From Pseudonocardia broussonetiae (GTDB lineage Bacteria; Actinomycetota; Actinomycetes; Mycobacteriales; Pseudonocardiaceae), in assembly GCF_013155125.1 (NCBI RefSeq), contig NZ_CP053564.1, forward strand, positions 1,123,501 to 1,187,500: DNA of 64,000 nucleotides, given 5' to 3'. The position numbers were made by a program, and so were the translations under genes. This document shows, in pieces, positions 1 to 64,000 of the stretch (within the stretch, counting starts at the first letter, position 1; each line of letters begins with the position of its first letter). The notes beneath the pieces were generated by a model. The model was not told the origin of the DNA and ran no database searches. It saw only the letters and a program-made list of their open reading frames with translations.

Positions 1-830
1 ACTTCGGCTGCCCCGTCCCCAAGGTCACGCGCAAGGGCGGCGGGGCCGCGCTGCCCTACAAGCGGCGCCTGTTCGAGGCGATCGTGAAGGCGGCCGTCGA
101 CAACGCGGGCTCGATCCCGGTGACGGTCAAGATGCGCATCGGCATCGACGACGGCCGCCACACCTACCTCGACGCGGCGCAGCGCGCGGTCGGCGTCGGC
201 GCGCAGGCCGTGGCGCTGCACGCCCGCACCGCGGCGCAGCGCTACTCCGGCACCGCGGACTGGTCGGCCATCGCGCGGCTGCGCGAGGCCGTGCCCAGCG
301 AGATCCCGGTCCTGGGCAACGGCGACATCTTCAGCGCCGCCGACGCGCTCGCGATGGTCGACCGGACGGGCTGTGACGGCGTCGTCGTCGGCCGCGGCTG
401 CCTCGGCCGCCCGTGGCTGTTCGGTGACCTCGAGGCCGCGTTCGCCGGCCGCCCGCTGCCCGAGCCGCCGACGCTGCGCCAGGTCGCGGCCACCATGCAC
501 CGGCACGCAGAGCTCCTGCAGGAGCACATGCGCACCGACGCCGACCCGACCAAGGGCATCCGCGACATGCGCAAGCACGTCGCCTGGTACCTCAAGGGCT
601 TCCCCGTGGGCCCGGAGGTCCGGCGCCGCCTCGGCCTCATCACCAGCGTCGACGAGCTCGACGAGCTCGTCTCCGAGCTCGACCTCGACCAGCCCTTCCC
701 CGCGGAGGCCGACGGCCCGCGCGGCCGCCAGGGCTCCCCCGGCCGGGTCGTGCTGCCCGAGCACTGGCTCGACGACCCCGACGACGTCACCGTCCCCCTG
801 GGTGCCGAGATGGAGAACTCCGGCGGCTAG
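1..830 (+). CDS. dusB: tRNA-dihydrouridine synthase, 5'-truncated by window edge
   Basis: The reading frame is open from the window edge (codons in phase from base 3) to TAG at 828-830, so the N-terminus is missing. The first visible residues, FGCPVPKVTRKGGGAAL, match the Dus motif N-x-GCP-x-x-K that carries the catalytic cysteine. Further on the TIM-barrel phosphate-binding parts are visible: ALHARTAAQRYSG, VLGNGDIF and VVGRGCLGRPWLF. The C-terminus (KGIRDMRKHVAWYLKGFP) is typical of the DusB branch. Such enzymes reduce uridines in the tRNA D-loop with FMN and NADPH. From memory, a Dus gene next to an LCP gene and phoU matches mycobacterial order. The subfamily is less certain than the family. 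Confidence 0.93.
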   Translation, partial: FGCPVPKVTRKGGGAALPYKRRLFEAIVKAAVDNAGSIPVTVKMRIGIDDGRHTYLDAAQRAVGVGAQAVALHARTAAQRYSGTADWSAIARLREAVPSEIPVLGNGDIFSAADALAMVDRTGCDGVVVGRGCLGRPWLFGDLEAAFAGRPLPEPPTLRQVAATMHRHAELLQEHMRTDADPTKGIRDMRKHVAWYLKGFPVGPEVRRRLGLITSVDELDELVSELDLDQPFPAEADGPRGRQGSPGRVVLPEHWLDDPDDVTVPLGAEMENSGG

Positions 831-971
831 ACCCGCCTCCGCACCCCAACTCGTCGGGTGACCGGTGTTGATCTTCGATTCCCCGGTCGGGTGGCGCCGC
901 GCGCGAAGGGGTGGCCCTGCTCAAGCGCCACGGGCGCGGAGTCGATGAGGGGGTACGAGAAGGAGGTGGGC

Positions 972-1742
972 ATGGTGGGAACGACGACGGGAACGCCGCC
1001 CCGGGCGGTAGCCCGGCACACGGCAGCCGCGGAGGAGCTCGCCGCGGAAGGTCGCTGGGAGGAGGCCTACGAGCACCTGCGCGCCGCGATGCGCGCACTC
1101 GGTGGACGCCCGGCGCCGACCGACGAGCTCGACCGCCTCCGCCGCGAGCACGCCGAGGCGCGCGAGCAGAGCCGCCGCGACAGCCTCACCGCCAGCTACA
1201 ACCGCCGCTACCTCGACGAGCGGCTGCTCGCGCTGCTCGACGCCCCCGTCCGCAGCGGCGCGCTCGGGCTGTCGGTCGCGATCGTCGACGCCGACCACTT
1301 CAAGCAGGTCAACGACACCTACGGGCACCAGTTCGGCGACCGCGTGCTGCAGCGGCTGGTCACCCTCCTGGACTCCGGCCTCCCCGACGGCGGGTTCTGC
1401 GCCCGCTACGGCGGCGAGGAGTTCGCCCTCGTGCTGCCCGACCACGACCTCACGGCCGCAGTCCGCGTCTGCGAGGCCGCCCGCGACCGGATCGACCGCT
1501 ACCCGTGGGCCGAGCTCGACCCCGGGCTGCGCGTGACGGTCAGCGCCGGCGTCGCGCACTCCGACAGCCACCCGCCGGAGGTCGAGCAGGTCGTCGGCGC
1601 CGCGGACGTGCTGCTCTACGCGGCCAAGAACGCCGGCCGCAACGCCGTCGCCTTCCGCGACCCGCGCACCGGCCTGGTCCGCCTGGCGGGGGCCGCCGCG
1701 CACCGCCGCGCCATCCCGCAGACCGAGCGCACCACCGGCTGA
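972..1742 (+). CDS. GGDEF-domain diguanylate cyclase (small, soluble)
   Basis: Predicted protein of 256 aa. I chose ATG 972 because AGGAGG (961-966) lies 5 nt upstream; the frame also opens at GTG 858, but that start has no SD. Residues about 10-75 form a helical region with a TPR-like stretch (AAEELAAEGRWEEAYEHL). Residues about 80-235 are a GGDEF domain starting DSLTASYNRRYLDE, with the signature RYGGEEF, which keeps the catalytic glycines and acids. It should make c-di-GMP from two GTP. No RxxD inhibitory site precedes the signature, so classical product inhibition is not expected. There is no membrane segment; input may come through the N-terminal helices. A strong hairpin follows at 1770. 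Confidence 0.9.
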   Translation: MVGTTTGTPPRAVARHTAAAEELAAEGRWEEAYEHLRAAMRALGGRPAPTDELDRLRREHAEAREQSRRDSLTASYNRRYLDERLLALLDAPVRSGALGLSVAIVDADHFKQVNDTYGHQFGDRVLQRLVTLLDSGLPDGGFCARYGGEEFALVLPDHDLTAAVRVCEAARDRIDRYPWAELDPGLRVTVSAGVAHSDSHPPEVEQVVGAADVLLYAAKNAGRNAVAFRDPRTGLVRLAGAAAHRRAIPQTERTTG

Positions 1743-1769
1743 CGACCCGCCGAACCGCGCACCTCCCGG

Positions 1770-1801
1770 CGTCCCGCGCACGTCCTGTCGTGCGCGGGAC
1801 G
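1770..1801 (+). terminator. Hairpin terminator after the diguanylate cyclase
   Basis: A perfect 13-bp inverted repeat, CGTCCCGCGCACG and CGTGCGCGGGACG, encloses a 6-nt loop (TCCTGT). It sits 28 nt after the cyclase stop and before the promoter region of the LCP gene. There is no clear U-tract, which is usual for actinobacterial terminators. Confidence 0.75.
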
Positions 1802-1923
1802 CTGCTGCGTGCGCCGCCCGCGCCCGACCGGGGACGTCGCTGCGGCACGTGACCCGGCTGTGATCAAACCCGGGCGGCTCCGTACGCTCGTGTCCCGCTG
1901 AGTCGCGGGCCACGGGAGGTGCG

Positions 1924-4629
1924 ATGGAGGACGGTCACGACCGTGCCCCGCGCCATCCCCGGCCCGACGACGTGAACGGCCGCGGCCCCCGCACGCCGGG
2001 TGGCCGCGCCGCGCGCCGGAGGGCCGCGGAGCAGCGGGACGCCGCCGCGCACCCGGTCCCGCCGCCCGGCGCTCCGCCGCTCGGCCCTCCCCCGGCCGGG
2101 CTCCCGCCGCGCCCGAGCAGCCGCGCGGACGGCCGGTCCGCGCCCCCGAACGGGCAGCCCGGCACCCGGCGGTCACCGCAGGACCGGCCCGGGTACGACC
2201 AGGGTCGGCCGGAGCAGGGACGGCCGGAACAGGGGCGGCCCGAACAGGGGCGGCCCGAACAGGGGCGGCCCGAACAGGGGCGGCCCGGACAGGCCCGGCC
2301 GGGGAGCTCCGGCACCGGCCGCTACGGCCCCGTGCCCGCGCAGCCCCCCTCCGCGCAGCCCCCTTCCGCGCAGCCCCCCTCCGCGCAGCCCCCCTCCGCC
2401 CCGCCCCGGTCCGCACAGCCCCGATCGTCACAGCCCCCACCCCGCACCGGCGGCTCCGATCCCGGCACCTCCCGGTCAGGCCCCCGTCCCGTCGGCGGTC
2501 GTCCCGTCGGCGGCGGTCCTGATCGCCCCGGTCCCGTCGGCGGCGGTCCCGTCGGCGACAGTCCCGTCGGCGGCGGTCCCGTCGTCGGCGGCCCCACCGG
2601 GCAGTCCGGCCCCCGCACGCGCCCCCCCGGCCCGCCGGCGCGCCCCGCCGCGGGCCGGTCCGCCCACGGCCGCGCCGCCCCACCCCCGGACGGACCCCCG
2701 AGCGGGCCGCAGGGCCGCGCTCCCCTGCCCGCACCCCCGCAGGGTCCCGGGCGGACCGGCCCGACCGCCCATGCACCGGCGCAGAACCCGGCCCGGCCCG
2801 GCCCGGTGGCACCGGCCGGCGGCACCCGCACCCCCGGCACCCCCGCCGGCGGCGCACCCAGGACCGGCACGCCGATCACCGGCACACCGCGCAACGGCAC
2901 CCCGCGGAACGGCGCCCGGACCCCGGACGGCACCGCCCGGGCCACACCGCGTACGGCCCGCACCACCGCCGCGTCGACGACCGGCACCACCGCCACCGGC
3001 CGCCGCCGCCGCGCCACCCCGCCCGACACCGCACGCCCCGACACCCGGCGCCCGGACAGCGCCGAACCCGTCAGCGAGACCCCCGGCGCACCAGGAACCC
3101 CTGAGTCACCCGCCGACGCCGAACGCCGCGAGGCCCGCCCCACCGGTGCGGCCCGGGCGAACGACGCCGAGGAGGTCCGCCGCATCGACGAGACCCTCAC
3201 CCGGCTCACCGCCGCCCACGCCGGCGTCACCCTGGCCCGGACCGACGCCGACGCCCCCGCCCCGCTCCCCGAGCGCGTCCGGGTGCGTCCCGGCATCGCG
3301 CAGGTGCTCGTCGCCGTCCTCGCGCTCGCGGTGTTCGCGGTGACCGCGTTCCAGTACGTCGGCAAGGCCCGCCTGGACGCCGCCGTGACGCAGGTGACGG
3401 CGCTGGACCCCGACTCCGGCGCCATCGTCGACGCCGACGCGCAGGCCGGGGACGAGAACGTCCTCATCGTCGGCACCGAGCCCGCGGGCGCCGCGGGCGG
3501 CGCGCCGACCGACACGGTGCTGCTCGCGCACGTCCCGGCGGGCGGCGGCGACGTCGTGGGCGTGTCGGTCCCGCACGACCTGGAGGTCAACCGGCCGCCG
3601 TGCCGGCGCTGGGACCCCGCCGCCCGCGACTACCTCGACGAGACCGTCCCCGCCCAGGCCCGCACGCCGCTGATGTCGGCGTTCCAGGTCGGCGGGCCGC
3701 AGTGCGTCACGCGCGTCGTCCAGCAGCTCACCGGCCTGGCCGTCACCCGCTTCGTCGGCCTCGACCTCGACGGCATCGGCGACCTCGTCGACGCCGTCGG
3801 CGGGGTCGACGTGTGCGTCGAGCAGCCCGTCGTCGACGGTTTGCTGGGCCCGGTCGTCCCCGCCGCCGGCACGACGTCGCTCAACGGGGTGCGCGCCCGC
3901 GACTTCGTGGCCGCCCGGACCGTCGCGGGCGACCCGGCGGGCGGGCGCGGCGTGCTGGAGCGCCAGCAGCGGCTCGTCACCGCGGTGCTGGAGAAGACGC
4001 TGTCGCGCGAGGTCCTGCTCGACCCCGCGCGCACCGGCTCGCTCGGGCCCGCGCTGGGCGCCGCGCTCACCGCCGACGACGCCGACCTCGACCGGATCCT
4101 CGCCACCGCGCGCTCGGTGCGCACGTTCGCGGCCGAGGGCGTCACGTTCACGGCCGTCCCCACGTCGACCGAGACCAGCGGCCAGGGCAACACCCTGGTC
4201 CGCGACGCCGACGCCGCCGCCCTGTTCGCCGCGCTGCGGGAGGGCACGCCGCTGCCCGACCAGACCGTCCTGGCCGCGGGCGCGGGGCCCGCACCCGCCG
4301 ACGTCACCCTCGACATCCTCAACGCCTCCGACCAGCAGGGCCTCGCCGCCGAGATCGGCGGCACGCTGGAGACGCTCGGGTTCGGCGTGGACGAGATCGG
4401 CAACGCGCCGCAGCCCGCCCCGGACACCGTCGTCCGCTTCTCCCCCGACCGCGCCGCGGCGGCCGAGCTCCTCGCCGCCACGGTGCCCTCGGCGCGGACC
4501 GTGCCCGACCCCGGCGAGAGCGGCGTGCTGCAGCTCGTGCTCGGCCGGTCCTTCGACGGGGTGGTGCGCGCACCGTCCACGACGCCCTCCGCCGCGACCC
4601 CCGTCACGCCCCCCGCGACCTGCACCTGA
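1924..4629 (+). CDS. LytR-CpsA-Psr (LCP) family protein with LytR_C domain and long low-complexity N-terminus
   Basis: Predicted protein of 901 aa; ATG is preceded by GGGAGG (1914-1919). Residues 1 to about 450 are Pro/Gly/Arg/Gln-rich, with tandem GRPEQ, QPPSA and PVGGG repeats, presumably cytoplasmic. One membrane helix follows at about 457-478 (GIAQVLVAVLALAVFAVTAF). The LCP domain (about 515-760) is extracellular and the LytR_C domain (about 790-885) begins VTLDILNASDQQGLA. LCP proteins transfer glycopolymers such as arabinogalactan or teichoic acids from lipid carriers to peptidoglycan. The Asp of the TDT motif is kept, but the usual S-x-P-R-D motif reads SVPHD, so a conserved arginine is replaced by histidine. 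Enzymatic competence is therefore uncertain. From memory this corresponds to Rv0822c of M. tuberculosis. Confidence 0.85.
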   Translation: MEDGHDRAPRHPRPDDVNGRGPRTPGGRAARRRAAEQRDAAAHPVPPPGAPPLGPPPAGLPPRPSSRADGRSAPPNGQPGTRRSPQDRPGYDQGRPEQGRPEQGRPEQGRPEQGRPEQGRPGQARPGSSGTGRYGPVPAQPPSAQPPSAQPPSAQPPSAPPRSAQPRSSQPPPRTGGSDPGTSRSGPRPVGGRPVGGGPDRPGPVGGGPVGDSPVGGGPVVGGPTGQSGPRTRPPGPPARPAAGRSAHGRAAPPPDGPPSGPQGRAPLPAPPQGPGRTGPTAHAPAQNPARPGPVAPAGGTRTPGTPAGGAPRTGTPITGTPRNGTPRNGARTPDGTARATPRTARTTAASTTGTTATGRRRRATPPDTARPDTRRPDSAEPVSETPGAPGTPESPADAERREARPTGAARANDAEEVRRIDETLTRLTAAHAGVTLARTDADAPAPLPERVRVRPGIAQVLVAVLALAVFAVTAFQYVGKARLDAAVTQVTALDPDSGAIVDADAQAGDENVLIVGTEPAGAAGGAPTDTVLLAHVPAGGGDVVGVSVPHDLEVNRPPCRRWDPAARDYLDETVPAQARTPLMSAFQVGGPQCVTRVVQQLTGLAVTRFVGLDLDGIGDLVDAVGGVDVCVEQPVVDGLLGPVVPAAGTTSLNGVRARDFVAARTVAGDPAGGRGVLERQQRLVTAVLEKTLSREVLLDPARTGSLGPALGAALTADDADLDRILATARSVRTFAAEGVTFTAVPTSTETSGQGNTLVRDADAAALFAALREGTPLPDQTVLAAGAGPAPADVTLDILNASDQQGLAAEIGGTLETLGFGVDEIGNAPQPAPDTVVRFSPDRAAAAELLAATVPSARTVPDPGESGVLQLVLGRSFDGVVRAPSTTPSAATPVTPPATCT
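2203..2400 (+). repeat. In-frame 15-bp tandem repeats in the LCP gene
   Basis: Six 15-bp units encoding GRPEQ-type pentapeptides run from 2203 to 2292, the last one reading GRPGQ. Four 15-bp units encoding QPPSA run from 2341 to 2400. A looser PVGGG series follows to about 2600. All preserve the frame, so copy-number change would only lengthen or shorten the cytoplasmic tail. Confidence 0.9.
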
Positions 4630-4644
4630 CGCCCGTCCGCCAGC

Positions 4645-4699
4645 GTTCACCTCCGGTTCACCCGTCCGCACTGCCGGGGGTCGCCCGCACCTCTAGGCT
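4645..4699 (+). promoter_or_regulatory. PHO box and leaderless promoter of phoU
   Basis: Two GTTCACC heptamers at 4645-4651 and 4656-4662 lie 11 bp apart, the arrangement of the actinobacterial PhoP-type PHO box. A -10 element TAGGCT at 4694-4699 ends 6 nt before the phoU ATG (4706), so the transcript is probably leaderless and the PHO box occupies about -61 to -44. Activation under phosphate limitation is inferred. Confidence 0.7.
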
Positions 4700-4705
4700 C
4701 GTGCC

Positions 4706-5362
4706 ATGCGCGACGCCTACCAGGAGCAGCTCGATACGCTGGCCGAGGAGCTGGCGGGCATGTGCGACCAGGTCGCCGACGCGCTCGCGAAGGCCACCAA
4801 GGCCCTCCTGGAGAGCGACCTGCAGCTCGCCGAGGAGGTCATCTCCTCCGACATCCGCATCGACGAGCTCCGCGCCGCCGCCGAGGAGAAGGCGTTCGCC
4901 CTGCTCGCGCTGCAGGCCCCCGTGGCCACCGACCTGCGCACGGTCGTCTCCGCCATCCACGGCGCCGGTGACATCGAGCGGATGGGCGACCTCGCGCTGC
5001 ACGTGGCCCAGGCCGCGCGCCGGCGGCACCCCGACCCCGTGCTCCCGGCCGACGTCAGCGGCTACTTCGCCGAGATGGGGCGCGTGGGGTGCCAGCTGGC
5101 CCACAAGGCCGGCGACGTCATCCGCTCCCGCGACCTCGCCCGCGCCGAGGAGCTCGAGCGCGACGACGACGCGATGGACGACCTGCACCGGCACATGTTC
5201 ACGGTGCTGATGGACCCCGCCTGGGAGCACGGCGTCGGCCCGGCCGTCGACATCACCCTGCTGGCCCGCTTCTACGAGCGCTACGCCGACCACGCGGTCG
5301 CCGTCGCCCGCCGCATCGTCTACGTCGTCACCGGCCGGATGCCCGGTCCGCTGGCCGTCTGA
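4706..5362 (+). CDS. phoU: Phosphate signalling protein PhoU (copy 1)
   Basis: Predicted protein of 218 aa, the usual PhoU length, made of two three-helix PhoU repeats (about 10-95 and 115-205). The acidic metal-binding signatures appear as [13 protein letters not shown] in the first repeat and [17 protein letters not shown] in the second. PhoU links the Pst transporter to a PhoR-type histidine kinase and damps Pho signalling when phosphate is plentiful. The gene is convergent with pstSCAB and followed 7 nt later by a second phoU. ATG follows TAGGCT by 6 nt with no SD, so translation is probably leaderless. From memory the position matches phoY2 of mycobacteria. Confidence 0.95.
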
Positions 5363-5369
5363 CGCCCCC

Positions 5370-6029
5370 GTGGCCCCCGCACCGCTGTCGCAGCAGCTGG
5401 CCGACCTCACCGACCTGCTGGGCCGCATGTGCGTCCACGCCGCGGGCTCGCTGCAGAACGCCACCGCCGCGCTGCTCGACAACCGGGAGCGCCTCGCCGC
5501 GCAGGTCATCGCGCGCGAGCGCGAGCTGGAGGCGATGCGCGCGCAGATCGAGGACCTCGCCCGCGACGCCCTGCTGTTCCACCAGCCCGTGGCCGGCCCC
5601 CTGCGCGCCGTCGTCTCCACCATCCGCTCGGCGGGCGACATCGACCGGATGAACCGGCTGGCGCTGCACGTCGCCGAGGCGGTCCAGCGCCGCCACCCCG
5701 ACTCCGTGCTGCCCCCCGAGGTGCGCGACGACTTCGCCGAGATGGGGCGGCTCGCCGTCGCGCTCGCCGTGAAGGCGTCCGAGGTGGTGCGCTCGCGCAA
5801 CGTCATCCGCGCGATCGAGCTCGACCACGACGACGACGCCATGGACGTCCTGCACCGGCGGATGTTCGAGGTGCTGATGGATCCGGCGTGGCCGCACGGC
5901 GTCGCGAAGGCCGTCGACATCACCCTGCTGGCGCGGTACTACGAGCGCTTCGCCGACCACGCCGTGGCCGTGGCGCGCGAGACCGTCTACGCCGTGACGG
6001 GCCGGGAGCCCGACGCGATCCCGATCTGA
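5370..6029 (+). CDS. Phosphate signalling protein PhoU (tandem copy 2)
   Basis: Predicted protein of 219 aa starting at GTG, 7 nt after the first phoU stop, so the two genes are almost certainly cotranscribed. It aligns with copy 1 over the full length: VVSTIRSAGDIDRMNRLALHVAEA in parts matches the first repeat, and [19 protein letters not shown] the second. In the first signature ERMGD of copy 1 has become DRMNR, replacing the G and the acidic residue, which may weaken one metal site. The N-terminal half is more diverged than the C-terminal half. Function as a second PhoU is inferred; specialised partners are possible. Confidence 0.92.
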   Translation: MAPAPLSQQLADLTDLLGRMCVHAAGSLQNATAALLDNRERLAAQVIARERELEAMRAQIEDLARDALLFHQPVAGPLRAVVSTIRSAGDIDRMNRLALHVAEAVQRRHPDSVLPPEVRDDFAEMGRLAVALAVKASEVVRSRNVIRAIELDHDDDAMDVLHRRMFEVLMDPAWPHGVAKAVDITLLARYYERFADHAVAVARETVYAVTGREPDAIPI

Positions 6030-6075
6030 GGTCGGGCCCGCGCCGGGCTCCCGGTGCCGTGCGTGCGGATCGTGC

Positions 6076-6855
6076 TCAGCCGAAGCGGCCCGAGACGTAG
6101 TCCTCGGTGGCCTTCTGCGAGGGCTGCGAGAAGATCGTCTTGGTCTCGTCCATCTCCACCAGGTGCCCGGGCTTGCCGGTGCCCTCGATGTTGAAGAAGC
6201 CCGTGAAGTCGCTGACGCGGGCGGCCTGCTGCATGTTGTGGGTGACGATGACGATCGTGTACTCCTGCTTGAGCTCGTTGATCAGGTCCTCGATGGCGAG
6301 GGTCGAGATCGGGTCGAGCGCGGAGCAGGGCTCGTCCATCAGCAGGACGTCGGGCTGCACGGCGATGGCGCGCGCGATGCACAGGCGCTGCTGCTGGCCG
6401 CCCGAGAGGCCCGAGCCCGGCTTGTCGAGGCGGTCCTTGACCTCGTTCCACAGGTTCGCGCCGCGCAGGGACTGCTCCACCAGCGTGTCGGTGGCCTCCT
6501 TGCGCATCTTCTTGTTGTTCAGGCGCTGGCCCGCGATGACGTTGTCGTAGATCGACATCGTCGGGAACGGGTTGGGGCGCTGGAACACCATGCCGATCTG
6601 GCGGCGCACGCCGACCGGGTCGATGCCGGGGCCGTAGAGGTCCTTGCCGTCGAGCTCGAGCACACCCTCGACGCGCGCGCCGGGGATGACTTCGTGCATG
6701 CGGTTGATCGAGCGCAGGAAGGTCGACTTCCCGCAGCCCGACGGGCCGATCAGCGCGGTGACCGTCTTCGGCCGGATGGCCATGCTGACGCCCTCGACCG
6801 CGAGGAACGACCCGTAGTAGATGTTCAGGTTCTTGGCGTCGATCGACTTGCCCAC
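6076..6855 (-). CDS. pstB: Phosphate ABC transporter ATP-binding protein PstB
   Basis: Predicted protein of 259 aa. GTG at 6855 begins [17 protein letters not shown], the usual PstB start; the frame is open further upstream but only as a shadow of pstA. Walker A is GPSGCGKST, the ABC signature LSGGQQQRL, Walker B VLLMDEP and the switch histidine lies in VTHNMQQA. It energises high-affinity phosphate uptake together with PstC and PstA. It is the last gene of pstS-pstC-pstA-pstB and starts 11 nt after pstA. Confidence 0.97.
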
Positions 6856-6866
6856 GGGATGCTCCC

Positions 6867-7952
6867 TTATCGGGTCTTCGGGGCGAACGCGCGGGCGATG
6901 AGTCGCGCCAGCAGGTTCAGCACCATGACGATGATGATCAGGACCAGGGCCGCGGCCCACGCGCGGTCCAGGTAGGGCTCGCGCGGCACGCCGGGCGTCG
7001 CGTACGAGAAGTACGAGAACACCGGCAGGGTCGCCATGCGGCCGTCGAACGGGTTGAGGTTGACGCCGGTCGTGACGCCGACGGCCACCAGCAGCGGCGC
7101 CGTCTCCCCGATGACGCGGGCGATCGCCAGCGTGACGCCCGACGCGATGCCCGCGACCGAGGTGGGGATGACGACCTTGAGGATCGTGCGCCACTTCGGC
7201 ACGCCGAGGGCGAACGCCGCCTCGCGCAGCTCGTTGGGGACGATCTTGAGCATCTCCTCGGTGGCGCGCACGACGATCGGGATCATCAGCACCGACAGCG
7301 CGACGGAACCGGCGAACCCGAGGCGGGCGCCCGGCCCGAGCAGCAGCGTGAACAGGGCCACCGCGAACAGGCCGGCGACGATCGACGGGATGCCCGTCAT
7401 GACGTCGACGAAGAACGTGATCGACCGCGCCAGCCGGCTGTTCTTGCCGTACTCGACGAGGTAGACGGCGGTGAGCAGCCCGATCGGGATGGAGATGAGC
7501 GCGGCGAGCGCGGTGATGATCAGCGTGCCGAGGATGGCGTGGTAGACCCCGCCGCCCTCGCCGACCACACCGCGCATCGACGAGGTGAAGAACTCGGCGT
7601 CGAAGCGGGTGAGGCCGTTGCTGATCACGGTCCACAGCACGGAGACCAGCGGCAGCAGCGCCAGCAGGAACGCCGACGTGACGACCGTGGTGACGAGGCG
7701 GTCCGTGGCCTTGCGCCGGCCCTCGACCATCCGCGACACGACGTAGAGGCCGACCGCGAACAGCACGGCGGTGGCGACGACGAACAGGCCGGTGTTGAAG
7801 CCCGTGAGCGCCAGCACGCCCCCGACGACCGCCGCGGTGAGGGCGATGCCGCCGGGCACGGACCAGCGGGGCAGCTGCCCCTGCCGCTGCAGCGGAGCGG
7901 GCTCGACGATCACGGCGTCGACCGCGTCACGCTTCTCGGTGTTGACGGTCAT
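6867..7952 (-). CDS. pstA: Phosphate ABC transporter permease PstA
   Basis: Predicted protein of 361 aa with about eight hydrophobic segments. The N-terminus is longer than in enteric PstA and carries two extra helices (about 30-75). The binding-protein-dependent transport domain spans about 140-345, with the EAA-type coupling loop [17 protein letters not shown] facing PstB. A conserved GETAPLL motif lies near residue 285. Its ATG overlaps the pstC TGA by one base, implying translational coupling. Confidence 0.96.
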
Positions 7953-8920
7953 CAGTTGGCCCCCGAGAACTCACGGCGTCGGTTGATGATGTAGCGGGCG
8001 AGCGAGTTGATCGCGAGGGTGATGAGGAACAGCACCAGGCCCGAGGCGATGAGCACGTTGACGGCCACACCGCTGGCCTCGGGGAACTGGAGCGCGATGT
8101 TGGCCGCGATCGTCCCCGGGTTGCCGTTGCTGATCAGGTTGAAGGTGACGCCACCGGAGATCGACAGGATCAGGGCGACGGCCATCGTCTCGCCGAGGGC
8201 GCGGCCCAGGCCGAGCATCGCGCCGCTGATGATGCCGGAGCGGCCGAACGGCAGGACCGCCATGCGGATCATCTCCCAGCGCGTGGCGCCGAGCGCGAGC
8301 GCGGCCTCCTCGTGCAGCTTGGGCGTCTGCAGGAAGACCTCGCGGGCGACCGCGGTGATGATCGGCAGGATCATGATGGCGAGCACGGCGCCGACGACGA
8401 GCATCGCGCGCCCGGCGTTCGAGGCGGGCCCGGCGAACAGCGGGATCCAGCCGAGGTTCTCCTCGAGCCACAGGAGGAAGGGCACCGAGGCGATGGAGAA
8501 CGTGTAGGCGCCCCACAGGCCGTAGACGATGCTGGGCACCGCGGCGAGCAGGTCGATCACGTAGCCGAGCGCGGCGGCGAGCCGGCGCGGGGCGTAGTGG
8601 GTGATGAACAGCGCCACGGCGACGGACAGCGGCGTGGCGATGACCAGCGCGATGACCGCCGCGAGCAGCGTGCCGAACACCAGCGGCCAGACGTAGACGA
8701 CGAAGCCGCCACCGCCCTGGATCTCGTCGGCGGGTGCGGCGATCGCCGGGAGCGACTGGGCGATGAGGAAGGCGGCCACCCCGGCGAGCACGACGAGGAT
8801 GAGGATCCCCGAGCCCTTGGCCAGGCCGGAGAACACCCGGTCGCCCGGCTGCACCACCGGTTTCGTCGTGGTGGCGGGCGGAGCCGCGGCCTGCGGCCGC
8901 GGGCTGGTGTCTGTGCTCAC
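7952..8920 (-). CDS. pstC: Phosphate ABC transporter permease PstC
   Basis: Predicted protein of 322 aa starting at GTG 8920, with GGAAGGGA upstream. It has six main hydrophobic segments plus an N-terminal one, the motif VPSIVYGLWG, the coupling loop LHEEAALALGATRWEMI and LGRALGETMAVALI. It forms the membrane channel with PstA. A strong hairpin separates it from pstS, which fits the usual excess of binding protein over permease. Confidence 0.96.
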   Translation of the reverse strand: MSTDTSPRPQAAAPPATTTKPVVQPGDRVFSGLAKGSGILILVVLAGVAAFLIAQSLPAIAAPADEIQGGGGFVVYVWPLVFGTLLAAVIALVIATPLSVAVALFITHYAPRRLAAALGYVIDLLAAVPSIVYGLWGAYTFSIASVPFLLWLEENLGWIPLFAGPASNAGRAMLVVGAVLAIMILPIITAVAREVFLQTPKLHEEAALALGATRWEMIRMAVLPFGRSGIISGAMLGLGRALGETMAVALILSISGGVTFNLISNGNPGTIAANIALQFPEASGVAVNVLIASGLVLFLITLAINSLARYIINRRREFSGAN

Positions 8921-8980
8921 GTCATCCCTTCCGGCGGTTCTCGCGGAAGCTGGTGGGTGGGTGGGGGGTGGACCGGGAGG

Positions 8981-9014
8981 GCCCGGACGGTCCCATGATG
9001 ACGACCGTCCGGGC
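8981..9014 (-). terminator. Attenuating hairpin between pstS and pstC
   Basis: A perfect 11-bp inverted repeat, GCCCGGACGGT (8981-8991) and ACCGTCCGGGC (9004-9014), lies 39 nt after the pstS stop and 60 nt before pstC. It could act as a partial terminator or as a 3' stabiliser of the pstS message. Confidence 0.65.
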
Positions 9015-9052
9015 TCCCCGGCCAGGATCTGGCCGGCCGGGTGACGACCGAC

Positions 9053-10177
9053 TCAGCCGGCGGCGCCGATCGACTCGACCACCGGCAGGAACTGCGAGCG
9101 CTGCTCGTCGGTGATCGGGGCGTTGCCGGCGTTGGCGTTCGCCGCCTGCTGGCCCTCGTCACTGGCGATGTAGGACAGGAACGCCTTCACCGTGTCGGCG
9201 ACGGCCGCGTCCGCGTACTGGGTGCACGCGATCGTGTAGGACACCAGCACGACGGGGTAGGTGCCGGCCGCCGTGGTGTCGCGGGCGAGCTCGACCGCGA
9301 AGTTGGCGGCGCCCCCGCCCTCGACGCGCGGCGACGCGGCGACGACCGCGGCGGCCGCCTCGGCCGTCGGGGCGACGTACTCGGAGCCGACCTGCACGCT
9401 GACCTTGCCCAGCTCACCGGCCTGGCTCTCGTCGGCGTAGCCGATGGAGCCCGCGCCGGAGCCGACCAGGCCGACCACGCCGGAGGTGCCCTGCGCGGAC
9501 GCGCCGCCGCTCAGCGGCCACACGCCGTCGGGCTCGGAGGTCCAGTCGGCGGGGGCCGCGGCCGAGAGGTACTCGGTGAAGTTCTCGGTGGTGCCCGAGT
9601 CGTCCGCGCGGTTGACCGGGGTGACCGCCAGGTCCGGCAGCGTCACGCCGGGGTTCTCGGCGGCGATCGCCGGGTCGTTCCAGTTGGTGATCGAGCCGTT
9701 GAAGAGCTTGGCGATGTTCGACGCGCTCAGCTGCAGCGTCGGGACGCCCGGCAGGTTGAAGATGACCGCGATCGGCGAGACGTAGAGCGGGAGCTGGATG
9801 ACGTTGTCGGCGCCGCCGCAGAGGGTCTGGGCCAGGGGGAGCTGCTCGTCGTTGAGCGCGGAGTCGCTGCCGGCGAACTGCACGGCGCCGTCGACGAACT
9901 GGGTGCGTCCGGCGCCGGAGCCGGCGGCGTCGTAGCTGACGGTGGCGTCGGGGGCCACCGAGCTGAAGCCGGCGACCCAGGCCTCCATGGCGGCCTGCTG
10001 GGACGTGGCGCCGGCGCCGGCGATGGACGCGCTGGCCGACGCGGCGGCCTCGCCGCCCGCCTCGGCCGGGGCGCCGGACTCGTTGGCCGCGCCGCAGCCG
10101 GCCAGCAGCAGCGCACCGCTGGTGGCCAGGCCGACAGCGGCAACTCGGGCACGGGCGCTGTGCCGCACGATCTTCAC
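9053..10177 (-). CDS. pstS: Phosphate ABC transporter substrate-binding lipoprotein PstS
   Basis: Predicted protein of 374 aa. I chose GTG 10177 because GGAGGA lies 8 nt upstream and a proper signal peptide follows: basic MKIVRHSARAR, a hydrophobic core, then lipobox LLAGC with the acylated Cys near residue 25. An Ala/Ser/Gly-rich linker precedes the periplasmic-binding fold. Phosphate-binding motifs visible include AGATSQ, GSGAGRTQF, GSDSALND and DSGTTENF. It captures phosphate outside the membrane for PstCA. A PHO-box-like repeat lies about 100 bp upstream. Confidence 0.96.
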   Translation of the reverse strand: MKIVRHSARARVAAVGLATSGALLLAGCGAANESGAPAEAGGEAAASASASIAGAGATSQQAAMEAWVAGFSSVAPDATVSYDAAGSGAGRTQFVDGAVQFAGSDSALNDEQLPLAQTLCGGADNVIQLPLYVSPIAVIFNLPGVPTLQLSASNIAKLFNGSITNWNDPAIAAENPGVTLPDLAVTPVNRADDSGTTENFTEYLSAAAPADWTSEPDGVWPLSGGASAQGTSGVVGLVGSGAGSIGYADESQAGELGKVSVQVGSEYVAPTAEAAAAVVAASPRVEGGGAANFAVELARDTTAAGTYPVVLVSYTIACTQYADAAVADTVKAFLSYIASDEGQQAANANAGNAPITDEQRSQFLPVVESIGAAG

Positions 10178-10278
10178 GTGAAGGTTCCTCCGTCGTAGGA
10201 CCGCAAGGGTCGGTGCGGCTCGGGGTGGCCGCTCGCCGAGGACGGTAGGTAGCGCCGGTGGACGCGCTCCCCCGAACA

Positions 10279-10296
10279 GATGAACGCGGAATGAAC
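10279..10296 (-). promoter_or_regulatory. PHO-box-like direct repeat upstream of pstS
   Basis: On the minus strand the sequence reads GTTCATT, CCGC, GTTCATC: two heptamers 11 bp apart, matching the PHO-box arrangement seen before phoU (4645-4662) with weaker third-position bases. A third GTTC follows after 8 bp. It lies about 100 bp upstream of the pstS GTG. Confidence 0.6.
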
Positions 10297-10408
10297 ACAT
10301 CACCGAAGGTGAGGCAGGACACCCGTTCGGTGGGGGTCGTGATCGCCCCGTGACCTGCGCGTTCCGTTGCGCCGGTCACATGGCGAACCGGTGAACTGCG
10401 CGTGGCCG

Positions 10409-11296
10409 TCAGCCCGCGGGGGCTGCGTTCCGGGCGAACAGGACATCGCTGTGGCGGACGGTGAAACCGAGCTTGCGGTACACCCGCACGGCCGCCTCGT
10501 TGTCGGACTCGACGTAGAGCAGCACCTGCCGCAGGCCCCGCGCGTGCAGGTGCCGCAGCCCCGCGATCGTCAGCGCGGCGCCCAGCCCGGTGCCCTGCGC
10601 CGACGGGTCGACGCCGAGCACGTAGACCTCCCCGATCCGCTCGGGCTCGGTGTGGACCTTGGTCCAGTGGTAGCCGAGCAGCCGGTCGGAGGGGTCGACG
10701 GCGAGCAGGAAGCCCTCCGCGTCGAACCACGGCTCGGCCTCGCGCTCGGCGACCTGCTCGCGCCCCCAGCCGCCCTGCTCGGGGTGCCAGTCGAACGCGG
10801 CGTTGTTGACGCGCAGGAACGCTTCCTCGTCGGCGCCCACGACGAACGGGCGCAGTGTGACGCCCGCGGGGAGCTCGACGGCGGCGGGCGCGTCGGGCAT
10901 CTCCCGGTGCATCTGCCAGAGCTCGCGGACCCGCACCAGACCGAACTCGGCGGCCAGCGCGACGGCCCCCGGGTGCTCGCCGTGGGCCCAGACGCGCAAC
11001 TCAGCGTCACCGGCCCGGTCCACGAGCGAGTGCACGATCCGACGGCCCAGACCGGCGCGCCGGTGGCGCGGGTGCACGACCAGCTCGCCGCCGCCCGCCG
11101 GGTCGAGGTGCGCGAAGCCGACGAGGTCGTCGCCGTCGAGGGCCAGCAGGTGCGCGGCGCCGGCGCTGCGCAGCTGCAGCAGCACCTCGTCGGAGAGGGG
11201 GGCGCTGCCGTCGGCGGCCGCGGCGGCGGAGGCCAGGGCGCGGACCACCGCCACGCCGTCGTCGTCGAGCCCGGCGCGCCACTGCAGTTCGGTCAC
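10409..11296 (-). CDS. mshD: Mycothiol synthase MshD (tandem GNAT acetyltransferase)
   Basis: Predicted protein of 295 aa with two GNAT domains. The first (about 1-140) has LVVHPRHRRAGLGRRIVHSL and the second (about 150-290) has VYVLGVDPSAQGTGLGAAL, the acetyl-CoA-binding V-x-x-x-x-Q/R-G-x-G/A region. MshD acetylates the cysteine of Cys-GlcN-Ins in the last step of mycothiol synthesis, the main low-molecular-weight thiol of actinobacteria. It begins 10 nt after the glnR stop, so cotranscription is likely; the same glnR-mshD pairing occurs in mycobacteria (from memory). Confidence 0.94.
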   Translation of the reverse strand: MTELQWRAGLDDDGVAVVRALASAAAAADGSAPLSDEVLLQLRSAGAAHLLALDGDDLVGFAHLDPAGGGELVVHPRHRRAGLGRRIVHSLVDRAGDAELRVWAHGEHPGAVALAAEFGLVRVRELWQMHREMPDAPAAVELPAGVTLRPFVVGADEEAFLRVNNAAFDWHPEQGGWGREQVAEREAEPWFDAEGFLLAVDPSDRLLGYHWTKVHTEPERIGEVYVLGVDPSAQGTGLGAALTIAGLRHLHARGLRQVLLYVESDNEAAVRVYRKLGFTVRHSDVLFARNAAPAG

Positions 11297-11306
11297 ATGA
11301 TCGAGC

Positions 11307-12050
11307 CTACGCGCGGAAGCTCAGCCGCTCGTCGGCGTCGGCGTCCTCGTCGTCGGCCTCCAGGGTGGGCGCGCCGATCGCCCCGCGGCCGGGGCGCACG
11401 AACTTGTAGCCCACGTTGCGCACGGTGCCGATCATCTGCTCGTGCTCGGTGCCGAGCTTGGCGCGCAGGCGGCGCACGTGGACGTCGACGGTGCGGGTGC
11501 CACCGAAGAAGTCGTAGCCCCACACCTCCTGGAGCAGCTGCGCGCGGGTGAACACCCGGCCCGCGTGCTGCGCCAGGTACTTGAGCAGCTCGAACTCCTT
11601 GTAGGTGAGCTCCAGCAGCCGCCCGCGCAGGCGCGCCGCGTACGTGGCCTCGTCGATGACCAGCTCGCCGAGCACCAGCGCGCCGCTCCCGCCGCCGCTG
11701 TCGGCGCCGGGGCGGGCCTTGAGCAGCCGCAGCCGGGCGTCGACCTCGGCCGGACCTGCCCCGGGCAGCAGGATCTCGTCGACGACCCACTCGCCGGACA
11801 CGGCCACCAGGCCGCCCTCGGTGAGGATCGCGACGACCGGCACGTCGGTGCCCGTGCTCCCCAGCAGGCGGCACAGGCTGCGCGCGGCGACCAGGTCGGT
11901 GCGGGCGTCGACGAGGACCGCGTCGTGCGGACCCGCGTCCAGCAGCGCCGCCACCTCGGGCGCGGCGGTGCGCACGCCGTGCGGCAGGAGCGTGAGCGCC
12001 GGCAGCACCGAACCCGGGTCGGGGTCGGCCGTCAGCAGAAGGAGCTCCAT
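11307..12050 (-). CDS. glnR: Nitrogen regulator GlnR (orphan OmpR-type response regulator)
   Basis: Predicted protein of 247 aa with AGGAGGAAC 3 nt before the ATG. The N-terminus [19 protein letters not shown] is characteristic of actinobacterial GlnR. The receiver-like domain (about 1-120) lacks the usual acidic pair near its start, consistent with an atypical receiver that works without a partner kinase. The winged-helix DNA-binding domain (about 145-230) reads [19 protein letters not shown] and [12 protein letters not shown]. GlnR controls ammonium assimilation and other nitrogen genes. A Gly/Asp-rich tail of about 15 residues follows. A possible minus-strand -10 TATTCT lies at 12160-12165, which would leave a leader of about 100 nt. 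Confidence 0.95.
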
Positions 12051-12255
12051 CTGTTCCTCCTCATCGGGGCGTCGTTCGCCCCCTCTGGAGAAACGGCGGG
12101 CGACGTTGACGCACCGTGTTCACATCCACGTGATCGGGACGAGACCCGCGCGGATCGACGAAGAATAGCCCGCGACCGGCCCGGAGCCCTAGTACCGCGG
12201 CACAGGTCACGACCCGGGGACGGCCGGGGACCCGCCCCGCTCTACGGTCTCCGGG

Positions 12256-13071
12256 GTGACCGCAGTCGTCGTCGGAGGTCGGATGAAGCGCCTGATCGTC
12301 GGACTCGTGGTGCTCGCCGGAGTGCTCGTGGGGCTCGACTTCGGTGCCGCCGCGCTCGCCGAGTCGGCCGTCTCCCGGCAGATGCGCGAGCAGATCGGCC
12401 TGCCCGACGACCCGGACGTCCGCATCAACGGCTTCCCGTTCGTCACGCAGGCGCTGGCCGGGCGCTACTCCAGCATCGACGTCACCGCCGACCGGCTGCA
12501 GGTCGGCGACCTGCAGGAGGTCGAGATCGTCGCGCAGCTCCGCGACGTCGACGCCCCGCTGTCGGAGGTGCTCGGGTCCGGTCCGACGTCGCTGCGCGTC
12601 GCCGAGGCCGACGGCACCGTCCGGATCGGCGCCGACGACATCGAGCGGCTGCTGGGCAGCGTCGACAAGCTGCGCATCGAGTCGCTCGACGCCGACGCGC
12701 TCGAGGCGGCCGTCGAGGACGGGGCGGACCCGTCGCTCGCCGACGTCGACCCCGACACGGTCGCCCGGCTCGTCGGCACCACCGCGGTGCTCGGCGAGGA
12801 CACCGAGGTCTCCGCGATCGTCGGCCTCGACCTCGCCGAGGGGCTCGTGCGGATCGTCCCGCGCGACGTCCGCATCGGCGGCCCCGACGCCGCGCCGCTG
12901 CCGGAGTCCGTGCAGAGCTCGCTGGCCGACCGGTTCACCGTCGAGGTCGACCCGGGCTCGCTCCCGCTGCAGGTCACGCCGACCGAGCTGAAGGCCGTCG
13001 ACGGCGTCCTGGAGATCAGCGGCAGCACGACCGACCTGCTGCTCGGCGCCCCGGCCACCACGACCGGGTGA
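12256..13071 (+). CDS. LmeA-like phospholipid-binding protein (DUF2993)
   Basis: Predicted protein of 271 aa. Two starts are credible: GTG 12256, preceded by a -10 TACGGT at 12243-12248 (leaderless), and ATG 12283, preceded by GGAGGT, giving MKRLIVGLVVLAGVLVG as an uncleaved or cleaved signal anchor. The rest is a secreted domain with repeated V-x-V-x-A-D beta patterns (SIDVTADRLQVGDLQEVEI), the DUF2993 pattern. Mycobacterial LmeA (Rv0817c, from memory) supports lipomannan elongation. Gene order beside glnR agrees. Substrate here is inferred. Confidence 0.82.
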   Translation: MTAVVVGGRMKRLIVGLVVLAGVLVGLDFGAAALAESAVSRQMREQIGLPDDPDVRINGFPFVTQALAGRYSSIDVTADRLQVGDLQEVEIVAQLRDVDAPLSEVLGSGPTSLRVAEADGTVRIGADDIERLLGSVDKLRIESLDADALEAAVEDGADPSLADVDPDTVARLVGTTAVLGEDTEVSAIVGLDLAEGLVRIVPRDVRIGGPDAAPLPESVQSSLADRFTVEVDPGSLPLQVTPTELKAVDGVLEISGSTTDLLLGAPATTTG

Positions 13072-13113
13072 CCCCCGCGGACTAAACCGGCACCGGCCGG
13101 CGTTGGCGCGCGT

Positions 13114-13563
13114 GTGGACCTCCTCGGCGTGACGGTGCTGGTCGCCGCCCTGGTGCTCGCCACGGCCGTGGGCCTGGTGCTGCGCCGCCGCGACGGGCGC
13201 CTGCGCGCCACCGCCGACCGCCGCGGGGCGAGCGGTGGTGGGGCGGCCGGCGGGTGGGCCCTGGCCGGCACCGCGCCCGCCGACGGCGACCGCGTGCTGC
13301 TGCTGCAGCTCTCCTCCCCGGTCTGCACGCCGTGCCGGCGCACCGCGGAGCTGATCGACGACCTGCGGGCGCGGCAGCCGGGCGTCGCGCACGCCGAGGT
13401 GGACGTCGCCGAGCGGCCGGAGGTCGCGCGCGCCCTCGGGGTGCTGCGCACGCCCACCGTCGTCGCCTTCGACCGGTCCGGCGCGGAGTTCGTCCGGGTC
13501 TCCGGCCTGCCCCGCGCGGCCGAGCTGGAGGCCGCGCTCGCCCCGGCCCTGGGTGCGCTGTGA
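13114..13563 (+). CDS. Membrane-anchored thioredoxin-family protein
   Basis: Predicted protein of 149 aa starting at GTG. One membrane helix lies at about 4-22 (LGVTVLVAALVLATAVGLVL), then a Gly/Arg linker and a thioredoxin fold at about 50-148. The redox motif is CTPC (SSPVCTPCRRTAELID) and the cis-proline loop is LRTPTVV. No clear SD precedes the start. It is followed by a Cys-rich leader ORF and sulfur-transfer genes, so a role in thiol or sulfur-carrier redox is likely. It matches ThiX (Rv0816c) in position, from memory. Confidence 0.83.
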   Translation: MDLLGVTVLVAALVLATAVGLVLRRRDGRLRATADRRGASGGGAAGGWALAGTAPADGDRVLLLQLSSPVCTPCRRTAELIDDLRARQPGVAHAEVDVAERPEVARALGVLRTPTVVAFDRSGAEFVRVSGLPRAAELEAALAPALGAL

Positions 13564-13618
13564 GGAACGGGTCCGTCCGACCTGCGGGATCACGCTCCTG
13601 CAGGTCGGGACGCTGGGT

Positions 13619-13624
13619 TAGGCT
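13619..13624 (+). promoter_or_regulatory. -10 element of the Cys-leader/sulfur operon
   Basis: TAGGCT ends 6 nt before GTG 13631. This spacing predicts transcription starting on or next to that GTG, giving a leaderless small ORF. The same hexamer precedes phoU, purL, purB and purD. Confidence 0.6.
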
Positions 13625-13630
13625 CGTACC

Positions 13631-13705
13631 GTGTTCTGGCCGTTGACCCGTCGCCGCGCAGTGGACCTGTGCCGCGTCGGCAGCTGCCTGTGTCACGCCT
13701 CCTGA
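13631..13705 (+). CDS. Leaderless Cys-rich leader peptide, candidate cysteine attenuator
   Basis: A 24-codon ORF from GTG to TGA, too short for routine gene calling. It ends LCRVGSCLCHAS, with three Cys codons in the last 11 positions. Leaderless polycysteine small ORFs are established cysteine-responsive attenuators in mycobacteria, upstream of sulfur genes including this cassette (from memory). Here the stop codon lies inside CTCCTGAG (13699-13706), which pairs with the SD region CTCAGGAG (13731-13738) of the next gene. Slow decoding of Cys codons would place a ribosome over the left arm and free that SD. No downstream frame is fused to it. Confidence 0.68.
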   Translation: MFWPLTRRRAVDLCRVGSCLCHAS

Positions 13706-13738
13706 GCATCCGCGTCCCTCATCCGCTCGTCTCAGGAG
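13699..13738 (+). promoter_or_regulatory. SD-sequestering stem after the Cys leader
   Basis: An 8-bp perfect pairing, CTCCTGAG (13699-13706) with CTCAGGAG (13731-13738), spans a 24-nt loop. The right arm contains AGGAG, the SD for DUF4395 (ATG 13746, spacing 7 nt). The left arm overlaps the last codons and stop of the leader peptide. Confidence 0.65.
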
Positions 13739-13745
13739 CACCTCC

Positions 13746-14195
13746 ATGTCCGCAACGGACCCCCCGCTCGATCCGCGCGGCGTCCGCTTCGCCGCGGCGC
13801 TGTCCACCGTCGTGCTCGCGGTCGTGCTGCTCACCGGCAGCGGCTGGCTGCTCGCCGCGCAGGCCGTGGTGTTCGCGCTCGCCGCGTTCGCCGGGCCGCG
13901 CTTCGCGCCGTACCCGCTGCTGTTCCGCACGCTCGTCGCACCGCGGCTGAGCCCGCCCACCGAGCGCGAGGACGCCGCCCCCGTGCGGTTCTCGCAGCTC
14001 GTCGGGTTCGTGTTCGCCGTCGTCGGCACGGTCGGCTACCTCACCGGGCTCTCCGTGCTCGGCGTCGTCGCCACGGCGTTCGCGCTCGTCGCCGCCTTCC
14101 TCAACGCGGCCTTCGGCTTCTGCCTGGGCTGCGAGATGTACGCCCTCCTCCACCGATTCCGCACGCACCGCAACCAGCAGGGAGCCACAGCATGA
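13746..14195 (+). CDS. DUF4395 membrane protein
   Basis: Predicted protein of 149 aa with four hydrophobic segments: about 15-50 (two helices), 85-105 and 108-125. The DUF4395 pattern is visible as DPRGVRFAAALS near the N-terminus and FGFCLGCEMYALL near the C-terminus, with a CLGC dithiol at the membrane surface. The family commonly accompanies thioredoxins and rhodaneses; its biochemical role is unknown. Its stop overlaps the ATG of the sulfurtransferase (ATGA), so translation is coupled. Expression is probably gated by the stem that covers its SD. Confidence 0.85.
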   Translation: MSATDPPLDPRGVRFAAALSTVVLAVVLLTGSGWLLAAQAVVFALAAFAGPRFAPYPLLFRTLVAPRLSPPTEREDAAPVRFSQLVGFVFAVVGTVGYLTGLSVLGVVATAFALVAAFLNAAFGFCLGCEMYALLHRFRTHRNQQGATA

Positions 14196-15037
14196 GCCGC
14201 GAGGACGTCCTCGTCACCGCCGATTGGGCCGAGAAGAACATCGGCACCGACGGCATCGTGTTCCTCGAGGTCGACGAGGACACCGCCGCCTACGACGGCG
14301 GCCACCTGGCCGGCGCCGTGAAGGTCAACTGGACCACCGAGCTCCAGGACTCCGTCCGCCGCGACATCGTCGACGCCGACCAGTTCGGCGCGCTGCTCTC
14401 GGCCAAGGGCGTCTCCAACGACGACACCGTGGTCCTCTACGGCGGCAACAACAACTGGTTCGCCGCCTACGCGTACTGGCAGTTCAAGCTGTACGGGCAC
14501 GCCGACGTGAAGCTGCTCGACGGCGGCCGCAAGAAGTGGGAGCTCGACGGGCGCCCGCTCACCACCGACAGCACCGAGCGCACCCCCACGACCTACACGG
14601 CGAAGCCCGCCGACACCTCGATCCGCGCCTTCCGCGACGAGGTCGTCGAGGCCATCGGCAGCCAGAACCTGGTCGACGTCCGCTCGCCCGACGAGTTCTC
14701 CGGCAAGATCCTGGCGCCGGCGCACCTGCCGCAGGAGCAGTCGCAGCGGCCCGGCCACATCCCCGGCGCCATCAACATCCCGTGGAGCAAGGCGGCCAAC
14801 GAGGACGGCACGTTCAAGTCCGACGAGGACCTCGCCAAGCTGTACGGCGACGAGGGCTTCGACGGCTCGCGCCCGACCATCGCCTACTGCCGCATCGGTG
14901 AGCGCAGCTCGCACACCTGGGTCGTGCTGCACGAGCTGCTCGGCCACGGTGACGTCAAGAACTACGACGGCAGCTGGACCGAGTACGGCTCGCTCATCGG
15001 GGTCCCGATCGAGCTCGGCGCGGGGAGCAAGGGCTGA
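14192..15037 (+). CDS. cysA2: Two-domain rhodanese, thiosulfate sulfurtransferase CysA2 type
   Basis: Predicted protein of 281 aa, two rhodanese domains (about 5-125 and 150-275). The active-site cysteine sits in YCRIGERSSHTW, the CRIGER loop typical of actinobacterial CysA/SseA-type thiosulfate sulfurtransferases. The first domain lacks an active cysteine, as usual in tandem rhodaneses. It moves sulfane sulfur from thiosulfate to an acceptor thiol. It overlaps DUF4395 upstream and SseC downstream, forming a compact operon. Confidence 0.92.
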   Translation: MSREDVLVTADWAEKNIGTDGIVFLEVDEDTAAYDGGHLAGAVKVNWTTELQDSVRRDIVDADQFGALLSAKGVSNDDTVVLYGGNNNWFAAYAYWQFKLYGHADVKLLDGGRKKWELDGRPLTTDSTERTPTTYTAKPADTSIRAFRDEVVEAIGSQNLVDVRSPDEFSGKILAPAHLPQEQSQRPGHIPGAINIPWSKAANEDGTFKSDEDLAKLYGDEGFDGSRPTIAYCRIGERSSHTWVVLHELLGHGDVKNYDGSWTEYGSLIGVPIELGAGSKG

Positions 15038-15336
15038 TGTGCGGCGCTCCTGACCAGTCCGTGTCGCTGCCCCCGGGCACCGACCTCAGCAAGGAGACCG
15101 TCCTCGCCGGGCGCGTCGTCGCGGGCGGCGAGCCCGTCGGCGGCGCCTTCGTCCGGCTGCTCGACGGCACCGGCGAGTTCACGGCCGAGGTCGTGGCCAG
15201 CGCGAGCGGCGACTTCCGCTTCTTCGCCGCCCCCGGCACCTGGACGCTGCGCGCGCTGAGCCGCAGCGGCAACGGGGAGGCCGTGCTCGAGGCCGACGCC
15301 CCCGGCCTGCACCAGACGCTGGTGTCGGTGGCCTGA
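15037..15336 (+). CDS. sseC: SseC-like protein (DUF1416)
   Basis: Predicted protein of 99 aa starting MCGAPDQ; the start overlaps the cysA2 stop by one base (TGATG). It is a small beta-sandwich, carboxypeptidase-regulatory-like domain (VLAGRVVAGGEPVGGAFVRL, GDFRFFAAPGTWTLRAL). DUF1416/SseC genes accompany cysA2 in mycobacteria and many actinobacteria and are linked to sulfur metabolism. The exact role is unknown. The N-terminal CG pair is conserved as far as I recall. Confidence 0.9.
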   Translation: MCGAPDQSVSLPPGTDLSKETVLAGRVVAGGEPVGGAFVRLLDGTGEFTAEVVASASGDFRFFAAPGTWTLRALSRSGNGEAVLEADAPGLHQTLVSVA

Positions 15337-15407
15337 GCGCCCCTCCACCCGGCCACCGCGCCACGGCCACCCGCTCCACGGCGCCGCTCCACCGCCACCG
15401 CCACGTG

Positions 15408-15458
15408 GCAGGAAGGCCACCTTCACGCAACCTCGTTGTGTGAAGGTGGCCTTCCTGC
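15408..15458 (+). terminator. Long hairpin terminator, copy 1 of a dispersed family
   Basis: CAGGAAGGCCACCTTCAC (15409-15426) pairs perfectly with its complement at 15440-15457, and the stem continues inward through GCAAC/GTTG(T) to a 3-nt loop. The core GCAGGAAGGCCACCTT recurs in a second hairpin at 20731-20785. It closes the sulfur operon. Confidence 0.85.
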
Positions 15459-15495
15459 AACAGGCGGGCCGGTGGTGCCACTAGGGTGGCTCCCC

Positions 15496-15624
15496 GTGCA
15501 CTGGTTCTTCACCGGCCTGCTGATCGCGGCCAGCGGCGGCACGGTGGCCTACACCGGCTACCTGCTCCGACGGCTGTTCACCACCGAGCCGACGCCCGGG
15601 ACCGTCACGGAGCCGGCGTCGTGA
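15496..15624 (+). CDS. Small single-span membrane protein (42 aa)
   Basis: GTG 15496 follows a -10-like TAGGGT (15482-15487) by 8 nt with no SD, so it is probably leaderless. The peptide starts MHWFFTGLLIAASGGTVAYT, one hydrophobic helix, then YLLRRLF and a Thr/Pro/Glu-rich tail. I know no family for it. Its stop overlaps the GTG of the nitrobindin gene (GTGA), so the two are translationally coupled and may work together. The frame is also open upstream into the hairpin, which is not a plausible start. Confidence 0.6.
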   Translation: MHWFFTGLLIAASGGTVAYTGYLLRRLFTTEPTPGTVTEPAS

Positions 15625-16247
15625 GCGGGCCCGACGGCGAGATCCCCGGCACCATCACCGGCCCGGCCAACGCCGCCCCCGACTCGCCCCGCCGCAACCG
15701 GCCGCGCTTCGAGGACCTCCCCGTCCCCGACGACACCGCCAACCTGCGCGAGGGTCCCGACCTGCACCAGCAGTGCCTGGGCCTGCTGCCGCTGATCGGC
15801 GTGTGGCGCGGGGCGGGCGAGGTCGTCTACCCGACGATCGACGGTCCCTTCGCCTACGGCCAGCAGCTCGTCTTCGCCCACGACGGGCGCCCGTTCCTGT
15901 CCTACGAGGCGCGCGCCTGGCTGCTCGACGACGACGGGAAGGTCATCCGGCCCGCCGCCCGGGAGACGGGCTTCTGGCGCCCGCAGGAGGGCAGGCAGCT
16001 CGAGGTGCTCCTAACCCACGCCACGGGGATCGTCGAGGTCTTCTACGGCCGCGCGCTCGACCTCCGCTCGTGGGAGATCGAGACCGACGCCGTCGTGCGC
16101 ACGCCGACCGCGCAGGACGTGCAGGCCTCGCACCGGCTCTACGGGCTCGTGGAGGGCGGCGACCTCGCCTACGTCGACGAGCGCGCGATGATGGGCCAGC
16201 CGATGCAGCCGCACCTCTCGGCGCGCCTGAGCCGCATCGCGGGCTGA
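15621..16247 (+). CDS. Nitrobindin-like heme-binding protein (FABP-like barrel)
   Basis: Predicted protein of 208 aa starting at GTG overlapping the preceding stop. The N-terminal 50 residues are polar and disordered. The barrel (about 55-208) begins LLPLIGVWRGAGEV, carrying the family motif G-x-W-x-G-x-G, and ends MQPHLSARLSRI with a histidine placed like the heme ligand of nitrobindins. Family members bind ferric heme b and can isomerise peroxynitrite. Position corresponds to Rv0813c, from memory. It lies 24 nt from a convergent gene. Confidence 0.88.
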   Translation: MSGPDGEIPGTITGPANAAPDSPRRNRPRFEDLPVPDDTANLREGPDLHQQCLGLLPLIGVWRGAGEVVYPTIDGPFAYGQQLVFAHDGRPFLSYEARAWLLDDDGKVIRPAARETGFWRPQEGRQLEVLLTHATGIVEVFYGRALDLRSWEIETDAVVRTPTAQDVQASHRLYGLVEGGDLAYVDERAMMGQPMQPHLSARLSRIAG

Positions 16248-16271
16248 CGCCTCAGCCCACCCGCACGCGCG

Positions 16272-17048
16272 TCAGCCCACGCCGACGCGGTCGGGCAGGT
16301 CGCGCAGCTCGGCGTCGGACAGCCCGGACAGGCGCGCCAGCTGGTCGCGCCCCAGCCCGGTGTCGGCGAGCCGGGCGAGCACCGACCGCAGCGCCTCGCG
16401 CTCGTGGCGGACCGAGTCGGTGAGCCGAGCGAGCTGGCGCCGGCAGGCGTCGAGCTCGACGGTGGCGCCGACCGCGCGCACCGGGTCGTCCAGCAGGACC
16501 GCGAGCAGGCGGTCGCGGGCGTCGCCGCGGGCACTGGGGGCGACGTCGGGCGTCACGGTCTCGCGCGGCGGGGCGGCGTCGCGGCTCCCCTGGTCCGGAG
16601 CCGGCGGCTCGGGCGCGGCCGGGTGCGCGGTGCCGTTGCGGGCAGCGGCGGCCGGGTGCGCGGCGCCGTTGCGCGCAGCGGTGTCCGGTGCGGGCGCCCT
16701 CAGGCCGGTGGCCGGCTCACTCGGCGTCGAGCCGCCCGACCGCGCCTGCGCCTCGCGCGCGGCCAGGGCCTGCGCGACGGCCGCGGCGACCGTGCGGCCG
16801 GAACCGACGCGCTCGGTGGGGTCGGACCACGCGCCGTCGTGACCGGTGCCGTTCCCGGGATCGGGGTCGGCGCCGGCGTCGGTTCCCACGACGGGGTCGG
16901 CCACCATCGGGTCGGCGACCGTCGCGGCGAGGGCACGGGCGCGCCGACGCCGCCGTGCAACGAGGAGGAAAGCCACGAGGGCGATGACGAGGAGCAGGGC
17001 TCCGGCACCGACCGGGACCAGCACCTCAGGCGTCAGAGCCAGCTGCAT
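16272..17048 (-). CDS. Membrane-anchored protein with C-terminal helical domain, function unknown
   Basis: Predicted protein of 258 aa. ATG 17048 is preceded by a good promoter and begins MQLALTPEVLVPVGAGALLL, a membrane helix at about 9-32 followed by RRRRRAR, giving N-out/C-in topology. A long Ala/Pro/Gly linker (about 45-165) leads to a helical C-terminal domain (about 170-258) with DACRRQLARLTDSVRHERE and LARLSGLSDAELRDLP. I do not recognise the family. It lies just downstream of the DivIVA-like gene on the same strand. Confidence 0.7.
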   Translation of the reverse strand: MQLALTPEVLVPVGAGALLLVIALVAFLLVARRRRRARALAATVADPMVADPVVGTDAGADPDPGNGTGHDGAWSDPTERVGSGRTVAAAVAQALAAREAQARSGGSTPSEPATGLRAPAPDTAARNGAAHPAAAARNGTAHPAAPEPPAPDQGSRDAAPPRETVTPDVAPSARGDARDRLLAVLLDDPVRAVGATVELDACRRQLARLTDSVRHEREALRSVLARLADTGLGRDQLARLSGLSDAELRDLPDRVGVG

Positions 17049-17056
17049 GGTTGCGC

Positions 17057-17087
17057 ACCGTACGCCGTCCGGCGTAACGATGTGCAA
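17057..17087 (-). promoter_or_regulatory. Promoter of the membrane protein gene at 16272-17048
   Basis: On the minus strand TTGCAC (17087-17082) and TACGGT (17062-17057) are 19 bp apart and the -10 ends 8 nt before the ATG. It sits directly after the stop of the DivIVA-like gene, so the downstream gene can be expressed alone and perhaps leaderless. Confidence 0.55.
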
Positions 17088-17093
17088 CCAGCC

Positions 17094-18953
17094 TCACGCG
17101 GAGCGTGACGACGAACTGGGCCGGGAGTCGCTCGTCCGGCCGTCGGACTGGTCGGTCCGACCGGTGCCGGGCGCCGGGGAGAGGACCGTCGGCTCGTCGG
17201 GGCGGACGGTGCCGGACGGCGACGGCTCGGCACCCGCGGCCTGCTCCGGGCGCCGCACGACCGACGTGCGCTCGCCCGCGGCCTGCGCATCCGGCGTGGT
17301 CGCACGCTGCGCCGGCCGGAACAGGTCGGCCGGTTCGGGCTCGGGCGCGCTGCGCGGGCGCATCGACGGCCCGCTGTCGTTCACGGCCGGGTAGGCACCG
17401 GTCGGCAGCCGGTGGGCGGCCTTGCCGGCCTCGCGCTCGGGCCGGGCCGTGGGCGCCTTGTCCTTCGCCGTGACGACGTCGGACGCCGGGGAGGCGGTGG
17501 GAGAACCACCCGGACGTGGGTCACCCGACTGCGCCCGGGCCGCCTGCGGCTGGCCGTTCTGGGGCTGGCCGTGGGACGCCTGCCCGTTCTGGGACTGGCC
17601 GTTCTGGGACTGGCCGTTCTGGGACTGGCCGTTCTGGGGCTGCCCGTTCTGGGGCTGCCCGTTCTGGGGCTGCCCGTTCTGGGGCTGGCCGTTCGACGCC
17701 GGCCCGTTCTGCGGCCGGCCGTTCTGCGCACCGGCGGCGGCCCCGGGGCGGACGGCCTCGGTCTGCTGCTGCTGGGCCGGCTGCGATGCACGGGTGATGG
17801 CGGCCCCGCCGGGGGTACCGACGCCCCGGTCGGCCGGGCGCTCGCCGTCGGACCGCTCGGTCCGGTTCTCGGCAGAGGCAGAGGGGGCCGAGGCGGCGGG
17901 GGACGCGGAGGACCCGGACGGACGGGCGGAACCGTCACGCTCACCGGCCGACGATCCGGACCCGACCGGCTGCGCGCCGGTGGACCGGGCGGCGGACGGG
18001 GACCCGGCAGGCTGTGCCCCCGCGGGCTGCGAGCCCGCGGACGGCGACCCGGCCGGCTGCGACCCGGCCGACGGCGAGCCCGGAGCCGACGACGGGGACG
18101 AGGCGCCGGCGGGCGGGCCGGCGTGCGAACCCGTGGCCCGGACGGGCGTCGGCGACGGCGTGCCGCGACCGGGCGTGGGCGACGGCCGGGACGGCTCGGC
18201 GGACCCACCGGGGCCGCGGCGGTCGCCGGAGCCCGGGCCCGGGGGCAGCGCGGTGGTGGCCGGGCCGGAGCCCGGCGCGCTGCCGGTCGGGGCCGGTGCC
18301 GGCTTCTCCGGCGACGGGCCCGGGGGGCCGGCGGCGGGGGCGGGCTGCGACGCGCGGCGCGCGTCGCCGTCGGGCGCACCGGGCGCGGGGCGGGGCGGGG
18401 CACCGGCGGGGCGGGGGCCGAACTCGGGCCGGCCGTGCCGGGAGAGGTCGCCGTCGCGGCGACCCGGCAGCGGGTGGTTGCCCGGCTCGTGCGCGGGCAT
18501 CGCCGCGGTCGGGGCCGCCAGCAGGCCCTCGAGCTGGGAACGCATCCGCGTGAGCTCGGCCAGCACGGCGTCGCGCTGCCGGATGAGGTCGGCGACCTGG
18601 GCGCGCACGCCCTCGGTCTCGGCGCGGGCCGCACGGTGGGCGTTGCGCCGGATCTCGGCGGCCTCCTCCTCGGCGGCCGCGAGGATGCTCTCCATGCGGT
18701 CGGTGAAGGTGCCGATGGTGTCCGGGTCGCCGGCCTGGCCGCCGGGCCGTGGGCGCGGCGTCGGACGGGGCCGCATCGGCTGGCTGGCGGAGACGACGGG
18801 CATCGGCTGACTGCGCGCGACGTCGAGATCGGCGCGCATCCGGGCGAGGACCCGCTGCAGCCGGTCGACGTGCTCGTCGACCTGGCGCCGGTCGTAGCCG
18901 CGCAGCACGACGTCGAAGCGTGGCGCGCCGGGCACCCCCGCGTCACTCGTCAT
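17094..18953 (-). CDS. DivIVA-like coiled-coil protein with low-complexity C-terminus
   Basis: Predicted protein of 619 aa starting at ATG 18953 with GGAGGG upstream; in-frame codons further upstream give no family-like start. Residues about 12-42 (RFDVVLRGYDRRQVDEHVD) match the DivIVA/Wag31 N-terminal membrane-curvature motif. A coiled coil spans about 75-155 (TDRMESILAAAEEEAAEIRR). The remaining 460 residues are Pro/Gly/Ser/Gln-rich with NGQPQ/NGQSQ repeats. Such proteins act in polar growth, division or as scaffolds. The tail probably forms a flexible hub. The gene is divergent from a Fur-family gene. Confidence 0.75.
   Translation of the reverse strand: MTSDAGVPGAPRFDVVLRGYDRRQVDEHVDRLQRVLARMRADLDVARSQPMPVVSASQPMRPRPTPRPRPGGQAGDPDTIGTFTDRMESILAAAEEEAAEIRRNAHRAARAETEGVRAQVADLIRQRDAVLAELTRMRSQLEGLLAAPTAAMPAHEPGNHPLPGRRDGDLSRHGRPEFGPRPAGAPPRPAPGAPDGDARRASQPAPAAGPPGPSPEKPAPAPTGSAPGSGPATTALPPGPGSGDRRGPGGSAEPSRPSPTPGRGTPSPTPVRATGSHAGPPAGASSPSSAPGSPSAGSQPAGSPSAGSQPAGAQPAGSPSAARSTGAQPVGSGSSAGERDGSARPSGSSASPAASAPSASAENRTERSDGERPADRGVGTPGGAAITRASQPAQQQQTEAVRPGAAAGAQNGRPQNGPASNGQPQNGQPQNGQPQNGQPQNGQSQNGQSQNGQSQNGQASHGQPQNGQPQAARAQSGDPRPGGSPTASPASDVVTAKDKAPTARPEREAGKAAHRLPTGAYPAVNDSGPSMRPRSAPEPEPADLFRPAQRATTPDAQAAGERTSVVRRPEQAAGAEPSPSGTVRPDEPTVLSPAPGTGRTDQSDGRTSDSRPSSSSRSA
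17550..17694 (-). repeat. 15-bp tandem repeats encoding NGQPQ/NGQSQ
   Basis: About ten near-identical 15-bp units in the DivIVA-like gene encode NGQPQ or NGQSQ; one unit is degenerate (ASHGQ). They preserve the frame. The unit resembles the 15-bp repeats of the LCP gene in length but not in sequence. Confidence 0.85.
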
Positions 18954-19116
18954 CGCTAGCCCTCCCGTGCGTGCCGTCACCGTGCATTCCGCCGAGGGTA
19001 GGGGGGTCGTTTCGCCCGATCCCGGCCGTTCACCCTTTCGCAGCATACCGAGAGGGCCGTCGACCGGCAGCCGCGGTTCGGGACGAAGCGGCCGACGGGC
19101 ACCCCGTGCGGCGGCC

Positions 19117-19122
19117 TACCAT
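19117..19122 (+). promoter_or_regulatory. -10 element of the Fur-family gene
   Basis: TACCAT ends 7 nt before GTG 19130, predicting a leaderless transcript. A regulator binding here would act directly over the start codon; no clear Fur box palindrome was found by eye. Confidence 0.5.
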
Positions 19123-19129
19123 CGGTTCC

Positions 19130-19606
19130 GTGGACACCTCGACGCGGCTCGACACCGCAGGTGAGCGGCGCGACGACGCCGACGGACCGGAGGACCTCAG
19201 GCGCACGCTGCACCAGCGCGGCTTCCGGATGACCCCCCAGCGGCAGCTGGTGCTCGACGCCGTGCGCGACCTCGGTCACGCCACCCCGGAGCGCATCTGC
19301 GCGCAGGTGCAGGCCGTCGCGCCCGCCGTCAACATCACCACGATCTACCGCACCCTGGACCTGCTGGAGAAGCTCGGGCTGGTGCGGCACACCCACCTGG
19401 GCCACGGCGCCCCGAACTACTCCGAGGCCGAGCACCAGCACGTGCACCTCGTCTGCCACGAGTGCGGGGCCGTCACCGAGACTCCCACCGATCTGATGAA
19501 CGAGCTGTCCTCCCGGTTGCGCGGGTCGGTCGGGTTCGAGCTCGACGTCACCCACGTCGCGCTGTCGGGCCGCTGCCGCGACTGCGCCGCGGAGGCGGGC
19601 GCGTGA
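19130..19606 (+). CDS. Fur-family metal-dependent transcriptional regulator
   Basis: Predicted protein of 158 aa from GTG 19130, chosen because a -10 lies 7 nt upstream. A winged helix spans about 25-95 (RMTPQRQLVLDAV, ITTIYRTLDLLEKLGLV). The dimerisation and metal domain has EAEHQHVHLVCHECG and a C-terminal CRDC, giving two CxxC pairs for structural zinc. The spacing suits Fur or Zur; the sensed metal cannot be read from sequence. It overlaps the ygfZ start by 4 bp (GTGA), linking metal sensing to Fe-S maturation. Confidence 0.88.
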   Translation: MDTSTRLDTAGERRDDADGPEDLRRTLHQRGFRMTPQRQLVLDAVRDLGHATPERICAQVQAVAPAVNITTIYRTLDLLEKLGLVRHTHLGHGAPNYSEAEHQHVHLVCHECGAVTETPTDLMNELSSRLRGSVGFELDVTHVALSGRCRDCAAEAGA

Positions 19607-20685
19607 CCGGCACCGAGCTGACGCCCGACGCCCCCGACCGCGACGCAGCGGTGCCCCCGCACCGCGGCGACCCGCTCGCCGAGCAGCGCCGGATGGCCCG
19701 CGGCGCCGCGGTGGTCGACCGCAGCCACCGCGGGGTGATCGCCGTGACGGGCGAGGACCGGCTGAGCTGGCTGCACCTGCTGCTCACCCAGCACGTCAGC
19801 GAGCTGCCCGCCGACACCGGCACCGAGGCGCTGATCCTCGACCTCAACGGCCGCGTCCTGCACCACATGGTCGTGGCGCACACCGCCGACACCGTGTACC
19901 TCGACACCGAGCCCGGCGACGTCCCGCCGCTGCTGGACTACCTGACCAAGATGGTGTTCTGGTCGAAGGTCGAGCCGCGCGACGCCACGGCGGAGCTCGC
20001 GGTGCTCAGCGTGGTCGGCCCCGACACGGCCGACGTCCTCACCGCGGCCGGCGTCCCGGTGCCCGGGCGGCCGCACGGCGCGCTCGCGCTGCCCGGCGGC
20101 GGGGTGGTCCGGCGGATGCCGTGGCCCGGCGTCGACGCGGCCGACCTGCTGGTCCCCCGCGCCGAGCAGGACGCCTGGTGGCGGCGGCTCACCGACGCCG
20201 GAGCCCGCGAGGCGGGGACGATGGCCTTCGAGGCGCTGCGCGTGGAGTCCGGGCGACCGCGGCTGGGCCTGGACACCGACGAGCGCACGATCCCGCACGA
20301 GGTCGGCTGGATCGGCGAGGCCGTCCACCTGACGAAGGGCTGCTACCGGGGCCAGGAGACGGTGGCGCGGGTCGCGAACCTCGGACGCCCGCCCCGCCGC
20401 CTGGTCCTGCTGCACCTGGACGCGGGCGACGAGCACCTGCCCGTGCCCGGCGACCCGGTCACCCACGGCGGCCGGACGGTCGGCCGCGTGGGCACCGTCG
20501 TGCAGCACCACGAGCTCGGGTCGGTGGCGCTGGCGCTGGTCAAGCGCTCGGTGGCGGTCGACGCCGACCTCGTCGCCGGGGTCGACGAGCGGGCGTCCCC
20601 GGCCCGGATCGACCCCGACTCGGTGCCGGCGGAGGACGGCGCCCCGCCGCCCGGGCGCGCGGCGCAGGGCGGCCTGCGCGGCTGA
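19603..20685 (+). CDS. ygfZ: Folate-binding Fe-S cluster maturation protein YgfZ
   Basis: Predicted protein of 360 aa, GTG overlapping the Fur-family stop. It has the GcvT-like fold (about 30-250) and the signature KGCYRGQETVARV (about 245), whose cysteine is the YgfZ hallmark. YgfZ uses tetrahydrofolate in assembly or repair of certain Fe-S enzymes. The N-terminal 20 residues and the Pro/Ala/Gly tail look disordered. A long hairpin follows 45 nt downstream. Confidence 0.92.
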   Translation: MTGTELTPDAPDRDAAVPPHRGDPLAEQRRMARGAAVVDRSHRGVIAVTGEDRLSWLHLLLTQHVSELPADTGTEALILDLNGRVLHHMVVAHTADTVYLDTEPGDVPPLLDYLTKMVFWSKVEPRDATAELAVLSVVGPDTADVLTAAGVPVPGRPHGALALPGGGVVRRMPWPGVDAADLLVPRAEQDAWWRRLTDAGAREAGTMAFEALRVESGRPRLGLDTDERTIPHEVGWIGEAVHLTKGCYRGQETVARVANLGRPPRRLVLLHLDAGDEHLPVPGDPVTHGGRTVGRVGTVVQHHELGSVALALVKRSVAVDADLVAGVDERASPARIDPDSVPAEDGAPPPGRAAQGGLRG

Positions 20686-20730
20686 CCCCCCTCCGCCGCC
20701 GGGCCGCGCGGGTCGCCGCCGTCCCCCCAG

Positions 20731-20785
20731 TTGCAGGAAGGCCACCTTGAGGACGACAACCGTCCACAAGGTGGCCTTCCTGCAA
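20731..20785 (+). terminator. Long hairpin terminator, copy 2 of the dispersed family
   Basis: TTGCAGGAAGGCCACCTTG (20731-20749) pairs perfectly with 20767-20785, with an inner GGACG/CGTCC stem and a 5-nt loop. It shares the GCAGGAAGGCCACCTT core with the hairpin at 15408-15458, while the loops differ. Confidence 0.85.
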
Positions 20786-20849
20786 TCCTGGGCGTGACCT
20801 GGTGCGTCCAATAGGTGGGACGGTGCTCCCGCATCGCGAGAACCCGGCG

Positions 20850-20855
20850 TAGCGT
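20850..20855 (+). promoter_or_regulatory. -10 element of the MFS permease gene
   Basis: TAGCGT ends 7 nt before GTG 20863, again a leaderless arrangement. Confidence 0.5.
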
Positions 20856-20862
20856 CCGCGAC

Positions 20863-22110
20863 GTGGACGCACCCCGTTACCGCTGGGTGGTGCTCGCCGT
20901 CGGCAGCGCCGCCCAGGCCGCCACCGCGGCCTACTTCCTGGGTCTCGCCGCCGTCACGCCGGCGCTGCGGGCGCACTTCGACCTCGACCTCGCCGGCGTC
21001 GGCCTGATGATCGGCGCGATCTCGGTCGGGCTGGTGCCCACCCTCATCCCGTGGGGCGCGGCCGCCGACCGGTTCGGCGAGCGCGGCGTCATGGCGATCG
21101 GTCTGGTCGGCTCGGCCGCCGCGCTGGCCGCGGCGGCGCTGGTCCCGCACCCGCTCGCCGCCGGCGCGCTGCTCATGCTTGCCGGGGCATCGGGCGCGTC
21201 GGTCAACGCCGCCAGCGGGCGCGCGGTGATGACCTGGTTCCCGGCCCGCAGCCGGGGTCTGGCGATGGCCGTGCGGCAGACGTCGGTGCCGGTCGGGGCC
21301 GCGCTGGCCGCGGTCGCACTACCGGCCGTGGCCACGGCCGGCGGGGTGCCTGCGGTGTTCCTCGTGCTCGCCGCGGTCTGCCTGCTCGCGGCCGTGGCCG
21401 TGGCCGCGTTCGTCCGCGAGCCACCGGACGCCCCGGCACGGGGCTCCCGCCCCGCGGGCCGGATGCTCGACGTCCTGGCCGACCGCCGGCTGCAGCGCCT
21501 CAGCGCGGGCGGGCTGCTGCTGGTCGTCCCGCAGTTCCTGGGCTCGGTCTTCCTCGTCGAGGTCCTGCACACCGGCAGCGGGATGCCGCTGGCCGCCGCC
21601 GGGGCCCTGCTGGCGCTCACGCAGGTGCTGGGTGCCGCCGGGCGGCTCGGCAACGGGTTCTGGTCCGACCGCGCGGGCAGCAGGCTGCGGCCGCTGCGGA
21701 TCGTCGCCGCGCTCGTCGCCGTCGGCTTCGGCGCCGCCGCGCTGCTCCAGCCGGGTCCGGTCGTCCTGCTCGCCGTGGTGCTCGTCCCCGCCGCCGCGCT
21801 GGCCATCAGCTGGAACGGGCTGGTCTTCACCGCCGCGGGCGAGCTCGCCCCGCCCGGTCGGGCCGCGACCGCGATGGCCGTGTCCAACACCGCCAACTAC
21901 CTCGCCGCCGCCGCGACCCCGGTGGTGGGCGGGTTCGTCGCGCAGGTCGCCGGGTGGCCCGCGATGCTCGCCCTCGGCACGGTCGCCGCGGCACTAGCAC
22001 TCCTCACCCTCCGGGGCCTCCGGGAGCCGGGTGACGCAGGCAACGTGACACCGCCGGTGCCACGTCGCACGCCCGGGCGTAGGCACGGTACGGTGGTGAC
22101 AGGACACTGA
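20863..22110 (+). CDS. MFS transporter
   Basis: Predicted protein of 415 aa beginning MDAPRYRWVVLAVGSAAQAA, with 12 hydrophobic segments in two groups of six. The cytoplasmic loop between helices 2 and 3 reads GAAADRFGERGVMA, the major facilitator G-x-x-x-D-R-x-G-x-R motif. The matching loop in the second half is NGFWSDRAG. The overall pattern resembles cyanate/nitrate-type or oxalate/formate-type permeases, but no substrate can be assigned. Start chosen from the -10 at 20850. Confidence 0.85.
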   Translation: MDAPRYRWVVLAVGSAAQAATAAYFLGLAAVTPALRAHFDLDLAGVGLMIGAISVGLVPTLIPWGAAADRFGERGVMAIGLVGSAAALAAAALVPHPLAAGALLMLAGASGASVNAASGRAVMTWFPARSRGLAMAVRQTSVPVGAALAAVALPAVATAGGVPAVFLVLAAVCLLAAVAVAAFVREPPDAPARGSRPAGRMLDVLADRRLQRLSAGGLLLVVPQFLGSVFLVEVLHTGSGMPLAAAGALLALTQVLGAAGRLGNGFWSDRAGSRLRPLRIVAALVAVGFGAAALLQPGPVVLLAVVLVPAAALAISWNGLVFTAAGELAPPGRAATAMAVSNTANYLAAAATPVVGGFVAQVAGWPAMLALGTVAAALALLTLRGLREPGDAGNVTPPVPRRTPGRRHGTVVTGH

Positions 22111-22172
22111 TGACATGAATGGGGCCGCCGAGACATCCGGCCGCCCCTTCCCTGTTGTAAGGGGGACCAGCC

Positions 22173-22370
22173 ATGGGGCGCGGACGAGCCAAGGCCAAGC
22201 AGACGAAGGTGGCCCGGGAACTCAAGTACAGCTCCCCCACCATGGATCTCGACGCGTTGCAGCGCGAGATCGGCGTCGGCGGTGGGACGGTGCTCCACGA
22301 CACGGAGGCGGAGGACGAGTACGACCCCTACGCCCCCGAGTCCGACAGGGACGACGACTACCGGCGTTGA
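22173..22370 (+). CDS. DUF3073 domain-containing small protein
   Basis: Predicted protein of 65 aa starting MGRGRAKAKQTKVARELKYS, the diagnostic DUF3073 N-terminus: highly basic followed by an acidic Asp/Glu/Tyr tail (EAEDEYDPYAP). AAGGGGGA precedes the ATG. It is conserved beside purM in actinobacteria (Rv0810c in M. tuberculosis, from memory). The function is unknown; a nucleic-acid-binding or ribosome-associated role is possible from the charge pattern. Confidence 0.93.
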   Translation: MGRGRAKAKQTKVARELKYSSPTMDLDALQREIGVGGGTVLHDTEAEDEYDPYAPESDRDDDYRR

Positions 22371-22415
22371 CCGGGTTCCACGCAGCACGACGAACGAGGT
22401 AGCGGGCCGGGCCGA

Positions 22416-22446
22416 CTACTTGTTATGGTTCAAACATAACAAGTAG
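22416..22446. promoter_or_regulatory. AT-rich palindromic operator of the DUF1648-GntR operon
   Basis: CTACTTGTTATG (22416-22427) and CATAACAAGTAG (22435-22446) form perfect 12-bp arms around a 7-bp centre. It is markedly AT-rich against its surroundings, ends in the SD GGAGG (22446-22450) and lies 9 bp before the GTG at 22456. It is a strong candidate autoregulatory site for the GntR-family protein encoded downstream. Confidence 0.78.
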
Positions 22447-22455
22447 GAGGTTCCG

Positions 22456-23403
22456 GTGCCCCGCACCCGTCTTCTCGCCGCCGTTCCGCACCTGCCGGCC
22501 CAGCTGCCGGCGTGCGCTCTGCTCGTACTGGCGGCCGACCGGTTGCCCGATCCGGTCGCGAGCCACTTCGCGCTGGACGGCACCGCCGACGGCTACACCG
22601 GACGCGTGGCGCTCCTCGCCGTGCAGATCGGGCTGGCGCTGTTCCTCACCGTCCTGTTCGGCCTGCTCGCCGGATCGGCGCGCGGCGCACGGTCGGCCAC
22701 CGGACCCGACGGGGGGCGCCTCACCGTCGGCCTGTCGTGGGCCGTCGCGGCGCTCGTCGGCGTGATCACCTGCGCCGCCGCCGCGGCCAACCTCGACCTG
22801 GCCGACGCCGCCGACGCCGTGCTGGAGCCGTGGTGGCTCGCCGCCGGGCTCGTGGCGGGCGCCGCCGTCGGGTGGGTCGTCCACCGCCTGACGCCGGCGA
22901 GCCCGACCGCCGCCCCGGCCGCACCCGCCGCGGTGCCCGCCGTCGAGCTCGGGGACACCGAGCGGGCGAGCTGGTCGCGCACCGTCGTCTCGCGCCCGCT
23001 GGCCGGGCTCGGTGCGGCGCTCCTGCTGGGCGCCGCGGCGCTCGGACCGGTCGGGGCCCCGCTGGTCGCGGTCGTCGCGCTCGCTGCCGCCGGGCTCCTG
23101 GTCGCGGCGACGAGCGCCGTGCGCGTCACCGTGGACCGGCGCGGGCTCCGCGTCGGCCTGGGTCCCGTCGGGTGGCCGCGGATCGTCGTGCCCCTCTCCG
23201 ACGTGGCGTCGGCCATGGTCGACGACGTCTCGGCGGCCGAGTTCGGCGGCTGGGGCTACCGGGTCGTCCCCGGCGGCAGCGGGGTGGTCCTGCGCTCGGG
23301 GCCCGCGCTCGTCGTGGTCCGCCGGTCGGGGCGGCGCTTCGCCGTCACCGTCGACGACCCGCAGACCGCCGCCGGGCTGCTGAACGGCATCCTCGCGTGC
23401 TGA
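22456..23403 (+). CDS. DUF1648-containing membrane protein
   Basis: Predicted protein of 315 aa, GTG with GGAGG 5 nt upstream. The N-terminal part (about 15-85) has the DUF1648 pattern LPDPVASHFALDGTADGY between membrane helices. About six hydrophobic segments are seen in total, two of them near residues 175-215. The C-terminal 90 residues form a soluble PH-like beta domain (VRVTVDRRGLRVGLGPVGW). Such proteins pair with YtrA-type GntR regulators; their activity is unknown. The palindrome over its SD suggests repression by the downstream gene product. Confidence 0.8.
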   Translation: MPRTRLLAAVPHLPAQLPACALLVLAADRLPDPVASHFALDGTADGYTGRVALLAVQIGLALFLTVLFGLLAGSARGARSATGPDGGRLTVGLSWAVAALVGVITCAAAAANLDLADAADAVLEPWWLAAGLVAGAAVGWVVHRLTPASPTAAPAAPAAVPAVELGDTERASWSRTVVSRPLAGLGAALLLGAAALGPVGAPLVAVVALAAAGLLVAATSAVRVTVDRRGLRVGLGPVGWPRIVVPLSDVASAMVDDVSAAEFGGWGYRVVPGGSGVVLRSGPALVVVRRSGRRFAVTVDDPQTAAGLLNGILAC

Positions 23404-23739
23404 TCCGCGTCGACCCCGCCCGCCCCACGCCGCTGCACGAGCAGATCGCCGCCGCCGTCCGCCGCGCCATCGGCGACGGCGAGGTCGCAGCGGGCGAGCG
23501 GCTGCCGCCCGCCCGGGAGCTCGCGGCCTCGCTCGACGTCAGCATCCACACCGTGCTGGCCGGCTACCAGCAGCTCCGCGACGACGGGCTCATCGAGCTG
23601 CGCCGCGGGCGGGGCGCCACCGTGCGCGCGGGGGCCGACGACGGCCGGGCCGGCGTCGTGGAGCTGGCCCGGCAGCTCGTGGAGGCCGCCCGCCGGATCG
23701 ACCTCGACGAGGAGGAGCTGGTGGCGCTGGTGCGCGGAC

Positions 23740-24813
<1,074 letters not shown>

Positions 24814-24874
24814 GCTCGTATCTCGCTCTCGGGCGGACGGCGCGTGATCGTGCGCCGTGCGGGTCGGGGGGAGC

Positions 24875-26413
24875 TCAGGGACGGTCGAGCGCGGCGCCGG
24901 GCCCGACGGAGACCGGCCCGGGGTCGCCCGAGGCGGCCCCCGAGACGTCCACCGGGACGGGCTCGAGCAGGTGCTTGCCCAGCCGCGCCTCCTCGGGCAG
25001 CGGGATGGGGTACTCCCCGTCGAAGCAGGCCGAGCACAGCCGGGTGCGGGGCTGCTCGCTGGCCGCGATCAGGCCCTCCAGCGACACGTAGCCCAGGCTG
25101 TCGGCGCCGATGGAACGGCGGACGCCCTCGGTGTCGATGCCGCTGGCCACGAGCTCGGCGCGGGTGGCGAAGTCGATGCCGTAGAAGCAGGGCCAGCGAA
25201 CGGGCGGCGACGCGATGCGCACGTGCACCTCCAGCGCCCCGGCCTCGCGCAGCATCCGCACCAGCGCGCGCTGGGTGTTGCCGCGCACGATGGAGTCGTC
25301 GACGACGACGAGCCGCTTGCCGCGGATGACCTCGCGCAGCGGGTTGAGCTTGAGGCGGATCCCGAGCTGGCGGATCGTCTGGCTCGGCTGGATGAACGTG
25401 CGGCCGACGTAGGCGTTCTTGACCAGGCCCTGGCCGTACGGGATGCCGGACTGCTGGGCGTAGCCGATGGCGGCGGGCGTGCCGGACTCCGGCGTCGGGA
25501 TCACCAGGTCGGCCTCGACGGGGTGCTCGTGGGCCAGGCGCTTGCCGATGTCGACGCGCGTGGAGTGCACGGAGCGACCGGCGATCGTGGTGTCCGGTCG
25601 GGCCAGGTAGACGTACTCGAAGACGCAGCCCTTGGGCTCGGGCGCGGCGAAGCGCGAGCTGCGCATGCCGTCGGCGTCGATCGCGAGCAGCTCGCCGGGC
25701 TCGACCTCGCGGACCATCGAGGCACCGACGATGTCGAGCGCCGCCGTCTCGCTGGCGACGACCCAGCCGCGCTCCAGGCGGCCCAGCACCAGCGGGCGGA
25801 CGCCGTGGCGGTCGCGGGCGGCGTAGAGCGTCTGCTCGTCGCCGAAGACCAGGGAGAACGCCCCGCGCAGGCGCGGGAGCAGCCGCATCGCGGCCTCCTC
25901 CACGCCGATGTCGGCGGCCGTGGCGGCCATCAGCTCGGTGACGAGGTCGGAGTCGGTGCTCGACCGGATGTGCGACCGGCCCGACGCCGGCTCGTCGACG
26001 AGCGCGGCGACCTCGTCGCGCAGCTCGGCGGTGTTGACCAGGTTGCCGTTGTGGCCCAGCGCGATGCCGCTGCCGGTGGCCGTGGTGCGGAACGTGGGCT
26101 GCGCGTTCTCCCAGGTCGTGGACCCGGTGGTGGAGTAGCGGCAGTGGCCGATGGCGATGTGGCCCTTGAGCGAGCTCAGGGTCTGCTCGTCGAACACCTG
26201 GCTGACCAGGCCGAGGTCCTTGAACACGACCATGCGGCGACCGTCGGACACGGCGATGCCGGCGGCCTCCTGGCCGCGGTGCTGCAGCGCGTAGAGGCCG
26301 TAGTAGGCGAGCTTGGCGACGTCCTCGCCGGGCGCCCAGGCGCCGAAGACGCCGCACTCCTCACGGGGTTCGTCGTCGGTCGGGTCGGACTCGGTTCGGG
26401 TGTCGGGACCCAA
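24875..26413 (-). CDS. purF: Amidophosphoribosyltransferase PurF
   Basis: Predicted protein of 512 aa. The N-terminal nucleophile cysteine is at about residue 20 (EECGVFGAW), so a short propeptide is probably removed. The glutaminase domain (about 20-255) has ALQHRGQEAAGIA and GHNGNLVN. The phosphoribosyl-transferase domain has VVVDDSIVRGNTQRALV. RLCSACFDGEYP near the C-terminus matches the Bacillus-type enzyme with Fe-S cysteines. It commits PRPP to purine synthesis. The gene is 27 nt downstream of a GGDEF-EAL gene on the same strand, with which it may be cotranscribed. Confidence 0.98.
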   Translation of the reverse strand: MGPDTRTESDPTDDEPREECGVFGAWAPGEDVAKLAYYGLYALQHRGQEAAGIAVSDGRRMVVFKDLGLVSQVFDEQTLSSLKGHIAIGHCRYSTTGSTTWENAQPTFRTTATGSGIALGHNGNLVNTAELRDEVAALVDEPASGRSHIRSSTDSDLVTELMAATAADIGVEEAAMRLLPRLRGAFSLVFGDEQTLYAARDRHGVRPLVLGRLERGWVVASETAALDIVGASMVREVEPGELLAIDADGMRSSRFAAPEPKGCVFEYVYLARPDTTIAGRSVHSTRVDIGKRLAHEHPVEADLVIPTPESGTPAAIGYAQQSGIPYGQGLVKNAYVGRTFIQPSQTIRQLGIRLKLNPLREVIRGKRLVVVDDSIVRGNTQRALVRMLREAGALEVHVRIASPPVRWPCFYGIDFATRAELVASGIDTEGVRRSIGADSLGYVSLEGLIAASEQPRTRLCSACFDGEYPIPLPEEARLGKHLLEPVPVDVSGAASGDPGPVSVGPGAALDRP

Positions 26414-26440
26414 CGCTCGCTCCCCTTCGTGGACGGCCGT

Positions 26441-28630
26441 TCAGGTCGCGATGCTACGCCGCAGGAGATCCGGAACCCACTCCGCGGGACCGGCGTCACC
26501 GAACCACCGCCCCTGCCCGACGTCGCAGCCGAGGCCCGCGAGGCGCTCCGCCTGCAGGCCGGTCTCCACCCATTCGGCCGTGACCTCGAGCCCGAGGGCG
26601 TGCGCCATCCCGATCAGCGAGCCGACGATGGCGGAGTCGACGGGGTCGGCGTCGGGGTGGCGCAGGCCGTCGATGAACGAGCCGTCGATCTTCAGGGCGT
26701 GCACCGGGAGGCGGCGCAGCCAGGCCAGGCTCGACCAGCCGGTGCCGAAGTCGTCCAGGGCGAGCCGGACGCCCGCGGCCCGCAGGGCGCGCAGCGCCTC
26801 CAGGGCCGCGCCCTCGTCGCCCAGCACGGCCTGCTCGGTGATCTCCAGCTGCAGCAGGCGCGCCGGCAGCCCGGTGGCGGCGAGCGCGGCGGCGACCTCG
26901 CCGACCCAGTCGGGCTCGACGAGCTGCACCGGGGACACGTTGACGCTGACGTAGGGCGCGTCCTCGCCCAGCTCGCGGTGCCAGGCCGCCGCCTGGGCGC
27001 ACGCGGTGCGCAGGATCCAGCGGCCCAGGGGCACGATCATCCCGCTGCGCTCGGCGAGCTCGATGAACGCGCCCGGCCCGAGCAGCCCCTGCTCGGGGTG
27101 GTCCCAGCGCACGAGCGCCTCGGCCCCGCGCATCCGCGGGTCGGCGCCGAGGCCGACGAGCGGCTGGTGGACCAGCCGGAACTCCTCGCGGTCGATGGCC
27201 CCGGCCATCCCGTTGAGCAGGGCGAAGCGGGCCGACTCGCCCGCGTCGCGCTCCGGGTCGAACAGCACCCGGCGCCCGCCTCCGTGCGTCTTCGCCCAGT
27301 TCAGCGCGACGTCGGCGGCCCGCATCAGCTCCTCCGGGCAGGCCGTGGCGGTGGCCGACGCGGCCACCCCGACGCTCGCGGTGACGCTGAGGGTGTGCCC
27401 GCCGACGAGGAACGGCGTGGCGAACGCCTCCAGCACGTGGTCGGCGATCCGGCAGACCGCGGGCAGCCCCTCCGGGTCGGCGACGAGCACGGCGAACTCG
27501 TCGCCGCCCGTGCGCGTGACGAGGTGCTCGCCCGCGGCCATCTGCAGCCGGGCCGCGACGGCGAGCAGGACCTGGTCGCCGACCTGGTGCCCCAGCCCGT
27601 CGTTGACGCGGGTGAGCCCGTCGACGTCGAGCGCGCAGATGCCGACCCACTCCGGCCCGCCCGGCTCGAACGACCGGTGCACCCACTGCTCGGACAGCGC
27701 GCGGTTGGGCAGCTGCGTGAGGCGGTCGTGGTAGGACGCGCGCTGCAGCCGCAGCCGCAGCCGGGTGCGCTCGGACTGGTCCTCGATGACGGCCAGCAGG
27801 TGCGTGGCCGCGCCGGACGCGTCGCGGACCAGCGACGCCACCACATCGGTGAACAGCACGAGCCCGTCGGGACGGACGAAGCGCAGCTCCATCCGCCGGA
27901 CGTCGGCCGTGCCGTGGACGAGGCGGCGGAAGCCGCTGACGACACTGCCCAGGTCGTCGGGGTGGACGAAGTCGGTGACCGGGCGCGGCTGGTCGAGCGG
28001 GCCGCGCAGCCCGAACATCTCGCGCAGCGCGGGGTTCATCTCCAGGACCAGCCCGTCGAGGCCGACCACGCCGATGCCGACCGCGCCCTCGGCGTAGACC
28101 GCGCGGTAGTGGCTCTCGGTCAGCGCCAGCGCGCGCTGCACCCCGGCCTGCGCGCGCAGCGTGGTGGTGACGACCTCGACCTGCTCGGCGACGGCCCGGT
28201 CGCGCAGCGCGCCGGTGAAGCCGGTGACGAGCTCGTCGAGGGCGGCGACGAGCCGCTCCCCCGCGTCGGCGCCGCCGGGCCCCAGCACGAACGGACCCTG
28301 CTCGCGGAGCAGGCGCAGCGACGCGGGCAGCACCTCCTCCGCCGCGTCGACGACCTCGCCCGGGAGCCCGCACAGGCCGCTGGCGAGCAGGTCGGCGCCG
28401 ATGTCGCGGGCGGCCATGGGCCAGTAGGGCTCGGCCGCCAGCGTGGTGGCGAGGCGGCGCAGCAGGGTGGCGAGCCGGGCGGTGAGGCCGGCGTCGGCAG
28501 TGGGGGCCAGCTCGGCCCAGCGGGCGGCCAGGCGGTGCAGGGAGAGCGGCGAGCCGGCTGCGCGGGACGGGGTACCGGCTGCCGCCGTCCGGGCGCGGGG
28601 AGAGCCGGGCACGCTGCGCGGTGCTGCCAT
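26441..28630 (-). CDS. PAS-GGDEF-EAL c-di-GMP signalling protein
   Basis: Predicted protein of 729 aa, AGGAGG before the ATG. An N-terminal helical sensor region (about 30-180) lacks membrane helices. A PAS domain follows (about 185-300; GVVGLDGLVLEMNPALREMF). The GGDEF domain (about 305-465) has an intact TGGDEF but no RxxD. The EAL domain (about 480-725) has GAEALVRW, SVNVSP, LEITEQAVL, DDFGTGWSSL and LKIDGSF. Two usual positions differ: AEGVE reads AEWVE and GQGY reads GQGR. Both synthesis and breakdown of c-di-GMP are possible. Its place directly before purF suggests co-expression with purine or GTP supply. Confidence 0.9.
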   Translation of the reverse strand: MAAPRSVPGSPRARTAAAGTPSRAAGSPLSLHRLAARWAELAPTADAGLTARLATLLRRLATTLAAEPYWPMAARDIGADLLASGLCGLPGEVVDAAEEVLPASLRLLREQGPFVLGPGGADAGERLVAALDELVTGFTGALRDRAVAEQVEVVTTTLRAQAGVQRALALTESHYRAVYAEGAVGIGVVGLDGLVLEMNPALREMFGLRGPLDQPRPVTDFVHPDDLGSVVSGFRRLVHGTADVRRMELRFVRPDGLVLFTDVVASLVRDASGAATHLLAVIEDQSERTRLRLRLQRASYHDRLTQLPNRALSEQWVHRSFEPGGPEWVGICALDVDGLTRVNDGLGHQVGDQVLLAVAARLQMAAGEHLVTRTGGDEFAVLVADPEGLPAVCRIADHVLEAFATPFLVGGHTLSVTASVGVAASATATACPEELMRAADVALNWAKTHGGGRRVLFDPERDAGESARFALLNGMAGAIDREEFRLVHQPLVGLGADPRMRGAEALVRWDHPEQGLLGPGAFIELAERSGMIVPLGRWILRTACAQAAAWHRELGEDAPYVSVNVSPVQLVEPDWVGEVAAALAATGLPARLLQLEITEQAVLGDEGAALEALRALRAAGVRLALDDFGTGWSSLAWLRRLPVHALKIDGSFIDGLRHPDADPVDSAIVGSLIGMAHALGLEVTAEWVETGLQAERLAGLGCDVGQGRWFGDAGPAEWVPDLLRRSIAT

Positions 28631-28746
28631 CCCGACACCTCCTTCACCCGTATGGTCGGGGAGGAACCCCCGGACGGCGTGATTCTCCGTATCGTTCAGT
28701 ACTTACGCCAGTACGTCCGGTCCTGTTTCATCAGTTTGCCTGACAA

Positions 28747-29118
28747 TCAGTTGTGGGCCGTTCGGCCCAGCGGGAGCAGTGCCCCGACGTCGCCCGCCCG
28801 GGCGCCCGAGGCCCGCACCGATCCGTCCCTCAGGGCATCGTCCCAGCTCACGCGACCCGTCACCAGCGCCAACCAGGTCCGCGGATCGGCCTCCACCACG
28901 TTCGGCGGAGTGCCGCGGGTGTGCCGCGGGCCCGGGATGCACTGCACGGCACCGAACGGCGGCACCCGCACCTCGACGCTGCGGCCCGGTGCCGCGACGG
29001 CGAGGGCCGCGAGGCTCTCCTTGACCGCGGCGCGCAGGACGGGGCGCTCGGGCGCCGGGCCGCCGTCGAGCCAGGCGAGCACCTCGGCGAGCCCGTCGCC
29101 GTCGTCCGCAGCGGTCAT
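28747..29118 (-). CDS. Sterol-carrier family protein (bacterial SCP ortholog)
   Basis: Predicted protein of 123 aa; ATG overlaps the purL stop (ATGA), so translation is coupled. The sequence has an N-terminal helix ([23 protein letters not shown] in parts), then [20 protein letters not shown] and [19 protein letters not shown], matching the small SCP2-like family found with purine genes in actinobacteria. Lipid binding is known for the fold; the ligand here is unknown. From memory it corresponds to Rv0807. Confidence 0.82.
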
Positions 29119-31409
29119 GCGCCCGCGGCGGGCACGTCGAACAGGGCCGGGAGGGTGCCCTCCCACGCGGTGCGCAGCTCCGCGAGCGGCAGCGGCTCCA
29201 GCGCGCCCACGGCCAGCGCCGACCCGCCGGTCGTGCCGAGCATCTGCGCCGGCACGTTCGCGGTGCCGGCGGCGTCGAGCAGCTCCTCGAGGTCCTCGGG
29301 CGCGACGGTGACCAGCACCCGGCCCGCCGACTCGGCGAACAGGGACACGAACGCGTCGGCCAGGGGCAGCGAGACGCGCGCCCCGCGCCCGCCCACCAGG
29401 CAGGCCTCGACGAGGGCCTGCGCGAGCCCGCCGTCGGACAGGTCGTGCGAGCCGGTGAGCAGGCCGCGCGCGGCCGAGGAGGCCAGCAGGCCCGCCAGGC
29501 GGAACTCCGCGGCCAGGTCGACCGCGGGCGGGCGGCCGCCGAGGTGCCCGTGCACCACGTGCGCCCACTCGCTGCCGCCGAGCTCGTCGCGGGTCTCCCC
29601 CAGCAGCACCACGGCGTCGCCGTCGCGGGTGAAGCCGGACGGCACGCGGCCCGCGACGTCGTCGATGACGCCGAGGACGCCGACCACCGGCGTCGGCAGG
29701 ATCGCGCGGTCGCCGGTCTGGTTGTAGAAGCTGACGTTGCCGCCGGTGACCGGGACGCCGAGCAGCGCGCAGCCGTCGGCGATGCCACGCACGGCCTGCT
29801 GGAACTGCCACATGACGTGCGGGTCCTCGGGCGAGCCGAAGTTCAGGCAGTCGCTCACGGCCAGCGGCACGGCGCCGGAGGTGGCGACGTTGCGGTAGGC
29901 CTCGGCCAGCGCGAGCTGCGCGCCGGTGTAGGGGTCGAGCGCCACGAAGCGGGCGTTGCAGTCGGTGGCCACGGCGACGCCGCGCCCGGTGACCTCGTCG
30001 ACGCGGACCACGCCCGCGTCGGCCGGCTGCGCGCTCGCGGTGTTGCCGCGGACGTAGCGGTCGTACTGGTCGGTGACCCAGGCCCGGCTGCACAGGTTCG
30101 GGCTGGCGGCCATCCGCAGGATCTCCGCGCGCAGCTCCAGCGGGCCCGACGGGCGGGGCAGCCGGTCGGGGACGTCGGCGACGAGCGCGTCCTGGCCGGG
30201 GCCGCGCTGCACGGGCCGCCGGTAGACCGGGCCGTCGTGGGCGACGGTGCGCGGCGGCACGTCGACGACGGTCTCGCCCTGCCAGGTGATGACGAGCCGG
30301 CCCCCGTCGACGACCTCGCCGATCACGCCGGCCAGCACGTCCCACTTGCGGCAGACGTCGAGGAACGCCTCGACGTCCTCCGGCCGGACGACGGCGCACA
30401 TGCGCTCCTGCGACTCGCTGGACAGGATCTCCGCGGGCGTCATGCCGGTGGCGCGCAGGTGCACGGCGTCGAGGTCGATGCGCATGCCGCCGTCACCGGC
30501 GCTCGCGAGCTCGCTCGTGGCGCAGGACAGGCCGGCGCCGCCGAGGTCCTGGATGCCGACGACCAGCCCGGCGTGGAACAGCTCCAGGCAGCACTCGATG
30601 AGCACCTTCTCGGTGAACGGGTCGCCCACCTGCACGCTGGGGAGCTTCTTGCGCCCAGTGCTCTCGCCGAAGGTCTCGCTGGCCAGCACGGAGACGCCGC
30701 CGATGCCGTCGAGCCCGGTCCGCGCGCCGAACAGGACGATCTTGTTGCCGGTGCCCGACGCGAACGCCAGGTGCAGGTCCTCGGTGCGCATGGCCCCGAC
30801 GCACAGGGCGTTGACCAGCGGGTTGCCCGCGTAACCCGCGTCGAAGACGACCTCGCCGCCGATGTTGGGCAGGCCCAGCGAGTTGCCGTAGGTGCCCACG
30901 CCCGCGACGACGCCGGGGAGCACGCGCGCGGTGTCGGGGGCGTCGGCCGGGCCGAAGCGCAGGGGGTCGGCCACCGCGATCGGGCGGGCGCCCATCGCCA
31001 TGATGTCGCGGACGATCCCGCCGACGCCGGTGGCGGCGCCCTGGAAGGGCTCCACGTAGGACGGGTGGTTGTGCGACTCGACCTTGAACGTGACGGCCCA
31101 CCCGTCGCCGATGTCGACCACGCCGGCGTTCTCGCCGATCCCGGCCAGCATCTTGCTCCGCATCTCCGGCGTCGTCCGCTCGCCGAAGTAGGCGAGGTGC
31201 ACCTTGGACGACTTGTAGGAGCAGTGCTCGCTCCACATGACCGAGTACATGGCCAGCTCGGCGTCGGTCGGACGGCGGCCGAGGATGGAGCGGATGCGCG
31301 CGTACTCGTCGTCCTTCAGGCCGAGCTCGCGGTAGGGCTGCGGCTGGTCCGGCGAGGCGGCGGCCCGGGCGACGGTGTCGACGGCGGGCACGGGAGGGGA
31401 GGCGACCAC
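29115..31409 (-). CDS. purL: Phosphoribosylformylglycinamidine synthase subunit PurL
   Basis: Predicted protein of 764 aa, the short PurL that needs separate PurS and PurQ, both encoded nearby. I chose GTG 31409 because TAGGCT lies 8 nt upstream. Motifs include [40 protein letters not shown] (in parts), and [15 protein letters not shown]. The enzyme amidates FGAR to FGAM using ATP and glutamine-derived ammonia. It is separated from purQ by three signalling genes, which is unusual. Confidence 0.97.
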
Positions 31410-31417
31410 GACTCCTG

Positions 31418-31423
31418 AGCCTA
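31418..31423 (-). promoter_or_regulatory. -10 element of purL
   Basis: TAGGCT on the minus strand ends 8 nt before GTG 31409, inside the 28-nt gap after the response regulator stop. The spacer CAGGAGTC also contains an SD-like AGGAG. The same TAGGCT-N8-GTG layout precedes purB and purD. Confidence 0.6.
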
Positions 31424-31437
31424 CGGAACGGCCGGGG

Positions 31438-31890
31438 TCAGCTCCCCTCGCGGCCCGACGGGAGCTGCACCACACTCACGAAGAAGTGGTCGATCTGCTT
31501 GATCGCCTCGATGAAGCCCTCGAAGTCGACCGGCTTGGTGACGTAGGCGTTGGCGTGCAGCTGGTAGCTGCGCAGCACGTCCTCCTCGGCGCGCGAGGTC
31601 GTCAGCACGATCACCGGGATGTGGCGCAGCTCCGGGTCGTCCTTGACCTCGGCGAGCACCTCGCGGCCGTCGCGGCGCGGGAGGTTGAGGTCCAGCAGGA
31701 TCAGGTCCGGCCGCGGCGCGTCGGTGTAGGGGTCCTCGCGGCGCAGGTAGGACAGCGCCTCCGCCCCGTCGGTGACGACGTCGAGCCGGTTGTGCAGGTA
31801 CTCGTCGAACGCCTCGCGGGTCATCAGCACGTCGCCGGGGTCGTCCTCGACGAGCAGGACGTTGACGATCCGCGGTTCAGGCGTGGTCAT
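31438..31890 (-). CDS. Single-domain response regulator (Rcp/CheY-like)
   Basis: Predicted protein of 150 aa consisting only of a receiver domain. Acidic pair in [17 protein letters not shown], phospho-acceptor Asp in [13 protein letters not shown], switch Thr in VLTTS and the conserved Lys in YVTKPVD. The DPGD after the acidic pair and the LNLPR context are typical of response regulators partnered with phytochrome-like or CHASE3 kinases. It has no output domain, so it probably acts by protein contact. It overlaps the histidine kinase 3' end by 14 bp. Confidence 0.92.
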
Positions 31891-33469
31891 GCAGGGACTC
31901 CTCGAGAGGGGCGTCGTCGGTGCGGGTGGGGTCCGGGGCGGCCGGGAAGCTCACGGTGAGGGTCGCACCGGGCCCGTCGCCCTGCACGATGCGGATCCCG
32001 CCGCCGTGGAACTCCGCGATCTTCTTCGCCAGCGACAGGCCGATCCCGGTGCCGGCGTAGACGTCGCGGGCGTGCAGCCGCTGGAAGATCACGAAGACCT
32101 TGTCCTGGTAGTCGGGGTCGATGCCGATGCCGTTGTCGCGCACGGTGACCTCGACCACGCCGTCGCGCTCCTCCCCGGAGACGTGCACGACCGGGGCGAC
32201 GCCCTCGCGGTGGAACTTCAGGCCGTTGCCGATGAGGTTGGCGAACAGCTGGCGCAGCAGCTGCGGGTCGCCGGAGACGGTGGGCAGGTCGCCGACGACG
32301 ACCTCGCCGTCGAGCTCGGCGCGGGTCGTCTCCAGCCCGGCGGCGGCCGACGCGGCGACCTCGCCGAGCGGCACCGGCACGAAGCCCTCGGTGGTGCGGC
32401 CGACGCGGGAGAACGAGAGCAGGTCGTTGATCAGGCGCTGCATGCGCTGCGCGCCGTCGACGGCGAACTCGATGTACTGGTCGGCGCGGTCGTCGAGCTG
32501 CCCGCCGTAGCGGCGCTGCAGGAGCTGGCAGAAGCTCGACACCTTGCGCAGCGGCTCCTGCAGGTCGTGGCTCGCGACGTAGGCGAACTGCTCGAGGTCG
32601 CGGTTGGAGCGCTCCAGCTCGCGCCCCTGCTCCTCGAGCCGGCGGTTCGCCTCCTCCAGGCGGTCGACGTCGGCCAGGATGTGCACCCGCATCGCCTCGA
32701 CGTCGGCCCCGAGCTCGACGATCTCCCGCGGCCCGTCGACGCGGACCTGCTGCTGGGCGTCGCCGTTGACCACGGCCCGCACCTGCGCGGCGAGGTCGGA
32801 CACCGGGCGCAGGACGGTGCGGCTCAGCGCCAGCCCGACGGTGACCAGCACGAGGACCAGCACCCCGGCGACGCCGACGGCCGCGAACTGCACGAACGCC
32901 GCCGCGGACGCCACGGCGGCCCGGGCCTCGGCCTGCCGGACGGTCAGGTCGCGCTGCAGCAGGTCGGCCCGCGTGCGGACCTGGTCGAACAGCACCCGCC
33001 CCTGGACGGCGTCGGGCGCGGGCGTCCCGTTCGCGACCGCGGCGACGGCCGGGTCGGCGTACCCCTCCCGCCACCGCTGCGCCGCGGCGGCGACCGCGTC
33101 GACGTCGGCGTCGAGGGCCTGGCGGTCGACGAGCTCGCGCAGCTCGGTGAGCGAGGCGGCCTCGGCGGCCCGCCCGGTGTCGTAGGGCGTGACGAACTCG
33201 GGCCGGTTCGTGAGGCTGTAGCCGCGGACGCCGGTCTCCTGGTCGAGCAGCGCCACGGACAGGCCCTGCGCGGCGTCCAGCGCGGGCGAGACCCGGTCCA
33301 GCAGCACGGCCCGGGATGCCGACAGGCCCGACAGCGCCATGCCGCCGAGCACGATCGCGGCGAGGGCGAGCAGCGCCACCAGCACGGCGCCGACGGTGAA
33401 CAGGCGCCGCAGCGGCCGGCGGTCCTCGGCGTCGCGGCCTCGGCGGCGCAGCAGGGGGCGGGTCGTCAC
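31877..33469 (-). CDS. CHASE3-HAMP sensor histidine kinase
   Basis: Predicted protein of 530 aa from GTG 33469, 4-bp overlap with the phosphatase gene. A membrane helix (about 25-47), an extracellular CHASE3 domain (about 48-195; LLDQETGVRGYSLTNRPEFV in parts), a second helix (about 200-222), HAMP, a coiled coil, then HisKA with FAYVASHDLQEPLRKV (phosphorylated His) and HATPase with NLIGNGLKFH, DNGIGID and GTGIGLSLA. The ligand is unknown. It forms a three-gene cassette with the PP2C phosphatase and the response regulator, inserted between purQ and purL. Confidence 0.93.
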   Translation of the reverse strand: MTTRPLLRRRGRDAEDRRPLRRLFTVGAVLVALLALAAIVLGGMALSGLSASRAVLLDRVSPALDAAQGLSVALLDQETGVRGYSLTNRPEFVTPYDTGRAAEAASLTELRELVDRQALDADVDAVAAAAQRWREGYADPAVAAVANGTPAPDAVQGRVLFDQVRTRADLLQRDLTVRQAEARAAVASAAAFVQFAAVGVAGVLVLVLVTVGLALSRTVLRPVSDLAAQVRAVVNGDAQQQVRVDGPREIVELGADVEAMRVHILADVDRLEEANRRLEEQGRELERSNRDLEQFAYVASHDLQEPLRKVSSFCQLLQRRYGGQLDDRADQYIEFAVDGAQRMQRLINDLLSFSRVGRTTEGFVPVPLGEVAASAAAGLETTRAELDGEVVVGDLPTVSGDPQLLRQLFANLIGNGLKFHREGVAPVVHVSGEERDGVVEVTVRDNGIGIDPDYQDKVFVIFQRLHARDVYAGTGIGLSLAKKIAEFHGGGIRIVQGDGPGATLTVSFPAAPDPTRTDDAPLEESLHDHA

Positions 33470-34611
33470 GTCCGGTCCGCCGAGAGCAGCAGGATGGCGA
33501 CGTCGTCGGACAGCGGGCCGCCGTTGAGGACCTGCGCGCGCTCCACGAGGCGGGCGGGCAGGTCGTCGTGCGGGGTGTCGCGCTCGTCGTGCAGCAGCCG
33601 GATGAGGCCCTCGGGCCACAGCGGTTCGTCGGGCACCGGGCCCTTCCCCTCGATCAGTCCGTCGGTGTAGAGCAGCAGCGCCCAGCCCGGGTGCAGCGCG
33701 AGGGGCTCGGCGTCCCAGCCGGCGTGCTCGGCGATGCCCAGCGGCAGCCCGATCAGCGGCTCGACCTGCACGGGCGGGTGCATCACGACGGGCGCCGGGT
33801 GCCCGGCGAGCCGCACGTGGGCCTCGCCGTCGGGCGCGATCGCGACCGTGCAGACCGTCGTGAACAGGGTGACGTCGTGCCGCTCGCTGACCAGCACCTG
33901 CTGCAGCTTGGGCAGCACCTGCGGCTCGTCGACGCCCGCGAGCACGAGCGCGCGCCACGACACCCGCAGCAGCGCGCCGAGCGCGGCCTCGTCCGGGCCG
34001 TGGCCGCAGACGTCGCCGATGATCGCGTGCACGGTGCCGTCGGGGCCGCGGACGGCGTCGTAGAAGTCGCCGCCCAGCACGCTGCGGGCGCGGCCGGAGC
34101 GGTAGAACGCGCGGGCCCGCACCGGGCTGCCGTCGAGCAGCGGAGTGGGGAGCAGACCGCGCTCCAGGCGGGTGGCCTCGGCCGCGACCAGCTGCTCCTC
34201 GCGCAGCCGCAGCTGGCTGGTCTCGGCGCGGCGACGCTCCACGGCGTAGCGGATGGCGCGGATCAGCAGCGGCCCGTCGACCTTGCCCTTGACCAGGTAG
34301 TCCTGCGCCCCCGCGGCGACGGCGGCGACGCCGAGGTGCTCGTCGTCGAGGCCGGTGAGCACGCAGACGGCCGCGCCGGCGTCGGCGCGGAGGATGGCGT
34401 GCAGGCCCTCCAGCCCGTTCGTGCCGGGCAGGTTGAGGTCGAGCAGGACGCACTCGGCGTCCGCGAGCAGGCCGCCGTCGACGACCTCCGGCAGGGAGGC
34501 CGCCACCGTCAGGCGCAGCTCCGGCTCGACCTCGGCGAGCAGCTCCCCGACGAGGAAGGCGTCGCCGGGGTCGTCCTCCACGAGGAGGACAGCGCGTCCG
34601 GGATGGGTCAC
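33466..34611 (-). CDS. Receiver domain-PP2C (SpoIIE/RsbU-type) phosphatase
   Basis: Predicted protein of 381 aa, GTG one base after the purQ stop. The receiver domain (about 5-125) has [25 protein letters not shown] and YLVKGK. A linker helix leads to the phosphatase domain (about 165-380) with GGDFYDAV, IIGDVCGHGPDEA, LLLYTDGLIEG and SDDVAILLL, keeping the metal-binding aspartates. Such enzymes dephosphorylate anti-anti-sigma factors in partner-switching. No STAS or RsbW-type gene is in the window, so its target lies elsewhere. Confidence 0.92.
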   Translation of the reverse strand: MTHPGRAVLLVEDDPGDAFLVGELLAEVEPELRLTVAASLPEVVDGGLLADAECVLLDLNLPGTNGLEGLHAILRADAGAAVCVLTGLDDEHLGVAAVAAGAQDYLVKGKVDGPLLIRAIRYAVERRRAETSQLRLREEQLVAAEATRLERGLLPTPLLDGSPVRARAFYRSGRARSVLGGDFYDAVRGPDGTVHAIIGDVCGHGPDEAALGALLRVSWRALVLAGVDEPQVLPKLQQVLVSERHDVTLFTTVCTVAIAPDGEAHVRLAGHPAPVVMHPPVQVEPLIGLPLGIAEHAGWDAEPLALHPGWALLLYTDGLIEGKGPVPDEPLWPEGLIRLLHDERDTPHDDLPARLVERAQVLNGGPLSDDVAILLLSADRT

Positions 34612-34612
34612 C

Positions 34613-35284
34613 TCAGCTGCCGACCGCCGCTCCCAGCACCGAGGTGAACAGCACGAGGCCGTCATCGGACGGGCCGGTGAGCGGGTCGATGGCGTGCTCG
34701 GGGTGCGGCATCAGGCCGACGACCCGGCCGTCGGCCGAGGCGACGCCCGCGATGTCGGCGAGCGCGCCGTTGGGGTTGCCGCCCAGGTAGCGGAACACGA
34801 CGCGCCCCTCGCCCTCGAGCCGCGCGACCGTCTCGGCGTCGGCGACGAACCGGCCCTCGCCCGACTTGAGCGGCACCACGATCTCCTGGCCCGCCGTGGC
34901 GGCACCGGTCCACGCGGTGTCGGTCGACTCGACGCGCAGCCGCTGGTCGCGGCACAGGAAGTGCAGCCCGGCGTTGCGCACCAGCGCACCCGGGAGCAGC
35001 CCGGCCTCGCAGAGGATCTGGAAGCCGTTGCAGATGCCCAGCACCGGCATCCCGCCCGCGGCCGCGGCCTTCACCTCGGTCATGATCGGCGCGAGGCTCG
35101 CGATGGCGCCCGCGCGCAGGTAGTCGCCGTAGGAGAAGCCGCCGGGCACGACCACCGCGTCGACGCCGGCGAGGTCGTGGTCGCCGTGCCACAGCGCGAC
35201 GGGCTCGGCGCCCGCGTAGCGCACCGCCCGGATCGCGTCGACGTCGTCGAGGGTGCCGGGGAACGTGATGACCCCGATCCTCAC
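34613..35284 (-). CDS. purQ: Phosphoribosylformylglycinamidine synthase subunit PurQ
   Basis: Predicted protein of 223 aa, a class I glutamine amidotransferase. The nucleophile Cys is in [11 protein letters not shown] and the His/Glu pair in [26 protein letters not shown] is the PurQ signature. It supplies ammonia to PurL. Its ATG overlaps the purS stop by 4 bp (ATGA) and the phosphatase gene starts one base after its own stop. Confidence 0.98.
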
Positions 35285-35532
35285 GGCTGCACCGTCTCGG
35301 ACGTGCGCCGCACCACCCAGTCCTCGATCACCGGGTTGGCGAGCAGCTCGCCGGCGATCCGGTGCAGGGTCTCGTCGTCGACCGAGTCGTCGACGTCGAG
35401 CTCGAAGTGCTTGCCCTGCCGCACCTCGGCCACCCCGGCCACGCCGATGCGGCCCAGCGCACGCGTGACGGCCTGGCCCTGCACGTCGAGGATCTCCGGT
35501 TTGGGCATCACGTCCACCACAACTCTGGCCAC
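35281..35532 (-). CDS. purS: Phosphoribosylformylglycinamidine synthase subunit PurS
   Basis: Predicted protein of 83 aa, the usual size. It starts [20 protein letters not shown] and contains QGKHFELDV, both diagnostic of PurS, the small dimer that joins PurQ to PurL. It is the first gene of the purS-purQ-signalling unit. A -10-like TAGGCT on the minus strand lies just upstream, close to the GTG/ATG start. Confidence 0.97.
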
Positions 35533-35552
35533 GCCCCAGAGCCTACGGGTGC

Positions 35553-36308
35553 CTAGTCGAGGAACGCCGCGAGCATGGGCAGGAGCAGGTCGGCGCGCCG
35601 CGGGGCCTGCATGTGCGTGGTGCCCGGCAGGACCGCCAGCTGCGACCCGGGGATCAGCTCCTGCATCACCGCGCCGTGCGCCGCGGTCGTGAAGTCGTGG
35701 TCGCCGAGCACGACGAGCACGGGCGCGGTGATCGCGGCGAGCTGCTCGTCGGTCCAGCCGGTCCAGCCCTCGACCGTCGTCATCGTCCGCATCGGGAGCT
35801 GCTCGAACCGCTCCGGGTGGGGCGAGAGGCGGGCGTAGGCCTCGGACATGTCGGCGAAGTCCTGCGCCGTCGGCATCCGGGTGGAGGTGACGTACGTGCC
35901 GGGGTCGGCGAGGTCGGGGTGGGAGCCCTCGGGGCGCACGCTCGCCGAGATCGGCACCACCGAGAGGAGCCGGTCGGGGTGGGACACGGCGAGCTCGAGC
36001 GCGGTGCCCCCGCCCATGCTGTGGCCCATGACGTGGGCGCGGTCGACGCCGAGGTGGTCGAGCAGGGCCACGACGTCGCCGGCCAGGGCCGGGTAGGTCA
36101 TGTCGCGGTCGATGTCGGCGGTACGGCCGTGGGCCTGGAACTCGACGGCGATCACGCGGTGGCGCGTCGCCAGGGTGGGGATCAGGCCGGCGTAGGTGAG
36201 GTCGATCGTCATCACCCCGCCGTGCAGCAGGACCAGCGGCGTGCCGCCCTCGCCGTGGATCTCGTAGTACATGTGCAGGCCGTTCACGTCGGCGTATCCG
36301 CTCTCCAT
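35553..36308 (-). CDS. Alpha/beta-fold hydrolase
   Basis: Predicted protein of 251 aa from ATG 36308; the frame is open far upstream only as an antisense shadow. The start MESGYADVNGLHMYYEIHG is typical. Oxyanion-region motif LVLLHGGVM, nucleophile elbow GHSMGGG (Ser), Asp in VLGDHDF and His in PGTTHMQ complete the catalytic triad. It resembles small esterases or haloperoxidase-like hydrolases. Substrate unknown. A 15-bp palindrome immediately precedes the start. Confidence 0.88.
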   Translation of the reverse strand: MESGYADVNGLHMYYEIHGEGGTPLVLLHGGVMTIDLTYAGLIPTLATRHRVIAVEFQAHGRTADIDRDMTYPALAGDVVALLDHLGVDRAHVMGHSMGGGTALELAVSHPDRLLSVVPISASVRPEGSHPDLADPGTYVTSTRMPTAQDFADMSEAYARLSPHPERFEQLPMRTMTTVEGWTGWTDEQLAAITAPVLVVLGDHDFTTAAHGAVMQELIPGSQLAVLPGTTHMQAPRRADLLLPMLAAFLD

Positions 36309-36310
36309 GC

Positions 36311-36325
36311 CCCTACGACGTAGGG
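36311..36325. promoter_or_regulatory. Palindrome between divergent hydrolase and epimerase genes
   Basis: CCCTACGACGTAGGG has 7-bp arms around one central base and begins 3 bp before the hydrolase ATG. It lies in the 87-bp divergent gap, so it could be an operator for either gene. Confidence 0.4.
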
Positions 36326-36395
36326 CGTGCCACCAACTCATCGGCCCTGGGCGAACGGCCTTGATCGGTGTCCCCGGCCGCGCCAGGCTGCCGTC

Positions 36396-37385
36396 ATGGG
36401 CAGGTGGCTGGTCCTCGGCGGCACGCGGTTCCTCTCGCGCGCGGTGGCGGCCGAGGCGCTCGCGCGGGGGCACGAGGTGGTGTGCGTGGCGCGCGGGGAG
36501 TCCGGGCCGGTGCCGGACGGCGCGTCGCTCGTCGTCGCCGACCGGGACGCGCCCGGCGCCCTCGACGCGCTGCGCGGGGAGCGGTTCGACGCCGTCGTCG
36601 ACGTCGCGACGATGTCGCTGCCCTGGGTGCGCGACGCCCTGGACGCGCTCGCCACGACCGCGGGGCACTGGACGTTCGTGTCGACGCTCAACGTCTACGC
36701 CGACCCCGCGACGCCCGGTCAGGGCGTCGACGCACCGCTGCTGGAGCCGCGCGAGGCCGGCGACCTCGCCGACGGCCCGGACGCCTACGGGGCCGTCAAG
36801 GTGGCGTCGGAGCAGGCCGTGCGGGCGGGGCACCCGCGGTCGCTCGTGGTGCGCGCCGGGCTGATCTGCGGCCCCGGCGACCTCAGCGACCGCTTCGGCT
36901 ACTGGCCCGCCCGGTTCGCCCGCGGCGGCCGGGCGCTCGTGCCGGACGTCCGGGACCAGCCCGTGCAGCTCGTCGACGTGCGGGACCTGGCCGCGTGGAT
37001 CGTCGCGTGCGGGGAGGAGGGGCGGACGGGCGTGTTCGACGGCAGCGGGCCGCGCTCGACCCTCGGCGCGGTGCTCGACGAGATCGCGGCCGCGGTGGGC
37101 GCCCCCGACCTCGTCCTCGTGCCGCTGGCGCCCGCCGCGCTGGAGGCGGCGGGGGTGGCGCCGTGGTCGGGACCGCGCTCGCTGCCCCTGTGGCTGCCGG
37201 ACACCCACACCGGGATCGCGGCCCGCGACACCGCCCCGGCCGCGGCGGCGGGCCTGCGGTGCCGCCCGATCGCCGACACGGTCCGGGCGAGCCTGGAGCA
37301 CGAGCGGAGCCTGGGCGTGGGGCGGGAGCGGAAGGCGGGGCTCACACCCGCCGAGGAGGCGGCCCTCCTGCCGCCGGCCCCCTGA
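36396..37385 (+). CDS. NAD-dependent epimerase/dehydratase-type SDR protein
   Basis: Predicted protein of 329 aa, extended short-chain dehydrogenase fold. The nucleotide-binding loop is LVLGGTRFLSRAV, a G-G-T-x-F-L variant. The active-site region reads FVSTLNVYAD and DAYGAVKVASE, giving Y-x-x-x-K as YGAVK. It resembles NAD-dependent oxidoreductases of the RmlD/isoflavone-reductase-like group. Substrate unknown. It is divergent from the hydrolase and followed by a repeat-rich gap. Confidence 0.85.
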   Translation: MGRWLVLGGTRFLSRAVAAEALARGHEVVCVARGESGPVPDGASLVVADRDAPGALDALRGERFDAVVDVATMSLPWVRDALDALATTAGHWTFVSTLNVYADPATPGQGVDAPLLEPREAGDLADGPDAYGAVKVASEQAVRAGHPRSLVVRAGLICGPGDLSDRFGYWPARFARGGRALVPDVRDQPVQLVDVRDLAAWIVACGEEGRTGVFDGSGPRSTLGAVLDEIAAAVGAPDLVLVPLAPAALEAAGVAPWSGPRSLPLWLPDTHTGIAARDTAPAAAAGLRCRPIADTVRASLEHERSLGVGRERKAGLTPAEEAALLPPAP

Positions 37386-37398
37386 GCCCCACCACAAA

Positions 37399-37500
37399 CC
37401 CGCGAGTCGGGCTCTCGTTGCGAGCGAGTCGCGCCCTTCCCACCGCGCGAGTCGCGGTCTCGTTGCGAGCGAGTCGGGCTGTCGTTGCGCGAGTTCGCCG
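37399..37500 (+). repeat. Two tandem copies plus a fragment of a 35-bp dispersed repeat
   Basis: Copies at 37399-37433 and 37444-37478 share CGCGAGTCG followed by CTCGTTGCGAGCGAGTCG; a partial copy runs to about 37500, followed by shorter GGCGAGTTCGCC motifs. An exact inverted 35-bp copy of the first lies at 38226-38260. They fill the gap between the epimerase and the MBL-fold gene. Confidence 0.9.
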
Positions 37501-37582
37501 AATGGGTCCGGCGAGTTCGCCGCTCCCCCCGGCGAGTCGTCCGACCCGGCACGGGTCACGACTCCGGTGGCAGGCTGGGCCC

Positions 37583-38224
37583 GTGCAGATCACCCACTTC
37601 GGCCACAGCTGCGTGCTGCTCGACACCGGCGCGGCCCGGCTCCTGATCGATCCCGGCACGTTCTCCTCGGGCTTCGAGTCCCTGACCGGCCTCGACGCCG
37701 TGCTGGTCACCCACCAGCACCCCGACCACCTCGACGCCGACCGCCTCGCCGCACTCCTGCGCGCCAACCCGGACGCCCGGCTGGTCGTCGACCGCGGCAC
37801 CGCCGACGAGCTGTCGGCCGGTCCGCTGTCCGGCGCCGGCCACGAGGTCGCGACGCCCGGCGACGCCCTCGCCCTCGCCGGCGCCCGCGTCGAGGTGCTC
37901 GGCGGCGACCACGCCGTCATCCACCCCGACCTGCCGGTGATCCCCAACAACGCCTACCTCGTCGACGGCACGCACCTGCACCCCGGCGACGCCTTCCCGG
38001 TCCTGCCCACCCCGGTCGACGTGCTGCTGCTGCCGACCGCGGCGCCGTGGCTCAAGGCGTCGGAGTCCGTCGACTACCTGCGCGCGATGACCCCGCGCAC
38101 CGCCGTGCCGATCCACCAGGGCCTGCTCGCGCGGCCGCAGGTGTTCTACGGGCTGTTCACCACCCTCGCGCCCGAGGGCACCGAGGTCCGGGTGCTCGAC
38201 GAGGGCGAGCCGACCGCGCTCTGA
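37583..38224 (+). CDS. MBL-fold metallo-hydrolase
   Basis: Predicted protein of 213 aa from GTG 37583; CAGGCT lies 6 nt upstream, so it may be leaderless. It starts MQITHFGHSCVLLDTG and has the metal motif THQHPDHLD (H-x-H-x-D-H) and later LGGDHAVIH. It belongs to the UlaG/YtkL-like group of L-ascorbate-6-phosphate-lactonase-type proteins. Substrate unknown. The gene is flanked by an exact pair of inverted 35-bp repeats. Confidence 0.88.
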   Translation: MQITHFGHSCVLLDTGAARLLIDPGTFSSGFESLTGLDAVLVTHQHPDHLDADRLAALLRANPDARLVVDRGTADELSAGPLSGAGHEVATPGDALALAGARVEVLGGDHAVIHPDLPVIPNNAYLVDGTHLHPGDAFPVLPTPVDVLLLPTAAPWLKASESVDYLRAMTPRTAVPIHQGLLARPQVFYGLFTTLAPEGTEVRVLDEGEPTAL

Positions 38225-38225
38225 G

Positions 38226-38260
38226 CGCGACTCGCTCGCAACGAGAGCCCGACTCGCGGG
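38226..38260 (-). repeat. Inverted copy of the 35-bp dispersed repeat
   Basis: This is the exact reverse complement of 37399-37433 over all 35 bp. It starts right after the MBL-fold stop codon and ends 13 bp before the convergent DUF2334-like gene, so it probably works as a bidirectional terminator. Confidence 0.9.
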
Positions 38261-38272
38261 CTTTCCGGAGTG

Positions 38273-38995
38273 TCAGGCCGCTCGGCGCGCCGCCGCGAGG
38301 CGGTAGGTCACCGGCACCGCGCCGGCCGCCAGCGCCGCGTCGACCGCCGCCAGCGCGGCCTCCACCCGGGCCGGCTTGCGCAGGTCCTTGGCACGCACGT
38401 TGATCCGGGCGACGCCGCCGCGGCGCACGACCCGCGCCACCTCGGCCACCAGCACCCGGCAGCGCCACGCCTCGGCCGCCCGGGCGTCGTCGGCGACCGG
38501 CCGCCGGTCCCCCGACGCGCGGAAGCCGAGCACGCGGGCGCGGACCGCGCCGGGGGCGTCGAGCCGGTGCACCCCGCTCTCGTCGGCGTACATCGTGAAG
38601 CCCTGCTCGCGCAGCGCCTCGACCGTGCCGGCGGAGGCGATCCAGCGGGGCGGGACGAACAGGTCGGTGCGCAGGTCGACCGCGCCGAGCGTGCGCCGGG
38701 CCGCGCGCAGCCGCAGGCCGGCCTCGTGCCGCGGCAGGGCGGCGAACTCGGCACGTCGGCCGACGCGGGCCGGGCCGGCGGTGTGGTCGAAGCCGTGCAG
38801 CACGATCGCGTCACCGCGCTCCCGGCGCCCGTGCAGCCAGCCGACCAGCGGCGCGTCGGACCGCCCGTCCCAGGCGCCGGGACGGTAGAGCTGCGAGACC
38901 GCGACGCCGCGGGCGTCGAGCGCCTCGGCGAACGCCGCGCCACGCGGCAGGGAGTCGTCGGTCAGACCGGACAGCGAGACGATCAGGCGGGCCAC
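38273..38995 (-). CDS. Polysaccharide-deacetylase-like protein (DUF2334)
   Basis: Predicted protein of 240 aa from GTG 38995, giving MARLIVSLSGLTDDSLPRG, the expected start; an in-frame ATG at 39064 would overlap the purC terminator hairpin and is less likely. Motifs: SGLTDD near the N-terminus, AIVLHGFDHT (His/Asp of the deacetylase metal site), FVPPRWIASAGTVEAL and VRRGGVARINVRAKDL. NodB-like deacetylases remove acetyl groups from sugars; the substrate is unknown. The family occurs near purC in mycobacteria, from memory. Confidence 0.78.
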   Translation of the reverse strand: MARLIVSLSGLTDDSLPRGAAFAEALDARGVAVSQLYRPGAWDGRSDAPLVGWLHGRRERGDAIVLHGFDHTAGPARVGRRAEFAALPRHEAGLRLRAARRTLGAVDLRTDLFVPPRWIASAGTVEALREQGFTMYADESGVHRLDAPGAVRARVLGFRASGDRRPVADDARAAEAWRCRVLVAEVARVVRRGGVARINVRAKDLRKPARVEAALAAVDAALAAGAVPVTYRLAAARRAA

Positions 38996-39028
38996 ACCGT
39001 CATGGAGCCACACCGACGTGAACGGCTC

Positions 39029-39068
39029 GTGAGTGGCGACCGTCGTCAGGACGACGGTTTCCACTCAC
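39029..39068 (-). terminator. Terminator hairpin spanning the purC stop codon
   Basis: GTGAGTGG (39029-39036) pairs with CCACTCAC (39061-39068), and inside ACCGTCGTC (39039-39047) pairs with GACGACGGT (39050-39058). The purC stop is at 39046-39048, so the last seven codons form one arm. Confidence 0.75.
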
Positions 39069-39888
39069 GGCCGGTGAGCCGCTCGTACACCTCCACGTAC
39101 CGCGCCCGGGTGGCCTCGACGACGTCGGCGGGCACCTCGGGGCCGGGCGGGGTGCGGTCCCAGTCGAGCCCGGCCGACCAGTCGCGCACGAACTGCTTGT
39201 CGAACGAGAACTGGGGCCCGCCCGGGGACCAGCGGTCGGCGGGCCAGAAGCGCGAGGAGTCCGACGTCAGGACCTCGTCGGCGAGCACGATCTCCCCCAA
39301 CGGGTCGAGCCCGAACTCGAGCTTCGTGTCGGCCACCAGCAGGCCCTGCGCGGCGGCCGTCTCGGCGCCGCGGGTGTAGACCGCGAGCGTGAGGTCGCGC
39401 ACCCGCGCCGCGCGCTCGGCCCCGATCAGCTCCTCGACCTCGGCGAACGACAGGAACTCGTCGTGCTTCCCGACCGGCGCCTTCGTCGTCGGCGTGAAGA
39501 TCGGCTCGGGCAGCTTCGAGCCCTCGACGAGCCCCGGCGGCAGCGCGACGCCCGACACCGTGCCCTGCTTCTCGTACTCCTTGAGCCCCAGCCCGGCGAG
39601 GTAGCCGCGCGCGATGCACTCGACGGGCAGCATCTCCAGCCGCCGGCAGCGCACCGCGCGCCCGGCGAACTCGGCGGGCACGTCGGTCGCGGAGACGACG
39701 TGGTGCGGCACCAGGTCGGTGAGCTGCTCGAACCACCACAGCGACAGCTGCGTGAGCAGCGCGCCCTTGTCCGGCACGGGCGTCGGCAGGACGACGTCGT
39801 AGATGGAGAGGCGGTCGGACGCGACGAGGACGAGGTCGTCGCCGTCGGCGTAGACGTCGCGGACCTTGCCCGAGTGCAGCAGCTTCAC
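39046..39888 (-). CDS. purC: Phosphoribosylaminoimidazole-succinocarboxamide synthase PurC
   Basis: Predicted protein of 280 aa; GTG overlaps the purB stop by 4 bp (GTGA). It begins MKLLHSGKVRDVYADGDD. SAICAR synthetase signatures are LEMLPVECIARGYLAG and LVADTKLEFGLD. It joins aspartate to CAIR. The C-terminus REWKPSS is encoded inside a hairpin that probably ends transcription. Confidence 0.98.
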   Translation of the reverse strand: MKLLHSGKVRDVYADGDDLVLVASDRLSIYDVVLPTPVPDKGALLTQLSLWWFEQLTDLVPHHVVSATDVPAEFAGRAVRCRRLEMLPVECIARGYLAGLGLKEYEKQGTVSGVALPPGLVEGSKLPEPIFTPTTKAPVGKHDEFLSFAEVEELIGAERAARVRDLTLAVYTRGAETAAAQGLLVADTKLEFGLDPLGEIVLADEVLTSDSSRFWPADRWSPGGPQFSFDKQFVRDWSAGLDWDRTPPGPEVPADVVEATRARYVEVYERLTGREWKPSS

Positions 39889-41294
39889 AGGATGGCTCCG
39901 GGGGTGTAGACGGCGGCCTCGGGGTGGGCGGCGACGATCCCGTCCACCCGCGCGACGACGGCCGCGACCTGCGCGGTGGCCGCACCGGTGAACGCCAGCG
40001 GGTCGGTCAGCAGGCCGTCGAACGACCCGCCGAGGCGCTCGTCGGCGGCGAGGCGGGCCATCAGGTCGTTCTCGGACTGGCCCTTCTCCCGCATGGCCAG
40101 CGCGACGCCGACCGCGTGCTCCTTGATCACCTCGTGCGCCGTCTCGCGCCCGACGCCCGCCCGCACCGCGGCCATCAGCACCGAGGTGGTGGCGAGGAAG
40201 GGCAGGTAGCGGTCGAGCTCGCGGGCGATGACGGCCGGATAGGCGCCGAACTCGTCGAGGACGGTGAGGGTCGTCTCGACGAGCCCGTCGAACGCGAAGA
40301 ACGCGTCGGGCAGGGCGACGCGGCGGACCACGGAGTCGGAGACGTCGCCCTCGTTCCACTGCGACCCGGCCAGCTCGCCCGCCATGCCGGCGTAGCCCCG
40401 CAGCAGGACCATCATCCCGTTGATCCGCTCGGTGGAGCGCGAGTTCATCTTGTGCGGCATCGCCGAGCTGCCGACCTGCCCCGGCTGGAAGCCCTCGGTG
40501 GCCAGCTCGATCCCGGCCATCAGCCGGATCGTGGTCGCGAGCGACGACGGCCCGGCGGCGAGCTGGACGAGCGCGGTGAGCACGTCGAAGTCCAGGGAGC
40601 GCGGGTAGACCTGGCCGACGCTCGTGAGCGTCGCCTCGAAGCCGAGGTGCCGGGCGACGCGGGTCTCCAGGTCGGCGAGCTTGGCGGCGTCGCCGTCGAG
40701 GAGGTCGAGCATGTCCTGCGCGGTGCCCATCGGGCCCTTGATGCCGCGCAGCGGGTAGCGCGACCGCAGCTCCTCCAGCCGCGCGTAGGCGACGAGCAGC
40801 TCGTCGGCGGCGCTTGCGAAGCGCTTTCCGAGCGTCGTGGCCTGGGCGGCGACGTTGTGGCTGCGCCCGGCCATCGTCAGCTCGGCGTTCTCCGCGGCGC
40901 GGCGGGCGAGCCGGGCCAGCACGGCGACGGTGCGGTCGCGCACGTGCTCCAGCGACAGCCGGATCTGCAGCTGCTCGACGTTCTCGGTGAGGTCGCGGCT
41001 GGTGAGCCCCTTGTGGACGTGCTCGTGGCCGGCGAGCGCGTTGAACTCCTCGATCCGCGCCTTCACGTCGTGGCGCGTGACGCGCTCGCGCTCGGCGATC
41101 GAGGCGAGGTCGACGCGGTCGACGACGCGCTCGTAGTCCTCGACGACGCCGTCGGGCACCTCGACGCCGAGCTCGCGCTGGGCGCGCAGCACCGCGATCC
41201 ACAGGCGGCGCTCCAGGACGATCTTGTTCTCGGGCGACCAGAGCGCCACGAGCTCACGGCTCGCGTACCGCGCGGCCAGGACGTTGGGGATCAC
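39885..41294 (-). CDS. purB: Adenylosuccinate lyase PurB
   Basis: Predicted protein of 469 aa from GTG 41294, chosen because TAGGCT is 8 nt upstream and MIPNVLAARYASRELV matches family starts. The fumarase/lyase signature is GSSAMPHKMNSRSTE. Catalytic His lies in AGRSHNVAAQATTLG. It cleaves SAICAR and adenylosuccinate. It forms an operon with purC. Confidence 0.98.
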   Translation of the reverse strand: MIPNVLAARYASRELVALWSPENKIVLERRLWIAVLRAQRELGVEVPDGVVEDYERVVDRVDLASIAERERVTRHDVKARIEEFNALAGHEHVHKGLTSRDLTENVEQLQIRLSLEHVRDRTVAVLARLARRAAENAELTMAGRSHNVAAQATTLGKRFASAADELLVAYARLEELRSRYPLRGIKGPMGTAQDMLDLLDGDAAKLADLETRVARHLGFEATLTSVGQVYPRSLDFDVLTALVQLAAGPSSLATTIRLMAGIELATEGFQPGQVGSSAMPHKMNSRSTERINGMMVLLRGYAGMAGELAGSQWNEGDVSDSVVRRVALPDAFFAFDGLVETTLTVLDEFGAYPAVIARELDRYLPFLATTSVLMAAVRAGVGRETAHEVIKEHAVGVALAMREKGQSENDLMARLAADERLGGSFDGLLTDPLAFTGAATAQVAAVVARVDGIVAAHPEAAVYTPGAIL

Positions 41295-41302
41295 GTTCAG
41301 GC

Positions 41303-41308
41303 AGCCTA
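41303..41308 (-). promoter_or_regulatory. -10 element of purB
   Basis: TAGGCT on the minus strand, 8 nt before GTG 41294. It overlaps the end of the upstream TetR gene (stop at 41306-41308). Confidence 0.6.
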
Positions 41309-41884
41309 CGGACCGAGCACGCGCGACAGCACCTCGCGGGCCGTCGCACGCGGATCCGGGTCGGCCTCGATGAGCCCGCTCACCACGAACCCGTCGACGA
41401 GCGCGACGAGCTCGCGCAGCGCGTCCGGGTCGAGCGGCCGCCCGCATCGGGCGAGGACCTCGGCGAGCAGGGCGTCGAGCTCGCCGCGCAGCTCGCGCAT
41501 CAGCGGGGCGAGGTAGGGGCGACGCCCGGCGCCGACGAGCCGCTCGTAGCGCAGCAGCACGGCGTCGAGGCCGCCGTCGCGGGACTCGGGCCCGAGCAGC
41601 TGGTCGAGGACGATCTCGATCAGCGCGGCGGTGTCGGGCGGACCCTCGGCGAGGGCGTCGAGCCGGGCGCGGCCCTCGGCGAGCTCGTCACGGCTGGTGC
41701 GCTCGGTGGCGGCGACGACGAGGTCGTCGAGGGAGTCGAAGTAGTACGTGGTGGACGACAGCGGCAGCCCGGCCCGCTCGGCCACGGCGCGGTGGCGGAC
41801 GGCGTCGAAGCCGCCGGAGCGCAGCAGGTCGGCCGCGGCCGCCACCAGCTCGGCGCGGCGGCGCTCGCCCTTCGGGGTGCCCAC
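41306..41884 (-). CDS. TetR-family transcriptional regulator
   Basis: Predicted protein of 192 aa. The helix-turn-helix region (about 8-52) reads GERRRAELVAAAADLLRSGG, AVRHRAVAERAGLPLSSTT and YYFDSLDDLV. The C-terminal ligand domain is helical with no recognisable ligand. The stop codon lies within the purB -10 element. An unusual nested dyad lies 127 bp upstream and could be its operator. Confidence 0.9.
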   Translation of the reverse strand: MGTPKGERRRAELVAAAADLLRSGGFDAVRHRAVAERAGLPLSSTTYYFDSLDDLVVAATERTSRDELAEGRARLDALAEGPPDTAALIEIVLDQLLGPESRDGGLDAVLLRYERLVGAGRRPYLAPLMRELRGELDALLAEVLARCGRPLDPDALRELVALVDGFVVSGLIEADPDPRATAREVLSRVLGP

Positions 41885-42010
41885 GACTCCAGTGTCCCGC
41901 GCGGCGGACCGGCGCCCCGCCGCGGCGCCCTCCCGGCCGCTGCCAAGGGCCCTGCGCCGGCGCCCCCGCGGGCTGCGCCCGCCCGCCCCCGGCCCCCCCG
42001 CCCCCCGATT

Positions 42011-42063
42011 GACAGTGAAGTGGCTCCACTGGCGCCCAGTGGCAGTAAAGCCACTCCACTGTC
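42011..42063. promoter_or_regulatory. Nested dyad upstream of the TetR gene
   Basis: GACAGTGAAGTGGCT (42011-42025) is nearly complementary (14 of 15) to AGCCACTCCACTGTC (42049-42063), and between them CCACTGG-CGC-CCAGTGG (42026-42042) forms a second dyad. Several AGTGG/CCACT half-sites overlap. It may be a TetR operator or a terminator of the gene at 42258-42998; sequence alone does not decide. Confidence 0.55.
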
Positions 42064-42257
42064 ACGCGGAGGGGGGCGGCGGACGGCGGGGCGGGCGGGC
42101 GGGCGGGCTGCGGCGCGGCGGGGGCCGGCGGCGCTGGCGGGCGGCGCGCTGGCGGGCGGGGGGCGGGCGGCGGGCGCGGCGGGGGGCGGGCGGGGGCGGG
42201 CGGCGGGCGCGGCGGGGGCGGGCGGCGCGGCCCCTGGCGGGGCGGGGCGGGCGGCGT
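42064..42257 (+). other. Extremely G-rich, strand-skewed spacer without a gene
   Basis: About 190 bp made almost only of G and C with strong G bias on the plus strand and many GGG runs separated by one to three bases. No coding region is credible. It could form G-quadruplexes on the plus strand; RNA from the minus-strand genes would be C-rich here. Simple-sequence expansion is a likely origin. Confidence 0.8.
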
Positions 42258-42998
42258 CTACAGGCGGGGGGCCAGGTAGGCGGCCGCGGTGTCCAGGCGG
42301 CCCTCGAACGGCACGGGCGCCCCCGGCCCGTCACCCCTGGCCGTGACCACCACCGTGCCCCCCGACGCCGTCACCGACGACGCCGACGTCCCGCTCGTCG
42401 CCCCCGCCACCTCGCCCGGCGGCAGGTACTCGACCGTCAGCAGGCCGGGGGTGCCGGCGTCGTCGACCTCCAGGCTCACCCCCCGCTCCCCGCCGGGCCG
42501 GCAGTCCATCGTGACCGCGGCCTCGGTCGCGCCGGCCACCTCCGGCAGCACCTCCTCCACGAACGCCCGCAGCGCCGGGTCCTGGCGCTGCGCGCACTCC
42601 GTGGTGCCCGGGCCGAGCGGCGCGCCGGTGAACTCCGGCTGGTCGCGCAGCGACTCCGGGAGCTGAGCCTCCGGCGCCTGGGCCGCGGCGTCCTCCGCCG
42701 GAGCCGACTCCGCGAGCGCCGACCCGGCGGGCGCCGGGTCCGCGGGCGCCTCGGGCGCGGCGGCGGGTGCCGCGGCCGACGTCAGCTCACCGGAGCCGGC
42801 ACCGGAGCCGGGCAGCCCGGTCGCCACTCCCACCCCGGTGACGACGAGCAGCGCCATCGCGCCGCCGAGCACGGCGGAGCGGCGGCGGGCGGTGATCCGC
42901 CGGGAGGTCGCGACCACGCGGTCGTGGTCGAACCCGGGCGGCGGGGCGTCCGAGGCGGCCTCGGAGAACAGGGCCGCGATGCGGTCGTCGTCGGTCAT
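42258..42998 (-). CDS. Putative anti-sigma factor or membrane-anchored partner of the ECF sigma
   Basis: Predicted protein of 246 aa. Residues 1-40 are cytoplasmic (MTDDDRIAALFSEAASDAPP), with one membrane helix at about 43-63 (VLGGAMALLVVTGVGVATGL). An Ala/Pro/Glu-rich linker (about 65-115) leads to an extracellular domain. The gene starts 19 nt after the ECF sigma stop on the same strand. No zinc-anti-sigma H-x-x-x-C-x-x-C motif is present. Anti-sigma activity is inferred from position and topology only. Confidence 0.65.
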   Translation of the reverse strand: MTDDDRIAALFSEAASDAPPPGFDHDRVVATSRRITARRRSAVLGGAMALLVVTGVGVATGLPGSGAGSGELTSAAAPAAAPEAPADPAPAGSALAESAPAEDAAAQAPEAQLPESLRDQPEFTGAPLGPGTTECAQRQDPALRAFVEEVLPEVAGATEAAVTMDCRPGGERGVSLEVDDAGTPGLLTVEYLPPGEVAGATSGTSASSVTASGGTVVVTARGDGPGAPVPFEGRLDTAAAYLAPRL

Positions 42999-43017
42999 CG
43001 AACTCCTCCTCTCCCTC

Positions 43018-43530
43018 TCAGCCGGCCGGTCGCAGGTCGTCGAGCGCGTCGCCCAGCACCGCGCGCAGGGCGGCGAGCCCGTGCGAGGTCTGGCTCTTCA
43101 CCGTGCCCTCCGAGCAGCCCAGCGCGGCGGCCGTGCCGGCGACGTCGAGCCCCTCCAGGTAGCGCAGCACGAGCACGGCCCGCTGGCGCGGCGGGACGGA
43201 ACGCAGCCCGTCGACGAGGACGTGCCGCGTGGCCACCCCGTCGGAGCCGGATGCCACCGCCCCCGCCTCCACGACGTCGGTGGACCGCTCCCGCCGCCAC
43301 GGCCGCCGCGACTCGTCCACGACCGACCGCACCACGGTCCGCCGCATCCACGCGTCGAGCGCGCCCCGGTCGCGGATGCGCCGCCAGTGCCGGTGCAGCG
43401 CGACGAACGCGGCCTGGGCGTGGTCGTCGGCGCGGTGCCAGTCGCCGCAGAGCAGGTACGCGGTGCGGCGGACGGCGTCGCGGCGCGCCCGGAAGTACGC
43501 CTCGAACTCCGCCTCGGCGGCCTGGTCCAC
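43018..43530 (-). CDS. ECF RNA polymerase sigma factor, SigE-family (actinobacterial)
   Basis: Predicted protein of 170 aa from GTG 43530. Region 2 (about 10-80) has FRARRDAVRRTAYLLCGDW, then AQAAFVALHRHW. Region 4 (about 105-160) has PPRQRAVLVLRYLEGLDV and LGCSEGTVKSQTSHGL. This pattern fits the small SigE-family sigma-70 proteins common in actinobacteria. It is probably controlled by the membrane protein encoded next to it. It is divergent from the threonine aldolase gene. Confidence 0.9.
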   Translation of the reverse strand: MDQAAEAEFEAYFRARRDAVRRTAYLLCGDWHRADDHAQAAFVALHRHWRRIRDRGALDAWMRRTVVRSVVDESRRPWRRERSTDVVEAGAVASGSDGVATRHVLVDGLRSVPPRQRAVLVLRYLEGLDVAGTAAALGCSEGTVKSQTSHGLAALRAVLGDALDDLRPAG

Positions 43531-43681
43531 CGCGGTCCCCTCCTCCCCGTCGCCCCCTGGACGGGCGCGCGGTCGGCCACGGTTGCACGCCTCCGCGAGC
43601 TTCCCCCGATCGGCGCAATCTCGTGACCGGACCGTGACCCTCGCGCAACCGCACCGGATCCGGCTGGTTGAATCGGGTGCT

Positions 43682-44824
43682 GTGCGACCCACCTCACGTT
43701 CCCGCCGGGCGTCCGCGAAAGCAGGTCCGATCGATCTGCGCTCGGACACCGTCACCCGGCCCACCAAGGAGATGCGCGCGGCGATGGCCGCGGCCGAGGT
43801 GGGCGACGACGTCCTCGACCGCGACCCCACGATGCGCGAGCTCGAGAACCGCGTCGCGGGCCTGCTCGGCGCCGCCGACGCGCTCTGGACGCCGAGCGGC
43901 TCGATGGGCAACCTCATCGCGCTGATGGCGCACGTCGCCCGCGGAGACGCGTTCCTGGCCCCGGCCGGCGCGCACGTCCTCGACGCCGAGCTGGGCACCG
44001 CCGCGTGGCTCGCCGGCGGCATGCCGCGCCCGCTGCCGCACGACGGCGGGCCGGGCAAGCTCACCCCCGACGCCGTGCGCCGCGCGGCCGGCAGCACCGG
44101 CCCGTACTACACGCTGCGCACCACCCTGCTGTGCCTGGAGAACACCCACAACGCCTCCGGCGGCACCGTCACCGCGCCCGAGGAGCACGCCGCCGTGGCC
44201 GCAGCCGCGCGCGCCGCGAAGCTGCGCGTGCACCTCGACGGCGCACGCCTGTGGAACGCCGCCGCCGCGCTCGGGGTGCCCCCGGGCGCGCTCACCGTCG
44301 GCGCCGACACCGTGCAGGTGTGCCTGAGCAAGGGCCTCGGCGCCCCGGTGGGCTCCCTGGTCGCGGGGTCCGCGGAGTTCGTCGAGGAGGCCCGGCGGCT
44401 GCGCAAGATGCTCGGCGGCGGTGTCCGCCAGGGCGGGGTGCTGGCCGCCGCCGGTCTCGTCGCGCTGGACCGGATCGACCGCCTCGCCGACGACCACCGC
44501 CGCGCCGGCACCCTCGCCGACGGCCTGCGCGAGCGCGGCTGGCAGGCCGCGGTGCCGCAGACCAACATCGTGCTCGTCGCCGTCGCCGACCTCGACGGCA
44601 CGCTGAACCGCTTCGAGGAGGCGGGCGTCCGGGCGTCGGCGATGTCGGGGCAGGTCCGGTTGATGACCCACGCCGACGTCGACGACGCCGACATCGCCGC
44701 CGCGCTCGAGCGCATCGGCGCCCCGGGCGACGGCAGCGCCGGCCGCTCCGTCTACGCCCCGGTGCAGCGCGGGCTCAGGACGCCGGACGCCGGTCGCGCT
44801 CCAGTGCGTCCAGACGGGCGTTGA
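43682..44824 (+). CDS. ltaE: Low-specificity L-threonine aldolase
   Basis: Predicted protein of 380 aa from GTG 43682. The start DLRSDTVTRPTKEMRAAMA and DDVLDRDPTMRELE are the family signature. The PLP-binding Lys lies in VQVCLSKGLGAPVGS, and HNASGGTV and VHLDGARLWNAA are conserved. It cleaves threonine or allo-threonine to glycine and acetaldehyde. The last 50 bp overlap the convergent ion-channel gene; the tail after about residue 345 is not conserved in the family as I recall. Confidence 0.92.
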   Translation: MRPTSRSRRASAKAGPIDLRSDTVTRPTKEMRAAMAAAEVGDDVLDRDPTMRELENRVAGLLGAADALWTPSGSMGNLIALMAHVARGDAFLAPAGAHVLDAELGTAAWLAGGMPRPLPHDGGPGKLTPDAVRRAAGSTGPYYTLRTTLLCLENTHNASGGTVTAPEEHAAVAAAARAAKLRVHLDGARLWNAAAALGVPPGALTVGADTVQVCLSKGLGAPVGSLVAGSAEFVEEARRLRKMLGGGVRQGGVLAAAGLVALDRIDRLADDHRRAGTLADGLRERGWQAAVPQTNIVLVAVADLDGTLNRFEEAGVRASAMSGQVRLMTHADVDDADIAAALERIGAPGDGSAGRSVYAPVQRGLRTPDAGRAPVRPDGR

Positions 44825-45527
44825 GCGCCCGCAGCTCGGCCAGCACCGCGCCCAGCTGCCCTTCGACGTCCTCGATGTCCTCGGCCGCCTTCTCCCCCGC
44901 GCGCCGCAGGTTCTCCACGAACCAGCTCGCGATCGACGCGGTGACGACGCCGAGCAGCGCGATCCCGGCCACCATCAGCGCCCCGGCGACGACCCGCCCC
45001 TCGAACGTCACGGGGAAGCGGTCGCCGTAGCCCACGGTCGAGACGGTCGTCAGCGTCCACCAGACGGCGTCGCCGAACGTCGTGATCGACGCGCCGGGTG
45101 CGTCGCGCTCGGCGTCGAGCACGGCCAGCGAGGCGACGAACCCGATCAGCGTCACGCTGCCGACGACGTAGAACACGACCCGGCCGCGGGCGTCGTCGCG
45201 GAGCTGGCGGTTGAGCACGCTGATGACGGTGATCACCCGCAGCGCGCGGAGCTGCCGGAACATGGGCAGCACCAGGATCGCGAGGTCCAGCAGGTGCGTG
45301 CCGACGTACCGCCAGCGCCGGTGCGCCAGGCAGATCCGCACGACGTAGTCGAGGCCGAACGTGATCCAGATGCCGGTGACGAGCGCCTCCAGCAGCGTCG
45401 CCCCCGGCTCGGGCATCGCCGGGTCGAGCACCTGCCACGCGTACGCGGCGAGGAACACCACCGCCAGCGCGGTGAGCCACCAGTCGACCCGCCGGTCCCA
45501 GGCCTCGATGCGCGGTTCACCGTCCAT
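44775..45527 (-). CDS. Voltage-gated-type potassium channel protein
   Basis: Predicted protein of 250 aa with six hydrophobic segments (S1-S6) between about 15 and 210. S4 is short but basic (FRQLRALRVITVISVLNRQLRDD in parts). The pore helix and filter read WWTLTTVSTVGYGDRFPV with the K+ signature TVGYGD. The C-terminus (about 212-250) is a coiled coil (GQLGAVLAELRALNARLDAL), likely for tetramer assembly. Voltage gating is plausible but unproven given few S4 arginines. Confidence 0.92.
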   Translation of the reverse strand: MDGEPRIEAWDRRVDWWLTALAVVFLAAYAWQVLDPAMPEPGATLLEALVTGIWITFGLDYVVRICLAHRRWRYVGTHLLDLAILVLPMFRQLRALRVITVISVLNRQLRDDARGRVVFYVVGSVTLIGFVASLAVLDAERDAPGASITTFGDAVWWTLTTVSTVGYGDRFPVTFEGRVVAGALMVAGIALLGVVTASIASWFVENLRRAGEKAAEDIEDVEGQLGAVLAELRALNARLDALERDRRPAS

Positions 45528-45548
45528 GCCGCGGGACAGTAATCCCGA

Positions 45549-46730
45549 TCAGCGGGGAACCGTCCCGATCCACGCCTCCAGCCGCACCAGCGCCTCGCGC
45601 ACGTCCTCGGTCGACCCGGCGCAGGACAGCCGGATCCAGCGGTGCCCGTCGACGGGGTCGAAGTCGAGACCGGGCGCGACGGCCAGCCCGACGTCGGCGA
45701 GCAGCCGGTAGACGAGGTCCATCGAGTCGGCCGCCAGGTGCGAGACCTCGGCGTAGACGTAGAACGCCCCGTCGGGCGGCGCGACCTGCGTGATGCCCAG
45801 GCGGGCCAGCCCGGAGAGCAGCAGCTCGCGGTTCACCGCGTAGCGCCCGACGTGGCCGTCGGCCTCGGCGTAGCTCGACTCCGCGAACGCCCCGAGCGCC
45901 GCCTGCTGCGCGAGCGCGGGCGGGCAGACGGTGAAGTTCCCGGCGACGCGGTCGGCCGCGCGCAGCAGCCGCGGCGGGAGCAGCAGCCAGCCCAGCCGCC
46001 AGCCCGTCATCGAGAAGTACTTCGAGAAGGAGTTGACGACGACCGCCTCGCGCGAGGTCTCCCACGCGCACGTGGTCGCGGGGGTGCCCGGATAGGAGAT
46101 GCCGTGGTAGATCTCGTCGCTGACGAGCTGCACGCCGGTCGCCTCGCAGTGGGTGGCCAGCGCCGCGAGCTCGGCGGGGGCGAGCACCGTGCCGGTCGGG
46201 TTGGCCGGGCTGGCGACGACGAGGCCCTTCACCGGCTCGTCGAGCGCCTCCAGCATCTCGACGGTCGGCTGGTAGCGGGTCTCCGGACCGCACGGCAGCT
46301 CGACGACCTCGCAGCCCAGGGCGGACAGGATGTTGCGGTAGCAGGGGTAGCCGGGACGGGCCATCGCCACGCGGTCGCCCGCGTCGAACGCCGCCAGGAA
46401 CGCCAGCAGGAACCCGCCCGACGACCCGGTGGTGACGACGACCTGCTCGGGCGGCACGTCGAGCCCGTACGTGCGCCCGTAGTGGCCGGCGATCGCGGCG
46501 CGCAGCTCCGGGACGCCCAGCGCGACGGTGTAGCCGAGGACCTGCTCCGCGATCGCGGTGGTCGCCGCCGCCCGCACCGCGGCGGGGGCGCCGGTGGAGG
46601 GCTGACCGGCCGAGAGGTTGACCAGGTCGCCGTGGGTGCGCTGCCGCTCCCCGGCCGCCGCCCACACGTCCATGACGTGGAACGGGGGGATCTCGGCGCG
46701 GCGGGAGGCGGTGGGCAGGGGGATCGACAC
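45549..46730 (-). CDS. PLP-dependent class I/II aminotransferase
   Basis: Predicted protein of 393 aa, full length. Conserved features: LSAGQPSTGAP near the N-terminus, SPANPTGTVL, VSDEIYHGISY, and the PLP Lys in SFSKYFSMTGWRLGW; RLSCAGS holds the C-terminal Arg that binds the substrate carboxylate. It resembles aspartate/aromatic aminotransferases; exact substrate unknown. It lies 51 nt downstream of purD on the same strand. Confidence 0.92.
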   Translation of the reverse strand: MSIPLPTASRRAEIPPFHVMDVWAAAGERQRTHGDLVNLSAGQPSTGAPAAVRAAATTAIAEQVLGYTVALGVPELRAAIAGHYGRTYGLDVPPEQVVVTTGSSGGFLLAFLAAFDAGDRVAMARPGYPCYRNILSALGCEVVELPCGPETRYQPTVEMLEALDEPVKGLVVASPANPTGTVLAPAELAALATHCEATGVQLVSDEIYHGISYPGTPATTCAWETSREAVVVNSFSKYFSMTGWRLGWLLLPPRLLRAADRVAGNFTVCPPALAQQAALGAFAESSYAEADGHVGRYAVNRELLLSGLARLGITQVAPPDGAFYVYAEVSHLAADSMDLVYRLLADVGLAVAPGLDFDPVDGHRWIRLSCAGSTEDVREALVRLEAWIGTVPR

Positions 46731-46780
46731 GCCCTCACCCTAGGAAACCGCGGCGACGGCGACCGGCCCACCTCGGGCGG

Positions 46781-48046
46781 TCACCGCACCGAGGGCACGC
46801 CGATCTCCCCGCGCACGGCGCGCAGCGCGATGTCGGTGCGGTGGTGCGAGCCGGCGAGGTGCACGCCCTCGAGCCGGCGGTAGGCGTCGTCGCGGGCCGC
46901 GGCGAGGTCGGCGCCGGTGCCCACGACCGACAGCACCCGTCCGCCCGAGGACACGACCGCCCCGTCGTCGCGGCGGCGGGTGCCCGCGTGCAGGACGCCG
47001 TCGGCGTCGGCGCCGGTGATCGGGTCGCCCAGCCGCGGGGTCCCGGGGTAGCCCTCGGCCGCGACGACGACGGTGACCGCGGCGCCCTCGGCCCACTCCA
47101 GCGGGGGCAGGTCGGCGAGGGTGCCGGTCGCGGTGGCGTGCAGCAGCCCGGCGAGCGGCGTGCGCAGCAGCGCGAGCACGGCCTGGGTCTCCGGGTCGCC
47201 GAAGCGGCAGTTGAACTCGATCACCGACGGGCCCTGCGAGGTGAGCGCCAGCCCGGCGTAGAGCAGGCCCGTGAACGGGGTGCCGCGCGCCACCATCTCC
47301 CGCGCGACCGGCGCGACGACGGACTCCACCAGCTCGTCGGCGAGGTCCGGCGGGGCCCACGGCAGCGGCGCGTAGGCGCCCATCCCGCCGGTGTTGGGGC
47401 CGGTGTCGTCGTCGCCGACGCGCTTGAAGTCCTGCGCGGGCAGCAGCGGCACGACCACCTCGCCGTCGACGAGGCAGAACAGCGACGCCTCCGGCCCGTC
47501 GAGGAAGGCCTCCAGCAGCACCGGGTGCCCGCCGTCGAGCAGCGTCATGGCGTGGGCGCGCGCGAGGTCGCGGTCGGAGGTGACGACGACGCCCTTGCCC
47601 GCGGCGAGCCCGTCGTCCTTGACGACGTAGGGCGGGGTGGAGCGGTCGAGCGCGGCGTCGAGGTGCGCGGGGTTGTCGACGATCTCGCACCCGGCGGTCG
47701 CCACTCCGGCAGCGCCCATGACGTCCTTGGCGAACGCCTTGGAGCCCTCGATCCGCGCGGCGTCGGCGCCCGGGCCGAAGCACGCGATCCCGGCGGCGCG
47801 CACGGCGTCGGCGACGCCCGCGACGAGCGGCACCTCCGGACCGATCACGACGAGGTCGGCCCGCCACTCGCCGGCCAGCGCCGTGACGGCGGCCGGATCG
47901 AGGACGTCGAGCCCCCGCTGCTCGGCGACCGACGCCGTTCCCGCGTTGCCCGGGGCGCAGGCGAGCGCCGTCACCCCGGGATCCTGCGCGAGGGCGAGGA
48001 GGATGGCGTGCTCTCGAGCACCGGACCCGACGACCAGGACGCGCAC
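46781..48046 (-). CDS. purD: Phosphoribosylamine-glycine ligase PurD
   Basis: Predicted protein of 421 aa from GTG 48046, with TAGGCT 8 nt upstream. It begins [19 protein letters not shown], the family start. ATP-grasp motifs: [34 protein letters not shown] (in parts), [12 protein letters not shown] and [12 protein letters not shown]. It makes GAR in step two of purine synthesis. Confidence 0.98.
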
Positions 48047-48054
48047 GGTCGGGA

Positions 48055-48060
48055 AGCCTA
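48055..48060 (-). promoter_or_regulatory. -10 element of purD
   Basis: TAGGCT on the minus strand, 8 nt before GTG 48046, giving a leaderless or nearly leaderless purD transcript. Confidence 0.6.
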
Positions 48061-48209
48061 GAGCGGCGCCCGCGGGGCCGCGTCGGCGCACCCGTCGTTC
48101 AGCGCCCCGACACGGGTCCGACTTCCCGCCGTGACCGCACCGTCGCCGGAGCGGGAGAGTGTGCGCGTAGTCGATCCGACCCCGCCTTCTCCACCTGCGA
48201 GGACACCAC

Positions 48210-49277
48210 ATGGCCCTACTGACCGCTGTCGCCGCCCCGCCAGCCCGCGCCGGGCAGACCGGGGGCGGGGCCGCGTCGGTCGTCGTCATCGGGCACCGCG
48301 GCGCGGCGGGCTACCGCCCCGAGCACACGCTGGCCTCCTACGAGCTCGCCGCGCGGATGGGCGCCGACTTCATGGAGCCCGACCTCGTCAGCACCGCCGA
48401 CGGCGTCCTGGTGGCTCGGCACGAGTCGCAGATCGGGACCACCACCGACGTCGCGGCGCACCCGGAGTTCGCCGACCGCCGCACCACGAAGACGGTCGAC
48501 GGCTTCGTCCACACCGGCTGGTTCACCGAGGACTTCACCCTCGCCGAGCTGCGGACCCTGCGCGCCACCGAGCGGATCCCGGAGATCCGCCAGGAGAACA
48601 CGATCTACGACCGGCGCTTCGAGATCCCCACGTTCGAGGAGGTCCTGCAGCTGCGCACCCGGCTGTCCGCGGAGCTGGGGCGCGAGATCGGGGTCTACCC
48701 CGAGACCAAGCACCCCACCTACTTCGCGGGGCTGGGCCTGGCGCTGGAGCCCCCGCTCGTCGCGGCGCTGGAGGCGGCCGGGCTCAACCGGCCCGACGCG
48801 CCGGTGTTCGTCCAGTCCTTCGAGACGACCAACCTGCGCGCACTCGACCGGGTGCTCGCCGTGCCGCTCGTCGCGCTGCTCGACGACGAGGGCGCGCCCG
48901 CCGACCTCGCGGCCACGGGCGACACCCGCACCTACCTCGACCTCCTGACGCCCGAGGCGCTGGCCGACATCGCGACCTTCGCCGACGGCATCGGCCCGTA
49001 CAAGGACCTCGTGATCGCCCGCAACGCCGACGGGACGCTCGGGGCGCCGACCTCCCTGGTCGCCGACGCCCACGCCGCCGGCCTGGTCGTGCACCCCTAC
49101 ACGTTCCGCAACGAGAACCAGTTCCTGCCGGTGGGCCTGCGCTCGGCCGGCGGGCCCACCGACTACGGCGACGCGTTCGCCGAGTACGCCGCGTTCTTCG
49201 CCACCGGCATCGACGGGGTCTTCGCCGACAACCCCGACACCGCCGTCGCGGCGCGGGCGCTGCACCGGGCGGCGTAG
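48210..49277 (+). CDS. Glycerophosphodiester phosphodiesterase
   Basis: Predicted protein of 355 aa; GAGGA lies 8 nt before the ATG. The GDPD domain starts [20 protein letters not shown], with catalytic HRG and the metal Glu/Asp in [18 protein letters not shown]; a second His is in that last motif. The insertion with [16 protein letters not shown] and ETKHPTYF fits the GlpQ branch. The N-terminus ([15 protein letters not shown]) looks like the tail of a secretion signal but lacks a basic head, so export is uncertain. It yields glycerol-3-phosphate from phospholipid head groups. Confidence 0.92.
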
Positions 49278-49284
49278 CGGGGGC

Positions 49285-49566
49285 TCAGACGATCCGCTCG
49301 TCGACGTAGCACCACCGCCACGCCTCGCCCGGCTCGAAGGACCGGACGACGGCGTGGTCGTGCTCCTTGGCGTGCGCGGTGGCGTGGCGGTGCGGGCTGG
49401 AGTCGCAGCAGCCGACGTGCCCGCAGGTCAGGCAGAGCCGCAGGTGGGCCCAGACGTCGTCGCCGATCGCGCGGCAGTCGGCACAGCCGTCGGCGCTGTC
49501 GGGGGCGGGTTCGGACCAGTTCCCCTCGTCGAAGGTCACTGTGTGCGCGCAGGTCATGTCGGTCAT
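49285..49566 (-). CDS. UBP-type zinc finger protein
   Basis: Predicted protein of 93 aa, all one Zn-finger UBP domain. Cys/His ligands are visible as CADCRAIG, LRLCLTCGHVGCCDSS, HRHATAHAKEHDH and the tail GEAWRWCYVDE. In eukaryotes the fold binds ubiquitin C-termini; the bacterial stand-alone form has no established role. It ends 7 bp from the GDPD stop and is divergent from the antiporter gene with a 35-bp gap, so shared regulation is possible. Confidence 0.9.
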   Translation of the reverse strand: MTDMTCAHTVTFDEGNWSEPAPDSADGCADCRAIGDDVWAHLRLCLTCGHVGCCDSSPHRHATAHAKEHDHAVVRSFEPGEAWRWCYVDERIV

Positions 49567-49601
49567 CCTTCACCCATGAGCCCCGAGCCGCGAACCGTCC
49601 G

Positions 49602-51176
49602 ATGCACGTCGAGCTGACCCTGCTCGTCCTCGTCCTGGGGGCGCTGGCCATCACCGCGGTGTGCCGCCGGTTCGACGTCTCCGCGCCGCTGGTGCTGGTC
49701 GTCGCCGGCATCGCGGCGTCGTTCCTGCCCGGGATCGAGGGACTGGAGATCGAGCCGGACGTCGTCCTGCTCGTCGTGCTGACGCCGCTGCTGTACTCCG
49801 CGGCGCTGGAGTCGTCCTACCTCGGGATCCGCGCCAACCGGCGTCCGATCGGCCTGCTCGCCGTCGGGCTGCCCGCGTTCACCGCGCTGGCCGTGGGGCT
49901 GGTGGCGTGGTGGCTGGTGCCCGAGCTGTCGCTGGCCGCCGCACTCGTCCTGGGCGCCGTCGTGGCCCCGCCGGACGCCGTGTCCGCGCTGGCCGTGGGC
50001 CGCCGGCTGGGGCTGCCGCGGCGGGTCATGACGATCCTCGGCGGCGAGAGCCTGATCAACGACGCCACCGCGCTGACGCTGTTCCGGGTGTTCGTCGCGG
50101 CCGCCGCCGGCACCGCGGTCTCCGTGCTGGACGGGCTCTGGATGTTCCTGGCCGCGGCCGTCGGCGGCACCGTGATCGGGCTGGCCGTCGGCTGGCTCGT
50201 GCACCGGGTCCGGATGCACCTGCACGACGCCCGCGTGGAGAGCGCGCTCGGGCTCGTCGTGCCGTTCGCGGTGTACCTGGTCGCGGAGGAGGCGCACACG
50301 TCCGGCGTGCTCGCCGTCGTCGTCACCGGGCTGTACCTGGGCCACCACGCGCCCGAGGGCGGCTACGCGTCGCGGCTGCAGGAGCAGGCGGTGTGGCAGG
50401 CGAGCGACACGATCCTGGAGTCGGTCGTGTTCGCCCTCATCGGGCTGCAGCTGACCACGGTCATCGCGCAGGCGGGCGACGCCGGGCGCCTCGTGCTCTA
50501 CGGGCTCGCCGTCACCGCGGCCACGGTGCTGGCCCGGGTGGTGTGGGTGTTCCCCGCGACCTACCTCCCGCGCGCGCTGTTCCGCGGCGTGCGCAAGGCG
50601 GATCCACGGCCGCCGTGGCAGGTGCCGGCGGTGATCTCCTGGTCGGGGATGCGCGGGGTGGTGACGCTCGCCGCCGCCTTCGCGATCCCGGCTACCGTGC
50701 CCGGGCGGGACACGATCGTCTTCCTGGCCTTCTTCGTCACGATCGCGACGCTGCTGCTGCACGGGCTGACGCTGCCCGCGATCATCCACCGCCTCGGCGT
50801 CCGCGACACGAGCGGCGAGGCCCAGGTGCTCGCCGAGGCGCAGGCGCAGTACGCGGCGGTGCAGGCCTCCATCGGGCGCCTCGACGAGCTCATGACCGAC
50901 TCCGGGGGCGGGGCGACGGCGCACACCGCGGAGAAGCTGCGGCGGTTCGCGCAGATGCGGGCCAACCAGGTGTGGGAGCAGCTCGGGCGGCCGGAGTCGG
51001 AGACGGGCGAGAGCCCCGGGGCGGCCTACAACCGGCTGCGGCGCGAGATGCTCACCCGCGAGCGCGACACGTTCGTCGCCCGGCGCGACGCGGGCGAGAT
51101 CGACGACGAGATCCTGCGGCGGGTGCAGCGCCAGCTCGACCTGGAGGAGGCGATGCTGGCGCGCGACGACGGCTGA
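49602..51176 (+). CDS. Na+/H+ antiporter, NhaP/CPA1 family
   Basis: Predicted protein of 524 aa. About 12 helices occupy residues 1-405. Ion-binding signature GGESLINDATAL (Asn-Asp pair), with APPDAVSAL before it and WSGMRGVVTLAAAFA late in the membrane domain. A cytoplasmic tail (about 415-524) is helical and charged (AQAQYAAVQASIGRLDEL). It exchanges Na+ or K+ for H+. It ends next to the repeat-rich convergent gap. Confidence 0.93.
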   Translation: MHVELTLLVLVLGALAITAVCRRFDVSAPLVLVVAGIAASFLPGIEGLEIEPDVVLLVVLTPLLYSAALESSYLGIRANRRPIGLLAVGLPAFTALAVGLVAWWLVPELSLAAALVLGAVVAPPDAVSALAVGRRLGLPRRVMTILGGESLINDATALTLFRVFVAAAAGTAVSVLDGLWMFLAAAVGGTVIGLAVGWLVHRVRMHLHDARVESALGLVVPFAVYLVAEEAHTSGVLAVVVTGLYLGHHAPEGGYASRLQEQAVWQASDTILESVVFALIGLQLTTVIAQAGDAGRLVLYGLAVTAATVLARVVWVFPATYLPRALFRGVRKADPRPPWQVPAVISWSGMRGVVTLAAAFAIPATVPGRDTIVFLAFFVTIATLLLHGLTLPAIIHRLGVRDTSGEAQVLAEAQAQYAAVQASIGRLDELMTDSGGGATAHTAEKLRRFAQMRANQVWEQLGRPESETGESPGAAYNRLRREMLTRERDTFVARRDAGEIDDEILRRVQRQLDLEEAMLARDDG

Positions 51177-51193
51177 CCCGCCCGCCCCACGGC

Positions 51194-51292
51194 ACGCTCG
51201 CACGGTCACCGCGACTCGCTCGCACGGAGACCGCGACTCGCGGGCCGTTCCGGAAAGCCCGCGAGTCGGGGTCTGGTTGCGAGTGAGTCGGG
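51194..51292. repeat. Inverted pair of the 35-bp dispersed repeat forming a large hairpin
   Basis: A minus-oriented copy (51210-51244) and a plus-oriented copy (51258-51292) face each other; CGACTCGCGGGC and GCCCGCGAGTCG at the centre form a perfect 12-bp stem around 11 bases. A fragment precedes at about 51194. The pair separates the convergent antiporter and hydrolase genes and probably terminates both. Confidence 0.85.
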
Positions 51293-51293
51293 G

Positions 51294-52217
51294 TCAGGGC
51301 GTCAGGAACCCCGCCAGCAGCGCGTTCACGGCGTCCGGGCGCTCCTGGTGCGGGAAGTGCCCCACGCCGTCCAGCACCTCCGACCGGAACGGCCCGGCCG
51401 CCCACTCCCCCGACCGGGCCGCCGTCGACGGCAGCAGGCACGGGTCGAGCGCGCCGTGGACCTGCAGCACCGGCGCGTCGACGGGCCGGGACACCGCGGC
51501 CGCGTACCGCCTCCCGTCGCCCCGGAACTGCGATCGCAACGCCCACCGGTAGTACTCCATCGCGCAGTGCACGACGCCCGGCACGCGGATCGCGCTGCGG
51601 CACCGGGCGGCGGCCTCGGCGAAGTCGTCGGAGGCCGCCCAGTCCGGCCCCGCCCAGCCGCGCAGGATCCGCTCGACGCGCGCCCCGTCGTCGACGCGCA
51701 GGGCGCGCTCGGGCCAGCGCGGCACCTGGAACGCGAGCGCGTAGGACGCCGTCGCCCGACCCTGGCCGCGCAGGTCGCGCACGAACTGCGACCGCACGGC
51801 CAGCGGGTGCGGCGCCCCGAGCACCGTCAGCGAGCGGACGCGCCGGGGCTGCAGCGCGGCCACCGTCCACGCGATCAGCCCGCCCCAGTCGTGCCCGACG
51901 ACGTGCGCGCGGGTCTCACCGAGCGCCCCGATCAGGCCGGCGGCGTCGCCCGCGAGGGTCCACAGGTCGTAGCCGCGGGGCGGCTTGTCGGTGTCGCCGT
52001 AGCCGCGCAGGTCGACAGCCACGGCGCGGAACCCGTGCTCGGCCAGCGCGACGAGCTGGTGGCGCCAGGTCCACCAGAACTCCGGGAAGCCGTGCAGCAG
52101 CACGACCAGCGGCCCGTCACCGCACTCGACGACGTGCTGCCGGATCCCGTTGGCCGACACCTCGCGGTGCGACCACGGGCCGGGGACGCGCACCGACGAC
52201 GGATCGGGCGCGCGCAC
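51294..52217 (-). CDS. Epoxide-hydrolase-like alpha/beta hydrolase (EphE type)
   Basis: Predicted protein of 307 aa. The oxyanion motif HGFPEFWWTWRHQ and nucleophile GHDWGG (Asp) are typical of epoxide hydrolases and haloalkane dehalogenases; GDTDKP and the His in GVGHFPHQERP follow. The cap domain contains a Tyr-rich stretch (AMEYYRWALR), consistent with epoxide hydrolase. From memory the neighbourhood acs-holin-like-ephE matches Rv3667-Rv3670. Confidence 0.9.
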   Translation of the reverse strand: MRAPDPSSVRVPGPWSHREVSANGIRQHVVECGDGPLVVLLHGFPEFWWTWRHQLVALAEHGFRAVAVDLRGYGDTDKPPRGYDLWTLAGDAAGLIGALGETRAHVVGHDWGGLIAWTVAALQPRRVRSLTVLGAPHPLAVRSQFVRDLRGQGRATASYALAFQVPRWPERALRVDDGARVERILRGWAGPDWAASDDFAEAAARCRSAIRVPGVVHCAMEYYRWALRSQFRGDGRRYAAAVSRPVDAPVLQVHGALDPCLLPSTAARSGEWAAGPFRSEVLDGVGHFPHQERPDAVNALLAGFLTP

Positions 52218-52220
52218 GGG

Positions 52221-52721
52221 TCAGCGGGTGCCGTGGCCGTTCAGCCGGCCCTGCTGCTCGCCGTGGCCGCGGTTCGACAGCACCTGCGCCGACTCCTTCA
52301 GCGAGCTGATCGTGCGCTCCGGCTTGCGGATCTTGCGCACCCGCAGGTAGCCGAACAGTCCGAACACGCCGGCGACCAGGATCATGATCCCGAAGACGAT
52401 CCAGAACGACGCGGAGCGGTTGAGGAACAGCGCGAGCGTCTCGCCGAGCGCGAAGAACAGGAAGAACAGGCTGAACAGCGCCACGACGAGCGCGACGATG
52501 AAGAAGATGCTGCCCTGCAGGCCCTTCTTCACCTCGGCGGTGACCTCGGAACGCGCCAGCTCGACCTCGGCGCGGACCAGCGTCGACACCTGGGCGGTGG
52601 CCTCGCGGACGAGCGTGCCGATCGACTGTTCCGACGCCGGCACGGCCGGCTCCTTCGCGAGCGGGATCGAGGGCAGCACGGGCGGGACCCCCGCGCCGCT
52701 GGAGCTGGTCGAGCTGGCCAC
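52221..52721 (-). CDS. Holin-like membrane protein (phage_holin_3_6 type), not phage-associated
   Basis: Predicted protein of 166 aa. Two adjacent GTG codons are possible; I chose 52721 since GGAGG is then 6 nt upstream. An amphipathic N-terminal helix region (SIGTLVREATAQVSTLVRAEVELARSE in parts) precedes two membrane helices at about 75-100 and 110-132, with a basic tail. The family is common in actinobacteria outside prophages and its role is unknown. It ends 3 bp from the epoxide-hydrolase start. Confidence 0.82.
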   Translation of the reverse strand: MASSTSSSGAGVPPVLPSIPLAKEPAVPASEQSIGTLVREATAQVSTLVRAEVELARSEVTAEVKKGLQGSIFFIVALVVALFSLFFLFFALGETLALFLNRSASFWIVFGIMILVAGVFGLFGYLRVRKIRKPERTISSLKESAQVLSNRGHGEQQGRLNGHGTR

Positions 52722-52839
52722 CACTGTCCTCCTGTGCGTGCCGGGAGCATCTCTCGATGATCGGGACGCCATCCTTCCACGAGGTCGACCCGGTTGCCCG
52801 GCCAGGCGCGCCGGGTCCCCTCGTCGTGTACGGCCCCGC

Positions 52840-53247
52840 TCAGTCCTCCGGACGGCCGCGCAGGCGCTTGATCCGGCCCCGGCGCGTCTTCTCGTCCATC
52901 CGCCGGCGCTTCGCGCCCTTCGACGGCTTCGTCGGCCGTCGTGCGGGCGGGTCGGCCGCGGTGGCCCCGCGCAGCGTCGCGGCCAGCCGCTCGCGGGCCG
53001 CCTCGCGGTTGCGCAGCTGGCTGCGGTGCTCCGAGGCGACGACCGTCAGCACGCCGTCGACGAGGCGCCCGCCGAGGCGCTCGAGCGCCCGGGAGCGCAG
53101 GTCGTCGGGTACCGACGGCGAGCGAGCGAGGTCGAAGGACAGCTCCACCCGCGAGTCGGTCGTGTTGACGCCCTGCCCGCCCGGGCCCGAGGCGCGCGAG
53201 AACCGCCAGTGCAGCTCCCTCCCGGGAAGCACCAGCGGCCCTCGCAC
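52840..53247 (-). CDS. arfB: Peptidyl-tRNA hydrolase ArfB-like (release-factor GGQ protein)
   Basis: Predicted protein of 135 aa from GTG 53247. It carries FSRASGPGGQGVNTTDSRV with the catalytic GGQ, and a basic tail (TKPSKGAKRRRMDEKTRR) expected to enter the mRNA channel of stalled ribosomes. Family members often have a few more residues before HVRGPLVLPG; an in-frame CTG at 53268 has GGAGG 6 nt upstream, within the end of acs, and could be the true start. ArfB rescues ribosomes on non-stop mRNA. Confidence 0.88.
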   Translation of the reverse strand: MRGPLVLPGRELHWRFSRASGPGGQGVNTTDSRVELSFDLARSPSVPDDLRSRALERLGGRLVDGVLTVVASEHRSQLRNREAARERLAATLRGATAADPPARRPTKPSKGAKRRRMDEKTRRGRIKRLRGRPED

Positions 53248-53269
53248 GTGCAGGTCGTCGTCGGGCAGG

Positions 53270-55240
<1,971 letters not shown>

Positions 55241-55363
55241 CCGTACCCTCCTGGTCGTCATCCGCCGGGCGACGTCGCCCGGCACGCGATTCTCGGGGCG
55301 ACGCTATCGGGCGGCACCGGACAGCGCACCGGCTGTCCGGCCAGTACTGCCCCTACTGGCAGC

Positions 55364-56116
55364 ATGGTTCGGGTGAACGCCCCGGATCCGCTCGCGCCGC
55401 TCACCGAGCTCCCCGGCGTCGCCGAGGCGGTGGCGCGGGCCCGCGACGCGGTCGTGGCGGTGCACAACCACCCGGCCAACGGGCGGCAGGGCTGGCCGGC
55501 GGGCGCCGCCGAGGCGGGCATCCGGGCCGCCCGCGCGTCGGCCGCGCTCGACGGGGCGCCGCTCGACTCCCCCGACACCGTCACCGACCCGGTCCTCGCG
55601 GGTGCCGTGCGCATCGCCGAGGAGTCGGGGCGGCTGCTGGGCGCGTGGCGGACCTCGCCGTCGCAGGCGCTGGCCCGGCTGCACGTGCTGGCCGCAGCCG
55701 ACCTCGTCGCCGCCGACCGCCACCACGCCGAGCTCGGCCGCCCGCGCTCCGGGCCGGGCCTCGCCGACCGGCTCGCGCTGCTGGCCGGCCTGCTCACCGG
55801 CGGCACCCGGGCACCGGCGCCGGTCCTGGCCGCCGTGGTGCACGGGGAGCTGCTGGCGCTGGCGCCGTTCGGGTCCGCGAACGGGGTCGTCGCGCGGGCC
55901 GCGTCCCGGCTCACCGCGGTGGCGGCCGGGCTCGACCCCCGTGGACTCACCGTCCCCGAGGTGGGCCACCTGCGCCGGGCCGCGGAGTACCGCGCCGCCG
56001 CCGAGGGGTTCGCGACGGGCGGGGCCGACGGCGTGGGGGCGTGGATCCTGCACTGCTGCGCGCAGTGGGAGGCCGGGGCGCGCGAGGCGACCGCGATGGC
56101 GGACGCGCGGAGCTGA
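55364..56116 (+). CDS. Degenerate Fic-like protein
   Basis: Predicted protein of 250 aa from ATG 55364 (an in-frame GTG lies 3 codons on). It is all helical. The segment LLALAPFGSANGVVARAASR lines up with the Fic motif H-P-F-x-x-G-N-G-R-x-x-R, but His is replaced by Ala and the GNGR by ANGV. AMPylation is therefore unlikely. An N-terminal R/P/G-rich helix pair and a C-terminal CCAQW are present. It is divergent from acs, a place kept in related actinobacteria from memory. Confidence 0.7.
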   Translation: MVRVNAPDPLAPLTELPGVAEAVARARDAVVAVHNHPANGRQGWPAGAAEAGIRAARASAALDGAPLDSPDTVTDPVLAGAVRIAEESGRLLGAWRTSPSQALARLHVLAAADLVAADRHHAELGRPRSGPGLADRLALLAGLLTGGTRAPAPVLAAVVHGELLALAPFGSANGVVARAASRLTAVAAGLDPRGLTVPEVGHLRRAAEYRAAAEGFATGGADGVGAWILHCCAQWEAGAREATAMADARS

Positions 56117-56147
56117 ACCGGCGCACCGGCGTCCCCCGGGACGCGGA

Positions 56148-56183
56148 ACGGGCGGCGCCCCCCTCCCGGGGGGCACCGCCCGT
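56148..56183 (+). terminator. Hairpin terminator after the Fic-like gene
   Basis: ACGGGCGG (56148-56155) pairs with CCGCCCGT (56176-56183) and, inside, GCCCCCC (56157-56163) with GGGGGGC (56068+100, i.e. 56168-56174), around a short loop. It begins 31 nt after the stop codon. Confidence 0.78.
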
Positions 56184-56459
56184 CCACACGCGACGGATCG
56201 GGATCCAGGCGTGCACTACGTGTCGTGTTGGTGGCCTCGGCGTCCGGCGTCCCGGTACGCAGGCCCACGACGACATGCCTCCCGCGGCGTGCTGTGCGTG
56301 GAGTGCCCGTTCCTTCGCGCACGGAGCCCTGGTCGGGAGGACGGGTGCTTCTCTGCCGCACCGCCCCTGGCCTCCCAGGAGTCCGTGCCCCCTGTCTAAC
56401 CGGTGGTGCCCGTCACAGGCAAGAGCCGCCGGGAGGTGCACCGGTTCAGTGCCCGGAGG
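56184..56459. other. Gap between convergent genes, no gene recognised
   Basis: Apart from the hairpin to its left this 276-bp stretch shows no conserved gene. A short GTG-started frame from 56211 encodes a Cys- and Arg-rich peptide without SD or recognisable family, and is not called. Confidence 0.6.
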
Positions 56460-57275
56460 TCACCCGCGACGGTGCCGGAGCCCGTACCATCCGGCGCCCG
56501 CGAGCGCCGCCACCCCGACCCCGCCGAGCGCCGCGACCACCGGGACCGGCGGGCGGAACCGCACCCCGAGCGCCACCGGCGCGCTGAACGTCAGGATCGG
56601 CCAGCCGCGTTCCAGCGCCAGGCGACGCAGCGCCTTGTCCGGGTTGACCACGGTCGGGTGGCCGACGGCCTCCAGCAGCGGCAGGTCGGTGATCGAGTCG
56701 GAGTAGGCGCGGCAGTCGGCGAGGTCGTAGCCGCGCGCCAGGGCGATGTCGCGGGCGGCGCGGGCCTTCTCCTCGCCGTAGCAGTAGTACTCGATCTCGC
56801 CGGTGTAGCGGCCCTCGACGACGCGCATGCGCGTGGCCAGGCAGCGGTCGGCGCCGACCAGCGCCGCGATCGGCTCGACGACCTCCTGCCCCGACGCCGA
56901 CAGCACGACGACCTCCTCGCCCGCGGCCCGGTGCTCGGCGATCAGCGAGGTGGCCTCGGCGTACACGAGCGGTTCGACGATCTCGTGCAGCGTCTCCGCG
57001 ACGATCGCGCTGACGTGCGCGACCTCCCAGCCCGTGCACAGCGCCGTGATCCGGCGGCGCAGCGACTCCATCGTCGTCGCGTCGGCTCCGGACAGGACGA
57101 GCAGGAGCTGGGCGTAGCCGCTGCGCAGGACGGCCTGCCGGCTGATCAGTCCCTGGCGGCGGAACGGGCGGCTGAACGCGAGCGCGCTCGACCCCGCGAT
57201 GATCGTCTTGTCGAGGTCGAAGAAGGCCGCCACCGTGGGGCGTTCCGGCAGGGGTGTCGACGGCGCGGCTGGCAC
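56460..57275 (-). CDS. HAD-IB family phosphatase, membrane-anchored at C-terminus
   Basis: Predicted protein of 271 aa from GTG 57275; CAAGCT lies 8 nt upstream, so it may be leaderless. SerB-like HAD motifs: FFDLDKTII (nucleophile Asp), VLSASGQ (motif II), and YSDSITDLPLL (motif IV). A helical cap lies at about 30-110. A membrane helix at about 240-265 ends the protein. It is adjacent to the Tad locus, as Rv3661 is in M. tuberculosis (from memory). Substrate unknown. Confidence 0.88.
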   Translation of the reverse strand: MPAAPSTPLPERPTVAAFFDLDKTIIAGSSALAFSRPFRRQGLISRQAVLRSGYAQLLLVLSGADATTMESLRRRITALCTGWEVAHVSAIVAETLHEIVEPLVYAEATSLIAEHRAAGEEVVVLSASGQEVVEPIAALVGADRCLATRMRVVEGRYTGEIEYYCYGEEKARAARDIALARGYDLADCRAYSDSITDLPLLEAVGHPTVVNPDKALRRLALERGWPILTFSAPVALGVRFRPPVPVVAALGGVGVAALAGAGWYGLRHRRG

Positions 57276-57676
57276 GTCGAGCGAGCTTGCCAGACGCCGC
57301 AGGACCGCAGGTGGCGCGGGGGGCCGGGCGCGCGGGCACTCGGCGCAGATGCTCCGTCCAGGGGTGCGCGGACGGCCCGGTGTCGGGCTACAGTTGGTGC
57401 CGTCCGGACTCGTCCGGGCGAGGTTCAGCTCGACCCCCCGGAGCTGAACCGACGACGGCCCCCGCCAATCCCCCCTGGCGGGGGTCGTCCCGTGCGGGGC
57501 GCACCCCGCCCCATCCTCCCGGACGCCCCCGACGGCCGGCGCCCGTCGCAGCCCGGTTGTCCACATCGGTCGCCGTCCGTCCACAGCGGAACGGTTCGTC
57601 GGTCCGACGGCCCGTTCCCGGGTCACCCTGGTTCCCGTCCCCGCACCGGGCGGGGCGCGAACGGGGGGAGGCCGCT

Positions 57677-58810
57677 GTGCAGCGACCGCAGCAGGGGCTC
57701 GCACGAGAGGGACCGGCTCGACAGGGACCCGCTCGGCGGGGGCTCGTGATGGTGTCCGATCCCGACCTGCTCGACGCGGTGCTGCGCCTGGCCGCCGCCG
57801 CGGGATGCGAGCTCGACCGCGCCGTCGACGCCACCGCGGCGCGGCGGCAGTGGGCCGAAGCTCCCGTGGTGCTGCTCGACGCCGCCGCCGCGCAGCAGTG
57901 CGCCCGCCACGGCCTGCCGCGGCGCGGGCGGGTCGTCGTCGCGGTCCGGGGCGAGCCGCCGCCCGCGGTGTGGCAGCAGGCCGTCGCGATCGGGGCGGAG
58001 CACGTCGTGTCGCTCCCCGAGGCCGAGCCCTGGCTGGTCGCGGCGCTGTCGGAGGCCACCGAGGAGCCGCGCGGGCGCGGGCCGGTGGTCGGCGTCGTCG
58101 GCGGGCGCGGCGGGGCGGGGGCCTCGGTGCTGGCCGCCGCCGTCGCGGTGGCGGCGGTCCGGGCCGGGCGGCGGGCGCTGCTGGTCGACTGCGACCCCCT
58201 CGGGGGCGGCCTCGACCTCGTCCTGGGCGCCGAGGACCTCGACGGTCTGCGCTGGCCCGGCGTCGGGGTCGCGGGTGGCCGGGTCCCGGCCGCCGCGCTG
58301 CACGCGGCCCTGCCCGCTCCTCCCGTCGCGGGCCGCGGCGGCGGCGAGCTCGCCCTGCTCTCCTGCGACCGCGCGGCGGGCGGGCCGGGCGCCGCGGCCG
58401 TCACGGCGGTGATCGACGCCGGGCGGCGCGCGGGCGAGACGGTGGTCTGCGACCTGCCCCGCCACGGCACCGACGCCGCGGCCGCCGCGCTGGGCGCGGC
58501 CGACCTGGTGGTCCTCGTGGTGCCCGCCGACGTCCGGTCGTGCGCGGCGGCGGCCCGCGTCGTCGCGGTGCTGGCCGAGCACGGGGCGGTGCCGCGGTTG
58601 GTCGTGCGGGGCCCGGCGCCCGGCGGTGTCGACGCCGCGGAGGTCGCGCGCGCCCTGGAGCTGCCGCTGCTGGCCACGATGCGGCCCGAGCCGGGGCTGG
58701 CCCGTGCCCTGGAGCGCGGTGAGGCGCCGGGCCGGGCACGGGGGCCGCTGGCCGGTGCGGCCCGCGCGGTGCTCGCGGAGCTGGCGCTGGTCACCGGGGG
58801 CGGGTCGTGA
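57677..58810 (+). CDS. ssd: Septum-site-determining/TadZ-like ATPase (Ssd)
   Basis: Predicted protein of 377 aa from GTG 57677, GGAGG 6 nt upstream. A receiver-like domain without phospho-acceptor context (about 22-125; VSDPDLLDAVLRLAAAAG) precedes a MinD/ParA-like ATPase (about 135-370). The deviant Walker A reads GGRGGAGAS, lacking both the signature lysine and the usual GK-T/S; Walker A' is LLVDCDPLGGGLD. The same atypical loop is known in actinobacterial Ssd/TadZ. It likely localises the Tad machine. Stop overlaps tadA start (GTGA). Confidence 0.88.
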   Translation: MQRPQQGLAREGPARQGPARRGLVMVSDPDLLDAVLRLAAAAGCELDRAVDATAARRQWAEAPVVLLDAAAAQQCARHGLPRRGRVVVAVRGEPPPAVWQQAVAIGAEHVVSLPEAEPWLVAALSEATEEPRGRGPVVGVVGGRGGAGASVLAAAVAVAAVRAGRRALLVDCDPLGGGLDLVLGAEDLDGLRWPGVGVAGGRVPAAALHAALPAPPVAGRGGGELALLSCDRAAGGPGAAAVTAVIDAGRRAGETVVCDLPRHGTDAAAAALGAADLVVLVVPADVRSCAAAARVVAVLAEHGAVPRLVVRGPAPGGVDAAEVARALELPLLATMRPEPGLARALERGEAPGRARGPLAGAARAVLAELALVTGGGS

Positions 58811-59976
58811 GCGAGCGGGCGGGCGGCGTGCTCGTCGAGCGCGTCCGGTCGCGGCTCGCGGCCACCGGCGACGGCACGGGCTCGGCGGCCGTCGCGGCGG
58901 CGGTGCGGGCCGAGTCCGGCGGCGTCGCCTCCGACCTCGACGTGCTCGACGCGCTGCGCGTGCTGCGCGAGGAGTTCGTCGGCGCCGGGCCGCTCGACGC
59001 GCTGCTGCGCGACCCCCGCACCACCGACGTGCTCGTCCACGGCGGGGGCGCGGTGTGGGTCGACCGCGGCACCGGGCCCGAGCCGGCCGGGGTGCGCCTG
59101 CCCGACGAGGCGGCCGTGCGCCGGCTCGCGCAGCGGCTGGCGCTGGCCGCCGGGCGCCGGCTCGACGACGCCTCCCCCTTCGTCGACGGCTGGCTGGCCG
59201 ACGCCGGCGTCCGCCTGCACGCCGTGCTGCCGCCCGTCGCGGCCGACGGCACGTGCCTGTCGCTGCGCGTCCTGCGGCCCGCGGCGCACGACCTCGCGGC
59301 CCTGCGCCGGATGGGCACCATCGACGCCGGTGGGGAGGCCCTGCTGCGGGCGGTGCTCGCCGCCCGGCTGGCCCTGCTCGTGTCCGGCGGCACCGGCACG
59401 GGGAAGACCACGATCCTCGGCGCGCTGCTCAGCGCCGTCGACCCGCGGGAGCGCATCCTCTGCGTCGAGGACGCCCAGGAGCTGTCCCCGCGGCACCCGC
59501 ACGTCGTGCGGCTGGTGTCGCGCCCGGCCAACATCGAGGGCGCGGGCGGGGTGGCGCTGCGCGACCTCGTGCGCCAGGCCCTGCGGATGCGGCCCGACCG
59601 GCTCGTCGTCGGGGAGGTCCGCGGCGCGGAGGTCGCCGAGATGCTCTCGGCGATGAACACCGGCCACGACGGCGGTGCGGGCACGGTGCACGCCAACTCG
59701 GTGAACGAGGTGCCCGCCCGCCTGGAGGCGCTGGCAGCGCTCGGCGGGATGCCGCGGCCGGCGCTGCACAGCCAGCTCGCCGCGGCCGTCCAGGTGGTGC
59801 TGCACATGCGGCGCCTGCGCGGCGGGGCGCGCGTGCTCGACGCGGTGGGCGTGCTCGCCCGCGACGGTGCGGAAGTGGTCGTGCGGCCCGCGTGGACGCG
59901 CACCGGCGGCTGGACCGGCGAGCGCGCGGTGCTCGGGCGGCTGCTCGCCGAGCGGGAGGTGGCGGCGCCGTGGTGA
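58807..59976 (+). CDS. tadA: TadA/CpaF secretion ATPase
   Basis: Predicted protein of 389 aa, GTG overlapping the ssd stop. Walker A is SGGTGTGKTT, followed by an Asp box (CVEDAQEL), Walker B (RLVVGEVRGAE) and His box (GTVHANSVNE). It powers assembly of Flp/Tad pili. It is slightly shorter than proteobacterial CpaF at the N-terminus. Next is tadB, with a 4-bp overlap. Confidence 0.95.
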   Translation: MSERAGGVLVERVRSRLAATGDGTGSAAVAAAVRAESGGVASDLDVLDALRVLREEFVGAGPLDALLRDPRTTDVLVHGGGAVWVDRGTGPEPAGVRLPDEAAVRRLAQRLALAAGRRLDDASPFVDGWLADAGVRLHAVLPPVAADGTCLSLRVLRPAAHDLAALRRMGTIDAGGEALLRAVLAARLALLVSGGTGTGKTTILGALLSAVDPRERILCVEDAQELSPRHPHVVRLVSRPANIEGAGGVALRDLVRQALRMRPDRLVVGEVRGAEVAEMLSAMNTGHDGGAGTVHANSVNEVPARLEALAALGGMPRPALHSQLAAAVQVVLHMRRLRGGARVLDAVGVLARDGAEVVVRPAWTRTGGWTGERAVLGRLLAEREVAAPW

Positions 59977-60773
59977 GCGCGGCCTGTGCGGTGCTCGCCG
60001 CCGCGGTGCTCTGCCTGCCCCCTCCCGCCGCGGTCGCGCGGCTGGGGGCGCTGCGTCCCGGTCCGGTCGCCACGTGGTCCTGGCGGAAGCCGGGAGCGGC
60101 GGTCCCGCTGCTCGCGGGCGGTGGGCTGGGCCTGGTCCTCGCCGGCCCGGGCGGCGCCGTGGCCGGCCTGCTCGTCGCGGCCACCGTGCGGCACCGCCGG
60201 GCCGCCCGGCGCCGCGAGGCCGTCACCGCGGGCACGGCGGGCGAGCTCGCGGCCGCCGTCCACCGGATGGCCGACGAGCTGGCCGCGGGCGCCCATCCCG
60301 CGACCGCGCTCGGAGGGACCTCGGCCGACGGGCCGCGGGCGCGGGCGCTGCTCGCTCCCGCGGCGGCGGCGAGCCGGCTCGGCGACGACGTCCCGCAGGC
60401 GCTGCGGCGCGGCGCCGAGCACCACCCCGAGGTGCGCGCCGACGTCGAGCGGCTGGCCGCCGCCTGGGCGCTGTCCGACCGCAGCGGCGTGCCGCTCGCC
60501 GAGCTCCTCGCCGGCGCCGGGGCCGACCTGGGGCAGCGGGTGCGGTTCGCCGCCCGGGTGCGCGCCGAGCTCGCCGGGCCCCGCGCCACGGCGCTCGTCC
60601 TCACCGCCCTGCCCGCGCTCGGTCTCGCGCTGGGGCAGCTCGTCGGCGCGGATCCCCTCGGGGTCCTGCGCGGTGGGCTCCTCGGTCAGGCGCTCCTCGT
60701 CGTCGGGGTGGCGCTGGCCGCCGCGGGCGTCGCGTGGACCGAGCAGATCCTGCGCGCGGCGGTGCCGCGATGA
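59973..60773 (+). CDS. tadB: TadB-like inner-membrane platform protein
   Basis: Predicted protein of 266 aa; two consecutive GTG codons (59970, 59973) are possible. One to two N-terminal helices, a T2SSF domain (about 80-210; ELAAAVHRMADELAAGAHP) with SGVPLAELLAGAGADLG, and C-terminal helices (about 205-260). It forms the membrane platform with TadC. Overlaps tadC by 4 bp. Confidence 0.85.
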   Translation: MSAACAVLAAAVLCLPPPAAVARLGALRPGPVATWSWRKPGAAVPLLAGGGLGLVLAGPGGAVAGLLVAATVRHRRAARRREAVTAGTAGELAAAVHRMADELAAGAHPATALGGTSADGPRARALLAPAAAASRLGDDVPQALRRGAEHHPEVRADVERLAAAWALSDRSGVPLAELLAGAGADLGQRVRFAARVRAELAGPRATALVLTALPALGLALGQLVGADPLGVLRGGLLGQALLVVGVALAAAGVAWTEQILRAAVPR

Positions 60774-61486
60774 GTCCCGCCGTCACTCCCCCGGCGCTGC
60801 TCCTGCTGGCCGCCGCGCTCCTGACGGGCGGGCACCGCGCCGGCGCGGCGCGGCTGCGCGCCACCCGGCGGACGGTCGCGACCGCACCCGCGGCGCTGCG
60901 ACCCGCGTCGATCGCCGTCGGGACCGTGGCGGGCGCCGCGCTGGGCGCGGTCCTCGGCGGGCCGGTCGCGGGCGCGGTCGCCGCCCTCGGGGCGCTCGGC
61001 GCGCTGCTCGTCGCGCAGCGGTTGCCCGCCCGCTCGGCGCCCCCCGACCTGGCCGCGCTCGCCACCGGCTGGGAGCTCCTCGCGGTGTGCCTGCGGGCCG
61101 GGCTGCCGGTGGCGTCGGCGGTCGCGGCGGCCGCCGGGCCGCTGCCCGGTCCCTGCGGCGTCGAGCTGCGACGGGTCGCGGGCCTGCTGGAGCTGGGCTC
61201 CGATCCCGACGACGCGTGGCGCGCGGCGCAGGAGGTCCCGGTGCTGGCGGTCTTCGCCCGCGCTGCCGGTCGCTCGGCGGGCACCGGGGCCGCGCTGGCC
61301 CGGGTGGCCGTCGCGGAGGCCGCGCGCGTGCGCTCCGAGCTCGCCGACTCCGCACAGGCGCGCGCCCAGCGGGCGGGCGTGCTGATCACGGGGCCGCTCG
61401 GCCTCTGCTTCCTGCCCGCCTTCCTGGTCCTCGGCATCGCCCCGGTCGTCATCGGCCTGGCGGGCCAGGCACTCGCACGGTGGTGA
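60770..61486 (+). CDS. tadC: TadC-like membrane platform protein
   Basis: Predicted protein of 238 aa, ATG overlapping the tadB stop. Helices at about 5-22, 45-82 and 208-235 surround a T2SSF-like domain (about 90-205; LATGWELLAVCLRAGLPVASA in parts). It is the second platform subunit, shorter than proteobacterial TadC. Confidence 0.83.
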   Translation: MSPAVTPPALLLLAAALLTGGHRAGAARLRATRRTVATAPAALRPASIAVGTVAGAALGAVLGGPVAGAVAALGALGALLVAQRLPARSAPPDLAALATGWELLAVCLRAGLPVASAVAAAAGPLPGPCGVELRRVAGLLELGSDPDDAWRAAQEVPVLAVFARAAGRSAGTGAALARVAVAEAARVRSELADSAQARAQRAGVLITGPLGLCFLPAFLVLGIAPVVIGLAGQALARW

Positions 61487-61516
61487 CCACCGTGTCCGTT
61501 CCGACGAAGGAGCCCC

Positions 61517-61732
61517 ATGTCCAGTCCCCTGTCCACGATCCCGACCAGCACCCCGGTGCAGCGCCTGCGCCTGCTCGCTCGCCACGACGACGGCATGTCG
61601 ACGGTCGAGTACGCGATCGGCACGGTGGCCGCGGCCGCCTTCGCCGCCGTGCTCTACGCGGTGGTGAGCGGCGAGAGCGTCGTCACCGCGCTCACCGACC
61701 TCGTCACGCGCGCGCTCAGCACCACGTTCTGA
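61517..61732 (+). CDS. Flp-like pilin (DUF4244)
   Basis: Predicted protein of 71 aa, AAGGAG before the ATG. After a polar leader (about 26 aa) comes DDGMSTVEYAIGTVAAAAFA, with a prepilin-peptidase-type cleavage point at G-MSTVEYA and Glu at +5, then one hydrophobic helix. This is the major Flp/Tad pilin candidate. A 30-nt gap separates it from tadC. Confidence 0.88.
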   Translation: MSSPLSTIPTSTPVQRLRLLARHDDGMSTVEYAIGTVAAAAFAAVLYAVVSGESVVTALTDLVTRALSTTF

Positions 61733-62064
61733 GCGGCGACGCGGGGGCCGTCACGGTCGAGGCGGCGCTCGCGCTGTGCAGCCTCGTCGCGGTGCTCGCC
61801 GTCGCAGTCGGGGCGGTCGCCTCCGTGGCGGTGTCGGTGCGCTGCATCGACGCCGCCCGGGAGCTCGCCCGCCTCGCCGCGCGCGGCGAGCCCGACCGCG
61901 GCCGGGAGATCGCCGCCCGGCTGGCCCCGTTCGGGGCCCGGATCGAGCTCGTCGTGCGCGGTGACGAGGTGCTCGTGGAGGTCACCGCCGCCGCGGTGCC
62001 CCCGCTGCCGCTGCGGGTCGGTGCCCGCGCGGCTGCCGTGCTCGAACCGGGGGTGGCACCGTGA
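61729..62064 (+). CDS. tadE: TadE-like pseudopilin with apparent CTG start
   Basis: Predicted protein of 111 aa. The frame contains SGDAGAVTVEAALALCSLVAV, the TadE N-terminal motif with Glu before the helix, but no ATG, GTG or TTG lies in frame between about 61500 and the motif. CTG 61729 overlaps the pilin stop (CTGA), the usual coupling geometry, so CTG is the likely start. One helix, then an amphipathic region (CIDAARELARLAARGEPDRG in parts). It is a minor pilin. Its stop overlaps the next gene start (GTGA). Confidence 0.75.
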   Translation: MSGDAGAVTVEAALALCSLVAVLAVAVGAVASVAVSVRCIDAARELARLAARGEPDRGREIAARLAPFGARIELVVRGDEVLVEVTAAAVPPLPLRVGARAAAVLEPGVAP

Positions 62065-62879
62065 GAACCGCAGCCGGGAGCACCGAGGCCGGGAGCACGG
62101 CGGCTGTGAGCACCGAGGCCGGGAGCACGGCGGCTGTGAGCACCGAGGCCGGGAGCACGGCGGTCGGGAGCACCACAGCCGGCCGGACGAGGCCGGCTGC
62201 ACCGGACGACGGCTTCGCCACCGTGTGGGCGGCCGGCGCCGTGGCCGTCCTGGTCGGCCTGCTCGTCATCGGCCTCGAGCTCGGCGGCGGCATCGCCGCC
62301 CGCCACCGCGCGGAGGCCGCCGCCGACCTCGCGGCGCTCGCCGCGGCCGGGCACGCCGTCCACGGTCCGGAGGCCGCCTGCGCACGGGCGGCCGCGATCG
62401 CGGCCCACACCGGCGTCCGCGTCCGGACGTGCCGGCTCGACGGGTGGGACGCGCTCGTGGAGGTCGAGACCGACCTCGGTCTCGCCGTGCTGGGTCCGCC
62501 GGTCGCCACGGCGCGGGCCCGCGCCGGCCCCGCACCGACCGCCGGCGACGGATCCGGGGCCCCGGCCGGGCCGAGCGCGCGCTACGACGCGACCAGCGGG
62601 CACCCGGGCGGGACGAGCGGACCCAGTGCACGGTGGGCGGTCGTCCGAGTGCCCGAACCGCTCCCGATCAGCGGGACGGGTGACCGAAAAGGCCTGATCA
62701 GGACGCTCGTCGTCGCCACTCTGCCGATCGTCGACGGCCGCTGGTGCGCGAGGCTCCGGGAGTGCCTACTGGTGTCACGACGGAGCTCACGCCCCGTTCC
62801 GCACCGACCCGCTCCCCGAACTGCGGAGGGCCCGGCGCGTCCCCCCGACGCAACCCCCGGCCGGCTCACCGCGAATCGG
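62061..62879 (+). CDS. TadE/Rv3654c-like secreted helical protein, no stop codon found
   Basis: GTG overlaps the tadE stop. An N-terminal repeat region (STEAGSTAAV, three copies) precedes GFATVWAAGAVAVLVGLLVI, a Tad pseudopilin-type helix, then ARHRAEAAADLAALAAAGHAVHG, matching the Rv3654c-like family to about 62530. After that the frame stays open without a stop through the intergenic hairpin at 62882-62921 and the antisense of the helicase gene to the window edge. The given end is therefore only the last base before the hairpin. A frameshift in the sequence, a natural non-stop message or a lost stop are possible. Confidence 0.6.
62079..62168 (+). repeat. Three 30-bp tandem repeats at the start of the last tad gene
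   Basis: Two perfect copies (62079-62108, 62109-62138) and one near-perfect copy (62139-62168) encode STEAGSTAAV-like decapeptides. Each of the first two ends in GTG, giving in-frame alternative starts at 62106 and 62136. Confidence 0.88.
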
Positions 62880-62881
62880 TT

Positions 62882-62921
62882 GTTGCCGGCCGGCCCGCTG
62901 CCCCGCGGACCGGCCGGCAAC
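62882..62921. terminator. Bidirectional hairpin between the tad and helicase genes
   Basis: GTTGCCGGCCGG (62882-62893) and CCGGCCGGCAAC (62910-62921) form a perfect 12-bp stem with a 16-base loop, 28 bp from the helicase stop. Confidence 0.75.
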
Positions 62922-62948
62922 CACCTCCCGAGCCGGCGGGACGCCGGA

Positions 62949-64000
62949 TCAGCCGCCCGCGGTCACCGGCCCGGCCAGGGCCGCGAGCACCACGTCGAGC
63001 ACCCGCACCGCACCCCGTTTGTCGAGCGGCGCGTTGCCGTTGCCGCACTTGGGCGACTGCACGCACGACGGGCACCCGCTGCGGCAGCCGCAGTCGCGGA
63101 TCGCGGCGCGGGTGGCCGTCAGCCAGGCGCGCAGCACCTCGTGCCCGCGCTCGGCGAACCCGGCCCCGCCGGGGTGGCCGTCGTGCACGAAGACGGTGGG
63201 GCGGCCGGTGTGCGGGTGCAGGGCCGTCGACATGCCGCCGATGTCCCAGCGGTCGCAGATCGCGAACAGCGGCAGCAGACCGATCGCCGCGTGCTCCGCG
63301 GCGTGCAGGGCACCGGGCAAGTCGTCGGGCCCGACCCCGGCGGCGGCCAGGGCGGCGTCGTCGACGTCGTAGAGGACCGACCGCGTGCGCAGCGTCTGCT
63401 CGGGCATGTCGAGCGGCACGGTCTCCAGGACGGTGCCGTCGGGGGCGCGGCGCTGGTAGGCCACCACCTGCGAGGTCACGTCCACCTCGGCGAACGCGAC
63501 GCCGACCGGCCCGTGCTCGCGCCGCGACAGCACCCGCACGACCTCGACGTCGGCGGTCGAGCGCGCGTCGGTGCGCCAGTCGGGGTCGGCCGCCACCACC
63601 AGGGCGACGCCCGCGTCGAGGTCGAGCTCCTCCACCAGGTGGCTCTCGCCCCGGTGCAGGTACACCGCGCCGGGGTGCACGGAGGCGGGCGCCGAGGCCG
63701 CGTCCACCGTGCCGAGCATCCGCCCGGTGCCCGCCTCCACCACGGCCACCTGCCCGAGCCCCGAGCCGCGGATGTCGACCGAGCCTGCGGGCCGCTCCCG
63801 CGGGGAGGGCCAGAACCAGCCGGCCGGGCGACGGCGCAGCACGCCGTCGGCCACCAGCTCGTCGAGCACGGCCGCGGCCGGCGCCCCGCCGAACAGCTCC
63901 TCGACGTCGTCCTCGGTGATCGGCAGCTCCGCGGCCGCGCAGACCAGCTGCGGCGCCAGCACGTAGGGGTTGGCCGGGTCGAGCACGCAGCCCTCGACGG
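62949..64000 (-). CDS. DEAD/DEAH-box helicase, MrfA-like C-terminus (cut by window edge)
   Basis: The frame is open to the window edge on the minus strand, so only the C-terminal 350 residues are present; motor motifs lie outside. NPYVLAPQLVCAA, HAAEHAAIGLLPLFAICDRWDIGG in parts and VFVHDGHPGGAGFAERG are typical of the DUF1998 region. The four-cysteine zinc module is CGCRSGCPSCVQSPKCGN. Such helicases act in DNA repair (MrfA) and match Rv3649 from memory. Confidence 0.9.
   Translation of the reverse strand, partial: VEGCVLDPANPYVLAPQLVCAAAELPITEDDVEELFGGAPAAAVLDELVADGVLRRRPAGWFWPSPRERPAGSVDIRGSGLGQVAVVEAGTGRMLGTVDAASAPASVHPGAVYLHRGESHLVEELDLDAGVALVVAADPDWRTDARSTADVEVVRVLSRREHGPVGVAFAEVDVTSQVVAYQRRAPDGTVLETVPLDMPEQTLRTRSVLYDVDDAALAAAGVGPDDLPGALHAAEHAAIGLLPLFAICDRWDIGGMSTALHPHTGRPTVFVHDGHPGGAGFAERGHEVLRAWLTATRAAIRDCGCRSGCPSCVQSPKCGNGNAPLDKRGAVRVLDVVLAALAGPVTAGG

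Follow-up and report, generated by a model that had tools for sequence, protein, structure and literature searches.

In the attenuators of the trp, leu and his operons, a ribosome that pauses on the control codons of a short leader alters the structure of the RNA downstream, and the leu leaders provide a precedent for an uncommon codon at the control site. In arrest peptides, conserved residues are found at a fixed distance before the codon on which the ribosome stalls. The closest described system is mycobacterial. In the available part of one report (PMC4633059), a small ORF with a cluster of Cys codons lies upstream of cysA2, is conserved in mycobacteria and carries 70S ribosomes in M. smegmatis; cysteine-directed attenuation was offered there as a speculation. 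The accessible portions of two further papers (PMC9031893, PMC13236596) cite translational attenuation by cysteine in M. smegmatis from Canestrari et al. 2020, with contiguous Cys codons being reported for the M. smegmatis leader in the former and arrest peptides being cited in the latter.

The leader analysed here shares with the Ms5788A leader and the mycobacterial cysA2 ORF its place upstream of DUF4395 and cysA2, the core LTxRRAVDLCRV, a leaderless promoter geometry and a predicted stem that contains the SD of the next gene. The mycobacterial precedent named in the initial annotation is borne out by the small ORF upstream of cysA2, as far as the available part of that report goes (PMC4633059), and the attenuator design claimed there has turned out largely right, although what it corresponds to is the leader already described at this operon in mycobacteria and not a new design. 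The described switch is thereby extended to Pseudonocardia and its family. A difference lies in the predicted fold: in the mycobacterial loci L058 and L061 the Cys codons pair with the SD region, whereas the left arm in the window is made of the last codon and the stop. Compared with the trp, leu and his attenuators, the proposed pausing on leader control codons would likewise reshape the downstream RNA, but at this locus it would be the SD and not a terminator that is masked, the start would be leaderless and the Cys codons are few. The likeness to arrest peptides, i.e. conserved residues at a fixed spacing before a proposed stall codon, is here one of sequence conservation only.

Anatomy and spread of the leader

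The window (the whole stretch of 64,000 nucleotides that was analysed) is part of a 7.29-Mb genome (4 contigs) and holds, on the + strand, genes for an LmeA-like and a thioredoxin-like protein, followed by the leader, DUF4395, a rhodanese-type sulfurtransferase and DUF1416 (Table 1). The last two genes we take to be cysA2 and sseC, respectively, from family and place, and the closest named relative of the DUF4395 gene belongs to Pseudonocardia oceani, at 97 percent for the best segment. Profile matches of the leader and of the genes back the sulfur operon that had been proposed downstream.

Table 1. Coordinates of the leader, the arms of the predicted stem and the downstream genes in the window
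Feature	Position	Strand	Remarks
-10-like box TAGGCT (TANNNT)	13619..13624	+	6 nt upstream of GTG
Leader ORF	13631..13705	+	GTG start, 24 sense codons, TGA 13703-13705
Cys21 codon TGT	13691..13693	+	tenth codon after V of VDL (+10); proposed sensing codon
Left arm CTCCTGAG	13699..13706	+	last codon, stop codon, next base
Right arm CTCAGGAG	13731..13738	+	contains SD of DUF4395
DUF4395 gene	13746..14195	+	first gene after leader; Pfam PF14340, 162.1 bits
cysA2-type sulfurtransferase gene (presumed cysA2)	14192..15037	+	two rhodanese stretches, Pfam PF00581; start overlaps DUF4395 stop
DUF1416 gene, sseC-type (presumed sseC)	15037..15336	+	Pfam PF07210, 139.5 bits; start overlaps cysA2 stop

The leader ORF encodes MFWPLTRRRAVDLCRVGSCLCHAS and is separated from the TAGGCT box by the spacer CGTACC (13625-13630); box, 6-nt gap, 24-codon ORF, stop and SD stem had all been annotated correctly, base for base. 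The ORF had also been said to end with three Cys codons. Three are indeed present, but as codons 14 (TGC, 13670), 19 (TGC, 13685) and 21 (TGT, 13691) of 24 they are spaced apart and do not close the ORF, and the window leader, unlike the Ms5788A leader, does not carry the contiguous Cys codons by which a polycysteine leaderless attenuator is recognized. Of 85 distinct leaders, 78 have an in-frame ATG or GTG that is preceded, at 6-8 nt, by a TANNNT box, whereas 200 shuffles of the upstream 40 nt yielded 2.9 such leaders on average and never more than 8. Where the box is present, its distance to the start is mostly 7 nt (66/78; 6 nt in the window) and the base preceding the start codon is mostly C (71/78). 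This conserved promoter geometry supports the leaderless start that had been postulated, and we infer that the leader mRNA would begin at the GTG itself.

With regard to family membership, the window leader scores 42.7 bits against NF042933 (“Ms5788A family Cys-rich leader peptide”), below the cut-off of 45, and is therefore not filed as a formal member, although it does lie upstream of DUF4395-cysA2, as is expected of that family. It scores 31.1 bits against NF042934 (“putative leader peptide”), above the cut-off of 27, and shares with it the VDLxR core and the terminal Cys; that profile, however, describes a general motif before many sulfur genes, and a match to it implies no mechanism. The comparison with related genomes that had been called for was carried out, and the leader was found throughout the genus and family, with box and stem recurring. 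NF042933 matches occur in 60/60 genomes of the genus (E up to 1e-5) and in 147/150 of the family (E up to 1e-3), the own genome being counted in both, and in 0/14 control genomes, with the curated cut-off being passed in just 2/150 family and 7/60 genus genomes in this six-frame search. A search independent of the profile detected a leader upstream in 67 of 80 DUF4395 loci from named records; in the remaining 13 it was absent from the coding strand of the available stretch, which for L105 comprises just 13 upstream bases. A leader with the same core also stands upstream in the mycobacterial DUF4395 loci L058, L061, L073, L074, L078, L079 and L081.

The stem at the SD of DUF4395

The claim that the stop region pairs with the DUF4395 SD is supported by exact complementarity and by covariation in relatives. 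CTCCTGAG is the exact reverse complement of CTCAGGAG, giving an 8-bp stem, and the AGGAG within the latter lies 7 nt upstream of the DUF4395 ATG (13746). This stem is part of the minimum-energy fold with and without the DUF4395 start; the hairpin 13692-13748 reaches -15.9 kcal/mol (z -2.90, 3/200 shuffles as good), and the fold of the leader RNA 13631-13748 has a z of -2.49, again with 3/200 shuffles as good. A structure hiding the SD of the next gene, as is expected of an attenuator, is thus predicted.

SD and start could be located for 88 of 97 leader loci. Thirty of these (29 distinct) combine a TGA stop with TCAGGAG, and in every one of the 30 the nucleotide following TGA forms a pair with the one preceding TCA, the flank pairs being G-C in 9, C-G in 15, G-U in 4, U-G in 1 and A-U in 1; the A-U case (L107) comes from a genome of the same genus as the window. 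Swapping right arms between loci lowers the flank pairing from 2.23 to 1.76 (0/5000 permutations reach the own value) and the pairing over all 14 positions from 7.47 to 7.22 (115/5000 permutations), and matched arms have modestly better duplex energies than swapped ones (p 0.027), with relatedness not controlled in any of the three comparisons. In the genus sample of 36 distinct leaders, 32 with the start located, there is a run of at least 6 pairs in 26 and of at least 7 in 18, while the base beside the stop is unpaired in 4 of 16 TGA/TCA loci. Shuffled left arms pair as well as the natural one in 67/2000 trials for the window and in 150, 115, 34 and 11 for L028, L029, L030 and L032, respectively. 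For L039 and L047 the corresponding numbers are 811 and 1004 of 2000, so that the arms pair no better than shuffles and the stem is not supported there. Across the relatives, the predicted SD stem recurs beside the stop codon with compensatory changes.

Taken together, the leader and the SD stem very probably constitute a translational attenuator of the DUF4395 operon that would respond to cysteine. In the proposed model, transcription would start at the GTG of the leaderless ORF. With sufficient Cys-tRNA, the ribosome would reach the TGA and depart, following which the last codon and the stop could pair with the DUF4395 SD, shutting the operon. With Cys-tRNA in short supply, the ribosome would wait while its A site holds the Cys21 codon UGU, and its leading edge would cover the left arm, leaving the SD open and allowing DUF4395 to be translated. 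It had been proposed that the SDs of DUF4395, cysA2 and sseC are all opened in this way. That of DUF4395 is indeed inside the stem, but those of cysA2 and sseC are outside, and a response of these two genes would therefore need coupling; they would be translated after DUF4395 by way of the overlapping stop and start codons, ATGA at the DUF4395/cysA2 junction (14192-14195) and TGATG at the cysA2/sseC junction (15035-15039).

Which codon would open the SD was modelled on the assumption that a ribosome covers the RNA up to 13 nt beyond the first base of its A-site codon, for those 54 of the 62 distinct DUF4395-linked leaders whose SD and start were located, with the window being represented by L027 (identical leader, nearly the same spacer). 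In L027, the SD has an unpaired probability of 0.13 in free RNA, of 0.08, 0.17 and 0.07 with the ribosome at codons 14, 19 and 20, and of 0.31 and 0.30 with the ribosome at codon 21 and at the stop codon, respectively. Thus, of the earlier idea that a ribosome slowed on the Cys codons opens the SD, this fold model retains Cys21 and discards Cys14 and Cys19. Since occupancy of the stop codon opens the model SD as well, the two states must differ in how long the ribosome stays. Among seven Pseudonocardia loci, codon 21 brings L029 from 0.07 to 0.29, L028, L030 and L032 begin to open one codon earlier, and L039 and L047 do not open. Over all 54 loci the change in the mean is small, from 0.23 in free RNA to 0.33 with the ribosome; a ribosome at codon +10 raises the value by at least 0.1 in 21 of the 54 loci and lowers it as much in none. 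In 26 of the 30 stem loci, UGU and the stop codon begin 12 nt apart. Ribosome-driven opening of the SD as a rule across all clades was also considered; it is weak over the 54 loci and is not claimed.

That SD opening is weak outside some clades would be understandable if regulation operated through a terminator or Rho instead of SD masking, and classical amino-acid leaders do work by transcription attenuation. Such a mechanism is nevertheless improbable here: a simple consensus scan found no terminator-like site on the + strand of 13050-15600, and the covarying stem contains the SD. Sigma-70-like sites were likewise absent from that strand and stretch.

The conserved UGU codon and the peptide around it

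Cys21 is the Cys common to the leader family. Its codon (+10) is UGU in 152, UGC in 2 and a stop in 1 of 155 distinct leaders, and after thinning to 65 representatives of less than 80 percent identity the numbers are 62, 2 and 1. Identical leaders were counted once, L013 with its stop at +10 was scored as a miss, and L198 (not a leader) as well as L168 and L169 (MDL motif, unscored) were dropped from the set. UGU occupies this place in 85/85 Ms5788A-type leaders and in 74 of 77 wider-family leaders (UGC 2, stop 1), a fixed Cys place being favoured by the profile for the latter 77 and not for the 62 DUF4395-linked ones. The third position is G or C in 5 percent at +10, as opposed to 69 to 97 percent at 16 other codons from -6 to +9. 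As a background, UGU accounts for 7/142 Cys codons in window genes (42 ORFs picked by length and codon-position GC) and for 21/257 in DUF4395 and the long ORF following it at the 80 loci. The question is therefore raised of why the shared Cys codon should almost always be UGU in genomes that elsewhere prefer UGC, and why the peptide around it is fixed. Among 45 tRNA matches of the window genome (98.5 percent complete), a single tRNA-Cys with the anticodon GCA was detected, so that UGU should be read by G-U wobble and might be decoded more slowly.

The peptide around Cys21 is conserved at the amino-acid level. The search expression fixes V, D, L and the Arg after VDLx, and the conservation of D and Arg was accordingly not used as evidence; the estimate was made on six codons that the expression does not force (L-6, T-5, R-3, R-2, A-1 and V+5) in the 62 DUF4395-linked leaders found without the profile. 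These give a pN of 0.116 against a pS of 0.532, compared with 0.648 and 0.611, respectively, at codons -8 and -7, and this purifying selection supports the earlier claim that the leader is translated. In the available part of PMC9094748, unusual codon usage was noted for six Cys-rich leaders, with rare codons being named as a possible reason; the UGU bias at the shared Cys, together with the conservation of the peptide, is new as far as a narrow literature search could establish.

These observations suggest that cysteine would most likely be sensed through the UGU in its fixed register and not through the number of Cys codons, and it is possible that the nascent peptide contributes to the pausing. 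In a broader form, which we put forward tentatively, as plausible rather than probable, the actinobacterial sulfur leaders would be one-codon sensors, in which the nascent peptide (R..VDLxRVxS) makes the ribosome pause at one wobble-decoded UGU in a fixed register, the polycysteine tail of mycobacteria being an addition. A plain codon-count attenuator, in which Cys codons alone matter, however they are spelled, and the other residues of the peptide are filler, is likewise possible without being probable: it would account for the contiguous Cys codons of M. smegmatis (reported in the accessible portion of PMC9031893) and for the Cys-rich tails of seven mycobacterial-type leaders upstream of DUF4395. 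It is disfavoured, however, by the low number of Cys codons, which is two in 53 and one in 2 of the 85 Ms5788A-type leaders, with UGU at +10 being the only Cys codon in 37 of 77 wider-family leaders. It would also leave the constraint on the unforced non-Cys codons unaccounted for, as well as a spelling that differs by place, UGU at +10 and UGC at +3, the latter codon being Cys in 80/85 Ms5788A-type leaders and UGC in 78 of these 80.

A further possibility, which we regard as rather unlikely, is that RNA structure, and neither decoding nor the peptide, is what preserves the UGU and the codons of the motif. Folding predictions place an A opposite the third base of UGU in 33/54 loci, compared with 605/1775 for the other U of these RNAs, an excess for which RNA structure has to be retained as a rival reason for UGU. 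Consistent with that, the conserved motif of the window leader contains a predicted hairpin (GCGCAG/CUGUGC, 13655-13675), and the Ala codon at -1 in relatives is skewed (GCG 41, GCA 22, GCC 6, GCT 1; n=70), which hints at a constraint at the RNA level too. The A partners, however, lie at varied places, upstream or downstream, the third base of UGU is predicted to be unpaired in the window and in six of seven other Pseudonocardia loci, and other codons of the motif vary at the third position without a change of amino acid. Folding may thus contribute to the choice of UGU in other clades, as the modelled folds suggest.

The base after UGU (13694 in the window) is C in 71/85 Ms5788A-type and 64/77 wider-family leaders, even though the residue after the conserved Cys can be R, P, L, H or Q; a codon-context preference for C behind UGU may account for this.

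Further leaders of the genome and neighbouring elements

A search of the window genome with NF042934 (E up to 10) returned 18 matches, of which the window leader and 11 others (L009, L010, L012-L019 and L022) are leader-like, L022 at an E of only 0.56; the remaining six were taken as chance hits. The 11 further leaders precede genes for two OsmC-like proteins, a sulfite/nitrite reductase-like protein, an O-acetylhomoserine/serine sulfhydrylase, four flavin monooxygenases (one above the SfnG cut-off), an FAD-NAD(P)-binding protein, a family 5 solute-binding protein and an acyl-CoA dehydrogenase-like protein, which belong mostly to sulfur-linked families. UGU is at +10 in 10 of the 11. If the one-codon reading is true, about a dozen operons in one genome, mostly sulfur-linked, would run on this element, and if the synonymous change of UGU to UGC abolished regulation, many actinobacterial operons would have their cysteine gauge in the decoding of one codon and not of a run of codons.

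Within one genome, similar peptides are each encoded immediately upstream of an operon of their own, which fits a cis role. This argues, along with the lack of a Pfam domain in the leader, against a small trans-acting protein as the function of the ORF, which is highly improbable even though conservation at the level of the peptide would be expected of one.

In L013, before the FAD-NAD(P)-binding protein gene, the stop falls exactly at the conserved Cys place. Downstream of the DUF1416 gene, two 27-nt arms (15405-15431 and 15435-15461; 93 percent complementary) with 3 nt between them form an inverted repeat without a T run, which is possibly the end of the operon transcript, and within 13050-15600 there is one terminator-like site on the - strand. 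At gathering scores, the sole Rfam match in the 64,000-nt window, with none at the leader, is a 6C RNA (RF01066; 57419-57493, +; 81.1 bits against a gathering score of 47). Further downstream of the operon, the window encodes a Nitrobindin/THAP4-type heme-binding protein (15621-16247, +; Pfam PF08768, 171.7 bits) and a 650 aa ORF with a run of NGQPQ-type repeats (17094-19046, -).
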